Notes under the pieces: model-generated
Database searches by the model: none
Seen by the model: the letters and a program-made list of their open reading frames with translations, nothing else
Told to the model about the DNA's origin: nothing
In this document: positions 1 to 64,000 of the stretch, piece by piece
Position numbering within the stretch: the first letter of the stretch is position 1
Layout: the number at the start of each line of letters is the position of its first letter
Assembly (NCBI RefSeq): GCF_933775445.1
Contig: NC_065878.1
Span: 15,015,395-15,079,394, forward strand
DNA length: 64,000 nucleotides
From: Argentina anserina
Taxonomy: Eukaryota; Streptophyta; Magnoliopsida; Rosales; Rosaceae
Reading direction: 5' to 3'
Position numbers and translations under genes: made by a program

Positions 1-1641
1 GAAGTTGTTAAGTTTTTATCAGAATCTGAGGGAGGCGGGGTGAGGATCCAGAACATATGATCTTGGTGCTGTTCCTAATGCTAAGAGTTAAATTAAATTA
101 ATACTTTAAATCAATAATCACCCACCTGTCTGTTTCTCGCAGGTGCCTCTTCCATCTGGGGGCATACTAACCCCAAAGGGATTGCAAACACTTGGTCTTT
201 CTGGCTTAGGATCCAGTACTGGTTTTGAGCGCTTACACTACATGTAAGGCTTCATTGTCAAGAACCTATATTTTTGTATGATACCATGATTTCATTGTTT
301 AATTCTATTATTTCTTTACTTCAACTCAGGTTTGAGAGGGTCTGGGATCCTGTATTAGTTCCAGGAGCACCTAAGCAAATCAGTTATTACTTCTTGGATG
401 CTGTAAGAAAATCTCTGTGTTTCATTGATTTGGAATCCAAGTTTTCAAATATTTGTGGCATTAAACTTAAACTATTTCACATATGCAGTTCGAGAAATGG
501 TCATCTTTTGATACAAATCCACTTTATGCTCTAATGCACGAGTCCATATATTGTCAGGTAAATGCTTTATTGTCTTTCAATTATCTTACCAAATGCTCCT
601 TATGTGCTTTAAACATATTTTCTTCCTTGGCCTTTAAAAAAGTTAATTTGTGCTTGTATTCAATTTTTGAAGGGTGCCCCATCACAATGGTCTGCTCACA
701 AAGTAAGGGCTGAAGATGAGGGCAATTTTGATGCAGTCCGAGCTGCAAGAGAAGGTCGTCCTGTATATTTTACAGGGGAGGTAGTCACGGGCTCCAACAT
801 TATCTTTTCAAAATGACAGCAAGTGATAGTTTAACTCCAGTTATATGAGTTTATCATTCTCTGTTGATTCATTGTAATACTCTTGTGGCTAGATATCTTA
901 TGGACTGAAACTGTCAGAAGCATGTGAGATGTAGAGTTACTTTATTCTTTTAGGCAGTCATGATCTCCGATATTAATCATTATGATGATAGTTGTTCATA
1001 AATGTAAATTGACAATAAATTGATACTTGGACCAATCTATATGGTTGAGTTATAGCTGTCTGGCAGATAGGACTACTGCCTCAATGCGGATGATCTGGAC
1101 CCTAGCTTCCTGCATCTTGTTGCTTGCTGCTTTTGAATATGACCTTTACTCTTTCACTACTGCAGATGATCTTCCCATGGATGTTTGATGAGATTCATGC
1201 TCTAAGAAAATTCAAAGGTGCTGCTAATTTGCTGGCTGAGAAAAAAGATTGGCCTCCATTATACGACATCACTGTACTAAATAAGAACAAGGTGTGCTTC
1301 CTTCATACAATGATGATCTTCTGCGATGGCAACTGGCATTAACATATGCAGATGGAAACATTTTGCTTTTCGTTTTAACTAAAAACAATGTGTATATATT
1401 GTTGATAATTTGTTATTTAGTAATTTCTCTTTGTGTACATTGTCAGGTGCCTGTTGCAGCTGCTGTTTATTATGAAGATATGTATGTTAACTTCAAGCTA
1501 GTCATGGATACAGCTTCACAGATAGCAGGGATCCGGTTGTGGATAACTAACGAATATATGCATTCAGGTCTGCGAGATTCAGGGACTCAAGTTTTTGATC
1601 ATTTGATGGGAATGTTAGATGGAAAAAGGCCTTTGTTTTGA
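1..1641 (+). CDS. Prolyl aminopeptidase-like alpha/beta hydrolase (peptidase family S33), 3' part
   Basis: This is the C-terminal part of a family S33 hydrolase; plant members are predicted to release N-terminal proline or act as general alpha/beta hydrolases. Seven exons join in frame with GT-AG introns: 1-39, 143-243, 330-402, 489-557, 673-780, 1166-1291 and 1447-1641 (stop). Exon 2 encodes PLPSGGILTPKGLQTLGLSG. Later exons encode FERVWDPV, YFTGEM and a C-terminus HSGLRDSG...DHLMGMLDGKRPLF that I recognise from the At3g61540-type protein. The motif Y-F-T-G-E-M is interrupted by the 385-bp intron 781-1165. The catalytic-His region HSGLRD lies in the last exon. The nucleophile Ser and the start lie upstream of the window. 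The family call is from memory of the Arabidopsis protein; exon structure is read directly. Confidence 0.8.
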
Positions 1642-2418
1642 ATTCCGTTGCAGTTTGTGCACTAGTTGTTCTGGATTTGGTTTTACATTCCTTAGTTTTA
1701 GACTTTAGTTTGCCCGGTTGTGACTGTACTCTTTGCTGCGATATGTTTCTCACAGTTCGCGTTCAGGCTTTTTTATTGCGTTACACACTTTTTTCATTAA
1801 AAACTGTCAACTACTGTGTGATCGTCCTTCCCCTTTGCCGTTTCTTGTTAAATTTAGGAATACCTACTTTATCTGTATCACTATTGTTCTTAAGATGGAA
1901 TAATTCCTTCATGCTTGCAATATTATTCTCCTTGTACATATTCGAAACTGTTGCTCTCAGGTAGTCTTTTTTTTTGCTTCAAGAGAATGCTTATGTGTTT
2001 AGTCGTTCCTTGTAGTTTTCTTGTTGTGGGACAAGTCATTTCCTTTTCCTGTATGCAGCGTTATGGTGGGTTTTGTGCAGCTAACCTATTTAAGTTTTGC
2101 ACCGCAAAGACTATAAAACTAGTCCTTTTAACTGAAGGTATCCCCCAATAAGAAATGCAGATGTTATGCGAACAGGCACTGTGACATCCATGCGTTATAA
2201 CTTATAAGGCATGTGGAGTTTTTGATGGTTTCTTTCTAGTGGCATTTTCATTTGCATCAAAGGAAGTTCAACTTAACCTTAAAACGAGAAGAAACAGTAG
2301 TAACACACAGGAAATAGATTTCTTCTAAATCCTACAGAAAGTAGGACTAGAATCATTACAACACCGTTTCATGAACCTACAAAATGAAATTTGAATCACT
2401 CTTTAACATTACTACTAA
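1642..2418. other. Intergenic / convergent 3' ends
   Basis: Between the S33 hydrolase (+) and the kinase (-), which converge. It contains the 3' UTR of both genes and T-rich stretches. I see no other coding signal; the open frames around 1638-2151 are T-rich and lack domain similarity. Confidence 0.5.
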
Positions 2419-2466
2419 CTACGAAGACCTATCAATATCTCTGACAAACGGATGATATAGAAGCTC

Positions 2467-3306
2467 CTAGGCTGACCACCTTTCCCAAGTTTCCTCGGCT
2501 AGGCAAAACTCCAGAAACTCCCTAGCAAGACTTGAGATTGAATCAGGTATTTTAGGCTTGATTCCATCAACTTTGTAGAGTGTATCACTCTCATCATCAT
2601 AGAAATGAATCCGGGGGCGCTCGCCGGTAAGCATTTCAAGAACAATTAACCCAAATGCCCATATATCACTGGTATGTTCCTGCACATTGTTTGCGACAGT
2701 CTCCGGTGACAAATAGATGGGCGTGCCTCTCCACGATCCTCGAACCTCATTCTTCTTGGCCAACCCCAAGTCGCCGACTTTGGCCACAAAGGGAAAGCCC
2801 TCGTCTTTTTCCACAAGCAAGATATTATCGGGTTTCAGATCACAGTGAACATACCCATTGTTGTGCATGTGTTTGACCCCTCTAAGAATGTCGCCGGCGT
2901 ACCTCCTCACATTGGATTCTGGTAACCCAGTACGGACAATCTTTAACAACCTGGCAAGGCTTCCCCAAGCGACTTCCAAGGCTAGGTTATAGACTTCTTC
3001 CCCGTCGTCACTCAACGTCACCTCTTCATCGAAGTGATCAATGATGAAGGGACATAACCCACCCTTGTTATTCAACTCCCTAAAGACCTCCAACTCGTGT
3101 CGAATAGAACCGGCATCCTTGATCTTTGCCGATTTCACGGCCATCGCCTCGGGCATGTCATCTTCTCCGATATTAAGGTAGCTTTGAAAATGCAAAAACA
3201 CGGAGCCAAACCCTCCTTCTCCAATCTTCTTTCCTCTGATCCACTTGCAACCCGAACCAAAACTCACTTCTGCCTTCCTCTTCATATCACTCTGCACTTC
3301 TCTCAA
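2467..3306 (-). CDS. MAPKKK-like Ser/Thr protein kinase, truncated by a premature stop
   Basis: Single-exon kinase of 279 aa, most like the plant MEKK-type MAPKKK17/18/20 group, which phosphorylate MAPKKs in ABA and stress signalling. Seen in order: glycine loop IGEGGFGSVF (residues 28-37), ATP-binding lysine in AVKSAK, catalytic loop HCDLKPDN (Cys for the usual Arg of HRD, as in many plant MEKKs), DLG instead of DFG, activation segment GTPIYLSPE, and subdomain IX SDIWAFGLIVLEMLTGERP. The frame stops at TAG (2467-2469) directly after ERWSA. Past it the same frame continues ELLYHPFV... to a TAG at 2419-2421, which is exactly the expected subdomain XI end, so one codon has become a stop and 15 residues are cut off. 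Met-8 (MKRK) is an alternative and perhaps likelier start. Confidence 0.85.
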   Translation of the reverse strand: MREVQSDMKRKAEVSFGSGCKWIRGKKIGEGGFGSVFLHFQSYLNIGEDDMPEAMAVKSAKIKDAGSIRHELEVFRELNNKGGLCPFIIDHFDEEVTLSDDGEEVYNLALEVAWGSLARLLKIVRTGLPESNVRRYAGDILRGVKHMHNNGYVHCDLKPDNILLVEKDEGFPFVAKVGDLGLAKKNEVRGSWRGTPIYLSPETVANNVQEHTSDIWAFGLIVLEMLTGERPRIHFYDDESDTLYKVDGIKPKIPDSISSLAREFLEFCLAEETWERWSA

Positions 3307-3648
3307 TCTCTACTTCTTCTTGCAACAAACTACTCCCTTCTTTCCTCCCACTCTCTCTCCCTCTGCTCTGTTTGAAAACCAAAGCGAATGTATTTTGTGG
3401 GTAGGAGAATGATCAGGTCCGGTGTTTATGATTATAGGAAAGGCGGTGGTATATGGAATGTGGAAATCCTAATCCCTATCGGAAAAGGATAAATATGAGG
3501 AAAGTTTCTTGCTGGCAAATGGTTGTGTGATTAGCGTGGCAGGCAAGCCACTAATCCCACATTAAAAAACAATTTAATCAAAAACTTTCTAATGAAACCG
3601 TCAGAAATGCTAAACCGTTAGATTAATTCAATCTTAACCGTTAAAGTC

Positions 3649-3673
3649 TTGACTTCTGAGTCAATGGATTGAC
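3649..3673. promoter_or_regulatory. Cluster of three W-box cores upstream of the kinase
   Basis: TTGAC at 3649-3653, its complement GTCAA at 3660-3664, and TTGAC at 3669-3673 lie within 25 bp, about 345 bp upstream of the minus-strand kinase start. TTGAC is the WRKY-binding core. Three cores this close suggest, but do not prove, WRKY control of the kinase; a WRKY gene lies 3.5 kb away. Confidence 0.35.
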
Positions 3674-3733
3674 TAGTGAATTCTCACGACCAAGATCACT
3701 AAGCTAAATTAAGAGTTATCTTCTAAAAAAAAG

Positions 3734-5613
3734 GGCTTGTTATAAAAAAGTCCATTTAAACACCTTAATTTATAAAAAAACTCAAGCAAGTTTTTAAAAT
3801 TATAAAAAAGTCAGATGTAAAAAAAGCTTAAAGCATTGCCCATATATTTCTCATAAATTACAATTTGTGTCATTTAATTTGACCGAATCAAATCGCTATT
3901 CGATCTGGGCCTTCACTGTAGCTTTCTTGTTGACGTCTCAACGCTTCGAGGATTCACCAGCATGCCTCGCTGAGGTGGTTGTCGGAGGAGAAGGCAAGGT
4001 TGGAGACGCGGTGGTTGTGACCCTCAAAGGTCTGGGAAGGAGTGATGGTGGGGAGGAGTTGTCATCGGAGAAGGAGAGGAAGAGGCAAAGAGGGACAAGT
4101 GGAGGCGGAGCGTGTCGGTGTACGACGTCATTCAGATCATGTCGACGGTGCAAAAGGGAGGCATCAGTGGGAGCAAAAATGATGACGTCGGCGGCTACTA
4201 TCGCATCAAAGTTTCTAAAACAATACAAGTTGATGCCTGTGTTTTGTTGTTGTATTTGTGGTTGATTATTTTGAAATGGAGTAGAGGAATAGTAATTGGA
4301 GTTGGAATGTCATAGGTGAACGTTCTCAATACAAAGAAGACCTACTGCAAGAGCAAGGTGTGCTTCTCAAGGTTATGTAGTACAAGAAGGGTAAGGATAG
4401 TTTGGCTACTCAGGGTAAGCGTTGTTATGATCGCACACAATCTGGATATGGTGGTCAGACCAAACTAGTCTTTCACAATAAGGTAGTGTGACCGTGGTTG
4501 TGACAGCATGTGTGACCGTGATTGTGACAGCAGATGTGACCGTGGTTGTGACAGCATGTGTGACAGTAGTTGTGACAATATGTGTGACAAGTAGTATGAC
4601 AGTAATTGTGACAACATGTGTGACAACGGGTGTGACAGTTAGTGTGACAGGAGGTGTGACAACGTACGTTAATTCTAGTCATTCTTTTTCTTCTTCATTT
4701 TTTTTACAACATAGTCACATAAAACAGTGTGACAACGACTGTGACAGATATTGTGACAAAAAGTGTGAATGTGACTGTGATTGTGATAGGTAGTGAGACA
4801 GTGGTTGTGACATGTATATAGTGTGATAGGGTTTGTGACATGTAGTGTGATATTGGTTATGACATGGGTTGTGACAAGGGGTGTGATAGTGGTTGTGACA
4901 GCTAGTGTGATAGAAGTTGTGACAGAGGTTGTGACAGGGGTTGTGGTTGTGACATGAGCAATGTGTGTGACAGTGGTTGTGACATTAGGTGTGACAATGA
5001 GTGTGACAGTTAGTGTAAATAGATAGTGTGACAGCTTCTGTGACGGTGGGTGTGATAGTTGTTGTGACAGTAGGTGTGACAGTTAGTGTAAGAGGTAGTG
5101 TGACAATGTTTGTGACAGTAAGTGTGACATGCCGAGAGGAAATGTGGAAATATGCGAAATTTTGTTAAAATTCAAATGAGATTGGTATAAGTATGCTCAG
5201 AATGAAGAGAATAGCTAGAATTAGGGAACCTTAAACTTCAGTTTCGCCGAATTGCTTGGAGCACCGCCATTGATGGCGGCAACCATTTGCAATGGTTGTT
5301 GCGTTTTGTACGGTTGGTCGATTCGGAGTGGGTAGTATATCAAATGAAAGAGAGGAGCGAGATCTTTCTAACGGTACTAATTTCGTCAAAATCTATCGTC
5401 GAACGGGAAAGTTATGGCCGAAATTAGAATAAGAAGGAAAAAAATGAAAAAGGGCAAAACAGTTCATAAAATATGTTTAAAGTGATTTTTTTCTAATTTT
5501 GTTGACATTTTTCTAATTTTCACTTAAATGTGATGACCTTTTTATAATTAATTTATAAATAATGACATTTTTCTAATATAAGTTGGGAGATAATACATTT
5601 TTATAATGTATCC
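3734..5613. mobile_element. Candidate non-autonomous Mutator-like element (MULE)
   Basis: A 1.88-kb block is flanked on both sides by the same 9-bp string, eight A then G (3725-3733 and 5614-5622), the target-duplication length of Mutator-like elements. Both inward-facing ends start GG and carry TTATAAAAA(N)GT within the first 20 bp, and both ends are rich in TTATAAAAA-type blocks. Inside are a GC-richer coding-like stretch (3920-4210), the TGTGAC minisatellite and a stretch around 5150-5440. No transposase was seen. The A-rich duplication could arise by chance, so this is a candidate only. Confidence 0.4.
4486..5130. repeat. Degenerate TGTGAC minisatellite
   Basis: About 640 bp made of the word TGTGAC repeated every 9-12 bp with variable spacers (for example TGTGACAGTGGT), interrupted around 4680-4730 by a T-rich stretch. 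The + strand reads as Val-Thr repeats and the - strand as Cys-His-Thr repeats, both open for 60-100 codons; this follows from the repeat and is not evidence of a gene. It lies inside the candidate MULE. Confidence 0.85.
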
Positions 5614-5622
5614 AAAAAAAAG

Positions 5623-6590
5623 AAAAAAAGAAGCTAAATTAATAATTTTTCAGAACATTACATGCATGTGCCGTTTTAGAAGGGTAAAATTTAACTGAAA
5701 AACATCACAATACAATGGTGAGGGGTTACTACAATTAAAAGGATAATAAGAAATAGATATGTGATGGCCAGTGTCAACTATATATAAGAAAAAGTATAAG
5801 CGATTGTTATCGAGCAATTAGGCTGGTTATGTTTGATCACACCTACATGATGATGTGATTTTATGGGTCATTTGAAATTCACATATATCGGTGGTGTCTT
5901 TAGTATTTGTAGAACATGACTATTTATTATGTCTGAACTTGAAGAGCATTGTAGGTTTCTTCAAACAAAAACAAAAACAAAACAAAAAGAAGAAGAAGAA
6001 GTAAAAGAGCATTGAAATATTTAACATGCATTGTAGCTAATACGATCCCGGCCTGTAACACGTAGTATATATAAATACGTCTAGACATCTAAATGATCTG
6101 ATGCACAGTATGCACTATAAGTACGAAAAATGAGTTTTGGTTAGTTTTTTTATTTTTGTTCTTTAATTATTTATTTATTAAGTTGATGAGATCTATCTGC
6201 GAATGAAGCTAATCGATCAAACATGGTGATGCTAGTCACTCTATTCTCCCGTAGATAACTACGTACATATGATATACCACTCATTATTCATTACTTATTC
6301 TTTTTTCATGATCAATCTAATTATATAATACATGAAGCATTCTTAATAGCATCGACAAGAATGGTGTTGCTCGAAAACAGTTAATGGTAATACTAGATAT
6401 TTTCATTCGTTAGGATCAGTTGTGCAGAAATGCCATATATGACATTTTTCCTCCTGGGTCTCTCTAGGTTGGTAAAAAGTATTTAATCAAACTAAAGTTT
6501 GTGACCAGTAATTTGGAACATTTGTCCTGATTAAACTAAGCTCCCAACATATACAATCCACATAAATTAACACCTTCCGACCTTCCCCTG

Positions 6591-6633
<43 letters not shown>

Positions 6634-6895
6634 ATGCAAATGCATGCATAGATGATAACGATATGTACGGTAAGGCACGTCTCCTATTCTCCGATCCTTT
6701 TCAGAACTGATCGAGGGGGCAGTTGAACAGAAGTAGTTGAGATGTAGTTGGCTTTGGCCTTTTCCCCTAGGGCACTACAAGAATTCAAAGATCGATACGG
6801 ATCAAGTACTGCTAAAACCATACATAGAAACAACCATCTCCCTCATTTTAAGTCTTCAAGATTATAAGCCACCTTCCAACCCCCAAAACTACAAT

Positions 6896-6954
<59 letters not shown>

Positions 6955-7020
6955 TGAAAGTGGGTAAGTCCAACTTCTTCTCACCTTCCACCACCTTGAT
7001 CTAATTCTTAATTGAAAGCT
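5623..7020. other. Intergenic region upstream of the WRKY gene
   Basis: AT-rich DNA with two simple repeats: (GA)n at 6594-6631, and (CT)n at 6899-6940 running into (AC)n at 6941-6953. The second lies about 160-215 bp before the WRKY start codon and is probably promoter or 5' leader. No coding region recognised. Confidence 0.6.
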
Positions 7021-7030
7021 TTATATATAA
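7021..7030 (+). promoter_or_regulatory. TATA box of the WRKY gene
   Basis: TTATATATAA lies 86 bp before the WRKY ATG, a plausible distance for a short leader. Confidence 0.45.
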
Positions 7031-7115
7031 TCCAGAATCCAACATTCTCACTTCTCGATCTGCTCTTTTATCATCGATCATTCGCACTTCATTTCAGCAT
7101 ATATACCTTCCAATT

Positions 7116-8425
7116 ATGGAAGGAGGTCAAGAACATATGAATCCACCTCCAACCTCATCATCGACATCACTGCTATCTTTACCATTAATCTTGCCGCCGC
7201 AAAACCCTTCCTACCAGCTCTTCACACCATCAGGATTGAACCCTCCTCCTCTTCCTCTTCTACAGCCTCATGGTCATCAAGTCCTAAACCCTCTGGACAT
7301 TGACTGGATTAGTCTTCTCTCTGGTCAAGCAGGTCATCATGGGCTACTCAGTAATGATCAGATTAATAACTACAGGGCTGTGCCGGGTAGGGTGCATCTT
7401 ACTACTGCCTCTGGCTCCGCAGGTGAGAATGCTATCGAGGGTGATGATGATCGGGAACAAAGGGGTAAAAAGAGGAAAGGTGGTGGTTATAAGATGAGGA
7501 AAGCTACTCGGCCTAGGTTTGCATTTCAGACTCGGAGTGCTGATGATATTCTTGACGACGGCTACCGTTGGAGAAAATATGGACAAAAAGCTGTTAAGAA
7601 CAGCGTATATCCCAGGTTAATTCATTGAGTTATAAATTAGTACATTTTTGCTTATATATACTTTTCATGAAGATATTCATCTAGATTGTAGAGCTCCAAT
7701 AGTTGGATCGATTAGGTAACTCATGAGTAGATAGTTACATATATAATAGTGAGTAAAAATGTTTCAAGTCAGAGAAAAAGTATATGAATATCACGTTCCT
7801 CAACGCTTTTACATACTGAAAAGATCGAAAATTAATCAAGTTAGAGTACTGCTAGAGACAATTAAAAATCTTGTTACATGTTTGGTCCTATATATGGTGT
7901 TTTTTTTATATAGAAAACGTTGAACTTCTTCTTGTTCGAACAAGTAAATTATGTACATAATTATGTGTATAGGTCTGGTCCTGGAAAATATGATCAGTAT
8001 GTACAACATATGAAACATATGGGATTTGTAGTCCTAATGAACCGTATGAACTAGACTATATATCAATACACTCACAATAACTCATAGGGGTATATGTTGT
8101 GGCAATTTGAAGCCAATTGTTTAAAACATTAGCAAGTTGTACGTGTTCGTACGTATATATGATCTGTCTTCTTCATTGCGTTGAGCATAAATATATCGAT
8201 CATATATATCTGATTCTTTCTTTGACATTAAACATGGTCATATATAGGAGTTACTATCGCTGCACGCATCACACATGTAATGTGAAAAAGCAGATTCAGA
8301 GGCTATCAAAAGACACGAGCATCGTGGTGACGACATATGAAGGAACTCACAATCATCCCTGCGAAAAACTGATGGAAACCCTAACTCCTCTTTTGAGACA
8401 AATGCAATTCCTCTCTAGGTTCTAG
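7116..8425 (+). CDS. WRKY transcription factor, group IIc (WRKY43/24/56 clade)
   Basis: Nuclear DNA-binding factor that recognises W-boxes (TTGAC). Two exons, 7116-7615 and 8248-8425, give 225 aa. The 632-bp intron splits the WRKY domain at the usual plant position, after V-Y-P-R with the Arg codon divided AG|G. The domain reads [20 protein letters not shown] then SYYRC, with zinc ligands C-X4-C-X23-H-X-H (CTHHTC ... THNH), the group IIc spacing. The tail [18 protein letters not shown] matches the WRKY24/43/56 clade. The N-terminal half is Pro/Ser/Leu-rich, then acidic, then a basic patch ([13 protein letters not shown]) that could be a nuclear signal. Position beside LEA14-type genes suggests the WRKY43 locus. 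Confidence 0.92.
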
Positions 8426-9674
8426 TTATATATTGTATGTGTATATAGCTTCCTAAGGTTTGCTATACATACGTACGTACTGTGATTATGACTTTTCACT
8501 TTAACTGTTATAGCAGTGTAACCCCTTCACCAACCAAGATCAAATCTGAAATCTCCAACCTCCTTCTTTCAGCTTATGGCACCAATAAAAGTATAGGGTT
8601 ATTTATTTTTCAGACATTCACCTGTTATACGGTTCTCATTAATTTCTCAAGTTCCTATATATACATATCAGTAAATCACGTCTCTGCTTTTTATATTGCA
8701 TGTAAGCGTGTTGCACGAAAACGGAAAAGATGATCATGTGAACTTGTAATTTTATAGTTTTATACTGTACCCAAATCCAAATCACGTACGAAATACATGC
8801 ATGTTAAACTAATGATAATTATATATACCAAAATATGAGCTAGTCTATGCCATCATTGTATTTGTATATATACTATTTTCATTTTCTCTATAATATAATT
8901 AAAAACTTTTAATAGATTTTCTCCCACAACAATATCGCGCGATGTTTATCTCACAAGTATGAAACATGAGCGAAGAAAATGATCGATCAACAAATGTTTT
9001 GAGAAAGGAGTGTCTGTGACTCAGGTGTGTGAATATTTCTTCTTTAAGAAATGAGACACAAGAACATGATCGACTCTAGGATCTGCCGCCATCTATAACA
9101 CTCGAATTGAAAAATCACACTCTCAAATGATTTTTCGAATCAAACTTAACTTGGAAAGTGCTGAATAAGATATCATGTAAACAAAATGCCATCTTCACAA
9201 AATGTGAAGGACTAGCATCTGTCGAGCATTTTAATTTGGGATACGATCGATCCTAACTAGCTAGCATGTTAGTCACATGATAGGTGTGTCAAACTTTGAT
9301 TATATATATTCTTCTTATATATGACGATTATTGTATAGTAAATCATCAGACTGGGATCGAATCTTACACTTCCTTTAAAACGAAACCATATAAATATGAT
9401 GCCAATTGCCAATGGTGTTTGCAATGTATTCCTATGTTTACAAGAAAAGTTAAAAACAATAATGTCAGTTAAATAATTTGAAAAAACGTAAGAATGAAAA
9501 AGAGGAAAATTGGTTGGTGTAGCGTACGTACATGGAAAGGCTTCATTTGACCTAAAACACAGCCATATCACTCATTTCCTCACTCATCACTCTCCACCCG
9601 TAAGATATGGAAGGAGATCTCAACCCTGACTCAAATAATAAATTGAAATTCGTCAAAATGATTCATTAAAAGCC
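8426..9674. other. Intergenic region between the WRKY and LEA14-type genes
   Basis: WRKY 3' UTR followed by AT-rich DNA. No gene, RNA or mobile element could be supported. Confidence 0.5.

Positions 9675-9713
<39 letters not shown>
9675..9713. repeat. (AT)n-(AC)n microsatellite in the first LEA14-type promoter
   Basis: About 26 bp of AT repeat running into 13 bp of AC repeat, 80-120 bp before the ATG. It overlaps where a TATA box is expected, and no other clear TATA box is present. Confidence 0.8.
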
Positions 9714-9794
9714 AATCCTGGCTAAAGAGTTAACAATTTTCTCAATTTCTATCTCTCTATCTCTTGATTGGTTTCTGCAATTCTGCTTTGAAAA

Positions 9795-11426
9795 ATGTCT
9801 AAGCCGACGGAGGAGTCGAAGAAGGAGATTATGGTGGAGGCGGAGGGTAAGAGGGATAGGTCATTGATGAGCATGTTTAAGTCGACGGAGGAGGTGAAGG
9901 AAGAGGTTAAGGAGGAGGCCAAGGAGACTAAGACGGAGGCGTCGTTGCTAGACAAGGCGAAGAACTATGTTGCAGAGAAGATAGCGAATGTGCCAACGCC
10001 AGAGGCAAGTCTGGTCGATGTTGATTTCATGAAGGTGAGCTTTGATTCTGCAGATTACCTTGCCAAGGTTAACGTCACAAATCCCTATTCGCATTCCATC
10101 CCCATCTGCGAGATCGATTACACCCTCAAAAGCATTGGCAGGTATTTCCTCATTACACCCCCATTGCCAACTTTAATTATTCAGTCAACTCTTGAATGGG
10201 AATCAAAATACACATCGATTTGGTGCTGGTGTTGAAGAATGTAGGATATATGTATCTATATATGTATATGAAACATGTGCTGCCGTGCTATCACAATAGT
10301 ATCAATATGAGGTTAGATGTAAAGAGTGAAAATTGAAGATTTGTATAGCGGAAATATGTTTCTGGCTGCTAGAGCTATATGCCATCGATCCAGCATTTGT
10401 TATTTCGCAAAATCCTACAGACTATTTTTAAATGGATATCTTGCGTGCCACCAGACGCTAGGATTTAATTTTGATGTCAAGATTTTCAAAGGAAAACGTA
10501 GGATATGTAAAATGACGTCATGTATTTTTACCCTATTAGCATATTGAACTTATTGCATGTTAAAAGGTTTTCAGACTTCACGATCTGCGCTCGAATTGGT
10601 ATGGATACCACAAGCAAGCTCTACATTTGCTTGCTTATTGGTTCCATCATTATGTTCGTTTATATTGACAATAGGTGTTCAATTTACTGTTCATGAATTT
10701 GACACATTCATATTTATGTTAATATTCACATTGGACCTTCAAAATCTAAACTCTTTATCTGTACATGTCAGTCTCTTCTTTGAATAAAGATAGCTACAGT
10801 TTATGATTGCGGACAATTATGATTTTAGTTTATTAAAAATTTACAGTATTAAGAAATATATTGGCTCAAAATTTCAACTTGAAATTCGAGACATTGGAAG
10901 CCGTATACAAACTTAAAGAAGAATCTATATCCCTTTTCCTTGTCTTGGAAAAGAAGTTAGGGATACAAACATGGAACCTCATCCAAGACCACAACAAAAG
11001 ATAGTGGGCACTGTCAAAGGATTTCTTCAATGTAAATTTTCCATCCAAAACTATTTTTAGTTTTGTTTCTGATCTGTTTAATGTGATATACTGTTGTGCA
11101 GTGTGATTGCTTCGGGGAGAATTCCAGACCCTGGATCGTTAAAGGCAAGCGGCGATACTCTGGTCGATGTGCCGGTGAAGGTGCCACACAGTATTATAGT
11201 TACTTTGGTCAAGGATATTGCTACAGACTGGGACATTGATTATGAGTTGGAACTGGGTCTCATCATTGACCTTCCCGTAATTGGGAACATTACCATACCA
11301 CTATCCAGTAAAGGTCAGATCAAGCTTCCCACTTTAAAGGAGTTAGTATTTGGAGCAAATGAGGAGAAGAAGGATCCAAAAGAGAGAGAGAAAGATCGGA
11401 AAGAAAAAGATAAGGATTCAGATTAA
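9795..11426 (+). CDS. LEA14-type desiccation protein (LEA_2/WHy) with charged N- and C-terminal extensions
   Basis: LEA_2 proteins of the LEA14 type are small folded beta-sandwich proteins linked to desiccation, salt and ABA responses, usually about 150 aa. Two exons (9795-10141, 11102-11426; intron 960 bp, splitting a codon AG|T) give 223 aa. The core spans about residues 52-195: SLLDKAKNYVAEKIANV, then TNPYSHSIPICEIDYTLKS, then IASGRIPDPGSLKA, VKVPHSI and DWDIDYELELGL. Compared with its neighbour it has about 47 extra N-terminal residues rich in Glu/Lys and 24 extra C-terminal residues of Lys/Asp/Glu. The intron position is identical in all three neighbouring copies. The charged tails may be disordered; this is inference. 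Confidence 0.9.
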
Positions 11427-12780
11427 TAGCCTGAAGACCAAGTAACTAAAGGAAGTGTTAGAGAACCTTTGTTACTTACGAACGAATCAACGATCGAGCT
11501 ATTTGTGAAAACTCTTATTGGTAGACCAAAGAAATAATCGATCATTAATTTGGAAGAGATCGTTATATGTGAACTCTCATTAATTTTCTTCGGTGATGAA
11601 GAAAGCAATCTACGTTCAGCCTTAGGTTATTCTTTTCCTCATCATTTTCTCCCATAATTACTTTTTGTTGAACCTTCATTTTGTACTTGTTCCAATTCAG
11701 CTTCAAGTCATGAACGCATGTAAACTTTCGGTCTATTGAAGCCTTGAGAACTGCCGCACCAGCCCTATATTCAACAAAAACAAAAACTTTTTGTCTACTT
11801 TTTTTTAAGGGAATTTTGATTCGAATGATACCCGTGATGACTAGAGATTAGAAAATGACTTTTATAGCTTTTAGTAATCACTGGAATTATTTCACAAGCT
11901 ATATAAGTTGTCATATCAACGATAAAAAACATCTACATTTCCGCATTGAAATCAATATGTATCCATCTATACCAAATAAAGTGAGAACGTGATGGAAAAC
12001 CTCTTATATACTGAAACCCTATGCTGGGGCTCCATGCCGCAGTCGAGGACGTCGGTTACATGCGTGCCGGTCATAAGACATCTTCAGGGGTGCCTTGTAA
12101 GTTGGAAAAGGCGCGGCTCTCTCAACTCTGATAAAGGTTTCTACTTGGGACCTGACTTTGAGGTTGGGTTTCTGCCTTTTTGGTTTAGCATTCGCAGCAA
12201 CGGCAACTCATGCTGCTCGGGTGTGTCTGCATCAACGACATCTTCTGCTTCTCCTTCTCATAGGCATGTTTTGAGCTATTTGAGGAGTGACATCTTTAGC
12301 TTAATTATATGACTGCTAGATTAAAGCTACTCCCTGATTGCTGAGTAAAAACGTCAACTGTAAAGTCTTAGGCGTCAAACTCGTCAGTGCACAACTGCAT
12401 ATGCTTTGGTCTACTATCGTACAAGAGTATGGATCTTTTTTATGCTTTTGTTAGTTACGTTGCAGGATTAGATCGTCCGCTTGTTTGGACGTTGTTTTCG
12501 GATTTTTTTTCTTCTTTTTCATATTTTGAAGTTAGTTGAATAACGAACTTGTTTTCGTGGTATTACTGGTATGTATTGTAGCATACTCCTGCATTAGCTG
12601 ATGTGATCGTATGTCTACTACTCTACGAGGTGTATGTACATTCTCGTTTCTCATAAACAGAGATTGGTTGCCTTGCCTTACATGGACTAAAAATGTATAT
12701 GATATTTCTAAGCCAAAGCCCAAAGCGATAATAATCACCAATCGGATGGGAAAGGCCGTGACCACATGAGAGCAAGGCTC
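11427..12780. other. Intergenic region between LEA14-type genes 1 and 2
   Basis: 3' UTR and unique-looking DNA. The stretch 11990-12310 has a GC content closer to coding DNA and an open + frame of 107 codons, but I recognise no domain and leave it uncalled. Confidence 0.4.
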
Positions 12781-12782
12781 CC

Positions 12783-12818
12783 AGTCGGGGTCCCCTCGTA
12801 GCTGCCCAGACCCCGACT
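12783..12818. repeat. Perfect 10-bp inverted repeat in the LEA14-type gene 2 promoter
   Basis: AGTCGGGGTC at 12783-12792 and its exact complement GACCCCGACT at 12809-12818, separated by 16 bp, about 300 bp before the start codon. Could be a binding-site pair or chance. Confidence 0.6.
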
Positions 12819-12910
12819 CTCTTCACGGTGAACGATAACGAGAATGAAGAAAATATCCAAATTGTTGTCGGCCGGATTTACAGATCTCTAAACATGGAGC
12901 CAACACGAGC

Positions 12911-12932
12911 TGACACGTACACCGTCACGCGT
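12911..12932 (+). promoter_or_regulatory. ACGT (ABRE-like) and ACGCGT motifs
   Basis: TGACACGTAC (ACGT core 12915-12918) and ACGCGT (12927-12932, like coupling element CE3) lie 170-190 bp before the ATG. An ACGT core with a CE-type element is typical of ABA-responsive LEA promoters. Regulation is inferred from motifs alone. Confidence 0.4.
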
Positions 12933-12996
12933 CTTCTAATCGCCACATGTCACGAACCCACATCTTCCATTACTATACACCATACCACCCTCTGTG

Positions 12997-13003
12997 TATA
13001 AAT
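12997..13003 (+). promoter_or_regulatory. TATA box of LEA14-type gene 2
   Basis: TATAAAT, 99 bp before the ATG, following the ABRE-like motifs. Confidence 0.55.
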
Positions 13004-13101
13004 CACGCGATCACAACTCAAATTCCTGAACCACTCTCTATCTCGCCGGCTTAAATATCACCACATCCTCTTCCCTCTCTCTTTTTGTTACTTCAGAAAA
13101 A

Positions 13102-13673
13102 ATGGCTCAGTTATTTGGCAAGGCCTCGAACTTTGTGACTGAGAAACTGGGCAAAGTGGAGAAGCCAGAGGCAGATCTCACAGATGTTGACTTCAGGAAG
13201 GCGAGCTTCGATGCTGCGGAGTACGTCGGCAAGGTCCATGTTAAAAACCCTTATGATCACTCCATCCCTATTTGCGAGATCACCTACAAGCTCAGATGTG
13301 CTGGCAGGTACCAATGACAAATTCACAATATTATTCCGTTACGTTCATTTTCTAATTGGGTTTGATTGCTTGACGTAGAAGAAAACTTGGTTTGATTAAT
13401 TATGATTGATTTCGATTCAGGGAGATTGCATCTGGGACAGTTCCGGACCCCGGATCAATTAAGGGAAACGATGTTACTCTTCTGGAGGTGCCAGTGAAGG
13501 TGCCACATAGTGTGTTGGCGACCTTGGTGAAGGATGTTGGGGCAGATTGGGATATTGATTATGAGTTGATATTGGGTCTCACCATTGACCTTCCTGTGAT
13601 TGGGAATTTCACCATGCCTCTGTCCAAGAAGGGAGAGATCAAGCTTCCCAGCCTCAACAGCTTCTTTGGTTGA
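13102..13673 (+). CDS. LEA14-type desiccation protein (LEA_2/WHy), canonical length
   Basis: The standard member of the cluster: two exons (13102-13307, 13421-13673; 113-bp intron, codon split AG|G) giving 152 aa, the usual LEA14 size. Seen: FVTEKLGKVEKPEADLTDVD, NPYDHSIPICEITYKL, IASGTVPDPGSI, VPVKVPHSV, DWDIDYEL and end KLPSLNSFFG. No signal peptide or membrane segment, so cytosolic or nuclear. The short intron, compact promoter with TATA and ABRE-like motifs, and canonical length suggest this is the ancestral-type, drought/ABA-responsive copy; genes at 9795 and 14511 look like derived copies. Confidence 0.93.
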
Positions 13674-14510
13674 GCTCCCCATGTTTTGAGCATCTTTTAT
13701 CTTTGTATGTTGTGCTTCATATTAAGATTTCCTTTATGTTTGAAGTCGAAAAGATGCGCTTGGCGTCTGGAACACCCCGACTCCTGAATCTGTTCAGCTG
13801 TTTGTGAGTAAAAATGTATTGGAGTTGTAACTACAAGTCTACAAGGATGAAATCTTGACAATAAATTTATGAAGTTATAGAAATGAATTGTGGTTTACGG
13901 ATTTGTGTGTACATCCATGCCAAACTTGTTTGGTACATGCTTTTGTGATTAACATCTGCACTATTCCTAGATTGTCACTTTTCAATAACTACCTCGTTGT
14001 ATCCAACAATACTAGAATGAAGCACAAGATAATGAGGTGAATGCCACTATGCCAAATTATAGAACTTGAATAATTTTTCTAAAGTATGGAACTCTTCTTG
14101 TAAGAAGTCTTAGAAATGGAAAACTTTAGTTGTGAGAAGTATGAAACTTCTCCTGCAAAAAAGCTTGGTACTTTGTTCTTCTCCAAAAACATTTAAGAGG
14201 TCAGAGCAGGGGATAACAGTGGCATTGTACCAAAACTGGGCAATTTGATTAGATGGGAAAGGAATGAGGAATATGACTGTCCTATTAATCAAGGAAACTT
14301 CCACAAAATTGCTTCTGTATGAATATAAAGATCAAATTCTAGTAGAACTAGTTCTTTATGTATATTTTGGGATTGTAAAGAGGAGAGTTGCAAGGAAAGC
14401 ATCATTTCTGTAGTCCAAAGTTGTGCATCCACGCATATAAATTAGCTTGACTTTGGCCATAGGAGCATGACAACAAAGCTCACAAAATCGATTTCAATAG
14501 ATGTCTGATC
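13674..14510. other. Intergenic region between LEA14-type genes 2 and 3
   Basis: 3' UTR of gene 2 and promoter of gene 3. No further gene or repeat recognised. Confidence 0.5.
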
Positions 14511-15250
14511 ATGTCTCTGTGTTCGTTGTCAACAGTGAAGCTTTTAAGATCTCTGTATTTGAAAGTGTGGGAGTTTTTGGGTATTGCCAAGAATTATATT
14601 GTGACGAAAGTTAGGGGTTATGTTTTGACGAGGATAGTTGAGATGCAGAGGAGGTCTGCGCTTATTGTAGACCTTCAACTCGAGAATATATACTTCGACT
14701 CCATAGATCTCCTTTTCAAGATTTCTGTGTACAACTCATTTTGGTTTTCTATGCCTGTCAGTCAAGCCTCCTTCAAAATGAAAATCAGTGGCAGGTTCGA
14801 TCAATATCGTGTTTTTGAAATTAAAAAAAAAAGTGTGAACCATCGTGTGACTAGATTGTTGAACCTTTTTTATGAGATTGCGTAATTGTTGGCTTTCTTA
14901 AACTGCTACTGTCAACACCGATGGTTAGCTATTTAATTAAAATTCTATTTGAATGTTTCACCTTTATGTGCAGTGAACCTATACTGGGGAAACTGAAGGA
15001 GCCTGTGTATATGAAGGCAGGAGCAGAGTCTATATTGTTTGTGTTAGCGAAGGTGCCATTTAGTATGCCTATAAAATTGGCAAATGACATTTCTGTAGAT
15101 GCAAACATCGACTACCGTGTCGATCTCCGACTCACAGTTCACCTTCCTATCATCGGCAACATCTCTCTACCACTTCCTTGCCAACAAGGTGAGGCCAAAA
15201 TCTCCGAGTTGTTTAGCAATCTGATGGATCAGATCTTGAAGAGTTGGTGA
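14511..15250 (+). CDS. Divergent LEA14-type (LEA_2) protein
   Basis: Third tandem copy: exons 14511-14794 and 14974-15250 (179-bp intron at the same site, codon split AG|T), 186 aa. The LEA_2 core is recognisable but diverged: AKNYIVTKVRGYVL, then SFKMKISG before the intron, KVPFSMPIKLANDISVDANI and LTVHLPIIGNISLPLP. The family hallmarks DPGS and DWDIDY are lost (ANIDYRVD instead), and the N-terminus has a basic/hydrophobic extension (LLRSLYLKVWEFLGI). The frame is intact, so it may be functional, but the substitution pattern suggests relaxed constraint or a changed role. I chose the first in-frame ATG; no TATA box was identified. Confidence 0.82.
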
Positions 15251-15678
15251 TGCATGCGTTGGAGCGGAAAACAATAAAACACTTCACTAAGAAGCAAATG
15301 AAAGTTGGTGCTTAGTCGGCATGAACTCCATCTTTGATGCAAGGGTTAAGTTTGATGTTTATATATATATTGATAACCCTTTTGGACTCGGGAATATCCG
15401 GTTCATTACTAGATGAGATTAAAAATTACACACTCAGAGTGATGTTTTTATAAATGATTAACAAATTCTGATGGATCAAAAGTATCTCTTATCACTTGTA
15501 TTAGACTTGCATCTAGTTCTTTTATGCCATTTCACCATCGGACTTAGACTTATCTATTCTTAATTTATTCCCTTTCAAGTAGGATTAGGAGACGCGATAC
15601 GCAACTGGATCACAATAATTTGGCCCTATATAGTACTTGTTGGACCTGGTAAACACATGGTTCTCTTGACATAAGATA

Positions 15679-15681
<3 letters not shown>

Positions 15682-15726
<45 letters not shown>
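15682..15726. repeat. (AT)n microsatellite
   Basis: About 45 bp of AT repeat abutting the MITE; more AT repeat follows the MITE at 16125-16140, as if the element inserted into a TA-repeat. Confidence 0.9.
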
Positions 15727-15732
<6 letters not shown>

Positions 15733-16124
15733 ATCTAGAGTGAACCTTTACTCTGAAATTTCAGAGTGAAGTTCCAATTTTGGCACACTTTTCGGTCAAA
15801 TTTTTTCAGCATGAGCGATTCAATATTTAGATATTTTATTCAAAATCATCTCTACAAAATTTCATCTAATTCGGACATCGTTAAGGTATTGAAATTAGAT
15901 TAAATCAATGAATGAATTAAAACTGTTCAACGTGAACCGTTCGTGTAAATCTCAATTTTGAAAGCTCAAATTATTGTCAAATTGGATGAAACTTTATAGA
16001 GATGATCTTGAATAGCATATCTAAATATTGAATCGCTTATGGTGAAAATATTTGACCGAAAAGTGTGCTAAAATTGAAACTTCACTCTGAAATTTCAGAG
16101 TGAATGTTCACTCTGGATATGGAC
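15727..16124. mobile_element. MITE with about 150-bp terminal inverted repeats
   Basis: The outer parts of this 398-bp element are inverted copies of one another. The left arm (15727 to about 15880) and the reverse complement of the right arm (about 15980-16124) match at roughly 85-90% by eye, around a central spacer of about 100 bp. Each arm contains the palindrome CTCTGAAATTTCAGAG. The element is bounded by TA on both sides in an AT microsatellite, consistent with a TA duplication (mariner-like), though the repeat context blurs this. No coding capacity. Confidence 0.8.
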
Positions 16125-16140
16125 TATATATATATATATA

Positions 16141-16801
16141 TCATCCAGGATTCATAGGTGAGGTGAGCTTGAAATTTTTTTCCTTGTTGGCTGAAATTAT
16201 TAGAGAAAATATAACTAGTACAATAAATAGTAAGCAAATTACCTAACATATAAAATTTATTTTGATGCAAGAAAATAAAATAAATAAGGGTCTGAAAGAA
16301 TTGTAGACACTATGGTAATATATCATTCAAGAAATTAAGAATTTTTGATGAAAATAAGAAGTATAAATCAAAAGTTATGTTTTGCTTGTAACCTAAACAT
16401 AAACCTTCTTGTGAGAGAGAAAATGCAATTATTCTCTAAAGAATTGAGGTTTATTCCTCAAATAGATCCAAAATTTATAAAGTGAAGTACATTATTCAGT
16501 TTGAGCTCACTCAGCCTTTAATTAAGAAAAAATGCATGCCAGTAGATTCGAACTCTAGTGGGCTACATATTGGAGAAAGTAGTTAGCCAAGTCTATTACC
16601 CACTCATCCATGTCTACTTATCACATGTTAATTGACTTATATCATAATTCTTGGTTGGGCTGGAGCCCTACCAACCTACATGTTGGATCCGCCCATGTAT
16701 GTACCTCCATTCAGAGGAAAAACTTAGAGGTGAAGATGTTCGTTTGGAAAATTTCGTAAAAATCCTAAACCTCGATCAACTCACCCAAACTCACAATTCT
16801 A
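16141..16801. other. Intergenic AT-rich DNA
   Basis: Between the MITE and the F-box pseudogene. No gene, RNA or defined repeat seen. Confidence 0.4.
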
Positions 16802-17022
16802 ATGAGAAGAGATTCACACCTTCATAATAAAAGGAGACGCTCGCACCGAGACAAAAGAGCACCAAAGTGGTCTCAACTCCGCACAGAACTCCTAGAGTTG
16901 TACTGTAAAAAGCTTCCCTCAATCTTGGACATCAATCGTTTCAAAGTTGTTTGTTCCCCTTGGAGATCCGTTGCAAAATTATATACATTTGCCTCATATT
17001 ATAGTCTGCCTCAAAATCCATG
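16802..17022 (+). pseudogene. F-box/DUF295 gene, 5' fragment, interrupted by a CACTA element
   Basis: Reads from ATG 16802 as a basic N-terminus, then an F-box: WSQLRTELLELYCKKLPSIL, DINRFKVVCSPWRSVAK, the pattern of plant F-box/DUF295 proteins that supply substrates to SCF ubiquitin ligases. The frame is cut at 17022 where the CACTA element begins. Downstream of the element (18298 on) the same type of gene continues in degenerate form. Confidence 0.7.
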
Positions 17023-17351
17023 CACTACTACACATATGGCCATCAATGGTATTGGAGGCATGACGTTTAAAAAAAAGTCGTTAAAAGACTTTTAATGGCG
17101 TTTTTTTAAAAGAAAACGCCATTAAATTTTCGAATTCATATCTCAAAGCTAAGTTTATGGCATTTTATAAACGCCATTGAAGATCTGAAAATTTAAGTGC
17201 TAATGTTATTTGATGGCGTTTGACAAACGCTATGGTAATAATTTAAGTGCACGGCGTTTGTGAATGTCATAAATATCAAATATGAGGCGAGTCTTTTATT
17301 TTCACTTTTGCGTTTTTCATTGTAAGGATGAATGGAAAAAAATCAATCACC

Positions 17352-17354
<3 letters not shown>

Positions 17355-17442
<88 letters not shown>
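17355..17442. repeat. (CT)n microsatellite inside the CACTA element
   Basis: About 88 bp of uninterrupted TC repeat. It lies upstream of the captured enolase exon and may come from that gene's 5' leader. Confidence 0.95.
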
Positions 17443-17445
<3 letters not shown>

Positions 17446-17788
17446 AAACACTAAAATCCTTTATAATCCCGAACCCCAAATCTTTAGAACCCAAAGAATC
17501 TCTCCGCTTTGTCTTTTTCTCGATCGCCTTCCTATTGTTCCACCCAAAGAATCCCAAACCCAAACCGATAAAGCTGATTCGTTCGCCTGTAAGCCCTAGA
17601 TTCAATTTCGCTTCTTTTTGTAACTGAGTTCCGATTGCTTCAAATTGTCTGCACTATATCTTCCAAAAACAAAAAAAGAATATCCCCTCTCTCACTTAAG
17701 CATCTTCATTTCTCACTCCTTAATCCAAAAATTAGGGTCTAGCTCTTCTGCAATTTCATATTGAAAAATCAACAAGAAAGAAGAAAAA

Positions 17789-18135
17789 ATATTAGTCTAA
17801 GAGCATCTCAATAATCACCTTTTCTCCCGTAAAATCGAAGACGTTGTCAATGTTGCCGTCTACACCAAAGCCCCCGATCTCGTCCTCTTCATCGTAATTC
17901 TCTCTCTCTCTCTCTTTTGCTTTCTTTGAATTTTGGTTCAAGTCTTGTGTGTGATTTGTGTTGTTAAATGAATAATCTGCAGTCGAATCATATGAAGAAG
18001 GCGATTCTGTCAGTGTTAACCAATGTCAAAGCTCTGCAAATCCTCGATAGCGAACGAGTCCCTACTGTTCAAGTTGATCTTCACACTAACAAAGGAGTCT
18101 TCCGAGCTTCAACTCCCAGCTCTGATCTTTTCTAT
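17789..18135 (+). pseudogene. Captured 5' fragment of cytosolic enolase 3 (ENO3/ENOC-type)
   Basis: Two exons and an intron of an enolase gene sit inside the CACTA element. Exon 1 (17789-17893) reads EHLNNHLFSRKIEDVVNVAV then LVLFI, matching the N-terminal extension specific to plant enolase 3. Exon 2 (17983 to about 18135) reads NHMKKAILSVLTNVKALQIL, then VDLHTNKGVFRAS, the start of the enolase fold. The 89-bp intron keeps GT and AG sites. The expected start codon position is ATA (17789-17791) and the expected fourth codon is TAA (17798-17800), both fitting C-to-T-type decay or mutation; the DSRGNPTVEV motif is degraded to DSERVPTVQV. It cannot encode enolase. Capture of a host gene fragment is inferred. 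Confidence 0.8.
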
Positions 18136-18297
18136 GGTATTTTAAAAATTCCATGAATCAATCTTTAAAAGCACGACGCTGGTTTCTACGACGTCTAAGC
18201 ATGCCATCCAAAAGCATCATGGAATGGTTTTCACGGCGTTTTCCAAATTTATTGATGTGGGTTCCTCGTGTGGGTCTGGTTCTGTGTAGTAGTGATG

Positions 18298-18653
18298 TAT
18301 CATGTTTCAAATTTATTGAGCTCACAAGAGACAATACACATGCCTCTTTGATCCTATAGAGAAGACATTTTACAAAATCAAAGAATGTGTTTAAATATTT
18401 TCCTAATGCACACTGTGTGGGTTCCTCATATGGGTGGCCGGTCCTTTATAACGGTAGAGGTGGCCAGGGATATCGGCCAGGGATATTCGCTTTCAAGAGT
18501 TTGTAGTCAACTCCCAGATATTGGATCTTTTAGATCTGGAACTTGTAAAGCTATTGTTTCATCTAATCCGTCTAGCAACAAGAACATTCTTCTTGCTGTT
18601 TTACTTCTAGGTATACTTTTTTTTATTTGCTTTGAAAGGAATATATTCAAAGA
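18298..18653 (+). pseudogene. F-box/DUF295 gene, middle fragment, after the CACTA insertion
   Basis: Continues the gene broken at 17022. Recognisable but frame-shifted pieces include YTCLFDPIEKTFYKIKE, CVGSSYGWPVL and IVSSNPSSNKNILLAVLLLG, all typical of the DUF295 beta-propeller-like region. Several stops and frame changes show decay beyond the insertion. It is cut again at 18663 by a second element. Confidence 0.55.
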
Positions 18654-18663
18654 TTGATACAAC

Positions 18664-19246
18664 CTATGTTCTAAATATCCCGATATATCGGTAAAATTAA
18701 GAAAACGATATTATATCCTCCATATCCTTTCAAGTTATCGGTCAACGCTAATTTCATAATCAAAATTTAATATATCAGGTCAATTTGATTTTGATCCAAT
18801 ATATCGGACATTTTTTTATTTTATTTCAAAAAATAATGTTATCATTTTACTTTTGTGAGGAAAAAAAGTCTAAACTTAAAATTGAGACAAGTTGTGCCTC
18901 AAATCAATTAAAAACTTCATTTTCATATAACACAAAAACTTCATATTCATATTCGAATGTTGAAACCTTAATCAGGGAAGGAAAAAACATCATCAAATGA
19001 AACCTCCAATTTTATATATGAAGCTAAATCACTGCATGTCTGCTTCAATCCTTATTTAGACACTTTTTATTATTATTTGAAACTATTTATGTATTTTTAT
19101 TTGATACTTATTTGTAGTAAAATTCATAAATATATTAAATTTAATTAAAAATTAGCAAATCCAATATATTATGATATATCTTGATATATCCCAATTTTTT
19201 ATATTTTAAAAACTGATATGATGTCGATAAGTGATATTTAGATCAT
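18664..19246. mobile_element. Non-autonomous DNA transposon with 10-bp target duplication (MULE-like)
   Basis: A 583-bp AT-rich insertion flanked by identical TTGATACAAC at 18654-18663 and 19247-19256. Both ends, read inward, share TCTAAATATC within the first 16 bp, and GATATATC motifs recur inside near both ends. Target duplications of 9-10 bp fit Mutator-like elements. No transposase coding seen. The class is inferred. Confidence 0.6.
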
Positions 19247-19256
19247 TTGATACAAC

Positions 19257-19535
19257 AGAAGTCCATAATATGAAGAAGTATGTTTCATAATGACCATCTA
19301 TATGCATCATCCTCTGATAGATCGTCACTCTATGCTTGGACTGCAGGTAATCATATCCGGTTAGATCCATGGCTATTGAATGTTCTGTTCCTAAGGAATC
19401 ATTCCATCATACTTCATTGGTTGAATCCATGATGGGTTAGATTTTTATGAGTGGTGAAATGCAATGACAACAAGAATCCCAGGTTTTTGTGCAGAAGCTT
19501 AATGTGACACATAAAAACTAGGAGAATGTGGAAAC
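19257..19535. other. Sequence between the MULE-like and gypsy elements
   Basis: Possibly a further degraded part of the F-box/DUF295 gene, but no segment is clear enough to call. Confidence 0.3.
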
Positions 19536-19540
19536 CCTAG

Positions 19541-20121
19541 TGTAGAATGATAATCTGAAAACCAATAATAGAATGTAGACACGTGTACAAATAAAATGTG
19601 ATTTATTAAATATCAAGCGCGGGGTTACAATCTTTGTGAACTACTCTGATTCTATCTCCGTATATGACTTGGCTCAAGGGTGACGTACACTTGATCTTGA
19701 GAATTTGAGTTTGATTTGGATTTGGATTTGATGAAGAACGAGCGATTTGGCCGCTTGATGATTCTTCGTGGACTTGAGTTTGGATTTGAGTTTGATGAAG
19801 AACGAGCGATTTAACCGCTTGATGATTCTTCGTGGACTTGAGTTTGGATTTGGGTTTGATGAAGAACGAGCGATTTAGCCGCTTGATGATTCTTCGTGGA
19901 CTTGATGATCTTCGTGGACTTGAGAGACTTCAAGATTTGTCGAAAGTGATCTTGCTCAAGTGATTTTCTCTCTTCTTCTCCAGTCTAGAAATCCTCAATC
20001 TCTTTATGTTGAAATGGGTATTTATAGTGTCAAAGTTTCTATTTTGTAGAATATTTTAATGACACTAAAAATAATAAATTCTTTAATTATATAATTAAAG
20101 CAATATTATTTTCTTATTAAT
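19541..20121 (-). repeat. 3' LTR of the gypsy element, truncated
   Basis: Matches 23935-24433 of the other LTR. It carries three copies of a 64-bp unit (about 19727-19920) where the other LTR has two, plus an 18-bp partial copy; these 82 bp account for the whole length difference of the shared part. Confidence 0.9.
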
Positions 20122-20826
20122 CATGTTCACACGGTTAGAAACCGTCACCCTTGTGATTGATCCTTCAATGCGTTCAGATGTTGTTCTTCGGGAATTTGGA
20201 CGAATGCGATCGAACGACGAAATGCAAGGTGTTGACTGAAACTCTTGACTCTTCTCTTCAACTACCTCGACACTGATATGTTGCACATTGGCTCGCTCCG
20301 CCCTCCTCATTCCTGAAATTCTGATTGGCTTGCTTGAAGTGAAACCGAGACCAGCTTTAGAAGAATCAACTATTGCCCCTTGCACTCTTAACTTCTTTTG
20401 TGACTCATCGAGTTCATGCGCCATCCTTGCTGCAGTCTGGTCGTCCTTTGTGCTTGATGAACCAAAGTCGTATCAGGCCTTTTCTAACAGCTTGTATGCG
20501 TTGGGATCGAACCCTTCATTTGTTCTTTTCTTGGGCAGCGATCCATGTTCCGTCTTACCTTGAATTGGTTTGACAAACCCCTTTAATGACTGTTTTGTGG
20601 GATTTCGGTTACTCACCTTTATTAATGGCAATGTTGACTCCTCCCTAAAAAATTTCACATCATCCTCTTCTAATCTTCGTGGGAACTCTTGTGACTTTGT
20701 TCCCACAAATGGAGACTCCCCCTCCCTTCGTCTAGACTTCGGAACATAGCGAATGACCGAAGAGGCATGGCTGGCTTTTCTTTCTGCAGACGATGTTGCC
20801 ACTTCAGATGAGACTTTTTGCGACAC
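20095..20826 (-). pseudogene. Gypsy polyprotein linker before reverse transcriptase, broken
   Basis: Two in-frame pieces separated by a TGA. The first ends NEGFDPNAYKLLEKA; after the stop it continues YDFGSS... into MAHELDESQKKLRVQGAIVD. Plant gypsy elements of this type have Gly where the stop is, so a Gly codon became TGA. The last part (QHISVEVVEE, SFDRI) is the region just before reverse transcriptase; it ends at the deletion junction with the LTR. Confidence 0.65.
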
Positions 20827-20875
20827 TTCACCATGAAGCTCAATGTCTTTTGATTTGGCATCATTCTCCCTAACT

Positions 20876-21733
20876 TTAGCGACTTTCCCCGTTGAGGGTA
20901 CTCCCGACCGGGAGGACTTCTTTCATTGACTCCTCATCTGTGTAGAATTTAGAATCCGCAAAGTATGATTCATCTTCCGTGAAAGGTTTGGTATCTCCTA
21001 CCACGGTTTTCACACCTCCGCGATAGAACTTGAAGTATTGATGTAAAGTGGATGGCATGATGCCGTTTTCATGTACCCATGGTCGTCCCAACAACAAGTT
21101 GTATGAGGTCTTCGCATCGATGACATGAAACAAGGTGTTTGATTTTAGCTCTCTGATGTCCATGTCTAGTCTGATCATCCCTATCGCTCTTTGTCCTCCT
21201 TGGTTGAAACCTTGGATCATGAGACGACTCCTTGATAACTCATCAACATTGATGCTGAGTTGAGACATGGTTGACTTGGGCATGATATTTACTACTGACC
21301 CTCCATCTATGAGTATACGATTCAACTTCCGCTCTCGCATGTACCCTGTCACAAAAAAAAGCCGATTATGCGGCTTAGAGCCCAGTTGGAGGTCATCATC
21401 TGTGAAGTGAATGGTATCACAATATGCATCACACGCGCCACATTCATTCATGCTTGTGGAGTGTTTTCCTACGTCGATAAGCAACTCCACAAGCGCGCAT
21501 CTCGTTGATTTTGGCAATTGCATAAAGTCAGAGAGGCTAAGTTGGAAATGTAGACTCTCCAATTGTTTCAACACCTCATTCTTCTTTAACACTTGACTTG
21601 CGCCTATTTCTCTTACTTCATGCTTCTCGTCTTCTTTGGAGCTGACTTCACAACTTGTTGCCATTGAAGTGACATTCGGTTGTTTTGTCGGCAAGTGTTC
21701 TCTTGACAAGTTCCGGCGAAGAGGCTTCCACAA
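20876..21733 (-). CDS. Retrotransposon aspartic protease region (Ty3/gypsy)
   Basis: 285-codon open frame. The protease active-site region reads LNRILIDGGSVVNIMPKSTM; Asp-Gly-Gly replaces the classical Asp-Ser/Thr-Gly. LLGRPWVHENGIMPSTLHQY is the C-terminal protease flap-distal motif typical of plant gypsy elements. The frame is probably internal to a longer gag-pro polyprotein, so the first Met is not a real start. It is a relic: flanking frames are broken. Confidence 0.8.
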   Translation of the reverse strand: MWKPLRRNLSREHLPTKQPNVTSMATSCEVSSKEDEKHEVREIGASQVLKKNEVLKQLESLHFQLSLSDFMQLPKSTRCALVELLIDVGKHSTSMNECGACDAYCDTIHFTDDDLQLGSKPHNRLFFVTGYMRERKLNRILIDGGSVVNIMPKSTMSQLSINVDELSRSRLMIQGFNQGGQRAIGMIRLDMDIRELKSNTLFHVIDAKTSYNLLLGRPWVHENGIMPSTLHQYFKFYRGGVKTVVGDTKPFTEDESYFADSKFYTDEESMKEVLPVGSTLNGESR

Positions 21734-21952
21734 ACATGGAACAACTTTTATCTCAAAACGTCCTCGTCCGTTCTCCTCCCGTCATGGAGGTAATTTCTTA
21801 TGGCTTGGTCGGGCAACCGGTGAGTTTGGTATCATACCTTTGCGAGTTCTTCTCCGAGTGACCAATATCCATCCTTCGTCATCGACATTAGAGGCAACTT
21901 GGAGGATAGGCGTGAAAGCAGGACATTCTTTAACTTCTTCGGTCTTCTTATG

Positions 21953-22999
21953 TTAGCGCGCCTCATTTGTGAAACAGAACGGTGCTTTTATCAGGTGAAA
22001 AGTGAGTGGAACTGGCTCGAACGACCCGAATATTACGGTAGTGCAATTGACTTCAGCAACGTCATCAACGTCCAGCTGAATCTTCCCTTGTTTGGCGAGG
22101 ATCATTATCAAATCCTTAAGAACAAAGCACTTCTCTATAGGGTGACTAACGAGGCGATGATATTTGCAGTACTTCGGATCGTTGACTCGATGCATTCCTT
22201 CTGGACGTTTGCACTCCGGAAGCTCTATTATCTTGTTTTCGAGCATATCCTCTAACATGCCCGCCACATCAGAGTCTGGGAACAGGTACGTCTTTCGCTC
22301 CATCTCCTTTAACGTGCGTTTACTCCTATCGTAGGTTCGAGGAGGTTCAACCTTATTAAACTCTTTCTTATCCCGCGTAGAGATCTTAACCGGTGCAGTA
22401 TTGACGACCATTGATTCTTTTGAAGGCTTATTCACAACCTTGTCAAATCTGCTTCCGAAGGCTTTGTATTTTCGTTGGTGGACCAGGGTTTCATTCTTTT
22501 CTTTATGACTTGCCAAGCTTAGCTCCATGTCGTGGGATCGAGTAGCCAACTCTTCGAAAGAACAAGGCTTGATTCCTTGCAAGATGTATAACAAATCAAA
22601 GTGCATGCCTTGGCTGCACATTTCAACGGCTGACACCTCTGACAGTCGATCCTTGCAATCAAGGTTAAGTGAGCGCCATCTATTGATGTAGCCGATCGCG
22701 TGTTCATCCTTCCGTTGCTTCGTGTTAGTTAGCTCCATCATGCTCACCGTCTGCCTCGTACTATAGAATCGATTAAGGAACTCGCGCTCCATTTGGTCCC
22801 AACTGTCAACATACTCCGGCTCTAAGTCTGTATACCACTCGAAGGCATTTCCCTTCAACGAGCAAACAAACTGCTTGACAAGGTGATCGCCTTTTGTTGC
22901 GGCGTTACTGCAAGTCTCCACGAAGTGGGCAACATGTTGTTTTGGGTTTCCTTTACCTTCAAATTGTTGGAAATTTGGTGGCTGATACCCCAGCGGCAT
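21953..22999 (-). CDS. Retrotransposon gag (capsid) protein, Ty3/gypsy
   Basis: 348 codons with the retrotransposon gag domain: FQQFEGKGNPKQHVAHFVET, FVCSLKGNAFEWYTDLEP, WDQMEREFLNRFYSTRQTVS and the basic region after it; near the end KYCKYHRLVSHPIEKCFVLK resembles the zinc-knuckle-like segment preceding protease. Capsid of a retrotransposon particle. The expected upstream part (23081-23863) is in the same polyprotein but separated by two stop codons around 23040-23083. Confidence 0.8.
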   Translation of the reverse strand: MPLGYQPPNFQQFEGKGNPKQHVAHFVETCSNAATKGDHLVKQFVCSLKGNAFEWYTDLEPEYVDSWDQMEREFLNRFYSTRQTVSMMELTNTKQRKDEHAIGYINRWRSLNLDCKDRLSEVSAVEMCSQGMHFDLLYILQGIKPCSFEELATRSHDMELSLASHKEKNETLVHQRKYKAFGSRFDKVVNKPSKESMVVNTAPVKISTRDKKEFNKVEPPRTYDRSKRTLKEMERKTYLFPDSDVAGMLEDMLENKIIELPECKRPEGMHRVNDPKYCKYHRLVSHPIEKCFVLKDLIMILAKQGKIQLDVDDVAEVNCTTVIFGSFEPVPLTFHLIKAPFCFTNEAR

Positions 23000-23080
23000 C
23001 CTTAAGCTGTCGATCCTCTTCGTGTAAGGTTTGGAGTAAGTGATGGAGTCACGAGAAGGACCTCCTTATTGAGCCCGAGT

Positions 23081-23863
23081 TCAGTTGGTGATGATGTCTT
23101 GCAATTGCTGGAGTGACAAGGAACCAAGCGAGCTGCCATCGTTCTTGGACGTTTCTCCCTTTTTATTTACTTTGCTCCTGCCAGGCGACCCTTTGGTGGA
23201 GTTCTCATCATTGTGGTCTTCCAACTTGCTATAGAGCTCAGCGATTTGCACATCCTTTTCTTCAACCGTTCGGGTGAGCTTTTCAACTATCTCCAACAGA
23301 TTGGAGAGTTGCTCCTCGACTGTGGATGCCCTCGTCACCAAGACCTGCGCATTGTCAGAAGAGGATTCATGTGTCATAGAATGAAAGTTATCGCCATCTT
23401 CTTTGGGACTTCTGTGGTATGATACCGTGCTTGATTCGTCATCAGAGAAAACGTCTTCTAGGATATGGCCATCTTCTTTGGGACTTCCATGGTATGATGT
23501 CGTGCTTGATTTTTCATCAAAGAAAACGTCTCCAAATATAGGGTCATCACCATGAATGGGTAGAAGAGATTGCTCACCTGGCTCCTTCTCCTTTGACACT
23601 TGCTTCTTCCCGTTTTGAGAGGCATGCTCTATTGCTCTCAAGCTCTCCAAGGTGATGACTGGTTGACGAGGCTTACTAGCAAGTGCCATGAACGTCGTGG
23701 GTTGAGCTCTAGCCACGCTCCGGGTGACAAGGGCAATCGGTTCACTCTTTGATTTGGAGGATGTTTGCTTGGACTTCTTGACCAGCTCAGCCTCTCTGCT
23801 TAACCTCGCGGTTGTGGACTTGGATTTCTTCGGTGGAACGACTTGGTTGTTCTTGGAAGCCAT
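23081..23863 (-). pseudogene. N-terminal part of the gypsy gag polyprotein
   Basis: Starts at MASKNNQVVPPKKSKSTTAR (23863), about 70 bp inside the 5' LTR end. Lys/Ser-rich N-terminus, then repeated acidic segments (DVFFDEKSSTTSYHGSPKED and a near copy), then a coiled-coil-like stretch (VEEQLSNLLEIVEKLTRTVE). Stops at 23081; related elements read through here into gag, so a nonsense mutation is likely. Confidence 0.6.
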
Positions 23864-23934
23864 CGCACAAACGGATTTGATTTCTTCGGAGAATGAGATG
23901 AGAGACCAAAAATGTCTCACTGGGCGTGTCAATT

Positions 23935-24731
23935 TGTAGAACAATAATCTGAAAACTAATAAGAGAATGCAGACACGTGTACAAATAAAATGTGATTTAT
24001 TGAATATCAACCGCGGGGTTACAATCTTTGTGAACTCCTCTGATTCTATCTCCGTATATGACTTGGCTCAAGGGTGACATGCACTTGATCTTGAGAATTT
24101 AAGTTTGATTTGGATTTGGATTTGATGAAGAACGAGCGATTTGGCCGCTTGATGATTCTTCGTGGACTTGAGTTTGGATTTGGGTTTGATGAAGAACGAG
24201 CGATTTAGCCGCTTGATGATTCTTCGTGGACTTGAGAGACTTCAGGATTTGTCGAGAGTGATCTTGCTCAAGTGATTTTCTCTCTTCTTCTCCAGTCTAG
24301 AAATCCTTCATCTCTTTATGTTGAAAGGGGTATTTATAGTGTCAAAGTTTCTATTTTATAGAATATTTTAATGACACTAAAAATAATAAATTCTTTAATT
24401 GTATAATTAAAGAAATATTATTTTCTTATTAATTTTAAATTAGTTATCCTCATAACTAAATTAATCAGAAAATAATTGACTTAATTATAACCGTTAAGGA
24501 ATTTATTAATTTAATTAAATGTCCGATTACCATTTCGAATCGTAAATGACATTCAATTTTCGGAATCACGTAGTTTTGATTATGATCATCCGTTTATGTG
24601 CTGACACGAGTTTTATTCAGATCCGCACTAACTTTGTTGACTTTTGGCCATGTGTGCAATTTTGTCGGGCTCTTGGTCGATTTAATTTTTTAACGAAGAT
24701 AATTTACCTCATTAAATTTCATGTGTCTACA
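23935..24731 (-). repeat. 5' LTR of the gypsy element, complete
   Basis: 797 bp, TG...CA on the minus strand. Contains a minus-strand TATA box (TATAAATA, complement of 24331-24338) and two copies of the 64-bp unit at about 24121-24235. Confidence 0.9.
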
Positions 24732-24736
24732 CCTAG

Positions 24737-27062
24737 GTGACGAAATCTTATTTGTGTTAAAAAAATCAGGCAATTTCATTACCTAAACGAAGAAGGATCT
24801 CAAAGTGCGAAGAAAACTCTGCATAACCTTGAAGGAGACCGAAGATGTAAGAAGGAATGTTGGTTCATGTACTATTTTGATTCCCAGCTTTATATAGACT
24901 ATAATATTGTACAATTTTTACTAGTCAACAACTCTTTGGGTTTATATTTAGGGGTAATTCATTATATACCAAAAAAATCAACACTCATTTTAAAATAAAC
25001 CCACCTCTACAACTCTTTTAATTAGGTTGAATGAAAAGAGAAAAAGAAATTATTTGATATAAGAAACTAAACCTGCTTTTGATCAAAATTACTTTTCTTG
25101 CCACTAATACAAATAACAATCAGATGTTTTTAAATCGCTTAATTATAGCTTCCATTCAATCCATGTTGCAAATTATGTACCAAATTCCATAAATTAAGCT
25201 TACTATATTAATATTTTAATCACAAAATTGTAATTCCTAGTCTTAATTTACGTTGTTCTTAATTGACTTTATGTCTTAATTACCTTAATTATGAATTATT
25301 TTTTTGAATCAATTTCATAATTATTGAGAAAATCATGTAACTTTTTAATAAAACTTAAGAAAAAGTTAGGTGAAAATGAATTTCGATTTATAGAAGATAT
25401 GTATATATAGGTAGTTTTTACCTATATGCATAAGATATCTAATTTGATACTTTTTGTAGTTAACTTGAGGTTTTGAAAATCATCTCGTGTGTAGGAAATT
25501 TATTTTTATATTTCTTTTCGTTTGATACCTATGTATTAGACTCCAATTTTTTTTATACCTCTTCATTAGATTTGTCACTACATTATACCTATGTTTTAGT
25601 TTGAAGGTTATATTACTCAAGCTCTACATAATAGGTAAATTAGAAATGCAAATAACTATGAGTAAAAAACTATCTTGATCATAATAATATACCTAAAAAA
25701 AAGTTAACAAAGAACAAGATCACTATGTACCTTATAATCAGATATCATTCGTGCATGTAAAAAGACACTAAATATGAGTTTAAAAGTGAATATGCAAAAC
25801 TGTTACTCTCATTTGAGTCATTTCTTCTGTTTCTCCAACCCTGTCTTTTCTTTTAGAGTAGTTCTCCGATTATCAATCAGCCCGTTGAGTCACATGTAAG
25901 AAAAACTATCGATGCTTGCCTTCTTCCCTTAATTTCTTTGAAGCAAGTAAAAGTTCTTCTCATGATTCATATGAAATGAGACTCTAAACTCTAGATAAAA
26001 TATGATATTTTATCTGTAAACAAATTACCTACACATTAGGAAATAAAAATCTATCAGAAGTATATGTATATATATACACACACACACACACCTACTTAAG
26101 GTACAAAATCAAGAAAGTCATAATGTAATTGATTATGATGCATTCAAATCGAGCTAAATTTTAGTTTAATATTCAAAATTCAAACTTATGTTGAAATTAA
26201 GAAAATACCAAATTTTGCTTTAGTCAATCTGAAGGGCAAGAAGGTGAAGACAGGAAAAGAAGAATAAAAATAACAATAATAAATGCTTATTATACATATG
26301 AATTGGGTTTAAATCAAAAGAAAAATAGTGTATGGGTTTAGTTTTAAAAAGGGGCTCTAAAATCGGGTTTATCTCTAATTTTCTCTTATATTTACCAGTC
26401 GCTTATGATCAAAGATTCAAAATCAATATATTTACCCTATTTTGAAAACTCGATTCCAACCATCAGTGACTCAAAATTTATTACGGGTACTAGGGATCAG
26501 TATTTTATTCCTGTGACTGAAGTCTGGCAATCAGCGGCCAGAGTTCAGTGAGGTTCCGGTCTAGTGTACTCTCTCATCAACTTTATCTCTTTATGATTGT
26601 TTAATATGTGAGGGTAAACTAGTCTAAAAATATATATAAAACAATAATGTTTGTACTAATTGGGCAAATGTTTGGTTATTTTGTGTTGAATCTGACACAT
26701 TTTGAGATGTGTCATTGAAATAGGCAAAAAAAAAAGTGTCAAATTAATACTACATGAACATTTTTCCATTTAATGACAGTGATTATATTGCAAGTAGAAA
26801 ATTAGGAGTTCAACTCATGAACTAGTAGTTTTACATTGATTATGATCTTACTGGTGTGCTTGTTGTTATACGCCAAAATTGCACAGAATAATCAAGAAGT
26901 CGACCATAAGTGACCCAGCCCACTCGTCAACAAGTTGAGAATATTATGAAAATGCAAATCTATTAGGAAGAGAATCCTAAAAGCTATATAAAAAAATAAT
27001 AATAAGAAGCAAACCCTAACCCTAAAAACAAAGTCAGAATTCATGCATCTTCAGATACAAAG
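24737..27062. other. Intergenic AT-rich region, no gene seen
   Basis: 2.3 kb of strongly AT-rich DNA with a short (TA)n-(CA)n tract near 26065-26091. No coding, RNA or defined transposon signature could be supported. Confidence 0.5.
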
Positions 27063-27212
27063 ATGGGGAAGAAAATGCGATTTAGCGGACGAAGGAGGAG
27101 GTCGCGCCTAGCAGAAACTGCATCAAAATGGCATGAGCTCCCAACAGAAATCCTAGAGTTGATCCTGGAAAGGTTTCCTTCCGTGGTCGACATCATTCGC
27201 TTAAAAAATTAA
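27063..27212 (+). pseudogene. F-box gene 5' fragment
   Basis: Opens with MGKKMRFSGRRRRSR, then the F-box start WHELPTEILELILERFPSVV, DIIRLKN and a stop (27210-27212). The second half of the F-box (normally FKxVCxxWR) is missing, so the frame was cut by insertion or deletion. It is the same subfamily as the fragment at 16802. Confidence 0.6.
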
Positions 27213-27268
27213 AACCGTCCGTCCTCTCTACACTCCAGTTTTAGTATAGCTTGGCCTTGATAACGTTA

Positions 27269-27329
27269 GGGGATGTAGAGCGCTCGCTTAGCATGCGAGA
27301 GGTACGGGGATCGATACCCCGCATCTCCA
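27269..27329 (+). pseudogene. tRNA-Ala(AGC) lacking the D arm
   Basis: 61-nt tRNA-Ala instead of 73. Acceptor strands GGGGATG (27269-27275) and CATCTCC (27322-27328) pair perfectly, discriminator A is at 27329. The anticodon stem CTCGC/GCGAG with loop TTAGCAT (anticodon AGC 27290-27292) and the T arm ACGGGGATCGATACCCCG are intact. Twelve bases corresponding to the D stem-loop of a plant tRNA-Ala are absent, between short TAG repeats. The A box, which lies in the D arm, is gone, so transcription by RNA polymerase III and normal folding are unlikely. Confidence 0.85.
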
Positions 27330-27802
27330 AACTTTTCGTCCTCTTTTTTGTCTCCTCTGTTTTCAGCTTCATATCCTCTCCACCTGCTCCTCCTCATTCT
27401 AAATATTAAACTTCATAATCTGCACCAGTTAATTTCCTTGTGGTGATTGTTTAGCAATTAAGAAGAATTAAGAATTTTCCAATGACAACATATGAGTGAT
27501 ATGACCGATCTTTATATTATATTTCGGTTTAGGTCTGGTGATCTAATCCCCTGTAAGACTTCCGATGGCTACTGTCAAAGTCAAATACCCTGCAAAAACA
27601 AGTCCATCGTTTTTGTTATTCAACAAAGGCAACGGCAATCTCCAAGAAAAACATCGTTTTTGCCATTTTGTGCTTGTATGTTTCATATCAGAACTTCAAA
27701 GTCATTGTACGCGTTCTTCACTTTGGCGCCAGCAAATTAGAGCAACAAAGAAAAAAGCACCCTCTTCTGTTGTCTTCAGCTTCTGAAGAACTGTATCAAA
27801 AC
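27330..27802. other. Upstream region of the first NHL-type LEA gene
   Basis: Includes pyrimidine-rich DNA and the probable 5' leader. An in-frame ATG at 27668 extends the gene by 45 codons without family similarity; I treat it as leader. Confidence 0.4.
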
Positions 27803-28447
27803 ATGGAGGGGGAGAAGAAGGAGCATCAAGTACGTATTAATCAATTGACTGGTTCCAGGAGAGTAATAGAAGCAGAAGATGAAGAGTTGAAGATTCTTTA
27901 TCCAAAGGATATGACAAGAGGGAGGAGAAGAATCAAGTACTGTGGGATTGGAATCGCAGTTGTTCTGCTTCAAGTTGTTGTTCTAAGTGTGCTTTGCCTC
28001 ACTATGTTTCGCTTTAAGGATCCGACCATCAAGTTGGATTCAACCACTGTGGAGAATCTGAACGTGGGATTGGTGTCTACACCCTCCACCATCAACATGA
28101 CTGTGAGTCAAGAAATTTTGGTGAAGAATCAGAACTGGGGAGGGTTCAAGTATGATGAAAGTGCTGTGGTCATTTCCTATGGGGGTGCTACAGTTGGTCA
28201 AGGCACAATTTCTAAAGGTTCTATAAAGTTGAGGAAGAGCAAGAAGTTTAGTGTTGTGGTGGAGGTAAAGATTGAAGGAGTAGGCAGTGATGTTAGCTCA
28301 GGAGTTTTGGGTTTAAAGAGCTATACAAAGATTAGTGGGAAGGTCAATATGGTGGGTATGGTGAAGAAAAGAAGAAGCATGGAGATGAATTGCAGCTTGA
28401 ATATTAGTTTGGCCGCCCAGAAAATCCAGGACTTCAATTGTCACTGA
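27803..28447 (+). CDS. Membrane-anchored LEA_2 (NDR1/HIN1-like, NHL) protein
   Basis: 214 aa, no intron. Cytosolic N-terminus of about 50 residues ending with basic RGRRRIKYCG, one membrane segment (IGIAVVLLQVVVLSVLCLTM), then a LEA_2/WHy beta domain: FRFKDPTIKLDSTTVEN, NMTVSQEILVKNQNWGGFKY, and C-terminal GKVNMVGMVKKRRSMEMNCS. Type II topology is expected, with the LEA_2 domain outside the cytosol and Asn-X-Ser/Thr sites (NMT, NCS, NIS). Family roles include defence and desiccation responses at the plasma membrane. The start at 27803 was chosen because family members begin with a short charged segment here. Adjacent to a second member at 30488. Confidence 0.85.
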   Translation: MEGEKKEHQVRINQLTGSRRVIEAEDEELKILYPKDMTRGRRRIKYCGIGIAVVLLQVVVLSVLCLTMFRFKDPTIKLDSTTVENLNVGLVSTPSTINMTVSQEILVKNQNWGGFKYDESAVVISYGGATVGQGTISKGSIKLRKSKKFSVVVEVKIEGVGSDVSSGVLGLKSYTKISGKVNMVGMVKKRRSMEMNCSLNISLAAQKIQDFNCH

Positions 28448-30487
28448 ATAATATTCTGAGTTCAAAGTGATGCCTCATGATGAACTGTGTCGTGGTTTTT
28501 TTCTTTATGGTCTGGAATTTTTTCTACCCTTGTGGTTATGATTAATTTGTATGCGTTTTATTGTTTGTAAATATGTATGTAGTTACTTAGTGATCTTAAA
28601 AATAGATGAATGAAATCCAGTGCATGTTAGTTTTGTTTCTGTTTGTGTCATATTAATTATTTTGAATAGCTTGTTCATCCTAAAACCTTTTTCCTTCTTG
28701 CTCAATTTTGGCATGTAGAGGCAATGCAGAGATTGCTTGCTCATTACTCTATTCTGCAATTTTTTTCAACTTTTTTTTCTTCTTTTCTGAAGAAGTCATG
28801 GAGTGCATTCTTGGGTTCAGTCAAGGAAAAAAAATTCAAAAGAACAAACACAATATCTTCAATAATCAATATTTCTGGAACATATTAGTAAGTGTAGGAA
28901 GCTTCTTTGAAGTTGACGGCATAACTAGTTAGGATGATATGAATTGATTTGGTAGCTGGTTCAAATTTCCAATATCCCCAACTGGGTCAAACATATTAAT
29001 TTGGATCGGTAACTTGTACTGTAGATTTTAGCAAACACTATCCTGCGTTATTATCTTGTCCAAAAACAAAAAATTCTTGCATAAGTAATATTCTGGAAAT
29101 TAATGTTAGTTCTACGATCATTTCTATTTGTTAGTCTTGGAAAGTCAATGACAAGTTTACCTACAGACTGAGTTGAGCAAAATAACTTATTATCTTTCCA
29201 AGCAGAATTAGCTTACCTTGATTAATTAACCATCTGTTTCCAGCTCACAGTCTATAAAGGTATAGTTCCCTTAAAAAAAAGATATATAGTCGTTTCCTTT
29301 TCTGGGTGTTGGTGAAAACCTGGAAAAAGATAACCAATTGCAACGGAAATTGCATACGAACATGTGGTCGAAGCTGTAGTCACATAGTGGCCGGAGGCCC
29401 GGAGCTCAATTGTAGGAATTTCAGTACATTCTCCACAGCTCCACTTACAAATATCATGATGTCTTTACTTTCTGGCAATCTAATATATGATCGATCATAT
29501 TCAGACTTAATAGATTGGTATGTATAGTTGTATACTTAACCAACTTAGTTTATAATAATCACATGTGCTGCACTAGAAGTCCTTTACTACTTATTGATAA
29601 CTCATTATGAAGGCTACGATTTGTAGTTATGCTGGTAGCTGGATGTCACATGCGAAATGTTTAACTAAATCTTTGTCAAAATCAGAGTCCCGGGGAAAGA
29701 AAGGCCAGCTTCTTCCACATTATTTAATTAATATGGTAGATAAAAGTAGTTAAGAAGTTGGTGGTGAACACACTTGGGAATAAAATGAAGATGAGCATGC
29801 TCTTGTTCTATTTGAGTCCATCTTCTCAAAGTCAATGGCAAGAAATAATGTTCGTATGAAATTTTATGTTGTTAGTTAGGGTGTCATCTTTGCAACATCA
29901 TCGCATTTAAAATAGTACAAAGTAGATGTCTTATTTTCTTACTAAAAAACAATTTATGCATGAATCGAACTTATAACTTCTCACTCATAATTAAATGATG
30001 TTGGAGAAATTACATCCACTTTCAACAAAATCATTCATTTTCAGCACTATTTTTCTAATAAAGGAATTATTATATGAATGCTTGCAATTTTACAACATTC
30101 AGATTATATGAAACCTGAAGTTACGATTTTTTTTTATCAAGTGAAGTTCAGATCTTGATTTTATTGTTTAAAGTACAAACATTAAATGGTGATTTTCCTG
30201 AATTTCGGACCTACACTTGTCATAATTAATCGTGTCACACATTGAAATTGCACCATCTGTTTCATGTATCACAAAATCTCAGTCATGTTTGATTTAGTGT
30301 AAACGTCAACTTTCAGCAGCTTGAAAAAAAACTAACGGGTATAACCCACAAAATCTCTTATTGTCAACACTTGTATAACTTACGACTAAACTCCGCCATC
30401 ATCTCACACACTCTCAGTTACAACTCAACCTTATTAAAAACCGGACACCCTAAGCCTCTAGTTCCCCATCAACAACCTCTAGCCACC
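28448..30487. other. Intergenic region between the two NHL-type LEA genes
   Basis: 2 kb of AT-rich DNA with no coding frame of recognisable family, RNA or mobile element. The last 130 bp are pyrimidine/adenine-rich and probably the leader of the next gene. Confidence 0.5.
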
Positions 30488-31147
30488 ATGGTGGAGAAAG
30501 AGCAGGCAAGACCGCTAGCCCCGGCCGGCTATCGCCCCAGCAGTGACGACAATGAAGCCGTCCTTCTCATGAAAAGAGCTCGAAAACAGAAGTTCATCAA
30601 CTGCTGCGGTTGCGTAACAGCGATAGTACTAATCCAAGCCGTGGTGATCATAATCCTAGCTTTCACTGTGTTCCGAGTCAAGGAGCCGAAGATCAAGATG
30701 AACAAAGTCACAGTCACGAAGCTCGAGCTCGTCAATGGCACCACCCCAAAGCCGGGAACCAACATCTCGTTAACGGCTGATGTTTCGGTAAAGAATCCGA
30801 ACGTGGCTTCGTTCAAGTACAGCAACACCACCACCACGTTGAATTATCACGGAATGGTGGTGGGGGAGGCTAGAGGGCCGCCGGGACGATCCAAGGCCCG
30901 ACGGACCATGAGGATGAACATCACGGTGGATATTATCACTGACAAGCTCACCACCAACCCGAACATGAAGACGGACGTGGATTCCGGGCTGTTGACGATT
31001 AGCAGCTATTCTAGGATTCCGGGAAGGGTGAACATGCTCAATATAGTGAAGAAGCATGTGGTTGTGAAGATGAACTGTACTATGACGGTTAATATTTCTA
31101 GTCAAGCGATTCAAGAACAAAAATGCAAGAGGAAGGTTGATCTGTAG
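30488..31147 (+). CDS. Membrane-anchored LEA_2 (NHL-type) protein, At2g46150-like
   Basis: 219 aa, intronless. The start GCCACCATGG is a strong initiation context. Order: MVEKEQARPLAPAGYRPSSD (conserved N-terminus of this subgroup), basic KRARKQKFINCCG, membrane segment VTAIVLIQAVVIIILAFTVF, then LEA_2 domain with FRVKEPKIKMNKVTVTKLEL, SVKNPNVASFKYSNT and end GRVNMLNIVKKHVVVKMNC. Several N-glycosylation sites (NGT, NIS, NTT, NIT, NCT) support an extracytosolic domain. Probably plasma membrane or ER. Higher GC than surrounding DNA. It is the more conserved of the pair; the copy at 27803 is more diverged. Confidence 0.9.
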   Translation: MVEKEQARPLAPAGYRPSSDDNEAVLLMKRARKQKFINCCGCVTAIVLIQAVVIIILAFTVFRVKEPKIKMNKVTVTKLELVNGTTPKPGTNISLTADVSVKNPNVASFKYSNTTTTLNYHGMVVGEARGPPGRSKARRTMRMNITVDIITDKLTTNPNMKTDVDSGLLTISSYSRIPGRVNMLNIVKKHVVVKMNCTMTVNISSQAIQEQKCKRKVDL

Positions 31148-31558
31148 GTGGGTTTCATTTGTAGTTTCGTACTTTGCTTATTGGCGCTATAGCAATTGAT
31201 CGATACATCGGTCATAGGCTCATAGCATATATGGCAGTGATATATGATTATAGTGTTATTTCTCTTATGGCATGATTCGGGTGTATTTCTACTATACGTA
31301 TGATCGGTTTTTACTTCTCTTGCATTTTATCTGTTTTAACAAATTAATCATAATGAATGTTGCTTTTCTAGTTCACAACGATTCTCCATCAATATAAGCA
31401 GCCATGAGTCTATGACATTCCACTGATAAACAACTCGTAGAAGCGAGATACAAAATGAATTATTGTTTGCTCTAGCCAGCTTCATTTTATTTCAAAGCAT
31501 TTTAATGAGCAGCTTTCATTAGTTGCACTCTTGCTCTCTCCTCTCTATCTTTGCAAAG

Positions 31559-31601
<43 letters not shown>

Positions 31602-33514
31602 TAATATGTGGTGCGGCATGCATACGTTACCTTAATGTAATAAACTAGGTTCTCAAAGTGATGATATTAGCCCTTGAAGCGGTAAGACGAGATCTATAAA
31701 GCGCGGTAAATTGTCTTAGGTAGCACACGAGGGTTTGATTATCATTGCCGGCCTGAAAGCTTAGAATGACCTACATAACAACATTTGACAATAAACTATC
31801 GTATAATCGATCAAACTAAAGTCTGCATGCTTATCGAACTATAATTTCATTAACGTATCTGACATAGAAACACCATCTCATTTATTTTTGATATAATCTT
31901 CCTTCTTGAATGAAAACTCCAATCTGAGAACTTGCCCGCATTATCTCTGGCCAACTCACACAAGTTAATGCTTGCTCTTTTTATAAAATGAAATGATCTT
32001 TTTTTTTTGGTAATATAAAATGGAATGATGATTTGTATGTGATGTCTTGTCTTTGTAAAACCATATACTCATGTACATTGCCAGTGTGCTTCACTGGATA
32101 TGAAACTGCCAGATCCTACCTTACCAGATCAAAGAAGATTCTTTGACCAAATTAACACCGATAGAAGGATTCAAAGGAAGAAAAATACTATCATACAGTA
32201 GTATCGTCATGCATCATATTCAGTCCTCGATACATGTATCATTTAGCTTTTAGGAATTATGATTTCTTTTCTAGTTGGAAAATGAATAGATAGTTTAACT
32301 AAGATAAAAATTAGTCTTCTAGTTGGATTATGATTTGTAGAGTTATAGACTATAAATAGGAGGTTTAGGCCTAGAGTTAAAACTAGAGTAAACCAGAGAG
32401 CGAAACAGTTAGTGTTATTATAGCAAAAGCGTAGACAACAAAAATTATAACCTTTAAACACAATAATAAGAGAATAATAATTTCTTCAACATAAACACTT
32501 GTGTTGTGTGTGTCTTAGTTGTTTTTAATTTCGTAGTTACCAACATTGAAGTGTTTTGTATCAGTCCTATGTACAATTTAACATGTTGAAGGTGATGAAG
32601 ATTGAAAACTACGGTTGTACGCCCAAGCCTTTCAATTGCTTTTATGAGTGTACCATTATATTGTTCGTTCGGTTAGTTTCAACATTCAACCAAACAGGTT
32701 CGACTATTAATGCATCAACTTCGTATATATATGGGACATGTTTGATCTCAAGAATTTGATCACAAGTCTTATACATATGCGACTCGCTCGATATGATCGA
32801 AAATATAAGAAAATCAACAATAATGTGGAAGAAACCCGCTTGACCATTTCACAATTTTCTTATGGAGATATCAGATCGATATGGTAGCTAAGTCTGATAT
32901 TTATTTTCATATATGAATTCGCAAAGATCATGAATGATCGATACTTTCCATCAGCGTCGTTAGTAACCGACCACACAACCTAGCAGCTTCTAGCTCCAGA
33001 TTTGAAGAGGTCTCATCGTAATTCATTGAAACAAGGCAGACAAAAATATCACCACTATCCTTTCTAAATATCCTGCCTCAGCCGGCTCACAAATTAACTT
33101 CAGACACACGTAGAAACTAGAAAGTAACGTCGACGTAGAAATGATACTAAATACCAAACTTCACACCTCACTTTAAATTCCACACACTAGTTACGCGTAA
33201 CCACATTTAGAGACCCGGTCTTTATGAGCTAGATCTTCATGTTTATGCTTGACAGTTACCTTGTGCTTCTCCAAACCCTAATAGGCCAAAGAGCGGCTTA
33301 AACCCTTAAACTTAAGATCCCAAGAACCCCAAGCACAAAACCCTTGAAGGCTTGAACCCAAAACTCCAGAAGCTACCCAAAAAAAACTGCCTAACAACAT
33401 GAAACAAAAAACTAGTTGGGTCCCTTTCAAAAAAAAAAAACTAGTTGTGTCAACACCAGTCACATACTCACATTTTCCCACCAAATTTATTGCAATCCTC
33501 TCTGTGAGTATTAA
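31148..33514. other. Intergenic region with a microsatellite and LTR-like remnant
   Basis: (TA)n-(TG)n repeat at about 31565-31602. From about 32245 to 32545 the sequence resembles a copia-type LTR: TATAAATAGG near 32351, then AATAATAAGAGAATAATAA and a TGTGTTGTGTG-rich end. No partner LTR or target duplication was found. No genes seen. Confidence 0.35.
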
Positions 33515-33608
33515 ATGCAGCAGCTGGAAGCACCCAACAACTTTCTCTCTCAAAACAACCTCCAATGGCTAAAACCCTCCCAACCCTCCACCTCCTCCTC
33601 CTCCTCCA

Positions 33609-34175
33609 ATGTCCCCTCCACCTCCCTCCTCAAATTACCTCACTACCCTCGGCCTCGGCTACGCCATAGCCATCGCCCTCGGCTTCCTCGTCCTTCTCTC
33701 CACCCTCCTCCTCGCCTCCTACATCTGCTGCCGCGTCTCCCGCCGCTCCCAGGCCCAAGCCCAAACCCGAACCCGACAAACCCAACGAAACCCCAACAGC
33801 TCCGAGGGAGTCATCCTCCCCAGCATCATCTTCGTCGCCGAGGGCGACGACCTCGAGAACCCCGAAAACTCCGTGGCGGGGCTCCACCACAACGTCATCA
33901 ACTCCTACCCGAAATTCCCGTTCTCCAAAGCTCTCGGCGGTGGCGATGCGTCCACGTGTTCCATCTGCCTCTGCGAGTATCGCGAGTTCGAGATGTTAAG
34001 GATGATGCCCGAGTGCCGCCACCACTTCCACCTGTTGTGTCTCGACGCGTGGCTCAAGCTCAACGGCTCCTGCCCCGTCTGCCGCAACTCGCCGCTGCCG
34101 ACGCCACTGTCGACGCCGCTGCAGGAGGTGGTGCCGCTCAGCCAGTACGCCGCCGATCGGAGGTGGAGGAGGTGA
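33609..34175 (+). CDS. RING-H2 E3 ubiquitin ligase, ATL family (ATL67/68-like)
   Basis: 188 aa, intronless, GC-rich, as usual for ATL genes. N-terminal membrane segment LGYAIAIALGFLVLLSTLLL (residues about 16-38) followed by Cys-Cys; GLD-like segment YPKFPFSKA; RING-H2 domain C-S-I-C ... C-R-H-H-F-H ... C-P-V-C with the conserved Leu before the third Cys pair and Trp in DAWLKLNGSCPVC. The ligands fit C-X2-C-X14-C-X-H-X2-H-X2-C-X10-C-X2-C. Membrane-bound E3 ligases of this type ubiquitinate local targets. The LTTLGLGYAIAIALGF segment matches ATL67/68. Neighbouring RTNLB supports that identity. Confidence 0.92.
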   Translation: MSPPPPSSNYLTTLGLGYAIAIALGFLVLLSTLLLASYICCRVSRRSQAQAQTRTRQTQRNPNSSEGVILPSIIFVAEGDDLENPENSVAGLHHNVINSYPKFPFSKALGGGDASTCSICLCEYREFEMLRMMPECRHHFHLLCLDAWLKLNGSCPVCRNSPLPTPLSTPLQEVVPLSQYAADRRWRR

Positions 34176-35373
34176 TGGGTTTTTGTTTTGTTTTGGTTAG
34201 TGGGTTTTTATGGGTTTTTGATTCTTAGTTTTGGGTCTGTGTTAGATTTGGAGAATTGGAGTGGATTGTAAATTTGTAGGGGGTGAGGATTTAAGAGTTT
34301 GTTTTGTTGTATCATAGTTTTACCCTTCATTTTGTGATGGTAAAGCTTTTGGGTTTCTTAGACTCCAAGCTTTATTTGTACCAATTCTAATGATTTTTTC
34401 ATTTTAGGACCTTGAATTCACTCAAAGGATTCATCTTCAGCTCAAATGAACAAGCTTTAGCTTCGACTTGGTCATTCTTGCTTGTTAGTTTTGACCTTGT
34501 ACCAAGTTCTGAAAATTCAGGTTTAGAAGTTGATATAACAGTGATCTGCAACTGGGTTTTGTGCAATGATTTTCTGATTGTGGTTTTGGCCTTGTGCTTC
34601 ACTGCTGCTTCTGCTTCCCCATAATTAATCTAGTCTGCAACTTCAGCTAGCTGCCAAACTTTATATAGCTACAAGCTGTTCATGCTTCCGATTTCTGAAA
34701 TTGGAAGACTTTAGAAAGACAGATAGTCAATCAAAGCACTGAGAGTAGTAATGAAGTGAGGCACGTGCTTTTTCAGTGTCGCCGCTAATCCTCTATACTT
34801 GTCTCTGATTTACACAACAGTATAAGAATGAGTGACCAGAAGTCTAATCAAAGACCATGAAATAATTGAACTGTTTGCAACTGTATTTTCCATTGACTAG
34901 TTCATCCTCTGTTATTGTATCCCAATTTTAATGAAGTGATTATGAAGGAAGCTGTAGTTGCTTGGATTTGAATTTTTTTTTGGCGAGGGCTTGGATTTGA
35001 ATTTTGCCTCCCACTTTTGCTCCAATGGTGGCATAGGAAAAAGGGTTTTAAGCTATAAACAAGGATTATATATTCAGTACACTCTGATCCCCAGATTCTT
35101 AATCAATCACTTCGATTAGCTTTTGGTAGAGTGCTCAGGAAATCCGCCCAATTATCTCTTCGATCAGATAAAACAAATGGTGCCTTTGGACTCTGATCTT
35201 AAAGGTACCAATCTCCATGCCTCTGAGAATATTAAAATAGATCAATGCCAGGCAACAGCTTCAAGCTTCAGTTAACTATTAGAATAAGCTGTTACCCTTA
35301 AAATCGCTGCATCTGATTTCAGATTTGAGTTGCTGAAAATGATGTTCTTTCTTAAGATGCTTTTCAGCTTTTC
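34176..35373. other. Intergenic region between ATL and methyltransferase genes
   Basis: ATL 3' UTR, then AT-rich DNA and the leader of the next gene. No other feature supported. Confidence 0.5.
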
Positions 35374-36828
35374 ATGTCATTGATAGAAATGAGGAAACCA
35401 AGCGTTGTTATGAAGTTGGGAACATGGAGAGGTGTACATAGGTCAATTTTTATGTTGGGTAGTTTTGTTGTTCTCATCTCTATTTTTACCTTATCATCCA
35501 AATTCTACTCTCTCAAATCATTTCATGTTACTGATACTATCTGCAATTATGTAAATACTGATAGTCAAAGCAGGATTGACAGTCATGTAAAAGTGACTCT
35601 TGAAACTGTGATTCAGAAACTCAAACAGGAACTTAACAACTTCAGAGATTCAACAACAGATGCGTCATCGTCTGGTCATTTGTTGAAGCACAGTTCTTTT
35701 CTTGCTGATATTTTGGGGCTAATTGAGTCGGTGGATGAAACTCTGGTGCAGAATGAAGGGACGACTCAGAACTCGAGCAATGATGTCAAGGATATCCATC
35801 CTCTGCTAAAACCAAAGCAACAGTCCGATGAGCCTGCAGACGATTTTCTGATAGAAGAGATCCGGAAGTATGTCAAGATCAAGCCAAACAGATTGGGGAA
35901 GCAGAATTTCATGGGAGCTAATGGCACTTTCACTAGCATTGGCCATGCTTGCTTTGCTATGAAGAAAGAGCTAGAAGAATACATGAACTATGACATTGGA
36001 GATATCTGCAATGACGATTGGAAGCTAGCTCAGAAGCTCATGGTTCATGGATGTGATCCACTTCCAAGGAGGAGGTGCTTCTCTGTAGCCCCGAAGATAT
36101 ACAGCAAGCCATTCCCAATTCATGAGTCCTTGTGGAAGCTCCCGGACAACAGAAATGTCCGGTGGAGTCAGTATCGCTGCAAGAACTTTACTTGCCTTGC
36201 AAGCAATTCCGCTCCCAAAGGGTTCTTCAAATGTGCAGATTGCTTCAATCTGTCACATCATGAAATGCCTAGATGGATGCAACATGTAAATGTAGATTCA
36301 AGTATGAATCTGACTGCAGATTTTCTCATTCCTGAAGTGCTTCAAATCAAGCCGGGGGAGATCAGAATCGGACTTGATTTTAGCGTAGGCACCGGGACTT
36401 TTGCAGCTAGGATGAGGGAGTTCAATGTCACCATTGTCTCGGCAATCATCAATCTTGGGGCACCTTTCAATGAAATGATAGCTCTTCGTGGACTCGTCCC
36501 TCTTTACTTGACAATCAATCAAAGGCTGCCATTTTTCGACAACACTCTGGATTTGATCCACACCACAAGGTTTCTTGATGGCTGGATTGATTTTGTGCTG
36601 CTAGACTTTGTTCTGTATGATTGGGATAGAGTCTTGAGGCCTGGGGGTTTGCTATGGATTGATAGCTTCTTCTGTGTGAAGGAAGATTTGAATGACTATT
36701 TGGAGTCCCTGAAGATGCTGAGATACAAAAAGCACAAATGGGTTGTTGTTCCAAAGATTGACAAAGATGATGACAAAGAGGTTTTCTTTTCTGCTGTGCT
36801 AGAAAAGCCTCCTAGACCGTTCCGGTAA
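35374..36828 (+). CDS. Type II membrane SAM-dependent methyltransferase (At1g29790/At3g05390-like)
   Basis: 484 aa, single exon. A membrane anchor (SIFMLGSFVVLISIFTLSSK, residues about 25-45) follows a short basic N-terminus; then a spacer with a coiled-coil-like stretch; then a Cys-rich segment (DPLPRRRCFSVAPKIYSKPF) and a methyltransferase fold. SAM-binding motif I is IRIGLDFSVGTGTFAARM; a motif near the end reads DWDRVLRPGGLLWIDSFFC. Topology suggests a Golgi/ER lumen catalytic domain, like related plant wall-polymer methyltransferases, but the substrate is unknown. Met-6 (35389) is an alternative start. Confidence 0.88.
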   Translation: MSLIEMRKPSVVMKLGTWRGVHRSIFMLGSFVVLISIFTLSSKFYSLKSFHVTDTICNYVNTDSQSRIDSHVKVTLETVIQKLKQELNNFRDSTTDASSSGHLLKHSSFLADILGLIESVDETLVQNEGTTQNSSNDVKDIHPLLKPKQQSDEPADDFLIEEIRKYVKIKPNRLGKQNFMGANGTFTSIGHACFAMKKELEEYMNYDIGDICNDDWKLAQKLMVHGCDPLPRRRCFSVAPKIYSKPFPIHESLWKLPDNRNVRWSQYRCKNFTCLASNSAPKGFFKCADCFNLSHHEMPRWMQHVNVDSSMNLTADFLIPEVLQIKPGEIRIGLDFSVGTGTFAARMREFNVTIVSAIINLGAPFNEMIALRGLVPLYLTINQRLPFFDNTLDLIHTTRFLDGWIDFVLLDFVLYDWDRVLRPGGLLWIDSFFCVKEDLNDYLESLKMLRYKKHKWVVVPKIDKDDDKEVFFSAVLEKPPRPFR

Positions 36829-38570
36829 TCACGTACTTATGCCACCATTATTTCTACACGAGTTTATAGTTACTTTGTCATTTCAGTTAGAATTTAGAAG
36901 AGAAAATTTATCAGAATTCCATCTTCTTCTTCCTTTTCTGCTTATGAATGCAATAAGGATTATATTGGGACAGGGAACCCCATTCCCACCAGAAAGTAGA
37001 GGAGTAGCCCCCAAGCCAATATCAATGGGTGGAGGTACTTGCTTATTAGTTTTCATTGTGTCCCCCTTCCTATTTGGTCCACTAATAATTTTAAGGTGAA
37101 GAAAAAGACACTGAAATTGGGGTATATGTGCAGCAGTACATCATCATGAAATTGTAAATGTTTTGCTGAGAATTGGAATTTGGAAGTTCATTGATAATTT
37201 CCACTTGTCCGACTTTGGACATTGTTTTCTGAAAAATGTTCGGTAGTTTGCACGGGTTCCATAGACCTTACCTTCCTACCCTCCTCGTGTATCTGTTACG
37301 ATGGCTGTTTTAGAGGTCCACTTTACTCCAATGTAACACATCCTCTTTACTCTTTAGTTAAGTCTCTCTTAAAAGGACCATTTATCACACACTAACTGCG
37401 ATTATACAACAACAACTTATTCGAAAGTCGGAAACAATTAATTTTCCTTCTCCTCTAAACAAACATCGGAGCATTTACCGTCTCCAATTCGCAAACTCGA
37501 GCTGGGTTTAGATGAGGAAGAAAACTTATGTTGTTAAGCAGTTATTTTACATGGATTCAATTGAAAGAATAAACTATCGAAATTATAGATATCATTCTTA
37601 AAAGAAATCTTGAATCACAAATTGTTAATTAAATTATAACTCAGGAAGGATGAGTGTGATGTTACCATCTCCAAATTAAAAAGGAGAGTGTAATGTTGAA
37701 TCATGCCTGATCAAAGATTCAAGATAAGTAAATAACTATATCTTTTTTCTAAAGAAATAGAAAGCTTCATTGGAAAGGTAGGTATTATTGAGAAAAATAA
37801 AATTGATGAAGTGGTTATCATTCTAGGGTAGGCTTTGGCATGTTGATGGTGACTCAAATTGTCAGAGTCGTTGTACATTTCTCTCAGCTTGATCAATATC
37901 TGACGTATTCTGGCAGGCCCACTATTGAAGATTCTTTTGGTTTTTGGTCCGGGCCACACCATCAAGATTCTAAAGGTTCAAAAACATCGGTAAGACAGTT
38001 AAAATTCACTACAGTATAAGAGCGGAGACAATTGACAACAGCTGTATTTTTCATTGTGTAGAAAGAACAGAGAAAAAAAAGACATGTCTTTTCAATTTGA
38101 ATATCATGGTATATTTATACTTACAACCGATGTAACAAATTTCTCTATTTTTCTCTCATCTAAGAGAACTTTGTCGATACTATTATTTGATGTTATTATG
38201 AATTTATCTTAAATTCGACACGTAACTAGATTTAGATTCTTATAAGGTGTCATTATTTTACTTACTCTCCGATAAATCGGATTGCCAAATCCAACCAGTT
38301 TTTCTAACAACACGTGTTGACTCATCTATGGTCGTAATTTCCGACATTTACGACACAACAACGGAGAATATGGACAAGAATTTAGTTCTGAAATGAGTGG
38401 CAGTAGATGGAAAACTTTTGAAACCTGTAGTCAGTAGGTAAGAATTTCGGTTCTTTCTTACTTAGAAGTTTGTCCAAAATAGAAAGGTAAAAAACTTACT
38501 AAATCGATACGGAAATCCCATCAACAAATTATTTACCTCATACCAAATGTGGGAAGCACAAAGCAACCCC
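36829..38570. other. Intergenic region
   Basis: Methyltransferase 3' UTR, then AT-rich DNA. No gene, RNA or mobile element could be supported. Confidence 0.45.
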
Positions 38571-38691
38571 CCAGCTGGATCCCTGGCCTCTCCTCCCTCC
38601 TAACGTGGAGCCCGGTAATAACCGTGGACCCCACCACAACGTAAAGTCACACAGAGACCGCCAAACCACTCATGCCTCCATGCCTCCCCGC

Positions 38692-38697
38692 CACGTG
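38692..38697. promoter_or_regulatory. G-box (CACGTG) upstream of RTNLB
   Basis: GCCACGTGGT contains a palindromic G-box 260 bp before the ATG and 144 bp before the TATA box. bZIP or bHLH factors bind such sites. Confidence 0.5.
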
Positions 38698-38840
38698 GTT
38701 CCCAAACCTTTCTTAACCAAAGTCGGTGACTTTTCCAATCTTTCAAATCCTACCCGAGCCACCCGCCCGGGACACGAGCCTCAGCTCCGGATAACCCTAA
38801 CCAAATGAACGGCCCAGATCTGATCCCGTGTCTCGCACCC

Positions 38841-38848
38841 TTATATAT
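38841..38848 (+). promoter_or_regulatory. TATA box of the RTNLB gene
   Basis: TTATATAT, 108 bp before the start codon, in an otherwise GC-richer promoter. Confidence 0.5.
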
Positions 38849-38955
38849 CCCCCTCTCTTATTATCTCACTCACGAAAACCCTACTGCTATTTTGCTCCGG
38901 TTTCCAGAAAGTTCACTGAAACCTTTTCGAAGTTTTCGGATCTCAGATCGGAGCT

Positions 38956-40572
38956 ATGGCCGAGCACGGTGAGAGCGCCGACGCCAAGGCTGAGCAGTCG
39001 CTGATGGAGAAGATCAGCGAGAAGATCCATCACGAGTCGTCGAGTTCGTCTTCATCGGACTCCGAGACGGAGAAGGTCACTCCGGCGGAGGAGGAGACGG
39101 TCAAGGAGAAGGTCTTCCGCCTCTTCGGAAGAGAGCGCCCTGTTCACCATGTCTTAGGCGGTGGAAAGCGTAAGCTGTTTTTACTTTTTTTTTTTTACTT
39201 TTTACTGTTTCTACTATGAAGTTGATATAGGCACTGGTGGTTTATAGCTTCGGTAAGTTAGGGTTTTTGGAGTATGAGATATTTTGTGGTGTTTCGAAGC
39301 TTTTGTAGGTTGATCTGTGATTAGGTTGTTGCGATCTATATAGCTTTATATATATTAAGCTCGATTTCAGTGAAGCTAAGATTATGAAGTGATTCGAATC
39401 GGTTTATGTATTAGGAGGTAGAATATGATTACGGTTTACGATCGGCTAGGATCGGTTAATTTAGTTAATTGTTTCGTGAATGTATGGATCTTAGTGATTT
39501 TCGATAACTATGAGTTGGAGAAATGAGGTGTTAAACTTGGGGGATTAATTTGTGTTTTGGATTATTGAATGTGGCAGCTGCTGATGTGTTCTTGTGGAGG
39601 AACAAGAAGGTTTCGGCCGGGGTTCTCGGAGGAGCTACTGCCATTTGGGTTCTGTTTGAGTTGGTTGAGTACCATTTGCTTGCGCTTATCTGCCACATTT
39701 TGATTGGTGTTCTAGCAGTCTTGTTCCTGTGGTCCAATGCCCATACTATTATCTACAAGTAGGGTTTTGATACTCGGTTTTGAAGTTTTGTGGGTATATC
39801 GAGTGCTTGAGATTTCCGTTCGTGTGATTCTGTGACGATTCTTATGCATCTGCTTGACTTTTGCAGGAGTCCACCAAGCATGCCAGAAGTTAAACTTCCT
39901 GAGGAGCCATTCCTGCAGGTTGCTTCTGACCTGAGGCATCAGCTCAACTGGGCATTTGCACTCATTCATAATATTGCATCTGGAAAGGAGTTGAAGAAAT
40001 TCCTGATGGTACGTGTATATTGATCTCTGCTACTCTTTAGTCACCGCTTTCGCTCTTCCATTATGCATCCATTGCCGCATGCATTGTTAGCCATCATTGG
40101 TAATGTGGGTTAATACTGACTTGTACTTGGAAGAACCTAATGTATGAAATAATCCTAATGTTGGAAATTATTTTGTGCAGTTCACTGATAAGTGTGGTTA
40201 TCTGTTTGTGGTTATAATGTTATACTCATTTCAGGTTATTGCTGGCTTGTGGGTTCTTTCCATTATTGGGAGTTGGTGCAATTTCTTGACCTTGTTTTAC
40301 ATAAGTAAGTTCTCTGAAATATCATGTGTGCATACCTTATATATATATGTATATAGTGCCTTAATTTAGTATTGCTTTCTGATCATTTTTGTTTTTGATA
40401 AACAGCTTTTGTTCTGCTGCACACCGTGCCTGTTCTGTATGAGAAGTATGAACACAAGGTTGACCCACTTGCAGAGAAGGCAACAATTGAGATGAAAAAG
40501 CAGTATGGAGTGTTTGATGCCAAGGTGTTGACAAAGGTTCGCGAAACTGTGCTGAAAAACAAGAGGTCGTAG
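38956..40572 (+). CDS. Reticulon-like protein B (RTNLB5/6-like)
   Basis: ER membrane-shaping protein that bends tubules through wedge-like hydrophobic hairpins. Five exons join in frame: 38956-39169, 39578-39758, 39867-40008, 40235-40304, 40406-40572, giving 257 aa. The N-terminus is acidic with a Ser run. The reticulon domain starts at [28 protein letters not shown]; first hydrophobic hairpin [20 protein letters not shown] through [16 protein letters not shown]; second [20 protein letters not shown] to [16 protein letters not shown]. The C-terminus KNKRS is basic. All exon phases match the usual RTNLB structure. Next to ATL67/68 and the golgin gene, as in Arabidopsis. Confidence 0.93.
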
Positions 40573-41082
40573 AAAGTGTGTTCTGTTGTGCCCTAAAAGC
40601 TCTAGGTTTAGTAGTTGAGCTTCCCATTACGCTCCAAGCGTTTGGCTTTGTTGGTTGACTATATTTCTGGTTTAGTTTTGAAACTTAGGCTTTATGTCTA
40701 CATTATCGTGGGAAGCTTTTCAAACATCACCTTAGCAATACGTTTATTCTGACAACTTTGTCTTTCAACCGTGCCTTGTACATGAGTTGTCTTGGTGCTC
40801 CAACTATGGTGTATGTTACTTTCATCAGTTTCATGCTTGTTATACTTTGATTGTGAGCATGATGTTTTGGTGCTTCTATGAAATTTCTACATTTTAGTCA
40901 CTGAAAGTCTGATACAGAGTAATAATAATACATGACATGTTATGCCCCATTAAGTGTCCTTTTATTGTGATTGTTTAAACAGTGATCTGTCCTGTTTCAT
41001 ATTAACCTTTACATGGTAATTTTGAATGAAAATTTGAGAAATGGTTGTTTGATTAATTATCTACTGTGTTACAAAAAATTAT
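40573..41082. other. RTNLB 3' UTR and flank
   Basis: Untranslated and AT-rich sequence up to the copia target duplication. Nothing else seen. Confidence 0.5.
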
Positions 41083-41087
41083 GATTG

Positions 41088-41271
41088 TGTTCCGGGAGAA
41101 TTAATATTCTACCCTTGTGTGTGTCTTAGCATAATAGGTTTCATGTTAGGAGATAGATTAGCATCTCCGTAATAGATTAAGACTCCGAATCTTACGGGAT
41201 TGTGGTTTTGTAATGCTTATATATAGGTCCCCATATCATTTAATAATACACAATTATTTCATCCTGAAACA
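41088..41271 (+). repeat. 5' LTR of the copia element
   Basis: 184 bp, TGTTCC...AAACA; contains a TATATATAGG box near 41219-41227. Confidence 0.92.
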
Positions 41272-41339
41272 CGTTATCAGCACGTTGCTCTAAAACCCTG
41301 AACTTTTAGAGCCCTAGAAATTTTTTCTCTTCTCCACCG

Positions 41340-41690
41340 CCGGCCACCGTCGTCTCCGGCCTCCGACATATTCCCGTCGACGTTCCTCGTCGGCGCATCC
41401 CCTGCTCGCCGTCGCTGCAGCCCCCCCCCGCTGCTACCTCTACAGCCCCGCGCGCAGCCCCTGCATGCTGCCCCCCCCAGCCTCGCGCGCAGCCCCTGCA
41501 TGCTGCCCCCGCAGCCCTGCCCTGCAGCCTCCGTAACGCAGCCCTGCTGCCCCCGCATCGCAGCCGCACGCAGCCAGTCCCGCACGCAGATTCTGCCATG
41601 CGGCCCCTGCTGCCCTGCAGCCCCTGCGACCCCCCCTGCTGCCCCTGCGACCCCCCCTGTTGCCCCTGCACGCAGCCCCGCAGGGTATCC
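41340..41690. repeat. C-rich low-complexity block in the copia leader
   Basis: About 350 bp with long C runs (nine C at 41421-41429) and imperfect repeats of GCAGCCCCTGC-like words. It makes artefactual long frames on both strands. G/C-run density could form quadruplex or i-motif structures. Confidence 0.8.
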
Positions 41691-44569
41691 TCCGCATTCG
41701 CTCCGCAAAAACATCTTTTTGCCCCGAAAAACCCCGCATCAGAAGATTCAAAATTGCTCCTCCCGCATATATACGCAATGAACGCGAACTGCACAAGCAA
41801 ACTCTTCGCTCAAGAGAAGCTACTCCCGTCTTCTCTACCCTTTTGGGCCTTTAAACTATTTCTCTTTTTTCCTTTTTATTTTCCTATTGCTTATTAAATC
41901 GTTTATTTGCACGTTTTCGTTTTCTAACTATGTTTCACGTGCTTGCATAGGAAAAGTGATCACTCGTCGTACTATGGTGATGACATTCATGCCGACATGG
42001 ACGATATTTTTGTCATCTACATATGATTTTGATCGTATCCTCCCAAGATTTTTATGTCATCGGACGAATATCGAAAAGGAATTCAACAAGCAACTTCATA
42101 CATGACGATCGATTTGCAGAGCAATTTACTTATATGTGGTCTATTTGGCAGACCAACAAGTATGTTTTTCTTAAAGTTGCTGCTTTTGAAGATATATATA
42201 TAAATTATCGGGCGCTATTAGCCTTTTTCATGTCTTCTTTTCCGGCCTTTCTTATAACGCCGATGAGACCAAAGAGGGATATGATTCCCCTCTTGGTCGA
42301 CGTTTTTCGTGTGACGGTCCTGGGGGAGTCACGTTATTATTTAAAAAGGAAGATATCGATTTCATGTGGTCGCCTGAGTGCACCGCTGTTTTGGGTGCGA
42401 TCATGAGAATCGCCGATATGCATCGATTATTTTGTGACCATATACATCACAACCCTTCTAATTCCGGTTACATACTTGAATAGTTTCGATTATTCGAAAC
42501 CTATACAACTCTCGTTTCTTATGGATGCGTCGCCATCGCGACTGTTATTTGAATGTTTGAGTTTCTTAAACTCATGTCTATAAACGATAATCTCAACTAC
42601 GTACTCATTTATTTGAGTTGATTCATTACTCTGATGCAGCACTATTTGCTGACAAAAAGATCACAAAAATAACGAATTCTATGGGACACACTTAAAAGTG
42701 ATTTAATGAACGTCTATGACGTTGTATTATCAGAATTGACCTTGATGCATACTCCACATCCAAGAAACGCATGTCATTTTTGGCACCTGTATCTATTTCT
42801 TGAGGGAATTTTGGAGATGGAAACGTAACATTCTTCCATTCTCAAGTAAGCACATTTTTGAGCCTCAGGCTAAGGCTCCGCCCAATCCGATATGCAAGAT
42901 TTTGTTGCTACAGACTTTTGATTAGTCAATCTATTTTGACTATGTCTTCTGCTTACTATTTTTCAAGTATAACGTTGGCATTGCCATGATTATTGCTCGA
43001 CTTTAGCTTAAGTCGTCTATTGGAATTGGAAGCTTGTTTGTGTTGTATTAAATATTGGCATATTCTATAAAATTTCTCGTCTTTCATGGACTCGTGAGAA
43101 TTTTATTTGCCTTGGCTTAGCATACATGGTCAACGTTGCAACTCACGTGGTTTTTAAATTAGCCGCTTTTGGGTTACATGGGATCCCAATAGCACTACAT
43201 TGTGATTTTGGACTTTGAAATTTGGAAAACGGACCTCGGAACGTCAAAATTGACGTCGTTTTTCCCGGTTACTCTTCCGGCGTTTCCGGAACGTTTTTTG
43301 ACATTTTACCGGCGTATTCGCCGCCTTCCGGCCATATTCCGGTGTTTCCGGCACCTCCATCCGGTTCCGGACCGCGTTCCCTGTCGGACCTGAAGTTATG
43401 GCCTCCATACCGGCCAGGTCCGGCCACTGCCGGCCGGATTTCCGGCAATCGGTGCCGCCGGCTTCCGACATTTTTTTTTTCCGTCGTTTCTCATCATGTT
43501 TGCCGCATATTTCAGCAGTTCTTGCTGTCACGTTTTCCCAGTCCAAAATTCACCCGGTTTTGAGTTAATTTGACATGGTTTTCCGGTTAATTTTCCGGTT
43601 TTCTCCAAGTCGTTTCATAGCTCAAATGATTTTTTTATTATTGGTGACCACCCGCACCAATTGGATGGTTTTTACCACCAAAATTGTTTGGTATTCAACT
43701 GCTCTAATACCATGTTTTTCCAACTCTTGAGTTGAAGAATGTAGTTCTATTTCCATGTGATACATTCGATGGGATTGCCATTTGTTTCAATCCCCTCTCT
43801 TACAATATCCTACGGCGTATTGTGTAGAAAAGTTCACCGCGTCGTTGACTCTCTTAATCTTCATTTTGAGAATGTCCCGCCGTGAAATCGAGTGTCTTGC
43901 TAATTGCGTAACCACCCACACTGTCCTACGGCGCAGGTAGTTGTTTTACGGATCTCGTGCGGAGATTGTGTTGTATATCTTCGTGCCTTGCTAAGTTTTA
44001 AAGGCCATACATGCCAATGATGGATTTTCATCTTGATATTTGTGTTAAGAATGGAGAGGAATAAATCTGTCAGATTTCATTGACAGTATCTTTTTCAAGC
44101 TTCGACAGTAGCTTTGTTAGCCTGCAGACATCGTTTTGCTTGCCTGCAGGCTGCAACAGTAGCTTTATGTAACTCAAGATTCTTTGAATCATGGGTTCGG
44201 TTTTACTGTCTTCTCGGTTTTGACATGATCGTTTTTTGGTCATTTTGAACAAGATATGATGATTCGAGTTCTTTGATATTCACATTATCATCTATTTTTC
44301 ATGTTCACGAAGCGATTGGAGGACCACCTCACCCATGCTCCACACGGTGAGGCCGAGCCTATCCGTGCCATGCACGGTGAGGCCGAGCCTGCCTTCACAG
44401 GAGCTTGTGATGCCTCCCGTGTCTTCTAATGCCTCCCGTGTCTTCTAATGCCTCCATGACAATCTCTGATGCCAATCGCTCATTTTGCAAAGCTTGTTCT
44501 TTTGCTAGATTTCAAGGAAGTCCTTATTTGCTAAGGCTCCAACCGAGAACATTCCATTCTTACAAAGTA

Positions 44570-46310
44570 TTTAAGGTGACATTAGTGGACCCTATCCAAC
44601 CGAATACAGACATTTTTCGGTATTTTTATGGTATAGGTTAAGAGCATCGACGCGTTGGTCACACGTTGCTTTGCTTTCCACAAGAAACGCTGCATTCGCT
44701 AAAGTTTTTAGCTATGATCATCATACTAAGGGCTCACCACCCTTCCCATCCTCTCAAATCTATTTGATTGGATACCGTTGGAGAGTTCACCTCCACGACT
44801 TTGATGATTTCGTTTTGCATATCTACTGGGATCGTCGTTGAACATAGTATTCCTCATGTTCATTCACTGCACGATCTAGCAGAGCTCGGACTTGGTTATG
44901 GGTACTAACCTGCCGATTTTTGCATGCAGCGACACTTATTCGTTTTAGACCCACAACTTGCCAAGCGTTTAGTGCGTACCAGATGGTTACTGGATACGAT
45001 CCCAACGTTCTTTTCCTTAAACGCCTATTTGGTTAAAGTTGTTTATGTGCCTCTATTGTAGTTATCTCAATGGGTCTACTTGAAACGATTAAGTATTCTG
45101 GTTGGTTATGATTTATGAATCACCAACACTTGTCCGCTATTTCCAATCTACAACCGTTGATCTCTATCCTGCGATATTAGCAGACGGTCACTTTGATGAG
45201 ACATACTTCCCGTCGTGAGGGGGAGATATGGAATGCTCCCATTCTGGTTTTTAACGCCAGGAATTGACGTGGTGTGGCACTATGTCTCATTAAGATCCCG
45301 CACTACTCAAAATGAGCAAATGTGCAACGCATTATCGACTTCCAGAAAGTCAAAGATTCGATGCTCAATGACTTTACCGATATTGCGAAAGTGACGAGAT
45401 CGCACATAAATGTTGTGATGTGCCGGTAAGGTTGGAACTCTCAGAATATGAGAGAATTTCATATGACCTGGTCCTAGCACCGTTGGCACCATCCCTGACA
45501 GTGGGAAGGAAGCCGGCGATGGCACCATCGTACGCTGTGGTGTTGTCGGCGTCCGTGGCATTGCACCACAAAACAAGGGCGGCAAACGCAAAGATGGACT
45601 AGTAAGGGTCATAGCTTCGGTCTTGGCTCCTGCCTAGATGAGGGGGAGACCATTATTCTCTAGAATCAAAACCAGAAAGAAGCGAAGTGCGTAGGCACAA
45701 GTATCGCCCATCATCAAGAGATATCCTCTAAACATGTGTATCAACTAAGTTTCTGTGGGACGCTACAGACTCATTTTGTTGATGTTAGAGAAGAATAGAA
45801 ATCTCACGAATTGATCGTATACAGCGCGCGTGTGTTTAATGTATTGATCTCCCATGATTGATGATGTATTCGCTTATGCTCTTATTCCGTTGTAAAGCAT
45901 CAACGATGAACAACTTGACCGAAGTGGAAAGAATCAATACAGGCTGAACTAGACTTGTTATGTTAGTCGTTGTTCGTAAGTGTAATGAGAAAGATGAAGT
46001 CATGCAATATATGCAGGACTTATGGCGCAAAGATTGTCTCATTATCCTAGTATTGAGTACGATGAGTTATATTCTCTCGTTGTGGACATAATTGCTTTCC
46101 GCTACTTGATCAGTAGTAGTGTCCATGAAAACTGATTTGCAGCATATGATAGTGGTCATAGAATATCTGTAAAGGGATCTTAACGCAGATATGAGAGTGC
46201 CCGAGGGACTTTAAATGCCTCCAGACCACGGAGAGCTTATGTAATCAGATTGCGACGTTCGAGAGAACGTAGTACAATCGGTTGCAAGAACTCATACCCA
46301 TATGTGTTCA
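44570..46310 (+). pseudogene. Copia pol relic (integrase to reverse transcriptase)
   Basis: Fragmented similarity in several frames: IQPNTDIFRYF and RWSHVALLSTRNAAFAK (integrase, 44595-44705), the post-integrase linker ending near VPVRLE (45420), and reverse transcriptase pieces (45860-46310). Multiple stops and frame changes; not translatable. Confidence 0.65.
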
Positions 46311-47460
46311 TATGAAGCTAATTCTTGATTCTCTATTCCGTCTAAGTATAGATGATGAAGAGATTCAATGAGCTATACATTCATGCATGCTAGTGTTGTT
46401 GGGACACTATTGCTTTCATTATGACGTGATTAACTATGCGCCTATGCATTGTCATTGGACTTGCATTGCTTCTTTGGCATGGGTTTAGTTCTACACTTAG
46501 TGAACCAACACAAATCCTATCCACACCAACGCCGCCAGCAGCTCCAGCAACATCAACGTATGCCTTGGTGTAGCAGTCGACACTGGTAGCGCAGAGGATG
46601 CGTACGGTTCCATCTTGGACCAAAATCAGTCCTTCATTGGTCAATTCCCCCATTCTATTCGCGAAAGACACATTAAATATGACAAATCAGAATCTGTCCA
46701 GTTTCGTAGGTCAAATTCAACGAGACCTACAGGACAGCTCGCTCGATGAAATATGGTGAAATTGGTACCGTTCGAAAGTTCTATGTGTCTACTTTCCAAG
46801 GACACCAACCATTCGTTCATAGCTATCACATTGAGTGAGTTATTACCGTTTTAGCAAAGTAGGACAGTCCTGTCCGAAAATTTGCAAGTCAGTCAACTTC
46901 GACAGAGCATTATGAACTGCTCCGATCGGATGAGGTTGTGAACCTTATGTCACTGGAAAGCCACGGGTGTCTACTTTTCAGAACATTTTACGGTTCGCTG
47001 ATACCTATTTCGACGAAGAAGTTATGGCCGTTTAAGTGAGTGAAGGTCCTTCTACCCGAGAATCTGATTTTCATTGCAAACTCTTGTTTTGAGTTGTTAT
47101 GCAATCTTGTTTCCTAAGATCTAAGTTTGGCTAAGTATAGCATGGATGATCTAAGGATGTGTGGCTAGATTAATGATTAATCATTAGCCCAAGACTATGT
47201 TTGAGAAGCATGTAATGAACGTTGTATACGTTGTTCTTTGTACTCCATGATTATGGCACTAATCAGGGGGAGTTGTTTCGTAGACTTCAGGGGGAGTCTA
47301 CCTCACATGATACTATCAAATGTAGACGGTGCGTTGTGCTCTTTTTCCCTTTGATCAAGCTTTTGTTTTTACCCAAGAGGTTTTTATTTTGCTTGACAAG
47401 GTTTTTACCGAGGCAACGATGTGTGCACCATGCAACCTAGGCATGCGACACAAGAGGGAG

Positions 47461-47644
47461 TGTTCCGGGAGAATTACTATTCTACCCTTGTGTGTGTCTT
47501 AGCCTAATAGGTTTCCTGTTAGGAGATAGATTAGCATCTCCGTAATAGATTAGGACTCCGAATCCTACGGGATTGTGGTTTTGTAATGCCTATATATAGG
47601 CCCCCATATCATTCAATAATACACAATTATTTCATCCTGAAACA
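47461..47644 (+). repeat. 3' LTR of the copia element
   Basis: 184 bp, same ends as the 5' LTR; directly preceded by the polypurine tract. Confidence 0.92.
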
Positions 47645-47649
47645 GATTG

Positions 47650-48624
47650 AACTATTAGTTTATAGTGAGTTATAGTAATTTAAAGTGAAATAATCGAGTA
47701 TTATTAAAAATTTATTTAAAATATATATATGATGTATTAAGTATGAAATTACATGATTTAGAACCACATAAATTATCTATTGAGGTATAAAAATTTCATT
47801 ATCTTTATTATGTTATTATGTTTTTAAGTAAAACCCTGAGTCTATTGTGAAGAATAATCATTAAATGATATCTCTTTTTTATAATTTTTACATATACAGA
47901 CTTATATGCCAACTATAGAGGTCGTGAGTGATTGGGTTGTGTTACTGGTAGTTCTTGTTCGGATCAAGTATTTTTCGACTTTGATCATAATCATAGGGTT
48001 CATAGCTTTGTAAAGATTGTGTCCATATGTTTTTTTTAATTGCATTTCATTAGAGAATATGATGGATAAGACATGTTGAATTTCTCCCATAAGGGTAAGG
48101 TCTATCATTGCTTCCTCCTAGACCAAAGAGGTTTGATTCCCTTTAACTAGTTCGGTTTTATTTCAATTTTAGGTGAATGTAGACATGGAATGAAATATAT
48201 AATAAAAAGTCGTATATAACAATAAGTTGGTGTAGTAGAGTTGACTATAATTTTGTGCTTGCAAAATGATGGATCAGAGGTTCGATTCTCCTAACCAGTA
48301 AATTTTTATTTTATTTAAAATTGGCATGACGCATGACGACATTATGAAAATATAGAGAAATTCTTAGTATGTAACGAATATATTCATATAACAAAAAATA
48401 GAAACTCTAATAACGAATATATTCAGTGGACTACCTCAGGTCCTCGGCCCTGTATCTAAAGCTTGGTATACTCAAATCTGGAATTCAACTGACAAATTGA
48501 AAATCAAAATGACGCGAGGATGCAATGCCGATCAAACTTCCATATATTTTGCAATTGTTTTTACAGTCCCTTTATGGTTGTTGCACATTGGTTGACGTAC
48601 GTTCTCCATTTTGAAGTTTAATTG
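47650..48624. other. Intergenic region, possible SINE-like relic
   Basis: AT-rich. At about 48230-48310, TGGTGTAGTAG (A-box-like) and AGGTTCGATTCTCC (B-box-like) lie about 45 bp apart and are followed by a T-rich tail, suggesting a tRNA-derived SINE fragment. Otherwise nothing recognised. Confidence 0.3.
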
Positions 48625-48775
48625 TCAGCTTAAGTAGACAATTACAACTTGGGGAAAAAAACTACGTGACCGCACGGAACCAATTTGTGTGAAAGAATAG
48701 ATTGAACCAGAATGCACAGCTACAAAATCGAGTAATGATATATACCTTTGATTAATTACACAATGTAACAAACTT

Positions 48776-51700
48776 TTAGTATCTCGGAAGCTGTCTTGGG
48801 GCATAAAGATTGTTCTCTGACGATGTGAGAGGAACAGTAGAAAACTCAGAATCAGAATGTTCTGGCTGCCAAAAATTATTCCGAGAAGGTGGGAGGTTTG
48901 AGTTCTGGATTGGAGATAAACTTGTCCTCGAGAAGTCAGCTGCAGAACCAGTCGACGTCTTATAGTCCGGTTCCACTTGATTTCTTTTATATGAATCCTC
49001 CTGAGACTGGCCGGAATCATCTGCGGACTCCCTTTTCTCTCTTTCTTCAGTTTCTTTGAGAAGAAAATCGACCCACAAATCTGCAAAGGACTGATATCGG
49101 TATAGAACAAGTTAATGGAACAGATTCAAGAGGCAGGAAGCTAATAACTAGGAAAGGAAGAGGAATGTACATGGTTCTCAGATGCCGCATTTGCAGAACC
49201 ACCAAGGGAATTGCCTCCCAAAATACCACCGACTAGGCGGCCAGGCAGACCTAAAACACCACGAACAACACCTTTGCCACCTTGAGCGACTCCTATTCTC
49301 TGCTTGTCATCATCAGTGAATCCCAGCATACGGGTCATAAGATCCAAAACCTGGCCGCATATGCACAATAATTTACACAAGCCTGGTTAGACTAAAACTT
49401 AAGTGAGGCAAAAAAAGGGGGCTGGGGGAGAAAAGCGTTTTTTTTTTTAATATCTGAGTTACTTAATCAAACTAAACAGAAAGGCGTGAACTTTGTTTTT
49501 GTAGTTCCCATCCAGCAGCATGGGAGAAGAACATTTTTTTATCAATTTATAAACCAAACTGAACAAAAAGAGGATCACTGTTTTTGTAGTTCCTATCCAG
49601 CAGCATGTTATCGCAACAGATATGTACCTCTTTACTGTGGTTTCTCTGAAAGTATGTTACCAGTAACTTGATCACAATGCGCCTGTAAACAAGTACCAAT
49701 CATCACTAAGTTTAGAGTGTCCTCTTCATAGAAACAGTGTTAAAATGAATTAAGTCCAGCAATACAAAAATAAAGACCAAAAGATTTTAAGGAAAAAATA
49801 ACCAACACTCAAAGAAGACGAGGTATAATTTAAGGCAATGGATATACAGACTAACCTGTCAACAAGAAAGTCTGAATCTACTGACATCCTATTAAGTCTG
49901 GTCATACTTTGCTCAACAGCGCGCCGTAGCTTTGAATTATCTTCCTCAAGTTTATTCACTCTGCTTCTCCAATCCAGTACTATCTTTTCAGCTTGTGAAA
50001 GTTTGGACAAAATTTCTACCTTTTCGGCCTTTGATAGCTCAGCCTGATGATCCGCATCCTAGTACCAGCACATAACTTGTAAATTATCAAGCATTCAAAT
50101 GACTACTCAAAAGAGCATGATTTGAATATTAAAGGAAATAGTACATCTAATGAATATATATTCAATACTGCATCACTACAAATTACGAGATCAAATAAAG
50201 GATTTGCAAAATCATAATTACATGGTCAGGAACCAGTGCAATAGATTGTAAGTATCATAAGAGAGAAGAAATTCCATGGCAAAACTATATCATATTTGAC
50301 CAAAAGAAGGGAACAAGAGAATTATACTTTCAGGAGCCGAGAAAGCCTTGTTGATTCCTCTCTGGCCCTAGCCAAATCTCCTTCCAAATGCTCCTATTTA
50401 AAGAATCAAACTCGCACATTAAATTAGTAGTTCGACTCATAATCTTAAACATGCAGGCTAGCCAAATGTTCATGTAACTACCTTCGCTTCAATTTCTGCA
50501 TAGTATTGACCAAGTGCAGTTTGAAGATTCAACAGTTCCACATTTTTGGCATCTATTGTGCTCATACAACTTTCAAGTCTTTTATTCAGATCATCAATGA
50601 GTTCCTTTGATTTCAGAAGTTCATTGTTGTTAATCATCTTGATGTCCTCCTGACTTGAAATTGCCTTCTTCAGAGCTTTCTCCAAATGTAGCATTTGAGC
50701 TCTTAGATGTTCATTAGCTTGTCGAAGTTCTTCAATGATTTTGCTGTCTTCATCCATTTTCTCGGATTCTTCAGATTCCTAGATAACATAGAAGACAAAT
50801 AGAATATACATGATAAATCTTTACTGGATGCTTGAAACTTGCAAGAGATGGTAATTGCAGATAATCTAATCCCACCAAAAAGAGCTTTCGTAAACAAAGA
50901 AACAATGCACAGAAACAAATAAAAACACTCTTACACCGAGATATGCTAAAAGGAAATGGGCAAGAAGATCAAATGTTAGATTAAAGCTTTGGTAAATTAG
51001 TATGGCATATGGACTGTCAGGACCATAATAGTCTCTGACCATGATTCACTTGTGCAGCCATTTGGCCCTCCACACACAAAGTGGTCAATCTAATGATTAT
51101 TAATCTCATCCTCTTGCAGAAACGGTAAAAAGTCACTGTCCCTCAAAATTTCAATGATATGTATGTGGTTCATAATCGATCATAATATTAATGGTGTTCA
51201 ATTTTGTAGCCATTTGGCCAGGCACAGAGTGGTTGATGAAATTATCATTATTAACCTGGTCTTGTTGCAGTGAGTTTAGGCACAAAAAAAAGGATTTTCC
51301 TTTAAAATCTCTATTATAAATGTGTTTCATCGTAATAATGTATAAAGTAAATCTCTATTATAAATATGCGTTTCATCGTAATAATGTATAAAGTACAAAG
51401 ATGGATGAAGCTTAAGCCAGTGGTCAAAGTTTCATGTGATATCAGTATATCACTAATAGATCATGTACCTAATGCAAAATGTTGAGATGTGAAACTAATG
51501 TACCTTTTCTAATAAGTGCTGTTTGAGGCGATTCAATTCTTGCAAGGCTTTGTCCCTTTCCTGGCGTGCTACCTTCAACTCATTATCAACTTTTTGCAGA
51601 GATAGCTCCATTTCTTCCTTCCCAGGAAAACTTTCAGACACATCTAAGGATCTTTCATCAGTCGAGGCCTTGCTCGTTCTCAAAGCAGCCTCAAGTTCAT

Positions 51701-54700
51701 TTTTCTCCATCTATATAATGACATAAGTTCAAATTCTATGAGGGACAAATGCTAGCAAATCAATGTTTAATAGTAAGTGTAGTATAAGCAACCTTAAGAC
51801 TATTGTTCTCCTTCTCCAGGGTTGCAATCAATCTGTTAAAGTTCTCTGCATTTCCATCCTCTCGCCTATTCATCTCGATTTGCAATCGATTTATCTCAGA
51901 CATTTTGTCATTCAACTCATTGTGTAATTTGGTAATCTCAATGGAGGTCTGCCAAAACGTACCAAAAAGCACAGGTGGGAATCATAAACACGAATTACAC
52001 TGCAGAATATATTCTTACACACACATATCCTGAATCATAATATTGTAAAGCAATGGAGCAGGATGAAATTTCCGCTGGTATCATGCACATTACATAGGGT
52101 TCTGCAATCAACTACATGCCACTATAAACTCACTTTTTCTCTATCCAACTTCATTAATTTGAGCTCTTCCTGGATGGTCCCATTCAATTTCTGCTCCTCT
52201 GAGAATGGATGAAGAAGAGAAGAATAAAGAAATTAGATCAATTTCAAAATGACAGTTAAAAAGTCACTGATCTTCAGTTTACCTATTAATTTTTTCTGTA
52301 TGTTTTCCAACTGGTTGTGTTCTTTTTCCAGTTCCATCCACAACTGCTTCAACTCAAGTCCTAGTAAATCTGCAAGCTCCTAGAAGGCATTCATACATCT
52401 GTTGTCAAGTTCTTCCATCACTAAGAAAAACAAAAATACTACAGAAGACTAAGGTTTTCTTAGGGAGAAATAAGTAGATACCTAAAGAGTAAAGACCCAT
52501 AAAGTTTTTTTGGATAACAGTATAAGAAATAACAGCTGGAAAACCTTCTCCTAAATCTACCAAACTTACAATGTGGAAAAGCAAATAAAATATACAGAAT
52601 ACATGTATTATATATATTACAATATAAAGCTTGTAAGCTGATTTATAAACAGAAAATTATGTGCTTTACCTTTTCATTCCCCTGCACATCTGAAAGATGT
52701 GCACTCCCATTGCTCATCCCATTTCCATCCAGTGTATGGACAACACCATTCTGTCTCTGGTGTCCAGTATAGCTGGTTTTTGCTTGACCTGTTGATCTTT
52801 GATGTCGGTTGGGTGACTGATTACTACCTCCCTGAACAATCAAGCTAACTTAGCTAACTACCATAGGTCAAGCACTTTTTATAAAAATAGATAGATAATA
52901 AATAAGAAATAACGGTAAATGTTCACTTAGCTGCAAAAGAACCAAGACATGCTAAAATAATTTCTCAAAAAAAGAAGAAGCTAAAAGAGCAAAATAAATA
53001 AGAGATCTAAGAGTCAATTAAATGCAATTTTACTATCTCAACTACTTTGACACAAACGATGCAAGTGTAACGGATTGTATTATGACATTGCCACATAGCT
53101 AAATTGCTGAACCAAACCAACAAAAATATAAAGGGGTTTCCGAACGACATACTTTTCAACTACAAACTTGGAAGATATGATAATAGACATCAAGAAGTTT
53201 GACCCAACTTGAAGCAGAAGTTAAAGATAGCACAAATTCATTGGAATTGAGTTCACTGATGGAACTTAACTCCATACACAATTACACAAACCACTACCTT
53301 GTGCAAGGTGGTCCCATTTGCTGCCGCTTTGTAGTTTTCAATTCTAGATGCATTCAGAGATGCAGTAGTTGAGTCCAGATTTTGCTTCAATAAGCCATTT
53401 TCTTTACTCAATCGAGAAATTTGATCCTGTCAGATGCCAAAGGCCATGTACGCAATTCAGTATTGGAAATGGCACAGGTGTACTATGTACAAGACTCATT
53501 GCCAATGTCAAACAAGTTAAACAGAAGAGCAAGCAGGTACCTCCTTTTCCTTTAACAAAGCTGCATAATTTTTTGATAATGCTTTTATTTCTGCCTCAGA
53601 GTCCTGAAGTCTCTTAATCTCAGCTCGATATTGTTCAATCTGAAAGGACATAATAATAGTTAAGTAACATTATGACACATAGAATACTCCATCAAATACG
53701 ATAAGCCAAAGAGCAGTAGCAAGAAGAGACAAAAAATAACAGAGAACAAAAGACATCGACAATGCCAAGTACACCTATCAAGACAATATTCAAAAGCATA
53801 CACAGGTCAAATTTTAATGAACAATGACATATAGGCAACAGACCGCAGCATCATATTTAAAAACTAACTATCGCCCCAGGCAGCATCACAGATAGGTGAT
53901 ACGCCTATATCCATACTGAGAGCCACCGCATTTAGTTCCTGTAGTTGATAAACACATCTCATACAACTTCCCACTACCTTACTCTCAAAATTTAAAAACT
54001 TGCTGCTAATCGAAAGATTAAACAAAAATAAACTAACTACAACTCGCTGCAGCTCATGGTTTATCATTAAACCTAAACTATCAATTATCTTAGTGTCATT
54101 CTACGCATGTGATATGACGCTCCTAATTTTCGTCAACATTTTAACACTAAAAAGGAGACACAATGCACTACAATTCCAAATTAAAGGTAATACACACCAG
54201 CATCCGGTACAAACATCCCTCATGATCTCAGTAACTTCCAATTTCCATTTTGATTCCACCAGTTTCAACCTAAACTCCCAACTAATACTAATCCCATAAA
54301 CAAAAATTCAACCAAATTAAGCAAATCTATCTCAAATTTTGAAGTTTCAACTGATCAAATTAGATTCAAAGCTTCTCAGCATTCAGCAGTGTTTCAAAAC
54401 TCTACAAAGCATTACCAGCTCTACAATCCAAAACGCTTAACCATCACCGACACAATTCTCACACCAAAAAAAAAAACATACGAGAGCTTATTGAAAACCA
54501 ATGCCGAACCTCTGGATTAACGCCGGAGGAGGCGACGCCGTTCGCTACCGGTGAGCGCGACGACGGCGACTGGGAATGCGCGAAGCTGTGGGAGTTCCTC
54601 CGATCATAAATAGGCGTCGTAGCTCCTTCTCCTCCATTACCGTAGATCGCGAGCTCCTCTTCGTCGCTGTCGTCGTGCACATCAAGCGCGATCTTGTTGA

Positions 54701-54737
54701 GATTCTCCTTCAGGTTCGCAATCGTCCCCCACATCAT
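48776..54737 (-). CDS. Golgin candidate with GRAB domain (GC3/GC4, GDAP-like)
   Basis: Long coiled-coil Golgi tether that binds ARF GTPases through a GRIP-related ARF-binding (GRAB) domain. Fourteen exons on the minus strand, all in phase: 54737-54510, 53639-53541, 53426-53298, 52831-52670, 52379-52283, 52198-52134, 51948-51793, 51710-51504, 50778-50482, 50393-50328, 50058-49856, 49682-49628, 49350-49171, 49090-48776; 752 aa. N-terminus NLKENLNKIALDVHDDSDEE is diagnostic of GC3/GC4. Residues about 77-560 are Glu/Lys/Leu-rich coiled coil. The GRAB domain (about 568-615) reads RIVIKLLVTYFQRNHSKEVL then DLMTRMLGFTDDDKQRIG. The C-terminus is Ser/Asn-rich. Met-2 is an equally good start. Confidence 0.93.
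51306..51395. repeat. Two-copy tandem repeat in a golgin intron
   Basis: A unit of 44-46 bp (AATCTCTATTATAAAT...GTATAAAGTA) is present twice head to tail. A longer, more diverged duplication (GCAGCCATTTGGCC-like, about 51055-51125 and 51210-51280) lies just upstream in the same intron. Confidence 0.7.
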
Positions 54738-56022
54738 TCACAGGAGAAACGCTGCGAAGAATTTGCGGCCGGAAAATAGGGCGGGAAACCGGAGACGGCG
54801 ATCGGAGCGGCGTCGGCAACGGCGGAGGGGATTGGAATTGAAATTGGGTAGATCTGAGAGGGAGGGAGGGAAGAAGAAGAAGAAGAAGAAGAGGGGGCGG
54901 AGGAGGTGGTGGAATTTTTGTAATTTAATTTAAATAAATGAAATTTGGAAACTTGGAAGAAAGAAAAGAAGAAGAAGTAGAGGGACACGTTATGGGGCCA
55001 ATGGCATTATGTTGAGGTATTGATAAGTCACATTTTTCACCAACATGTCACTATATATTGTTGTACCTTACCTTATAAGATTTGTGTGGAGATAGGGAGA
55101 AGGTAAATTGCAACTGTCAATTTTGTGAAGTTTCTATTTAGAGTGATGTAGACACTTGATTGCTATTTCTATGTTTATTCTTGTCTTTGGCAGACGCATT
55201 GGAGACAAGATTTATGAGTGGTGATTGGCTTCAGCCGTAACTTATAGCATAGTTAAACTTGTTTTTTTAGTGTACGTGTTGTTGAATATAATTTGTGTTT
55301 GATTAATGTAAGAAAAATATTGGCAAGGACATATTATCTTTGCTTATTGCTTATGTTTTAGTTTAAATAGAAAGAAGAATCATTTTGTTACTTTAGGTTA
55401 TGTTATGAATATCATATCATAGTGGGAAGATAGAATGTTCTTTTATTCGTTTTGTGACACAAATCTATAAGAATCAATCTTTTATGCAAGATATTGGAAA
55501 AAACTAATAAATTTTGTTATTAAATTCACTAAACTATGGTACTACTAAGTGTTGCATGAAAAATCAGATCTCACTCTTTTACTGTCACGACAAGCCAAAC
55601 AATACTATTTACTTTCTTTCTTGTTTTGTTGTTTTAAGGGATGAAAGACAGAGTTAAGATTGAGAGAAATTGCTTCGGTTAGAATGCTAATCTTGCATAT
55701 TAGTTGTAATAGGAAATTGATCGGCTTAATTATAAAGATGTTGTATCGAGTGGTTTTAGTTTGCTAGTTGGTTATAATGTAATGCAAAACTGTAGATGAA
55801 ATTCATCTTTTGGCCAACATTGTTTTCTTTCATCTTCTTGAAAAGACTACTATTGTTAGCTCAGATTTCAGATTTGTATGAGATGAGTTGACTGAAATTA
55901 GTCGTGCCATCTTATAATTACTTTGTCTTTAGGTTTGGGAACTTCGCCTAACCTAGCTAGATCGCCCCACTTGACTCATAAATAGTCCAAGACTGTTTCT
56001 TCCGACGACTAGATTAGAGAAA
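54738..56022. other. Divergent promoter region between golgin and membrane-protein genes
   Basis: Starts with the GC- and GA-rich golgin leader ((AAG)n-type runs near 54868-54890 and 54955-54980), then AT-rich DNA. The two genes are transcribed away from each other. No other feature seen. Confidence 0.5.
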
Positions 56023-56985
56023 ATGTCGGAAAGCGACGGCGCCTCCTCTCACCACCACCACCACGATCCCCACTCAACTCCTCCTCCAACTCTTCTTCTT
56101 CTGAAGCAAGTCCTGGTCGAATCCCTCAAGATCATCCTCAGAAATCCCCAAACATTTATTTCCATCTTTGCCCTCACGACCCTCCCACTCTCCCTCCTCC
56201 TCTTCTCCCTCTCCCTCTCCTCCCACCCCATCAAGTCCCACGTCTACCACCTCGAGTCCCTCGCCCGCCTAGCCCCCACGCGCTTCGAGGCCCGCCAGGT
56301 CTGGAAGGAGTCCCGCGACGACGCCGTTTCGCTCCTCCGCATCAAGCTCTTCTACTTCCTCCCCTCCTACCTCCTCTCCCTCCTCGCCTCCGTCGCCGCC
56401 GTCACCGCCGCCTCCGCGAAATCCCCGAGTCTCCGATCCTCGCTCGCCGCCGCCAGGTCCAGCTGGACGCGACCCCTGGCCACCAGCATCTGCGTCTACG
56501 CGCTCCTAGCCGCTTACGCGCTAATTCCCAGCACTCTGGCCGTGATTTTCGCCTCGGGGACCGGGCCCGGATTATTCATCCGGGTCCTCGGGTCGGGTGT
56601 GGAGGTTTACCTGATGGCGGTTACGGGGCTCGGGCTGGTTGTGTCGATCGTGGAGGAGAGGTTTGGCTGGGACGCGATCCGGGTCGGGTCGGGTCTGATG
56701 GCGGGTAAGAGGCTGTGCGGGTGGGTTTTGTCGGGTTTGCTGGTGATGGTTACGGCGGTGATTTCGAGGAAGCTGGAGGAGGTGATGGACGGTCAGGATT
56801 TGATGGAGCGATCGTCGACGGGAACAATGACGAGAGTCGTGATGGGAATTGAGGAGAAATTCGGGTGGGTAGTTTTGTATGGGTTAGTTGTGCTTTTCGG
56901 CTACGTTGTTACCTCGGTTTTTTACTGCGAGTGTAGAAAACGCCATGTTATTGAAAGTAATGAAAATGAGAATGACAGTGTCTAA
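56023..56985 (+). CDS. Multi-pass membrane protein of unknown function
   Basis: 320 aa, intronless, GC-rich in its first half. Acidic/His-rich N-terminus (SSHHHHHDPHSTPPP), then LLLLKQVLVESLKIILRNPQ, which resembles plant proteins annotated as polyadenylate-binding-protein-1-B-binding-like, and about six hydrophobic segments (residues about 46-64, 112-132, 153-178, 190-208, 232-247, 282-300). C-terminal tail is charged. Function is not known; the family label is from memory of similar plant proteins and uncertain. Confidence 0.8.
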   Translation: MSESDGASSHHHHHDPHSTPPPTLLLLKQVLVESLKIILRNPQTFISIFALTTLPLSLLLFSLSLSSHPIKSHVYHLESLARLAPTRFEARQVWKESRDDAVSLLRIKLFYFLPSYLLSLLASVAAVTAASAKSPSLRSSLAAARSSWTRPLATSICVYALLAAYALIPSTLAVIFASGTGPGLFIRVLGSGVEVYLMAVTGLGLVVSIVEERFGWDAIRVGSGLMAGKRLCGWVLSGLLVMVTAVISRKLEEVMDGQDLMERSSTGTMTRVVMGIEEKFGWVVLYGLVVLFGYVVTSVFYCECRKRHVIESNENENDSV

Positions 56986-57131
56986 CTTCTCGTAGTACCA
57001 TGCTAATCTCAAACTACATACATTTTGATTATCATAATTGAATCTCAAACTACATAACACTTTGATCATCAAAATCGAGTACGATACGAGGAAGATCAAG
57101 AAGCCAAATGGGGGTTGAATAGGTAGCGTAA

Positions 57132-59276
57132 TCATTTCGGTTGAACCCAGTGGCCTGGTATCCGGCTGCAACAACCCACAGCAGAATCACAAAGTTAATG
57201 ATTATCAGAATTAAGGCCAGTCACTATCTGATTCTTAAGTAGGAAAAACAGAATGGCTTCAACTTATACGAAAGGAATTGGCACTAACCTTCCTCCTGGT
57301 CTTATATAGGCATCCCATGTTCTTCTCACCTGCAAGCAATAAGTTTGTGATCATCACTCGATACCAGAACAGAAAATATCGATATAACTTGTGATTAGCT
57401 AAAGCTTAAATTGAGAGCGGCGGCACCAGCCCTTAATTCTAAAGGAAAAAAAAGCGAGAAAAGTTGAGACTTTATAGCCTTTATTTGAAAGGGGTAATCT
57501 ACAAACCTCAATAAGGGTGCCCATATCAGTATTGCCGCCATGATAGAATTCCAAAGGTAAATTGGCCACAGCATCATAAGCTCCTCTAGAGTCCTCTCCT
57601 TGTAGAACTTGTTTTTCAGATTCCTTGTTAGTCACTGCTGTAGAGTCGCCTTCATTAGTGCTTGGAATTTTTGGGCCTTTACTTTCCTTATTCTCTCGCC
57701 TTGAGCACCGGTTTGATCAATAGAGTCAGGTCCGAAATTCTTGGTTGTTTTCCTTGATTGCTCAGCACTGGCAATGGCATCCCTAGCAGCATCCATGTCA
57801 GCTGCCAAGATTGCTTGATGCTCCTCCTCCTCAACTGCAGCGCGTACTCTTTCAAGAAATTTATCATCCTCTTCTGGAAGAAAATGGCCTGCATAGAAAC
57901 AAAAAGTACCACGAGTTAGACTAAGCAGGATGATGAGGAGGACTAAGTCGAAAAAAATAGGCTGCAGCTGAACATATTAGACAGAAGAAGAGGTAATATA
58001 CATCACATAACTGCCTCATACTCAACATAAACAGCTTGAAAGATGTATTGCCAAGAGGCATTCCAGGATGATGATACATGATCACATGCTTTTATTGCTA
58101 ACATAGACATGACAGAAGAAACATAATAGCGGCTCATTTAGAACCGAATCAAAATTAACCTTGTTTCTTCATTTTTTCAATCCTGATGGAGCGCAACTCT
58201 TGCAATTTCTCTACAATCAATACTGTCTCAAGCTGAAATATGAACATGAAATCAAACCTACTTGTCATTTTTCCAAAATTAAAAAGAAAAGACAGGACAG
58301 AAACATCATCACACAGCATGTTGGTTACAACTCATACCTCGGATTCTAGTCTCTTTCTCTCTTCCTTTGCTTTAAGGCTCGCAATTTTCTTCATGTCTTC
58401 CATCTGAAATCCCATACATCATGCCTAGATTACTAAGAAAAAAAGGCAGCAACATAGGAGAGGTTAAGACTTCAATACCTTGCGTTTGGCTATATCCTTA
58501 GCAATTTCCCTAGCTCTCCACTCATCAGCTTCTCGATCAGCTTCATCAAACTTTTCACGTTCCTTTACATCACCATAATGAAACCAAAATAACAAAGCAA
58601 GATAAGCACATTAAACATCTCAACCTAATGTAAAGAGAGGAAAGGGACCAAATCAACCCACCTCTGCCATCATCTCGGCAATATGCTTCCTCTTTCTCTT
58701 TCTCCAAAGTTTATTCCTCTTGGACTTGCACCTTTTGTTGGATAATCGGATGGCTGCAGACTTCTCCGCCCAAGGACACATTTCGCTAGTGATCGCTCTA
58801 AACGGTTCAATCTCAACTCGAAGTTTAGCCATTAATGAGTTTGCAGCTTCCACTGATTGCAACACTTGGGACTCCAAATCGATTTTCCTGTCTTTCAAAA
58901 CCTCGGAAAACCCACTAACAAAAGCATCATCTTTACCATCTTTGATTGACATCAGCATCTCAAGCTCTTTCTGCCTATAAATCCAATTACAAATGTTAAC
59001 AAAAATTCGGAAGAGCTTTAATTGGAATTCAATAGTTCAAAACTTACATTGCTTTTGCAAGACCAAGCGTGTCCTGCAACTTCTTGAGCTGCTCACGCAC
59101 ATTATTGGTCTCCCAGAAAGTACAGGTCACAGGAGGATTGGCCGGCAGCATAGGAGCATTGGTGGGCATCATAGGAGTATCGGGTGGCATCATAGGAGCG
59201 TTGGGGGCATCATATGAGGGTTAGGCAGCAGCATTCGAGGCCAGGGAGATGTAGGATGGTACTGATTTGGATTCAT
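57132..59276 (-). CDS. U11/U12 snRNP 59-kDa protein (PDCD7-like), with two apparent 1-bp frameshifts
   Basis: Component of the minor (U12-type) spliceosome di-snRNP. Eight exons on the minus strand: 59276-59048, 58974-58662, 58562-58479, 58403-58338, 58232-58160, 57888-57507, 57329-57289, 57165-57132; about 407 aa if both frames are mended. Seen: Pro/Met-rich N-terminus, WETNNVREQLKKLQDTLGLA, basic RCKSKRNKLWRKRKRKHIAE, IEKMKKQGHFLPEEDDKFLE, and C-terminal VRRTWDAYIRPGG with IPGHWVQP, which resembles the end of human PDCD7. Exon 1 loses frame in a run of five G (plus strand 59203-59207; six expected), and exon 6 loses frame near 57690-57722. An ATG at 59193 restores the first; without mending, the second leads to TGA at 57632-57634. 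Confidence 0.75.
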
Positions 59277-61139
59277 GGCTACTAAAATCAGCCCTGAGGA
59301 GTTGTTTGGACTAGTTTAAACTGAAACTGGACCAAACTGTTCTGTGCAAGCTGGACATATCAATATACGCAACCAATTTAGATTACTGAAACAAAAGATA
59401 AATATTTTTAAAGTAAAGGAGCATTATTTGATGTTTTTTTTTGTTGGGAAGCATTTGTAAAAACAGTTTTACACATTTCTGCTAATGAACAGTGTGCTGG
59501 AAAATGCTACAAAAGGTGCAGCAAATCAAAACAGAACGTAGTAGACGATATGGTACTCACAGTTAATTTAATACATATGTGGGTGACTGCGATGAAATCT
59601 TCCTTCTGTACAATACGATTGACATAGAACCATCCATTCCGAACTTACAAAGGAGTTAGTGGAAATTGTGAAAATGTCCAGTCAACTGAACCTGATGCAT
59701 CTTTTTTTACAAATTGTTCTGCATGTTGATTAAGTAACATATTATTCTTAAGCCCATGTACCGAAGCAATTTGTTGCAAGTCTCCTGCTTTTGCAATAAT
59801 CCTGTTCACGAAAACAATCTGTTTCAAGTCTCACGATTCCTGCAGGAGAACAAGAAACAGAAATAAATATTTCTGGCCAAGATATTTGAGTAAGAGTTAC
59901 ACCTCTTGGAAGAGACTTGAGCTAGTGTATGCTAAATGAAGTAACCTGTGTTGGATCTTGAAATGTAACAATGTCATGCAAAGGAGGAGTTCTGAAGTAA
60001 TATGAAACATGGAGGAGTTTCCAAAATGTATATTAATAATATTTACAACTAATTAATCAAGTATATCAACAAACAGAAAAAATAGTGATACGAATATATG
60101 TAAGTATTCCAATTCAACTAGCATTCAGATTTCAGGTAAAACCAGGAACTGAATCCCAGAGCTATAATGTTGTCAAGGGTAACTGGTATGAACAAACAAA
60201 AGCCAATTGAATTGATTATTGCAGCAGTCTGAGTTGTCTATGTTCACAAGTTCAAACAGAGTTCGTTTCTGTCTTTCTGAAAAGCATAGGAAGTTAGGAA
60301 CGTTTGTTTTGTATTTCAGGGGGAAAAAATGCCAAAACTTTAAATATGTTACACAAGCCCTGCCCTCTAATATCAAAAATTCTTGAACCAGAATCGCTTA
60401 TAGCAATTAGTGAAATTGACAATTGTGAGTAATACTAATCAGAAAGCTAAGCATAGTGGAAGTTTCAAGGGGAGCCAGATTTATGAATAGAACTATATTT
60501 CTGGCAGGGAATGGTGATAAAGATTAAAACTTGCAGGAGAATAGTGGAGACCTGAAAAGGGGCTGTTGGCGGCGGAGACGGTGGTGATTCGGAAGCAGGT
60601 GAGGGACCCACGAAGAATGCCCAACTGTGGAGATGTCTGTCAGTCTGAGAAAAACACAGTAACACACGGAGAGTGGCTTCTATTGCCCAGAAGCCAGGCC
60701 ACCTTAAACCACAGTACAATGGCCCATACTCAAAAACCCAAACCATCATCTGGGTAAATTTGTCTTTTCATCGAACCTTTCTTTTCAAAATCAGTATTTT
60801 ACGTATATCCGAGCATATTCGAGACTATAGAGTATAGACACTTTTTTAGCTCCAATATTCATCGGATTTCCTCGGAATCGCTTCGGAAAAACTCGAATAC
60901 AAGCCGAGAACGTAACCAATACGCTATCTCGATTCCTGGAAGACAATGTTGCCCCTGTGTAATGCATACTGCTGCTATCAGGCCCAGCCTAGAATACCCG
61001 ACCCGACCCAAAGGCTTCCTAAGTAGTACATAATCGGCAGTCTAAGGTCATGGTCTTGCTCTGCTTCGGAATTTCTTGTTCTTTTATACGTGTCTCTAGT
61101 ATCACATATTATTTATTTTAAGGAAAACTTGAGCAGCAA
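59277..61139. other. Upstream region of the U11/U12-59K gene
   Basis: Contains the 5' leader, perhaps with an untranslated first exon near 60540-60750 (GC-richer, purine-rich, preceded by AT-rich DNA), but I cannot support splice sites. No further gene seen. Confidence 0.35.
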
Positions 61140-61223
61140 GTCAGGATGGCCGAGTGGTCTAAGGCGCCAGACTCAAGTTCTGGTCTTCGAGAGAGGGCGT
61201 GGGTTCAAATCCCACTTCTGACA
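61140..61223 (+). tRNA. tRNA-Leu(CAA)
   Basis: 84-nt class II tRNA. Acceptor GTCAGGA pairs with TTCTGAC (one G-U), discriminator A at 61223. A box TGGCCGAGTGG, anticodon stem CCAGA/TCTGG with loop CTCAAGT (anticodon CAA), long variable arm, and B box GGTTCAAATCC. No intron. Followed by TTTT at 61225-61228, a plausible RNA polymerase III terminator. Confidence 0.96.
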
Positions 61224-63602
61224 ATTTTCCTTCTTTTCTCCTTGTGTTCTTTTTTCTTCATTGTTTTGTAGCTGTTTACCTCATCTTTTTTTTTTTTTTT
61301 CATGTTTCAGACTTCTAGTACTTGAAGTTTGCTTCTGCAAGTTTATTAAAGTTGTAGTTAGTAGTAGGAAGCAGAAGAGAGGAGGTTCAAATAGTCCCAG
61401 ATGCCATGCATGCTCTTTTATGAACTAATGATAATGTTATCATGTTGGTCAGTCATGAGAATGCTGCCATTCCCAATACAGAAACTGCATTGCTGCAGCT
61501 CATCAGTAGGCTTCTGATCGTCTAGGGATGTCAGCAATCTGGAATTGGAATGAATGATGGTCCCAAAACATGTAATTGGATTCTGTTAGTACCAAGACTG
61601 TACTGAGTCTACTGGAAGTGGCTTCATCCCTGTGGCCTGTTTCACTTTTCTCCAGTGTTTCCAGTTCCAGTAAGCAAATCTATAAAAGATCTCCAGAGGA
61701 TGGAGGGTTCATAGTGTGGTTTAAAATGGAAGAAACCAGATACACATAGACCTTCCACCAGAACCATGCATTGCTTTAAGTATGAAACAACCGAATATTC
61801 TGCCATTCACTCTGTGAATATCCACCTTCATGTAACTGGATGAAGTGACAGTCCCTCAGCCACAAATTCGAGTCAATCCCTCTTATGTTTTTGAAATGGA
61901 GATATTGTCCGTCTCTGTTTAATTTGATGAGGGGTTTGGGAAAATAAAAAAGTACTGTGAGATAGGTATGAGGTCAAAAAACTAAAAAGCATCAGTTCTT
62001 CTCCATCCTCTATTTCTTTTCTCTATCAAATCAATTTCAAGGTCTCAGCGACCTCTTAGATTTCCAAATTCTTCAACAGAAAACAGCCCATGGAGTTCTT
62101 AGAAATCAAACCAAAGAAACAATTATAAAGCTCAGAAGTCCCCACAGGAATTCAATTCGAGAAATATATACGGATTCACAATTCCAATTGAATTGGGATG
62201 ATTCAGGACTAATATATATGTTGAAGCTCTGGACATCGTCAGGGTTCGAAACCCGAGCTAGGGGACTGGACGAGAGTGCTGCAAAATTCTTTTCCTGCCG
62301 GCCATATCGGATTCCAAATTGGGGGATAATTGAATTAGGGGGCGAGGATGAGGAAGGAGGGATTTGATGGAATTTTGTAGGAGGTGGGATTTGGTGAGTG
62401 ATTTAGGCGAATTGAAGGATCCAAGGTGGAGGAGGCCATGCGCTTGGTTTGAACTTTGAAGCTCCACAGCTGTAATGATCCCAACGGCAATACATTGAAA
62501 TCAACGTTTGGGTAGCGAAGATTTAGTTCAGTAGAGGACGAATTCCTTCTTTGCCCCCACCCACCTTAGCTGAGTGACCCGACCCGACGTGGGATCGGGC
62601 CTTGATATGGAGTTCTGTCGTTCTGCGTTAACAGGTCCCGGCGGATTGGCTGAGATTGTTGATTGTGAGGTGCTTTTTGGACTTGTGAAGGATAGAGAAA
62701 TGGGTTGGTTCACTTGGTTTTGTAGAGTTTATAGAAGGGGCCACAGGTGGAGTATGTTAATACTAGAACATTGTAATTCAATTTTTACCGTTCATTATTT
62801 GGAGCCAAACTAACAGCGCCTGCAGTAGAACCGTCAAGTGAAGGTTCACAAGGTGGTCCGATGAAACAACACTATAGTTCTGTCTAGTGTAACTGACAAG
62901 AGAATGAATGAAAGCCAAACAAAAAAAACAAAAATGATTTAATCATCAATGCATTGCTGAAGACTGGACTACACATATTTATGTGGTGGAATTGATATTT
63001 GCGAAGAAACAGAACAACACCAAGGACATGTGGAGAAAAATGACTGGTGTGATTGCAGCAGTTTGTTCTTCAAGCGAAGCCAGGCAAAGCACTGATAGCA
63101 GTGTGGCTTCGTGTAAATGTTACAGCCAATCAAATGCATATAATGGTATAAATGATTGAAAGTCACAACTTTGTCTTCATCAATCAGGACATTAGAAGAA
63201 GGCAGAATATGAACTTAAAAATCTATACTTTGTGGACTAGCTAGAATGGTTAGCATTAGCAAGTAAACTAGGCTCCCCTGCAGCTTGGACAACTCATGGA
63301 ATTCAAGGAACTAATTCTCACTGGTAACAACAAGCTACTCAATCTACAAAATCATTTGTGAGAGGAGCCATCTCTATAATCTGTATTAAAATCTGATAAT
63401 GCATATCAATTGAATTTGATAGCGTTTGAATAGCGAATTTAACATAGAAATCAATTATTGCAGAAGTGGGAATGTCAAAAATAATATCGAATAGAAATGA
63501 AAAAAAACAGCTAAAAAAATTATCTTCTTTCTAGATACCCCAAGTTTATAAAAACAGAAATGTAATGTCGCAGGGTAATAGTCTGAAGAGCCTCGGCAAA
63601 CC
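61224..63602. other. Intergenic region between tRNA-Leu and the desaturase
   Basis: About 2.4 kb. The stretch 62240-62480 and 62570-62760 is GC-richer with short open frames on both strands and may be a promoter or leader; no family was recognised. The last part is the 3' UTR of the desaturase. Confidence 0.4.
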
Positions 63603-64000
63603 TCAGCCATGGGTGTTAATCGCTTCCCACGCCAAGTTCTTTGGGACAGGAAGGGTCATGTCCCAAGCCTGCAGGGCAGCTTTCTTGAGAACCCGAATGG
63701 TGGTCACATTGGCATCCCAGAAGGACAAGCTCCTGTGAGGCAAATTGTGCTTCTTGCATAGTTCCTTCACGGTTGGAGAAACCGTCCTCAGTTGGCATCG
63801 GGGTAATCGGGGGAACAAATGATGCTCCAGCTGAAACTGCAGGCCACCAAAGAACCAATCCATGTACTTCGAGCACGAAATGTCAATGGTTCCTGCAGCC
63901 TGCTTCTCGAACCAATCATTCCCAGTCGGTGGTCCAAGATAAGTATCTCCGGAGAAATGATTCAAAGTGAACTGAATGTGCTGAAATGCGGTCACTGTGA
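63603..64000 (-). CDS. Sphingolipid delta-8 desaturase (SLD), C-terminal part
   Basis: ER membrane cytochrome-b5-fusion desaturase that introduces the delta-8 double bond into long-chain bases. Only the last 132 codons are in the window; the frame is open to the window edge. The third histidine box Q-X2-H-H is present in FQLEHHLFPRLPRCQLR, where Gln replaces the usual first His as in all front-end desaturases. Other family segments: GPPTGNDWFEKQAAGTIDIS, MDWFFGGL, LCKKHNLPHRSLSFWDANV, LKKAALQAWDM and end NLAWEAINTHG. The cytochrome b5 domain and first two His boxes lie outside the window. Confidence 0.95.
   Translation of the reverse strand, partial: TVTAFQHIQFTLNHFSGDTYLGPPTGNDWFEKQAAGTIDISCSKYMDWFFGGLQFQLEHHLFPRLPRCQLRTVSPTVKELCKKHNLPHRSLSFWDANVTTIRVLKKAALQAWDMTLPVPKNLAWEAINTHG

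Follow-up and report, generated by a model that had tools for sequence, protein, structure and literature searches.

CACTA transposons carrying pieces of host genes have been described in Arabidopsis, maize and wheat (PMC8903248, PMC4290129, PMC13317346), and the sequence-only reading was correct in treating such captures as a known class. The published model of Pack-CACTA formation is the fusion of two neighbouring elements together with the DNA lying between them (PMC8903248, PMC13317346). For the Rosaceae, the available text of a Prunus review (PMC13359793) covers MULEs that capture gene fragments as well as CACTA insertions, but not CACTA capture. Among the papers searched, mostly non-subscription ones, no report of a Pack-CACTA in the Rosaceae and none of a CACTA-captured enolase were found. 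The main text of two Argentina genome papers contains neither 'CACTA' nor 'enolase'.

The element considered here lies in a window of 64,000 nucleotides (the whole stretch of DNA analysed) on contig C7 of the silverweed, Argentina anserina. The genome searches covered 236,821,716 bases in 146 contigs. Judging by its sequence, the element is very probably a Pack-CACTA, that is, a non-autonomous CACTA (En/Spm-type) element with DNA of the host enolase 3 gene as the parent of its interior.

Structure of the element and its insertion site

The element is non-autonomous and occupies 1272 bp (window 17023-18294); its parts are listed in Table 1. The perfect 12-bp inverted ends and ATG target duplications claimed earlier were found at 17020-17034 and 18283-18297, and the subterminal GGCGTTT repeats are equally real. 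Exact GGCGTTT on both strands occurs six times in the element, five times in the left 300 bp and once in the right 165 bp, with no copy in the interior and three in the remaining window.

Table 1. Features of the element and of the host DNA on either side of it.
Feature	Window position	Strand	Remarks
Putative F-box-like gene relic, left half (host DNA)	16829..17022	+	joined flanks 72% to C2:25652278-25652638
Target-site duplication, left copy ATG	17020..17022	.	one ATG at each related empty site
Left terminal inverted repeat CACTACTACACA	17023..17034	+	12 bp, perfect
Left subterminal region, GGCGTTT-type repeats	17023..17307	+	61-74% identity with 13 relatives over the first 270 bp
(TC)44 microsatellite	17355..17442	+	short TC tract at the same place in L018
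Element-own leader, including the last part of the TC tract	17414..17622	+	common to other copies; L018 82% over 90 bp
Captured enolase 3 segment, element 602-1107	17624..18129	+	match to C3 gene
Captured enolase 3 upstream leader	17624..17788	+	86.2% identical, aligned bases
Captured exon 1, 35 codons, ATA start, TAA at codon 4	17789..17893	+	82.9% identical
Captured intron 1, GT and AG kept	17894..17982	+	92.1% identical, aligned bases; 32 nt shorter than in parent
Captured exon 2, 5' 147 nt	17983..18129	+	90.5% identical
TCTT common to enolase 3 and element right end, capture junction	18126..18129	+	possible microhomology
Right subterminal region	18130..18294	+	nearest L011 and L014, 82 and 81% over 131 bp
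Right terminal inverted repeat	18283..18294	-	exact reverse complement of CACTACTACACA
Target-site duplication, right copy ATG	18295..18297	.	equals left ATG; one ATG at related empty sites
Putative F-box-like gene relic, right half (host DNA)	18298..18453	+	same joined-flank match

Inverted pairs spaced by 100-5000 bp were counted in the window and in 60 order-1 resamples of it. Within the window, this is the only perfect 12-bp pair that starts with CACTA and has equal 3-bp flanks, and 0 of the 60 resamples gave one. Without the CACTA condition, two such pairs were present in the window versus a resample mean of 0.67. The 12-mer alone is less striking: with up to one mismatch allowed, the window has two occurrences, a count also reached in 4 of 100 shuffles.

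Assignment to the CACTA (En/Spm) superfamily rests on the CACTA-starting ends, the 3-bp duplication, the subterminal repeats and a Transposase_21-encoding relative. Placement among Pack-CACTA elements rests on the absence of a transposase of its own, on host gene DNA with an identifiable parent and on interiors that vary within the family. The longest stop-to-stop frames in the element (113 and 108 aa) span the TC tract and the leader. The four frames of the transposase-bearing relative, L047, gave no match in the element and 12 relatives by tblastn at E 0.01. The leader (element 392-522) was considered as a second captured gene and rejected, since all nine of its genome matches adjoin left-end matches; it is taken as the element's own.

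When the two flanks are joined, they match two places on contig C2 through the junction, the one given in Table 1 and C2:25655989-25656311 (69%). Both related empty sites (L048, L049) read AATCC-ATG-host and hold neither the element ends nor the enolase fragment, while the window reads AATCC-ATG-element-ATG at the same point. Two paralogues with one ATG and no element thus demonstrate the insertion. The open frame of the first C2 paralogue contains an F-box (PF12937, 6.7e-6; PF00646, 1.5e-5). Frames of the window's own flanks had no Pfam match, the left frame tested extending 70 nt into the element, and the interrupted sequence is therefore named an F-box-like relic from DNA homology only. The element appears to have landed in the relic of such a gene.

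Near the right end, a 20-mer (18256-18275) agrees at 18 of 20 positions with host DNA at 18416-18435, 160 bp downstream and outside the element; this level was reached by 1 of 500 resampled flanks. Beside the 20-mer is an 18-bp insertion that is absent from L011, L014 and L020. The similarity could reflect templated filler from the repair of a break in place, or chance.

Elsewhere in the window, two direct-repeat pairs at 19541-20121 and 23935-24433 are 96% identical and about 4.3-4.4 kb apart, and copies of a 64-bp tandem repeat occur at both places. They resemble the terminal repeats expected in an LTR-type element. A tRNA-Leu (CAA) gene is located at 61140-61223.

The captured segment and its parent gene

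The genome search with the element gave 57 matches, from 40 of 43 candidates scored. Besides the self-match, the only one covering the enolase part is G000:C3:30129586-30130104 (79% with gaps), and the other 55 miss this part. The parent and the element are identical at 427 of 486 aligned bases (K2P 0.135). The parent's contribution comprises 146 bp upstream of the ATG, the 105 nt of exon 1, intron 1 (parental length 121 nt, element 89 nt) and the first 147 nt of exon 2, which is about 155 nt long in the parent according to the predicted splice site. The protein predicted from the C3 gene, used as a query without its last exon, is 100% identical to P0001, annotated as cytosolic enolase 3 of Argentina anserina. 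The Enolase_N remnant in the captured exon 2 scores 28.4 bits, under the 35-bit cut-off.

The same-genome search proposed by the sequence-only reading thus led to an enolase 3 gene on C3, whose DNA matches the segment and whose protein is identical to a named cytosolic enolase 3; the parentage it had suggested is upheld. Its statement that the first two exons were captured applies to exon 1 but not to the complete exon 2, and the upstream leader was taken as well. The N-terminal extension, supposed to be unique to plant enolase 3, proved to be more widespread: PDB chain 7n6g_6G, which we take to be from Chlamydomonas, matches residues 1-148 of the 149-residue query.

One copy of the enolase capture was found in the genome. 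Because intron 1 and the upstream leader are present, the segment was copied from genomic DNA and not from mRNA, which rules out a retrocopy. Other enolases were also considered as the parent. The Enolase_N search of the genome returned seven matches, distributed over four places. The genes on C5 and C3 exceed the cut-off and C6:10428668-10429830 falls short of it; C7:21765557 passes only together with its neighbours and carries a TAG. Only the C3 gene among these four places matches the captured DNA, so that the others were rejected. Among six plants aligned, the motif GVFRAS is confined to Argentina and the element, and Rosa sericea has GMFRAS; this single residue weakly suggests that the capture postdates the split from Rosa.

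The family and its transposase-bearing relative

The exact 12-mer end is found at 130 sites in the genome versus 67 for the reversed control. Among the 100 sites listed, neighbours less than 10 kb from each other were convergent in 14 cases, with spacings of 2.1-5.4 kb, and divergent in none. Nineteen family loci (L010-L028) were picked among the best genome matches to the element. Twelve of them could be delimited with perfect 3-bp duplications, and five gave no pair; L020 and L022, with pairs containing one mismatch, were left out of the twelve. A looser search of the seven undelimited loci yielded one doubtful pair, in L026. Other elements with the same 12-bp ends, which the sequence-only reading had proposed to look for, are therefore present.

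The transposase-bearing relative (L047:154-6464, 6311 bp) encodes Transposase_21 (1e-88), DUF4218 and DUF4216 and has a GAA/GAA duplication. Its right end differs from the 12-mer at two positions. Its left end is 76% identical to that of the element over 103 bp (E 4e-13). Blastn found no significant match between the right end of the element and L047 (57% in the alignment), and the right ends of relatives do match that of L047, for example L010 with 74% over 215 bp. The genome thus contains a lineage that encodes a transposase and has ends related to those of the element. Two further Transposase_21 matches, at G000:C3:30109032-30114476, are 15-21 kb away from the enolase 3 gene.

The family appears to include another lineage with a gene-like fragment. 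A 102-aa frame of L010, present also in L013 and L015, has a weak match to PhoLip_ATPase_C (E 0.0014, 18.8 bits, under the cut-off). Its best match outside the family is C4:23333700-23333921 (61% aa), where the frame is clearly that of a phospholipid ATPase (6.6e-35). The fragment in these three loci can accordingly be described as phospholipid-ATPase-like.

The interiors of L011, L023, L025 and L027 match scattered places in the genome besides family copies. The interior proper of L018 matched one 57-bp place and nothing else, its further matches belonging to the right-end region. Positions 12-60 and 59-155 of the L011 interior, adjacent in the query, are 466 bp apart at G000:C2:514022-514633, owing either to a deletion during capture or to a lost intron. 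A reading of an 88-aa frame in L011 as Kinesin-4 found no support and was dropped; the frame matches its own two family copies and C5:25460926-25461171 (67%, three stops). The L027 interior (query 1-2072 of 2121, in pieces) is 92-97% identical to G000:C3:23232014-23234777, with no exact family end within 0.9 Mb of this place among all C3 sites listed. It is possibly a large capture or another copy.

Origin of the element

The parent gene, the same-ended copies, the transposase-bearing relative and the related empty sites together support the Pack-CACTA interpretation given in the sequence-only reading. As to how the enolase DNA was acquired, the junctions and the affinity of the two ends are informative. 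At the left junction, similarity to L018 extends to about position 600 of the element, and the enolase DNA begins at 602. At the right junction, similarity to L011 starts at 1104 and that to enolase ends at 1107; L011, L014 and L020 go on past this point with repeats absent from the element.

Trees of the ends were built for 14 elements (the present one, 12 relatives and L047) from repeat-rich alignments 280 and 177 columns long. The left-end tree joins the element with L018 (85/83, below the tool's star). The right-end tree joins it with L011 (99/98) within a group of four that includes L018 and L023 (93/97); since L018 belongs to this group, the right end of the element is not far from L018. 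Seven of ten AU tests had p < 0.05, these p-values being optimistic because the clades were chosen after the identity table. For the left end, rejection applied to the element with L011 (0.0015), the element with L011, L018 and L023 (0.0026) and L011+L018+L023 (0.0020), and not to L011+L023 (0.076), L018+L023 (0.096) or L027+L010+L013+L015 (0.051). For the right end, the rejected clades were the element with L017 and L021 (0.0016), with L010, L013 and L015 (0.0008) and with L018 (0.016), as well as L011+L027+L047 (2e-11). Ends have thus been exchanged within the family, L011 itself being discordant. The different relatives of the two ends fit the published fusion model without proving it.

On balance, it is slightly more probable than not that the start of enolase 3 is enclosed by 600 bp of L018-like ancestry on the left and 165 bp of L011-like ancestry on the right. 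Two family members would have bracketed the 5' part of enolase 3 by their insertion, and the loss of their facing ends would have left one hybrid unit, a course of events that we favour slightly. A transposase made elsewhere could then have mobilised the hybrid, which would have left chromosome 3 and entered chromosome 7, producing the 3-bp ATG duplication. The hybrid would subsequently have been silenced and have decayed, coding for nothing useful.

Alternatively, the enolase DNA could have been gained without any fusion, by break or nick repair templated on the unlinked enolase 3 gene through gap filling or template switching. This is a possibility of some substance, though not the expected one. 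The 4-bp TCTT overlap at the right junction speaks for it, but a single overlap of this length is weak. No exact family end was found within 4 Mb of enolase 3 when all C3 sites were listed, so that no trace of neighbouring insertions is seen. The several unlinked places matched by the interiors of four other copies also agree with such repair, and PMC13317346 allows that unlinked genes may be captured by a mechanism yet to be discovered. However, the different nearest relatives of the two ends are explained directly by fusion and not by repair.

Decay and possible activity of the fragment

The start codon of the captured exon 1 has changed from ATG to ATA and codon 4 from CAG to TAA, so the decay claimed earlier is evident against the parent. 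With the parent enolase 3 as the sole reference for the assumed direction of change, C>T or G>A account for 33 of the 59 substitutions and reverse transitions for 11. The former affect 33 of 214 C/G sites versus 11 of 272 A/T sites for the latter (p 2e-5). By context, C-to-T changes occurred at 9 of 44 CG, 12 of 45 CHG and 12 of 125 CHH sites; CG and CHG together exceed CHH (21/89 versus 12/125, p 0.007). An excess of this kind in CG and CHG is expected from cytosine methylation in a silenced plant transposon, and the element would thus have been methylated and silenced.

The captured exons have a dN/dS of 0.67 against the parent, which may be read as a neutral copy compared with a constrained parent. 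No indels were found in 252 exonic nt versus eight events in 234 aligned non-coding nt (p 0.003), the events (six in the leader, two in the intron) being counted by eye on the alignment. This contrast could hint at constraint. It is given little weight because about half of the eight events fall within A-runs or the TC tract, both of which are prone to indels.

The fragment might nevertheless be active: a sense transcript starting from the left end could be spliced and give rise to chimeric RNA or small RNAs acting on enolase 3. The retained GT and AG splice sites, the exons free of indels and two stretches identical to the parent are in agreement with this, and on wheat chromosome 3B 26% (38) of the CACTA-captured genes are transcribed (PMC4290129). 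The lost start codon, the TAA at codon 4, the dN/dS value, close to that expected of a neutral copy, and the methylation-type decay point the other way. Likewise, only 29 of 486 21-mers are identical to the parent when pure TC runs are left out, all of them within 17966-18007 and 18085-18111, and the exact common stretches of at least 21 nt, counted in the same way, are one of 42 nt and one of 27 nt. Activity is accordingly judged quite unlikely, and the captured fragment is, with high probability, inert. Still more doubtful is the reading that combines a hybrid element, a family naturally recording end-swaps and gene captures that happened repeatedly, and a splice-competent enolase start that still feeds chimeric or small RNAs matching enolase 3, since the joint claim can be no more probable than the activity that it includes.

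An inverted repeat that merely happens to surround a dispersed enolase 3 pseudogene of the ordinary kind, with no transposon capture, can be dismissed as exceedingly improbable: although one copy was found, the fragment alone would resemble a segmental duplication and the 12-mer alone is not rare, the ends are common to many family copies, the duplication is perfect, element-own DNA lies between each end and the fragment, and the related empty sites have neither ends nor fragment.

Comparison with known systems

The silverweed element documents a gene capture in the Rosaceae by its parent, its family, related empty sites, both junctions and the affinity of both ends. Taken alone, it leaves existing knowledge of enolase 3 and of CACTA biology unchanged, and it is a good case on which to test whether capture proceeds by fusion.

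The closest described systems are the Arabidopsis Pack-CACTA elements (PMC8903248, PMC13317346), which are likewise non-autonomous, have CACTA ends, contain captured genic DNA and show a structure compatible with fusion. Their ends are CACTACAA (PMC8903248), whereas those of the silverweed element are CACTACTACACA; the host and the captured gene are also different, and one copy of the capture was found in silverweed. Pack-MULEs and other Pack-TYPE elements (PMC8903248) are similar in being non-autonomous and in holding host coding DNA between matching ends, but they belong to other superfamilies and have other ends. The captures on wheat chromosome 3B (PMC4290129) likewise consist of gene fragments within CACTA elements, and more than half of these captures are classed as pseudogenes. 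The wheat study comprises 140 events in 11 families with expression data, whereas in silverweed one event has been followed in detail.
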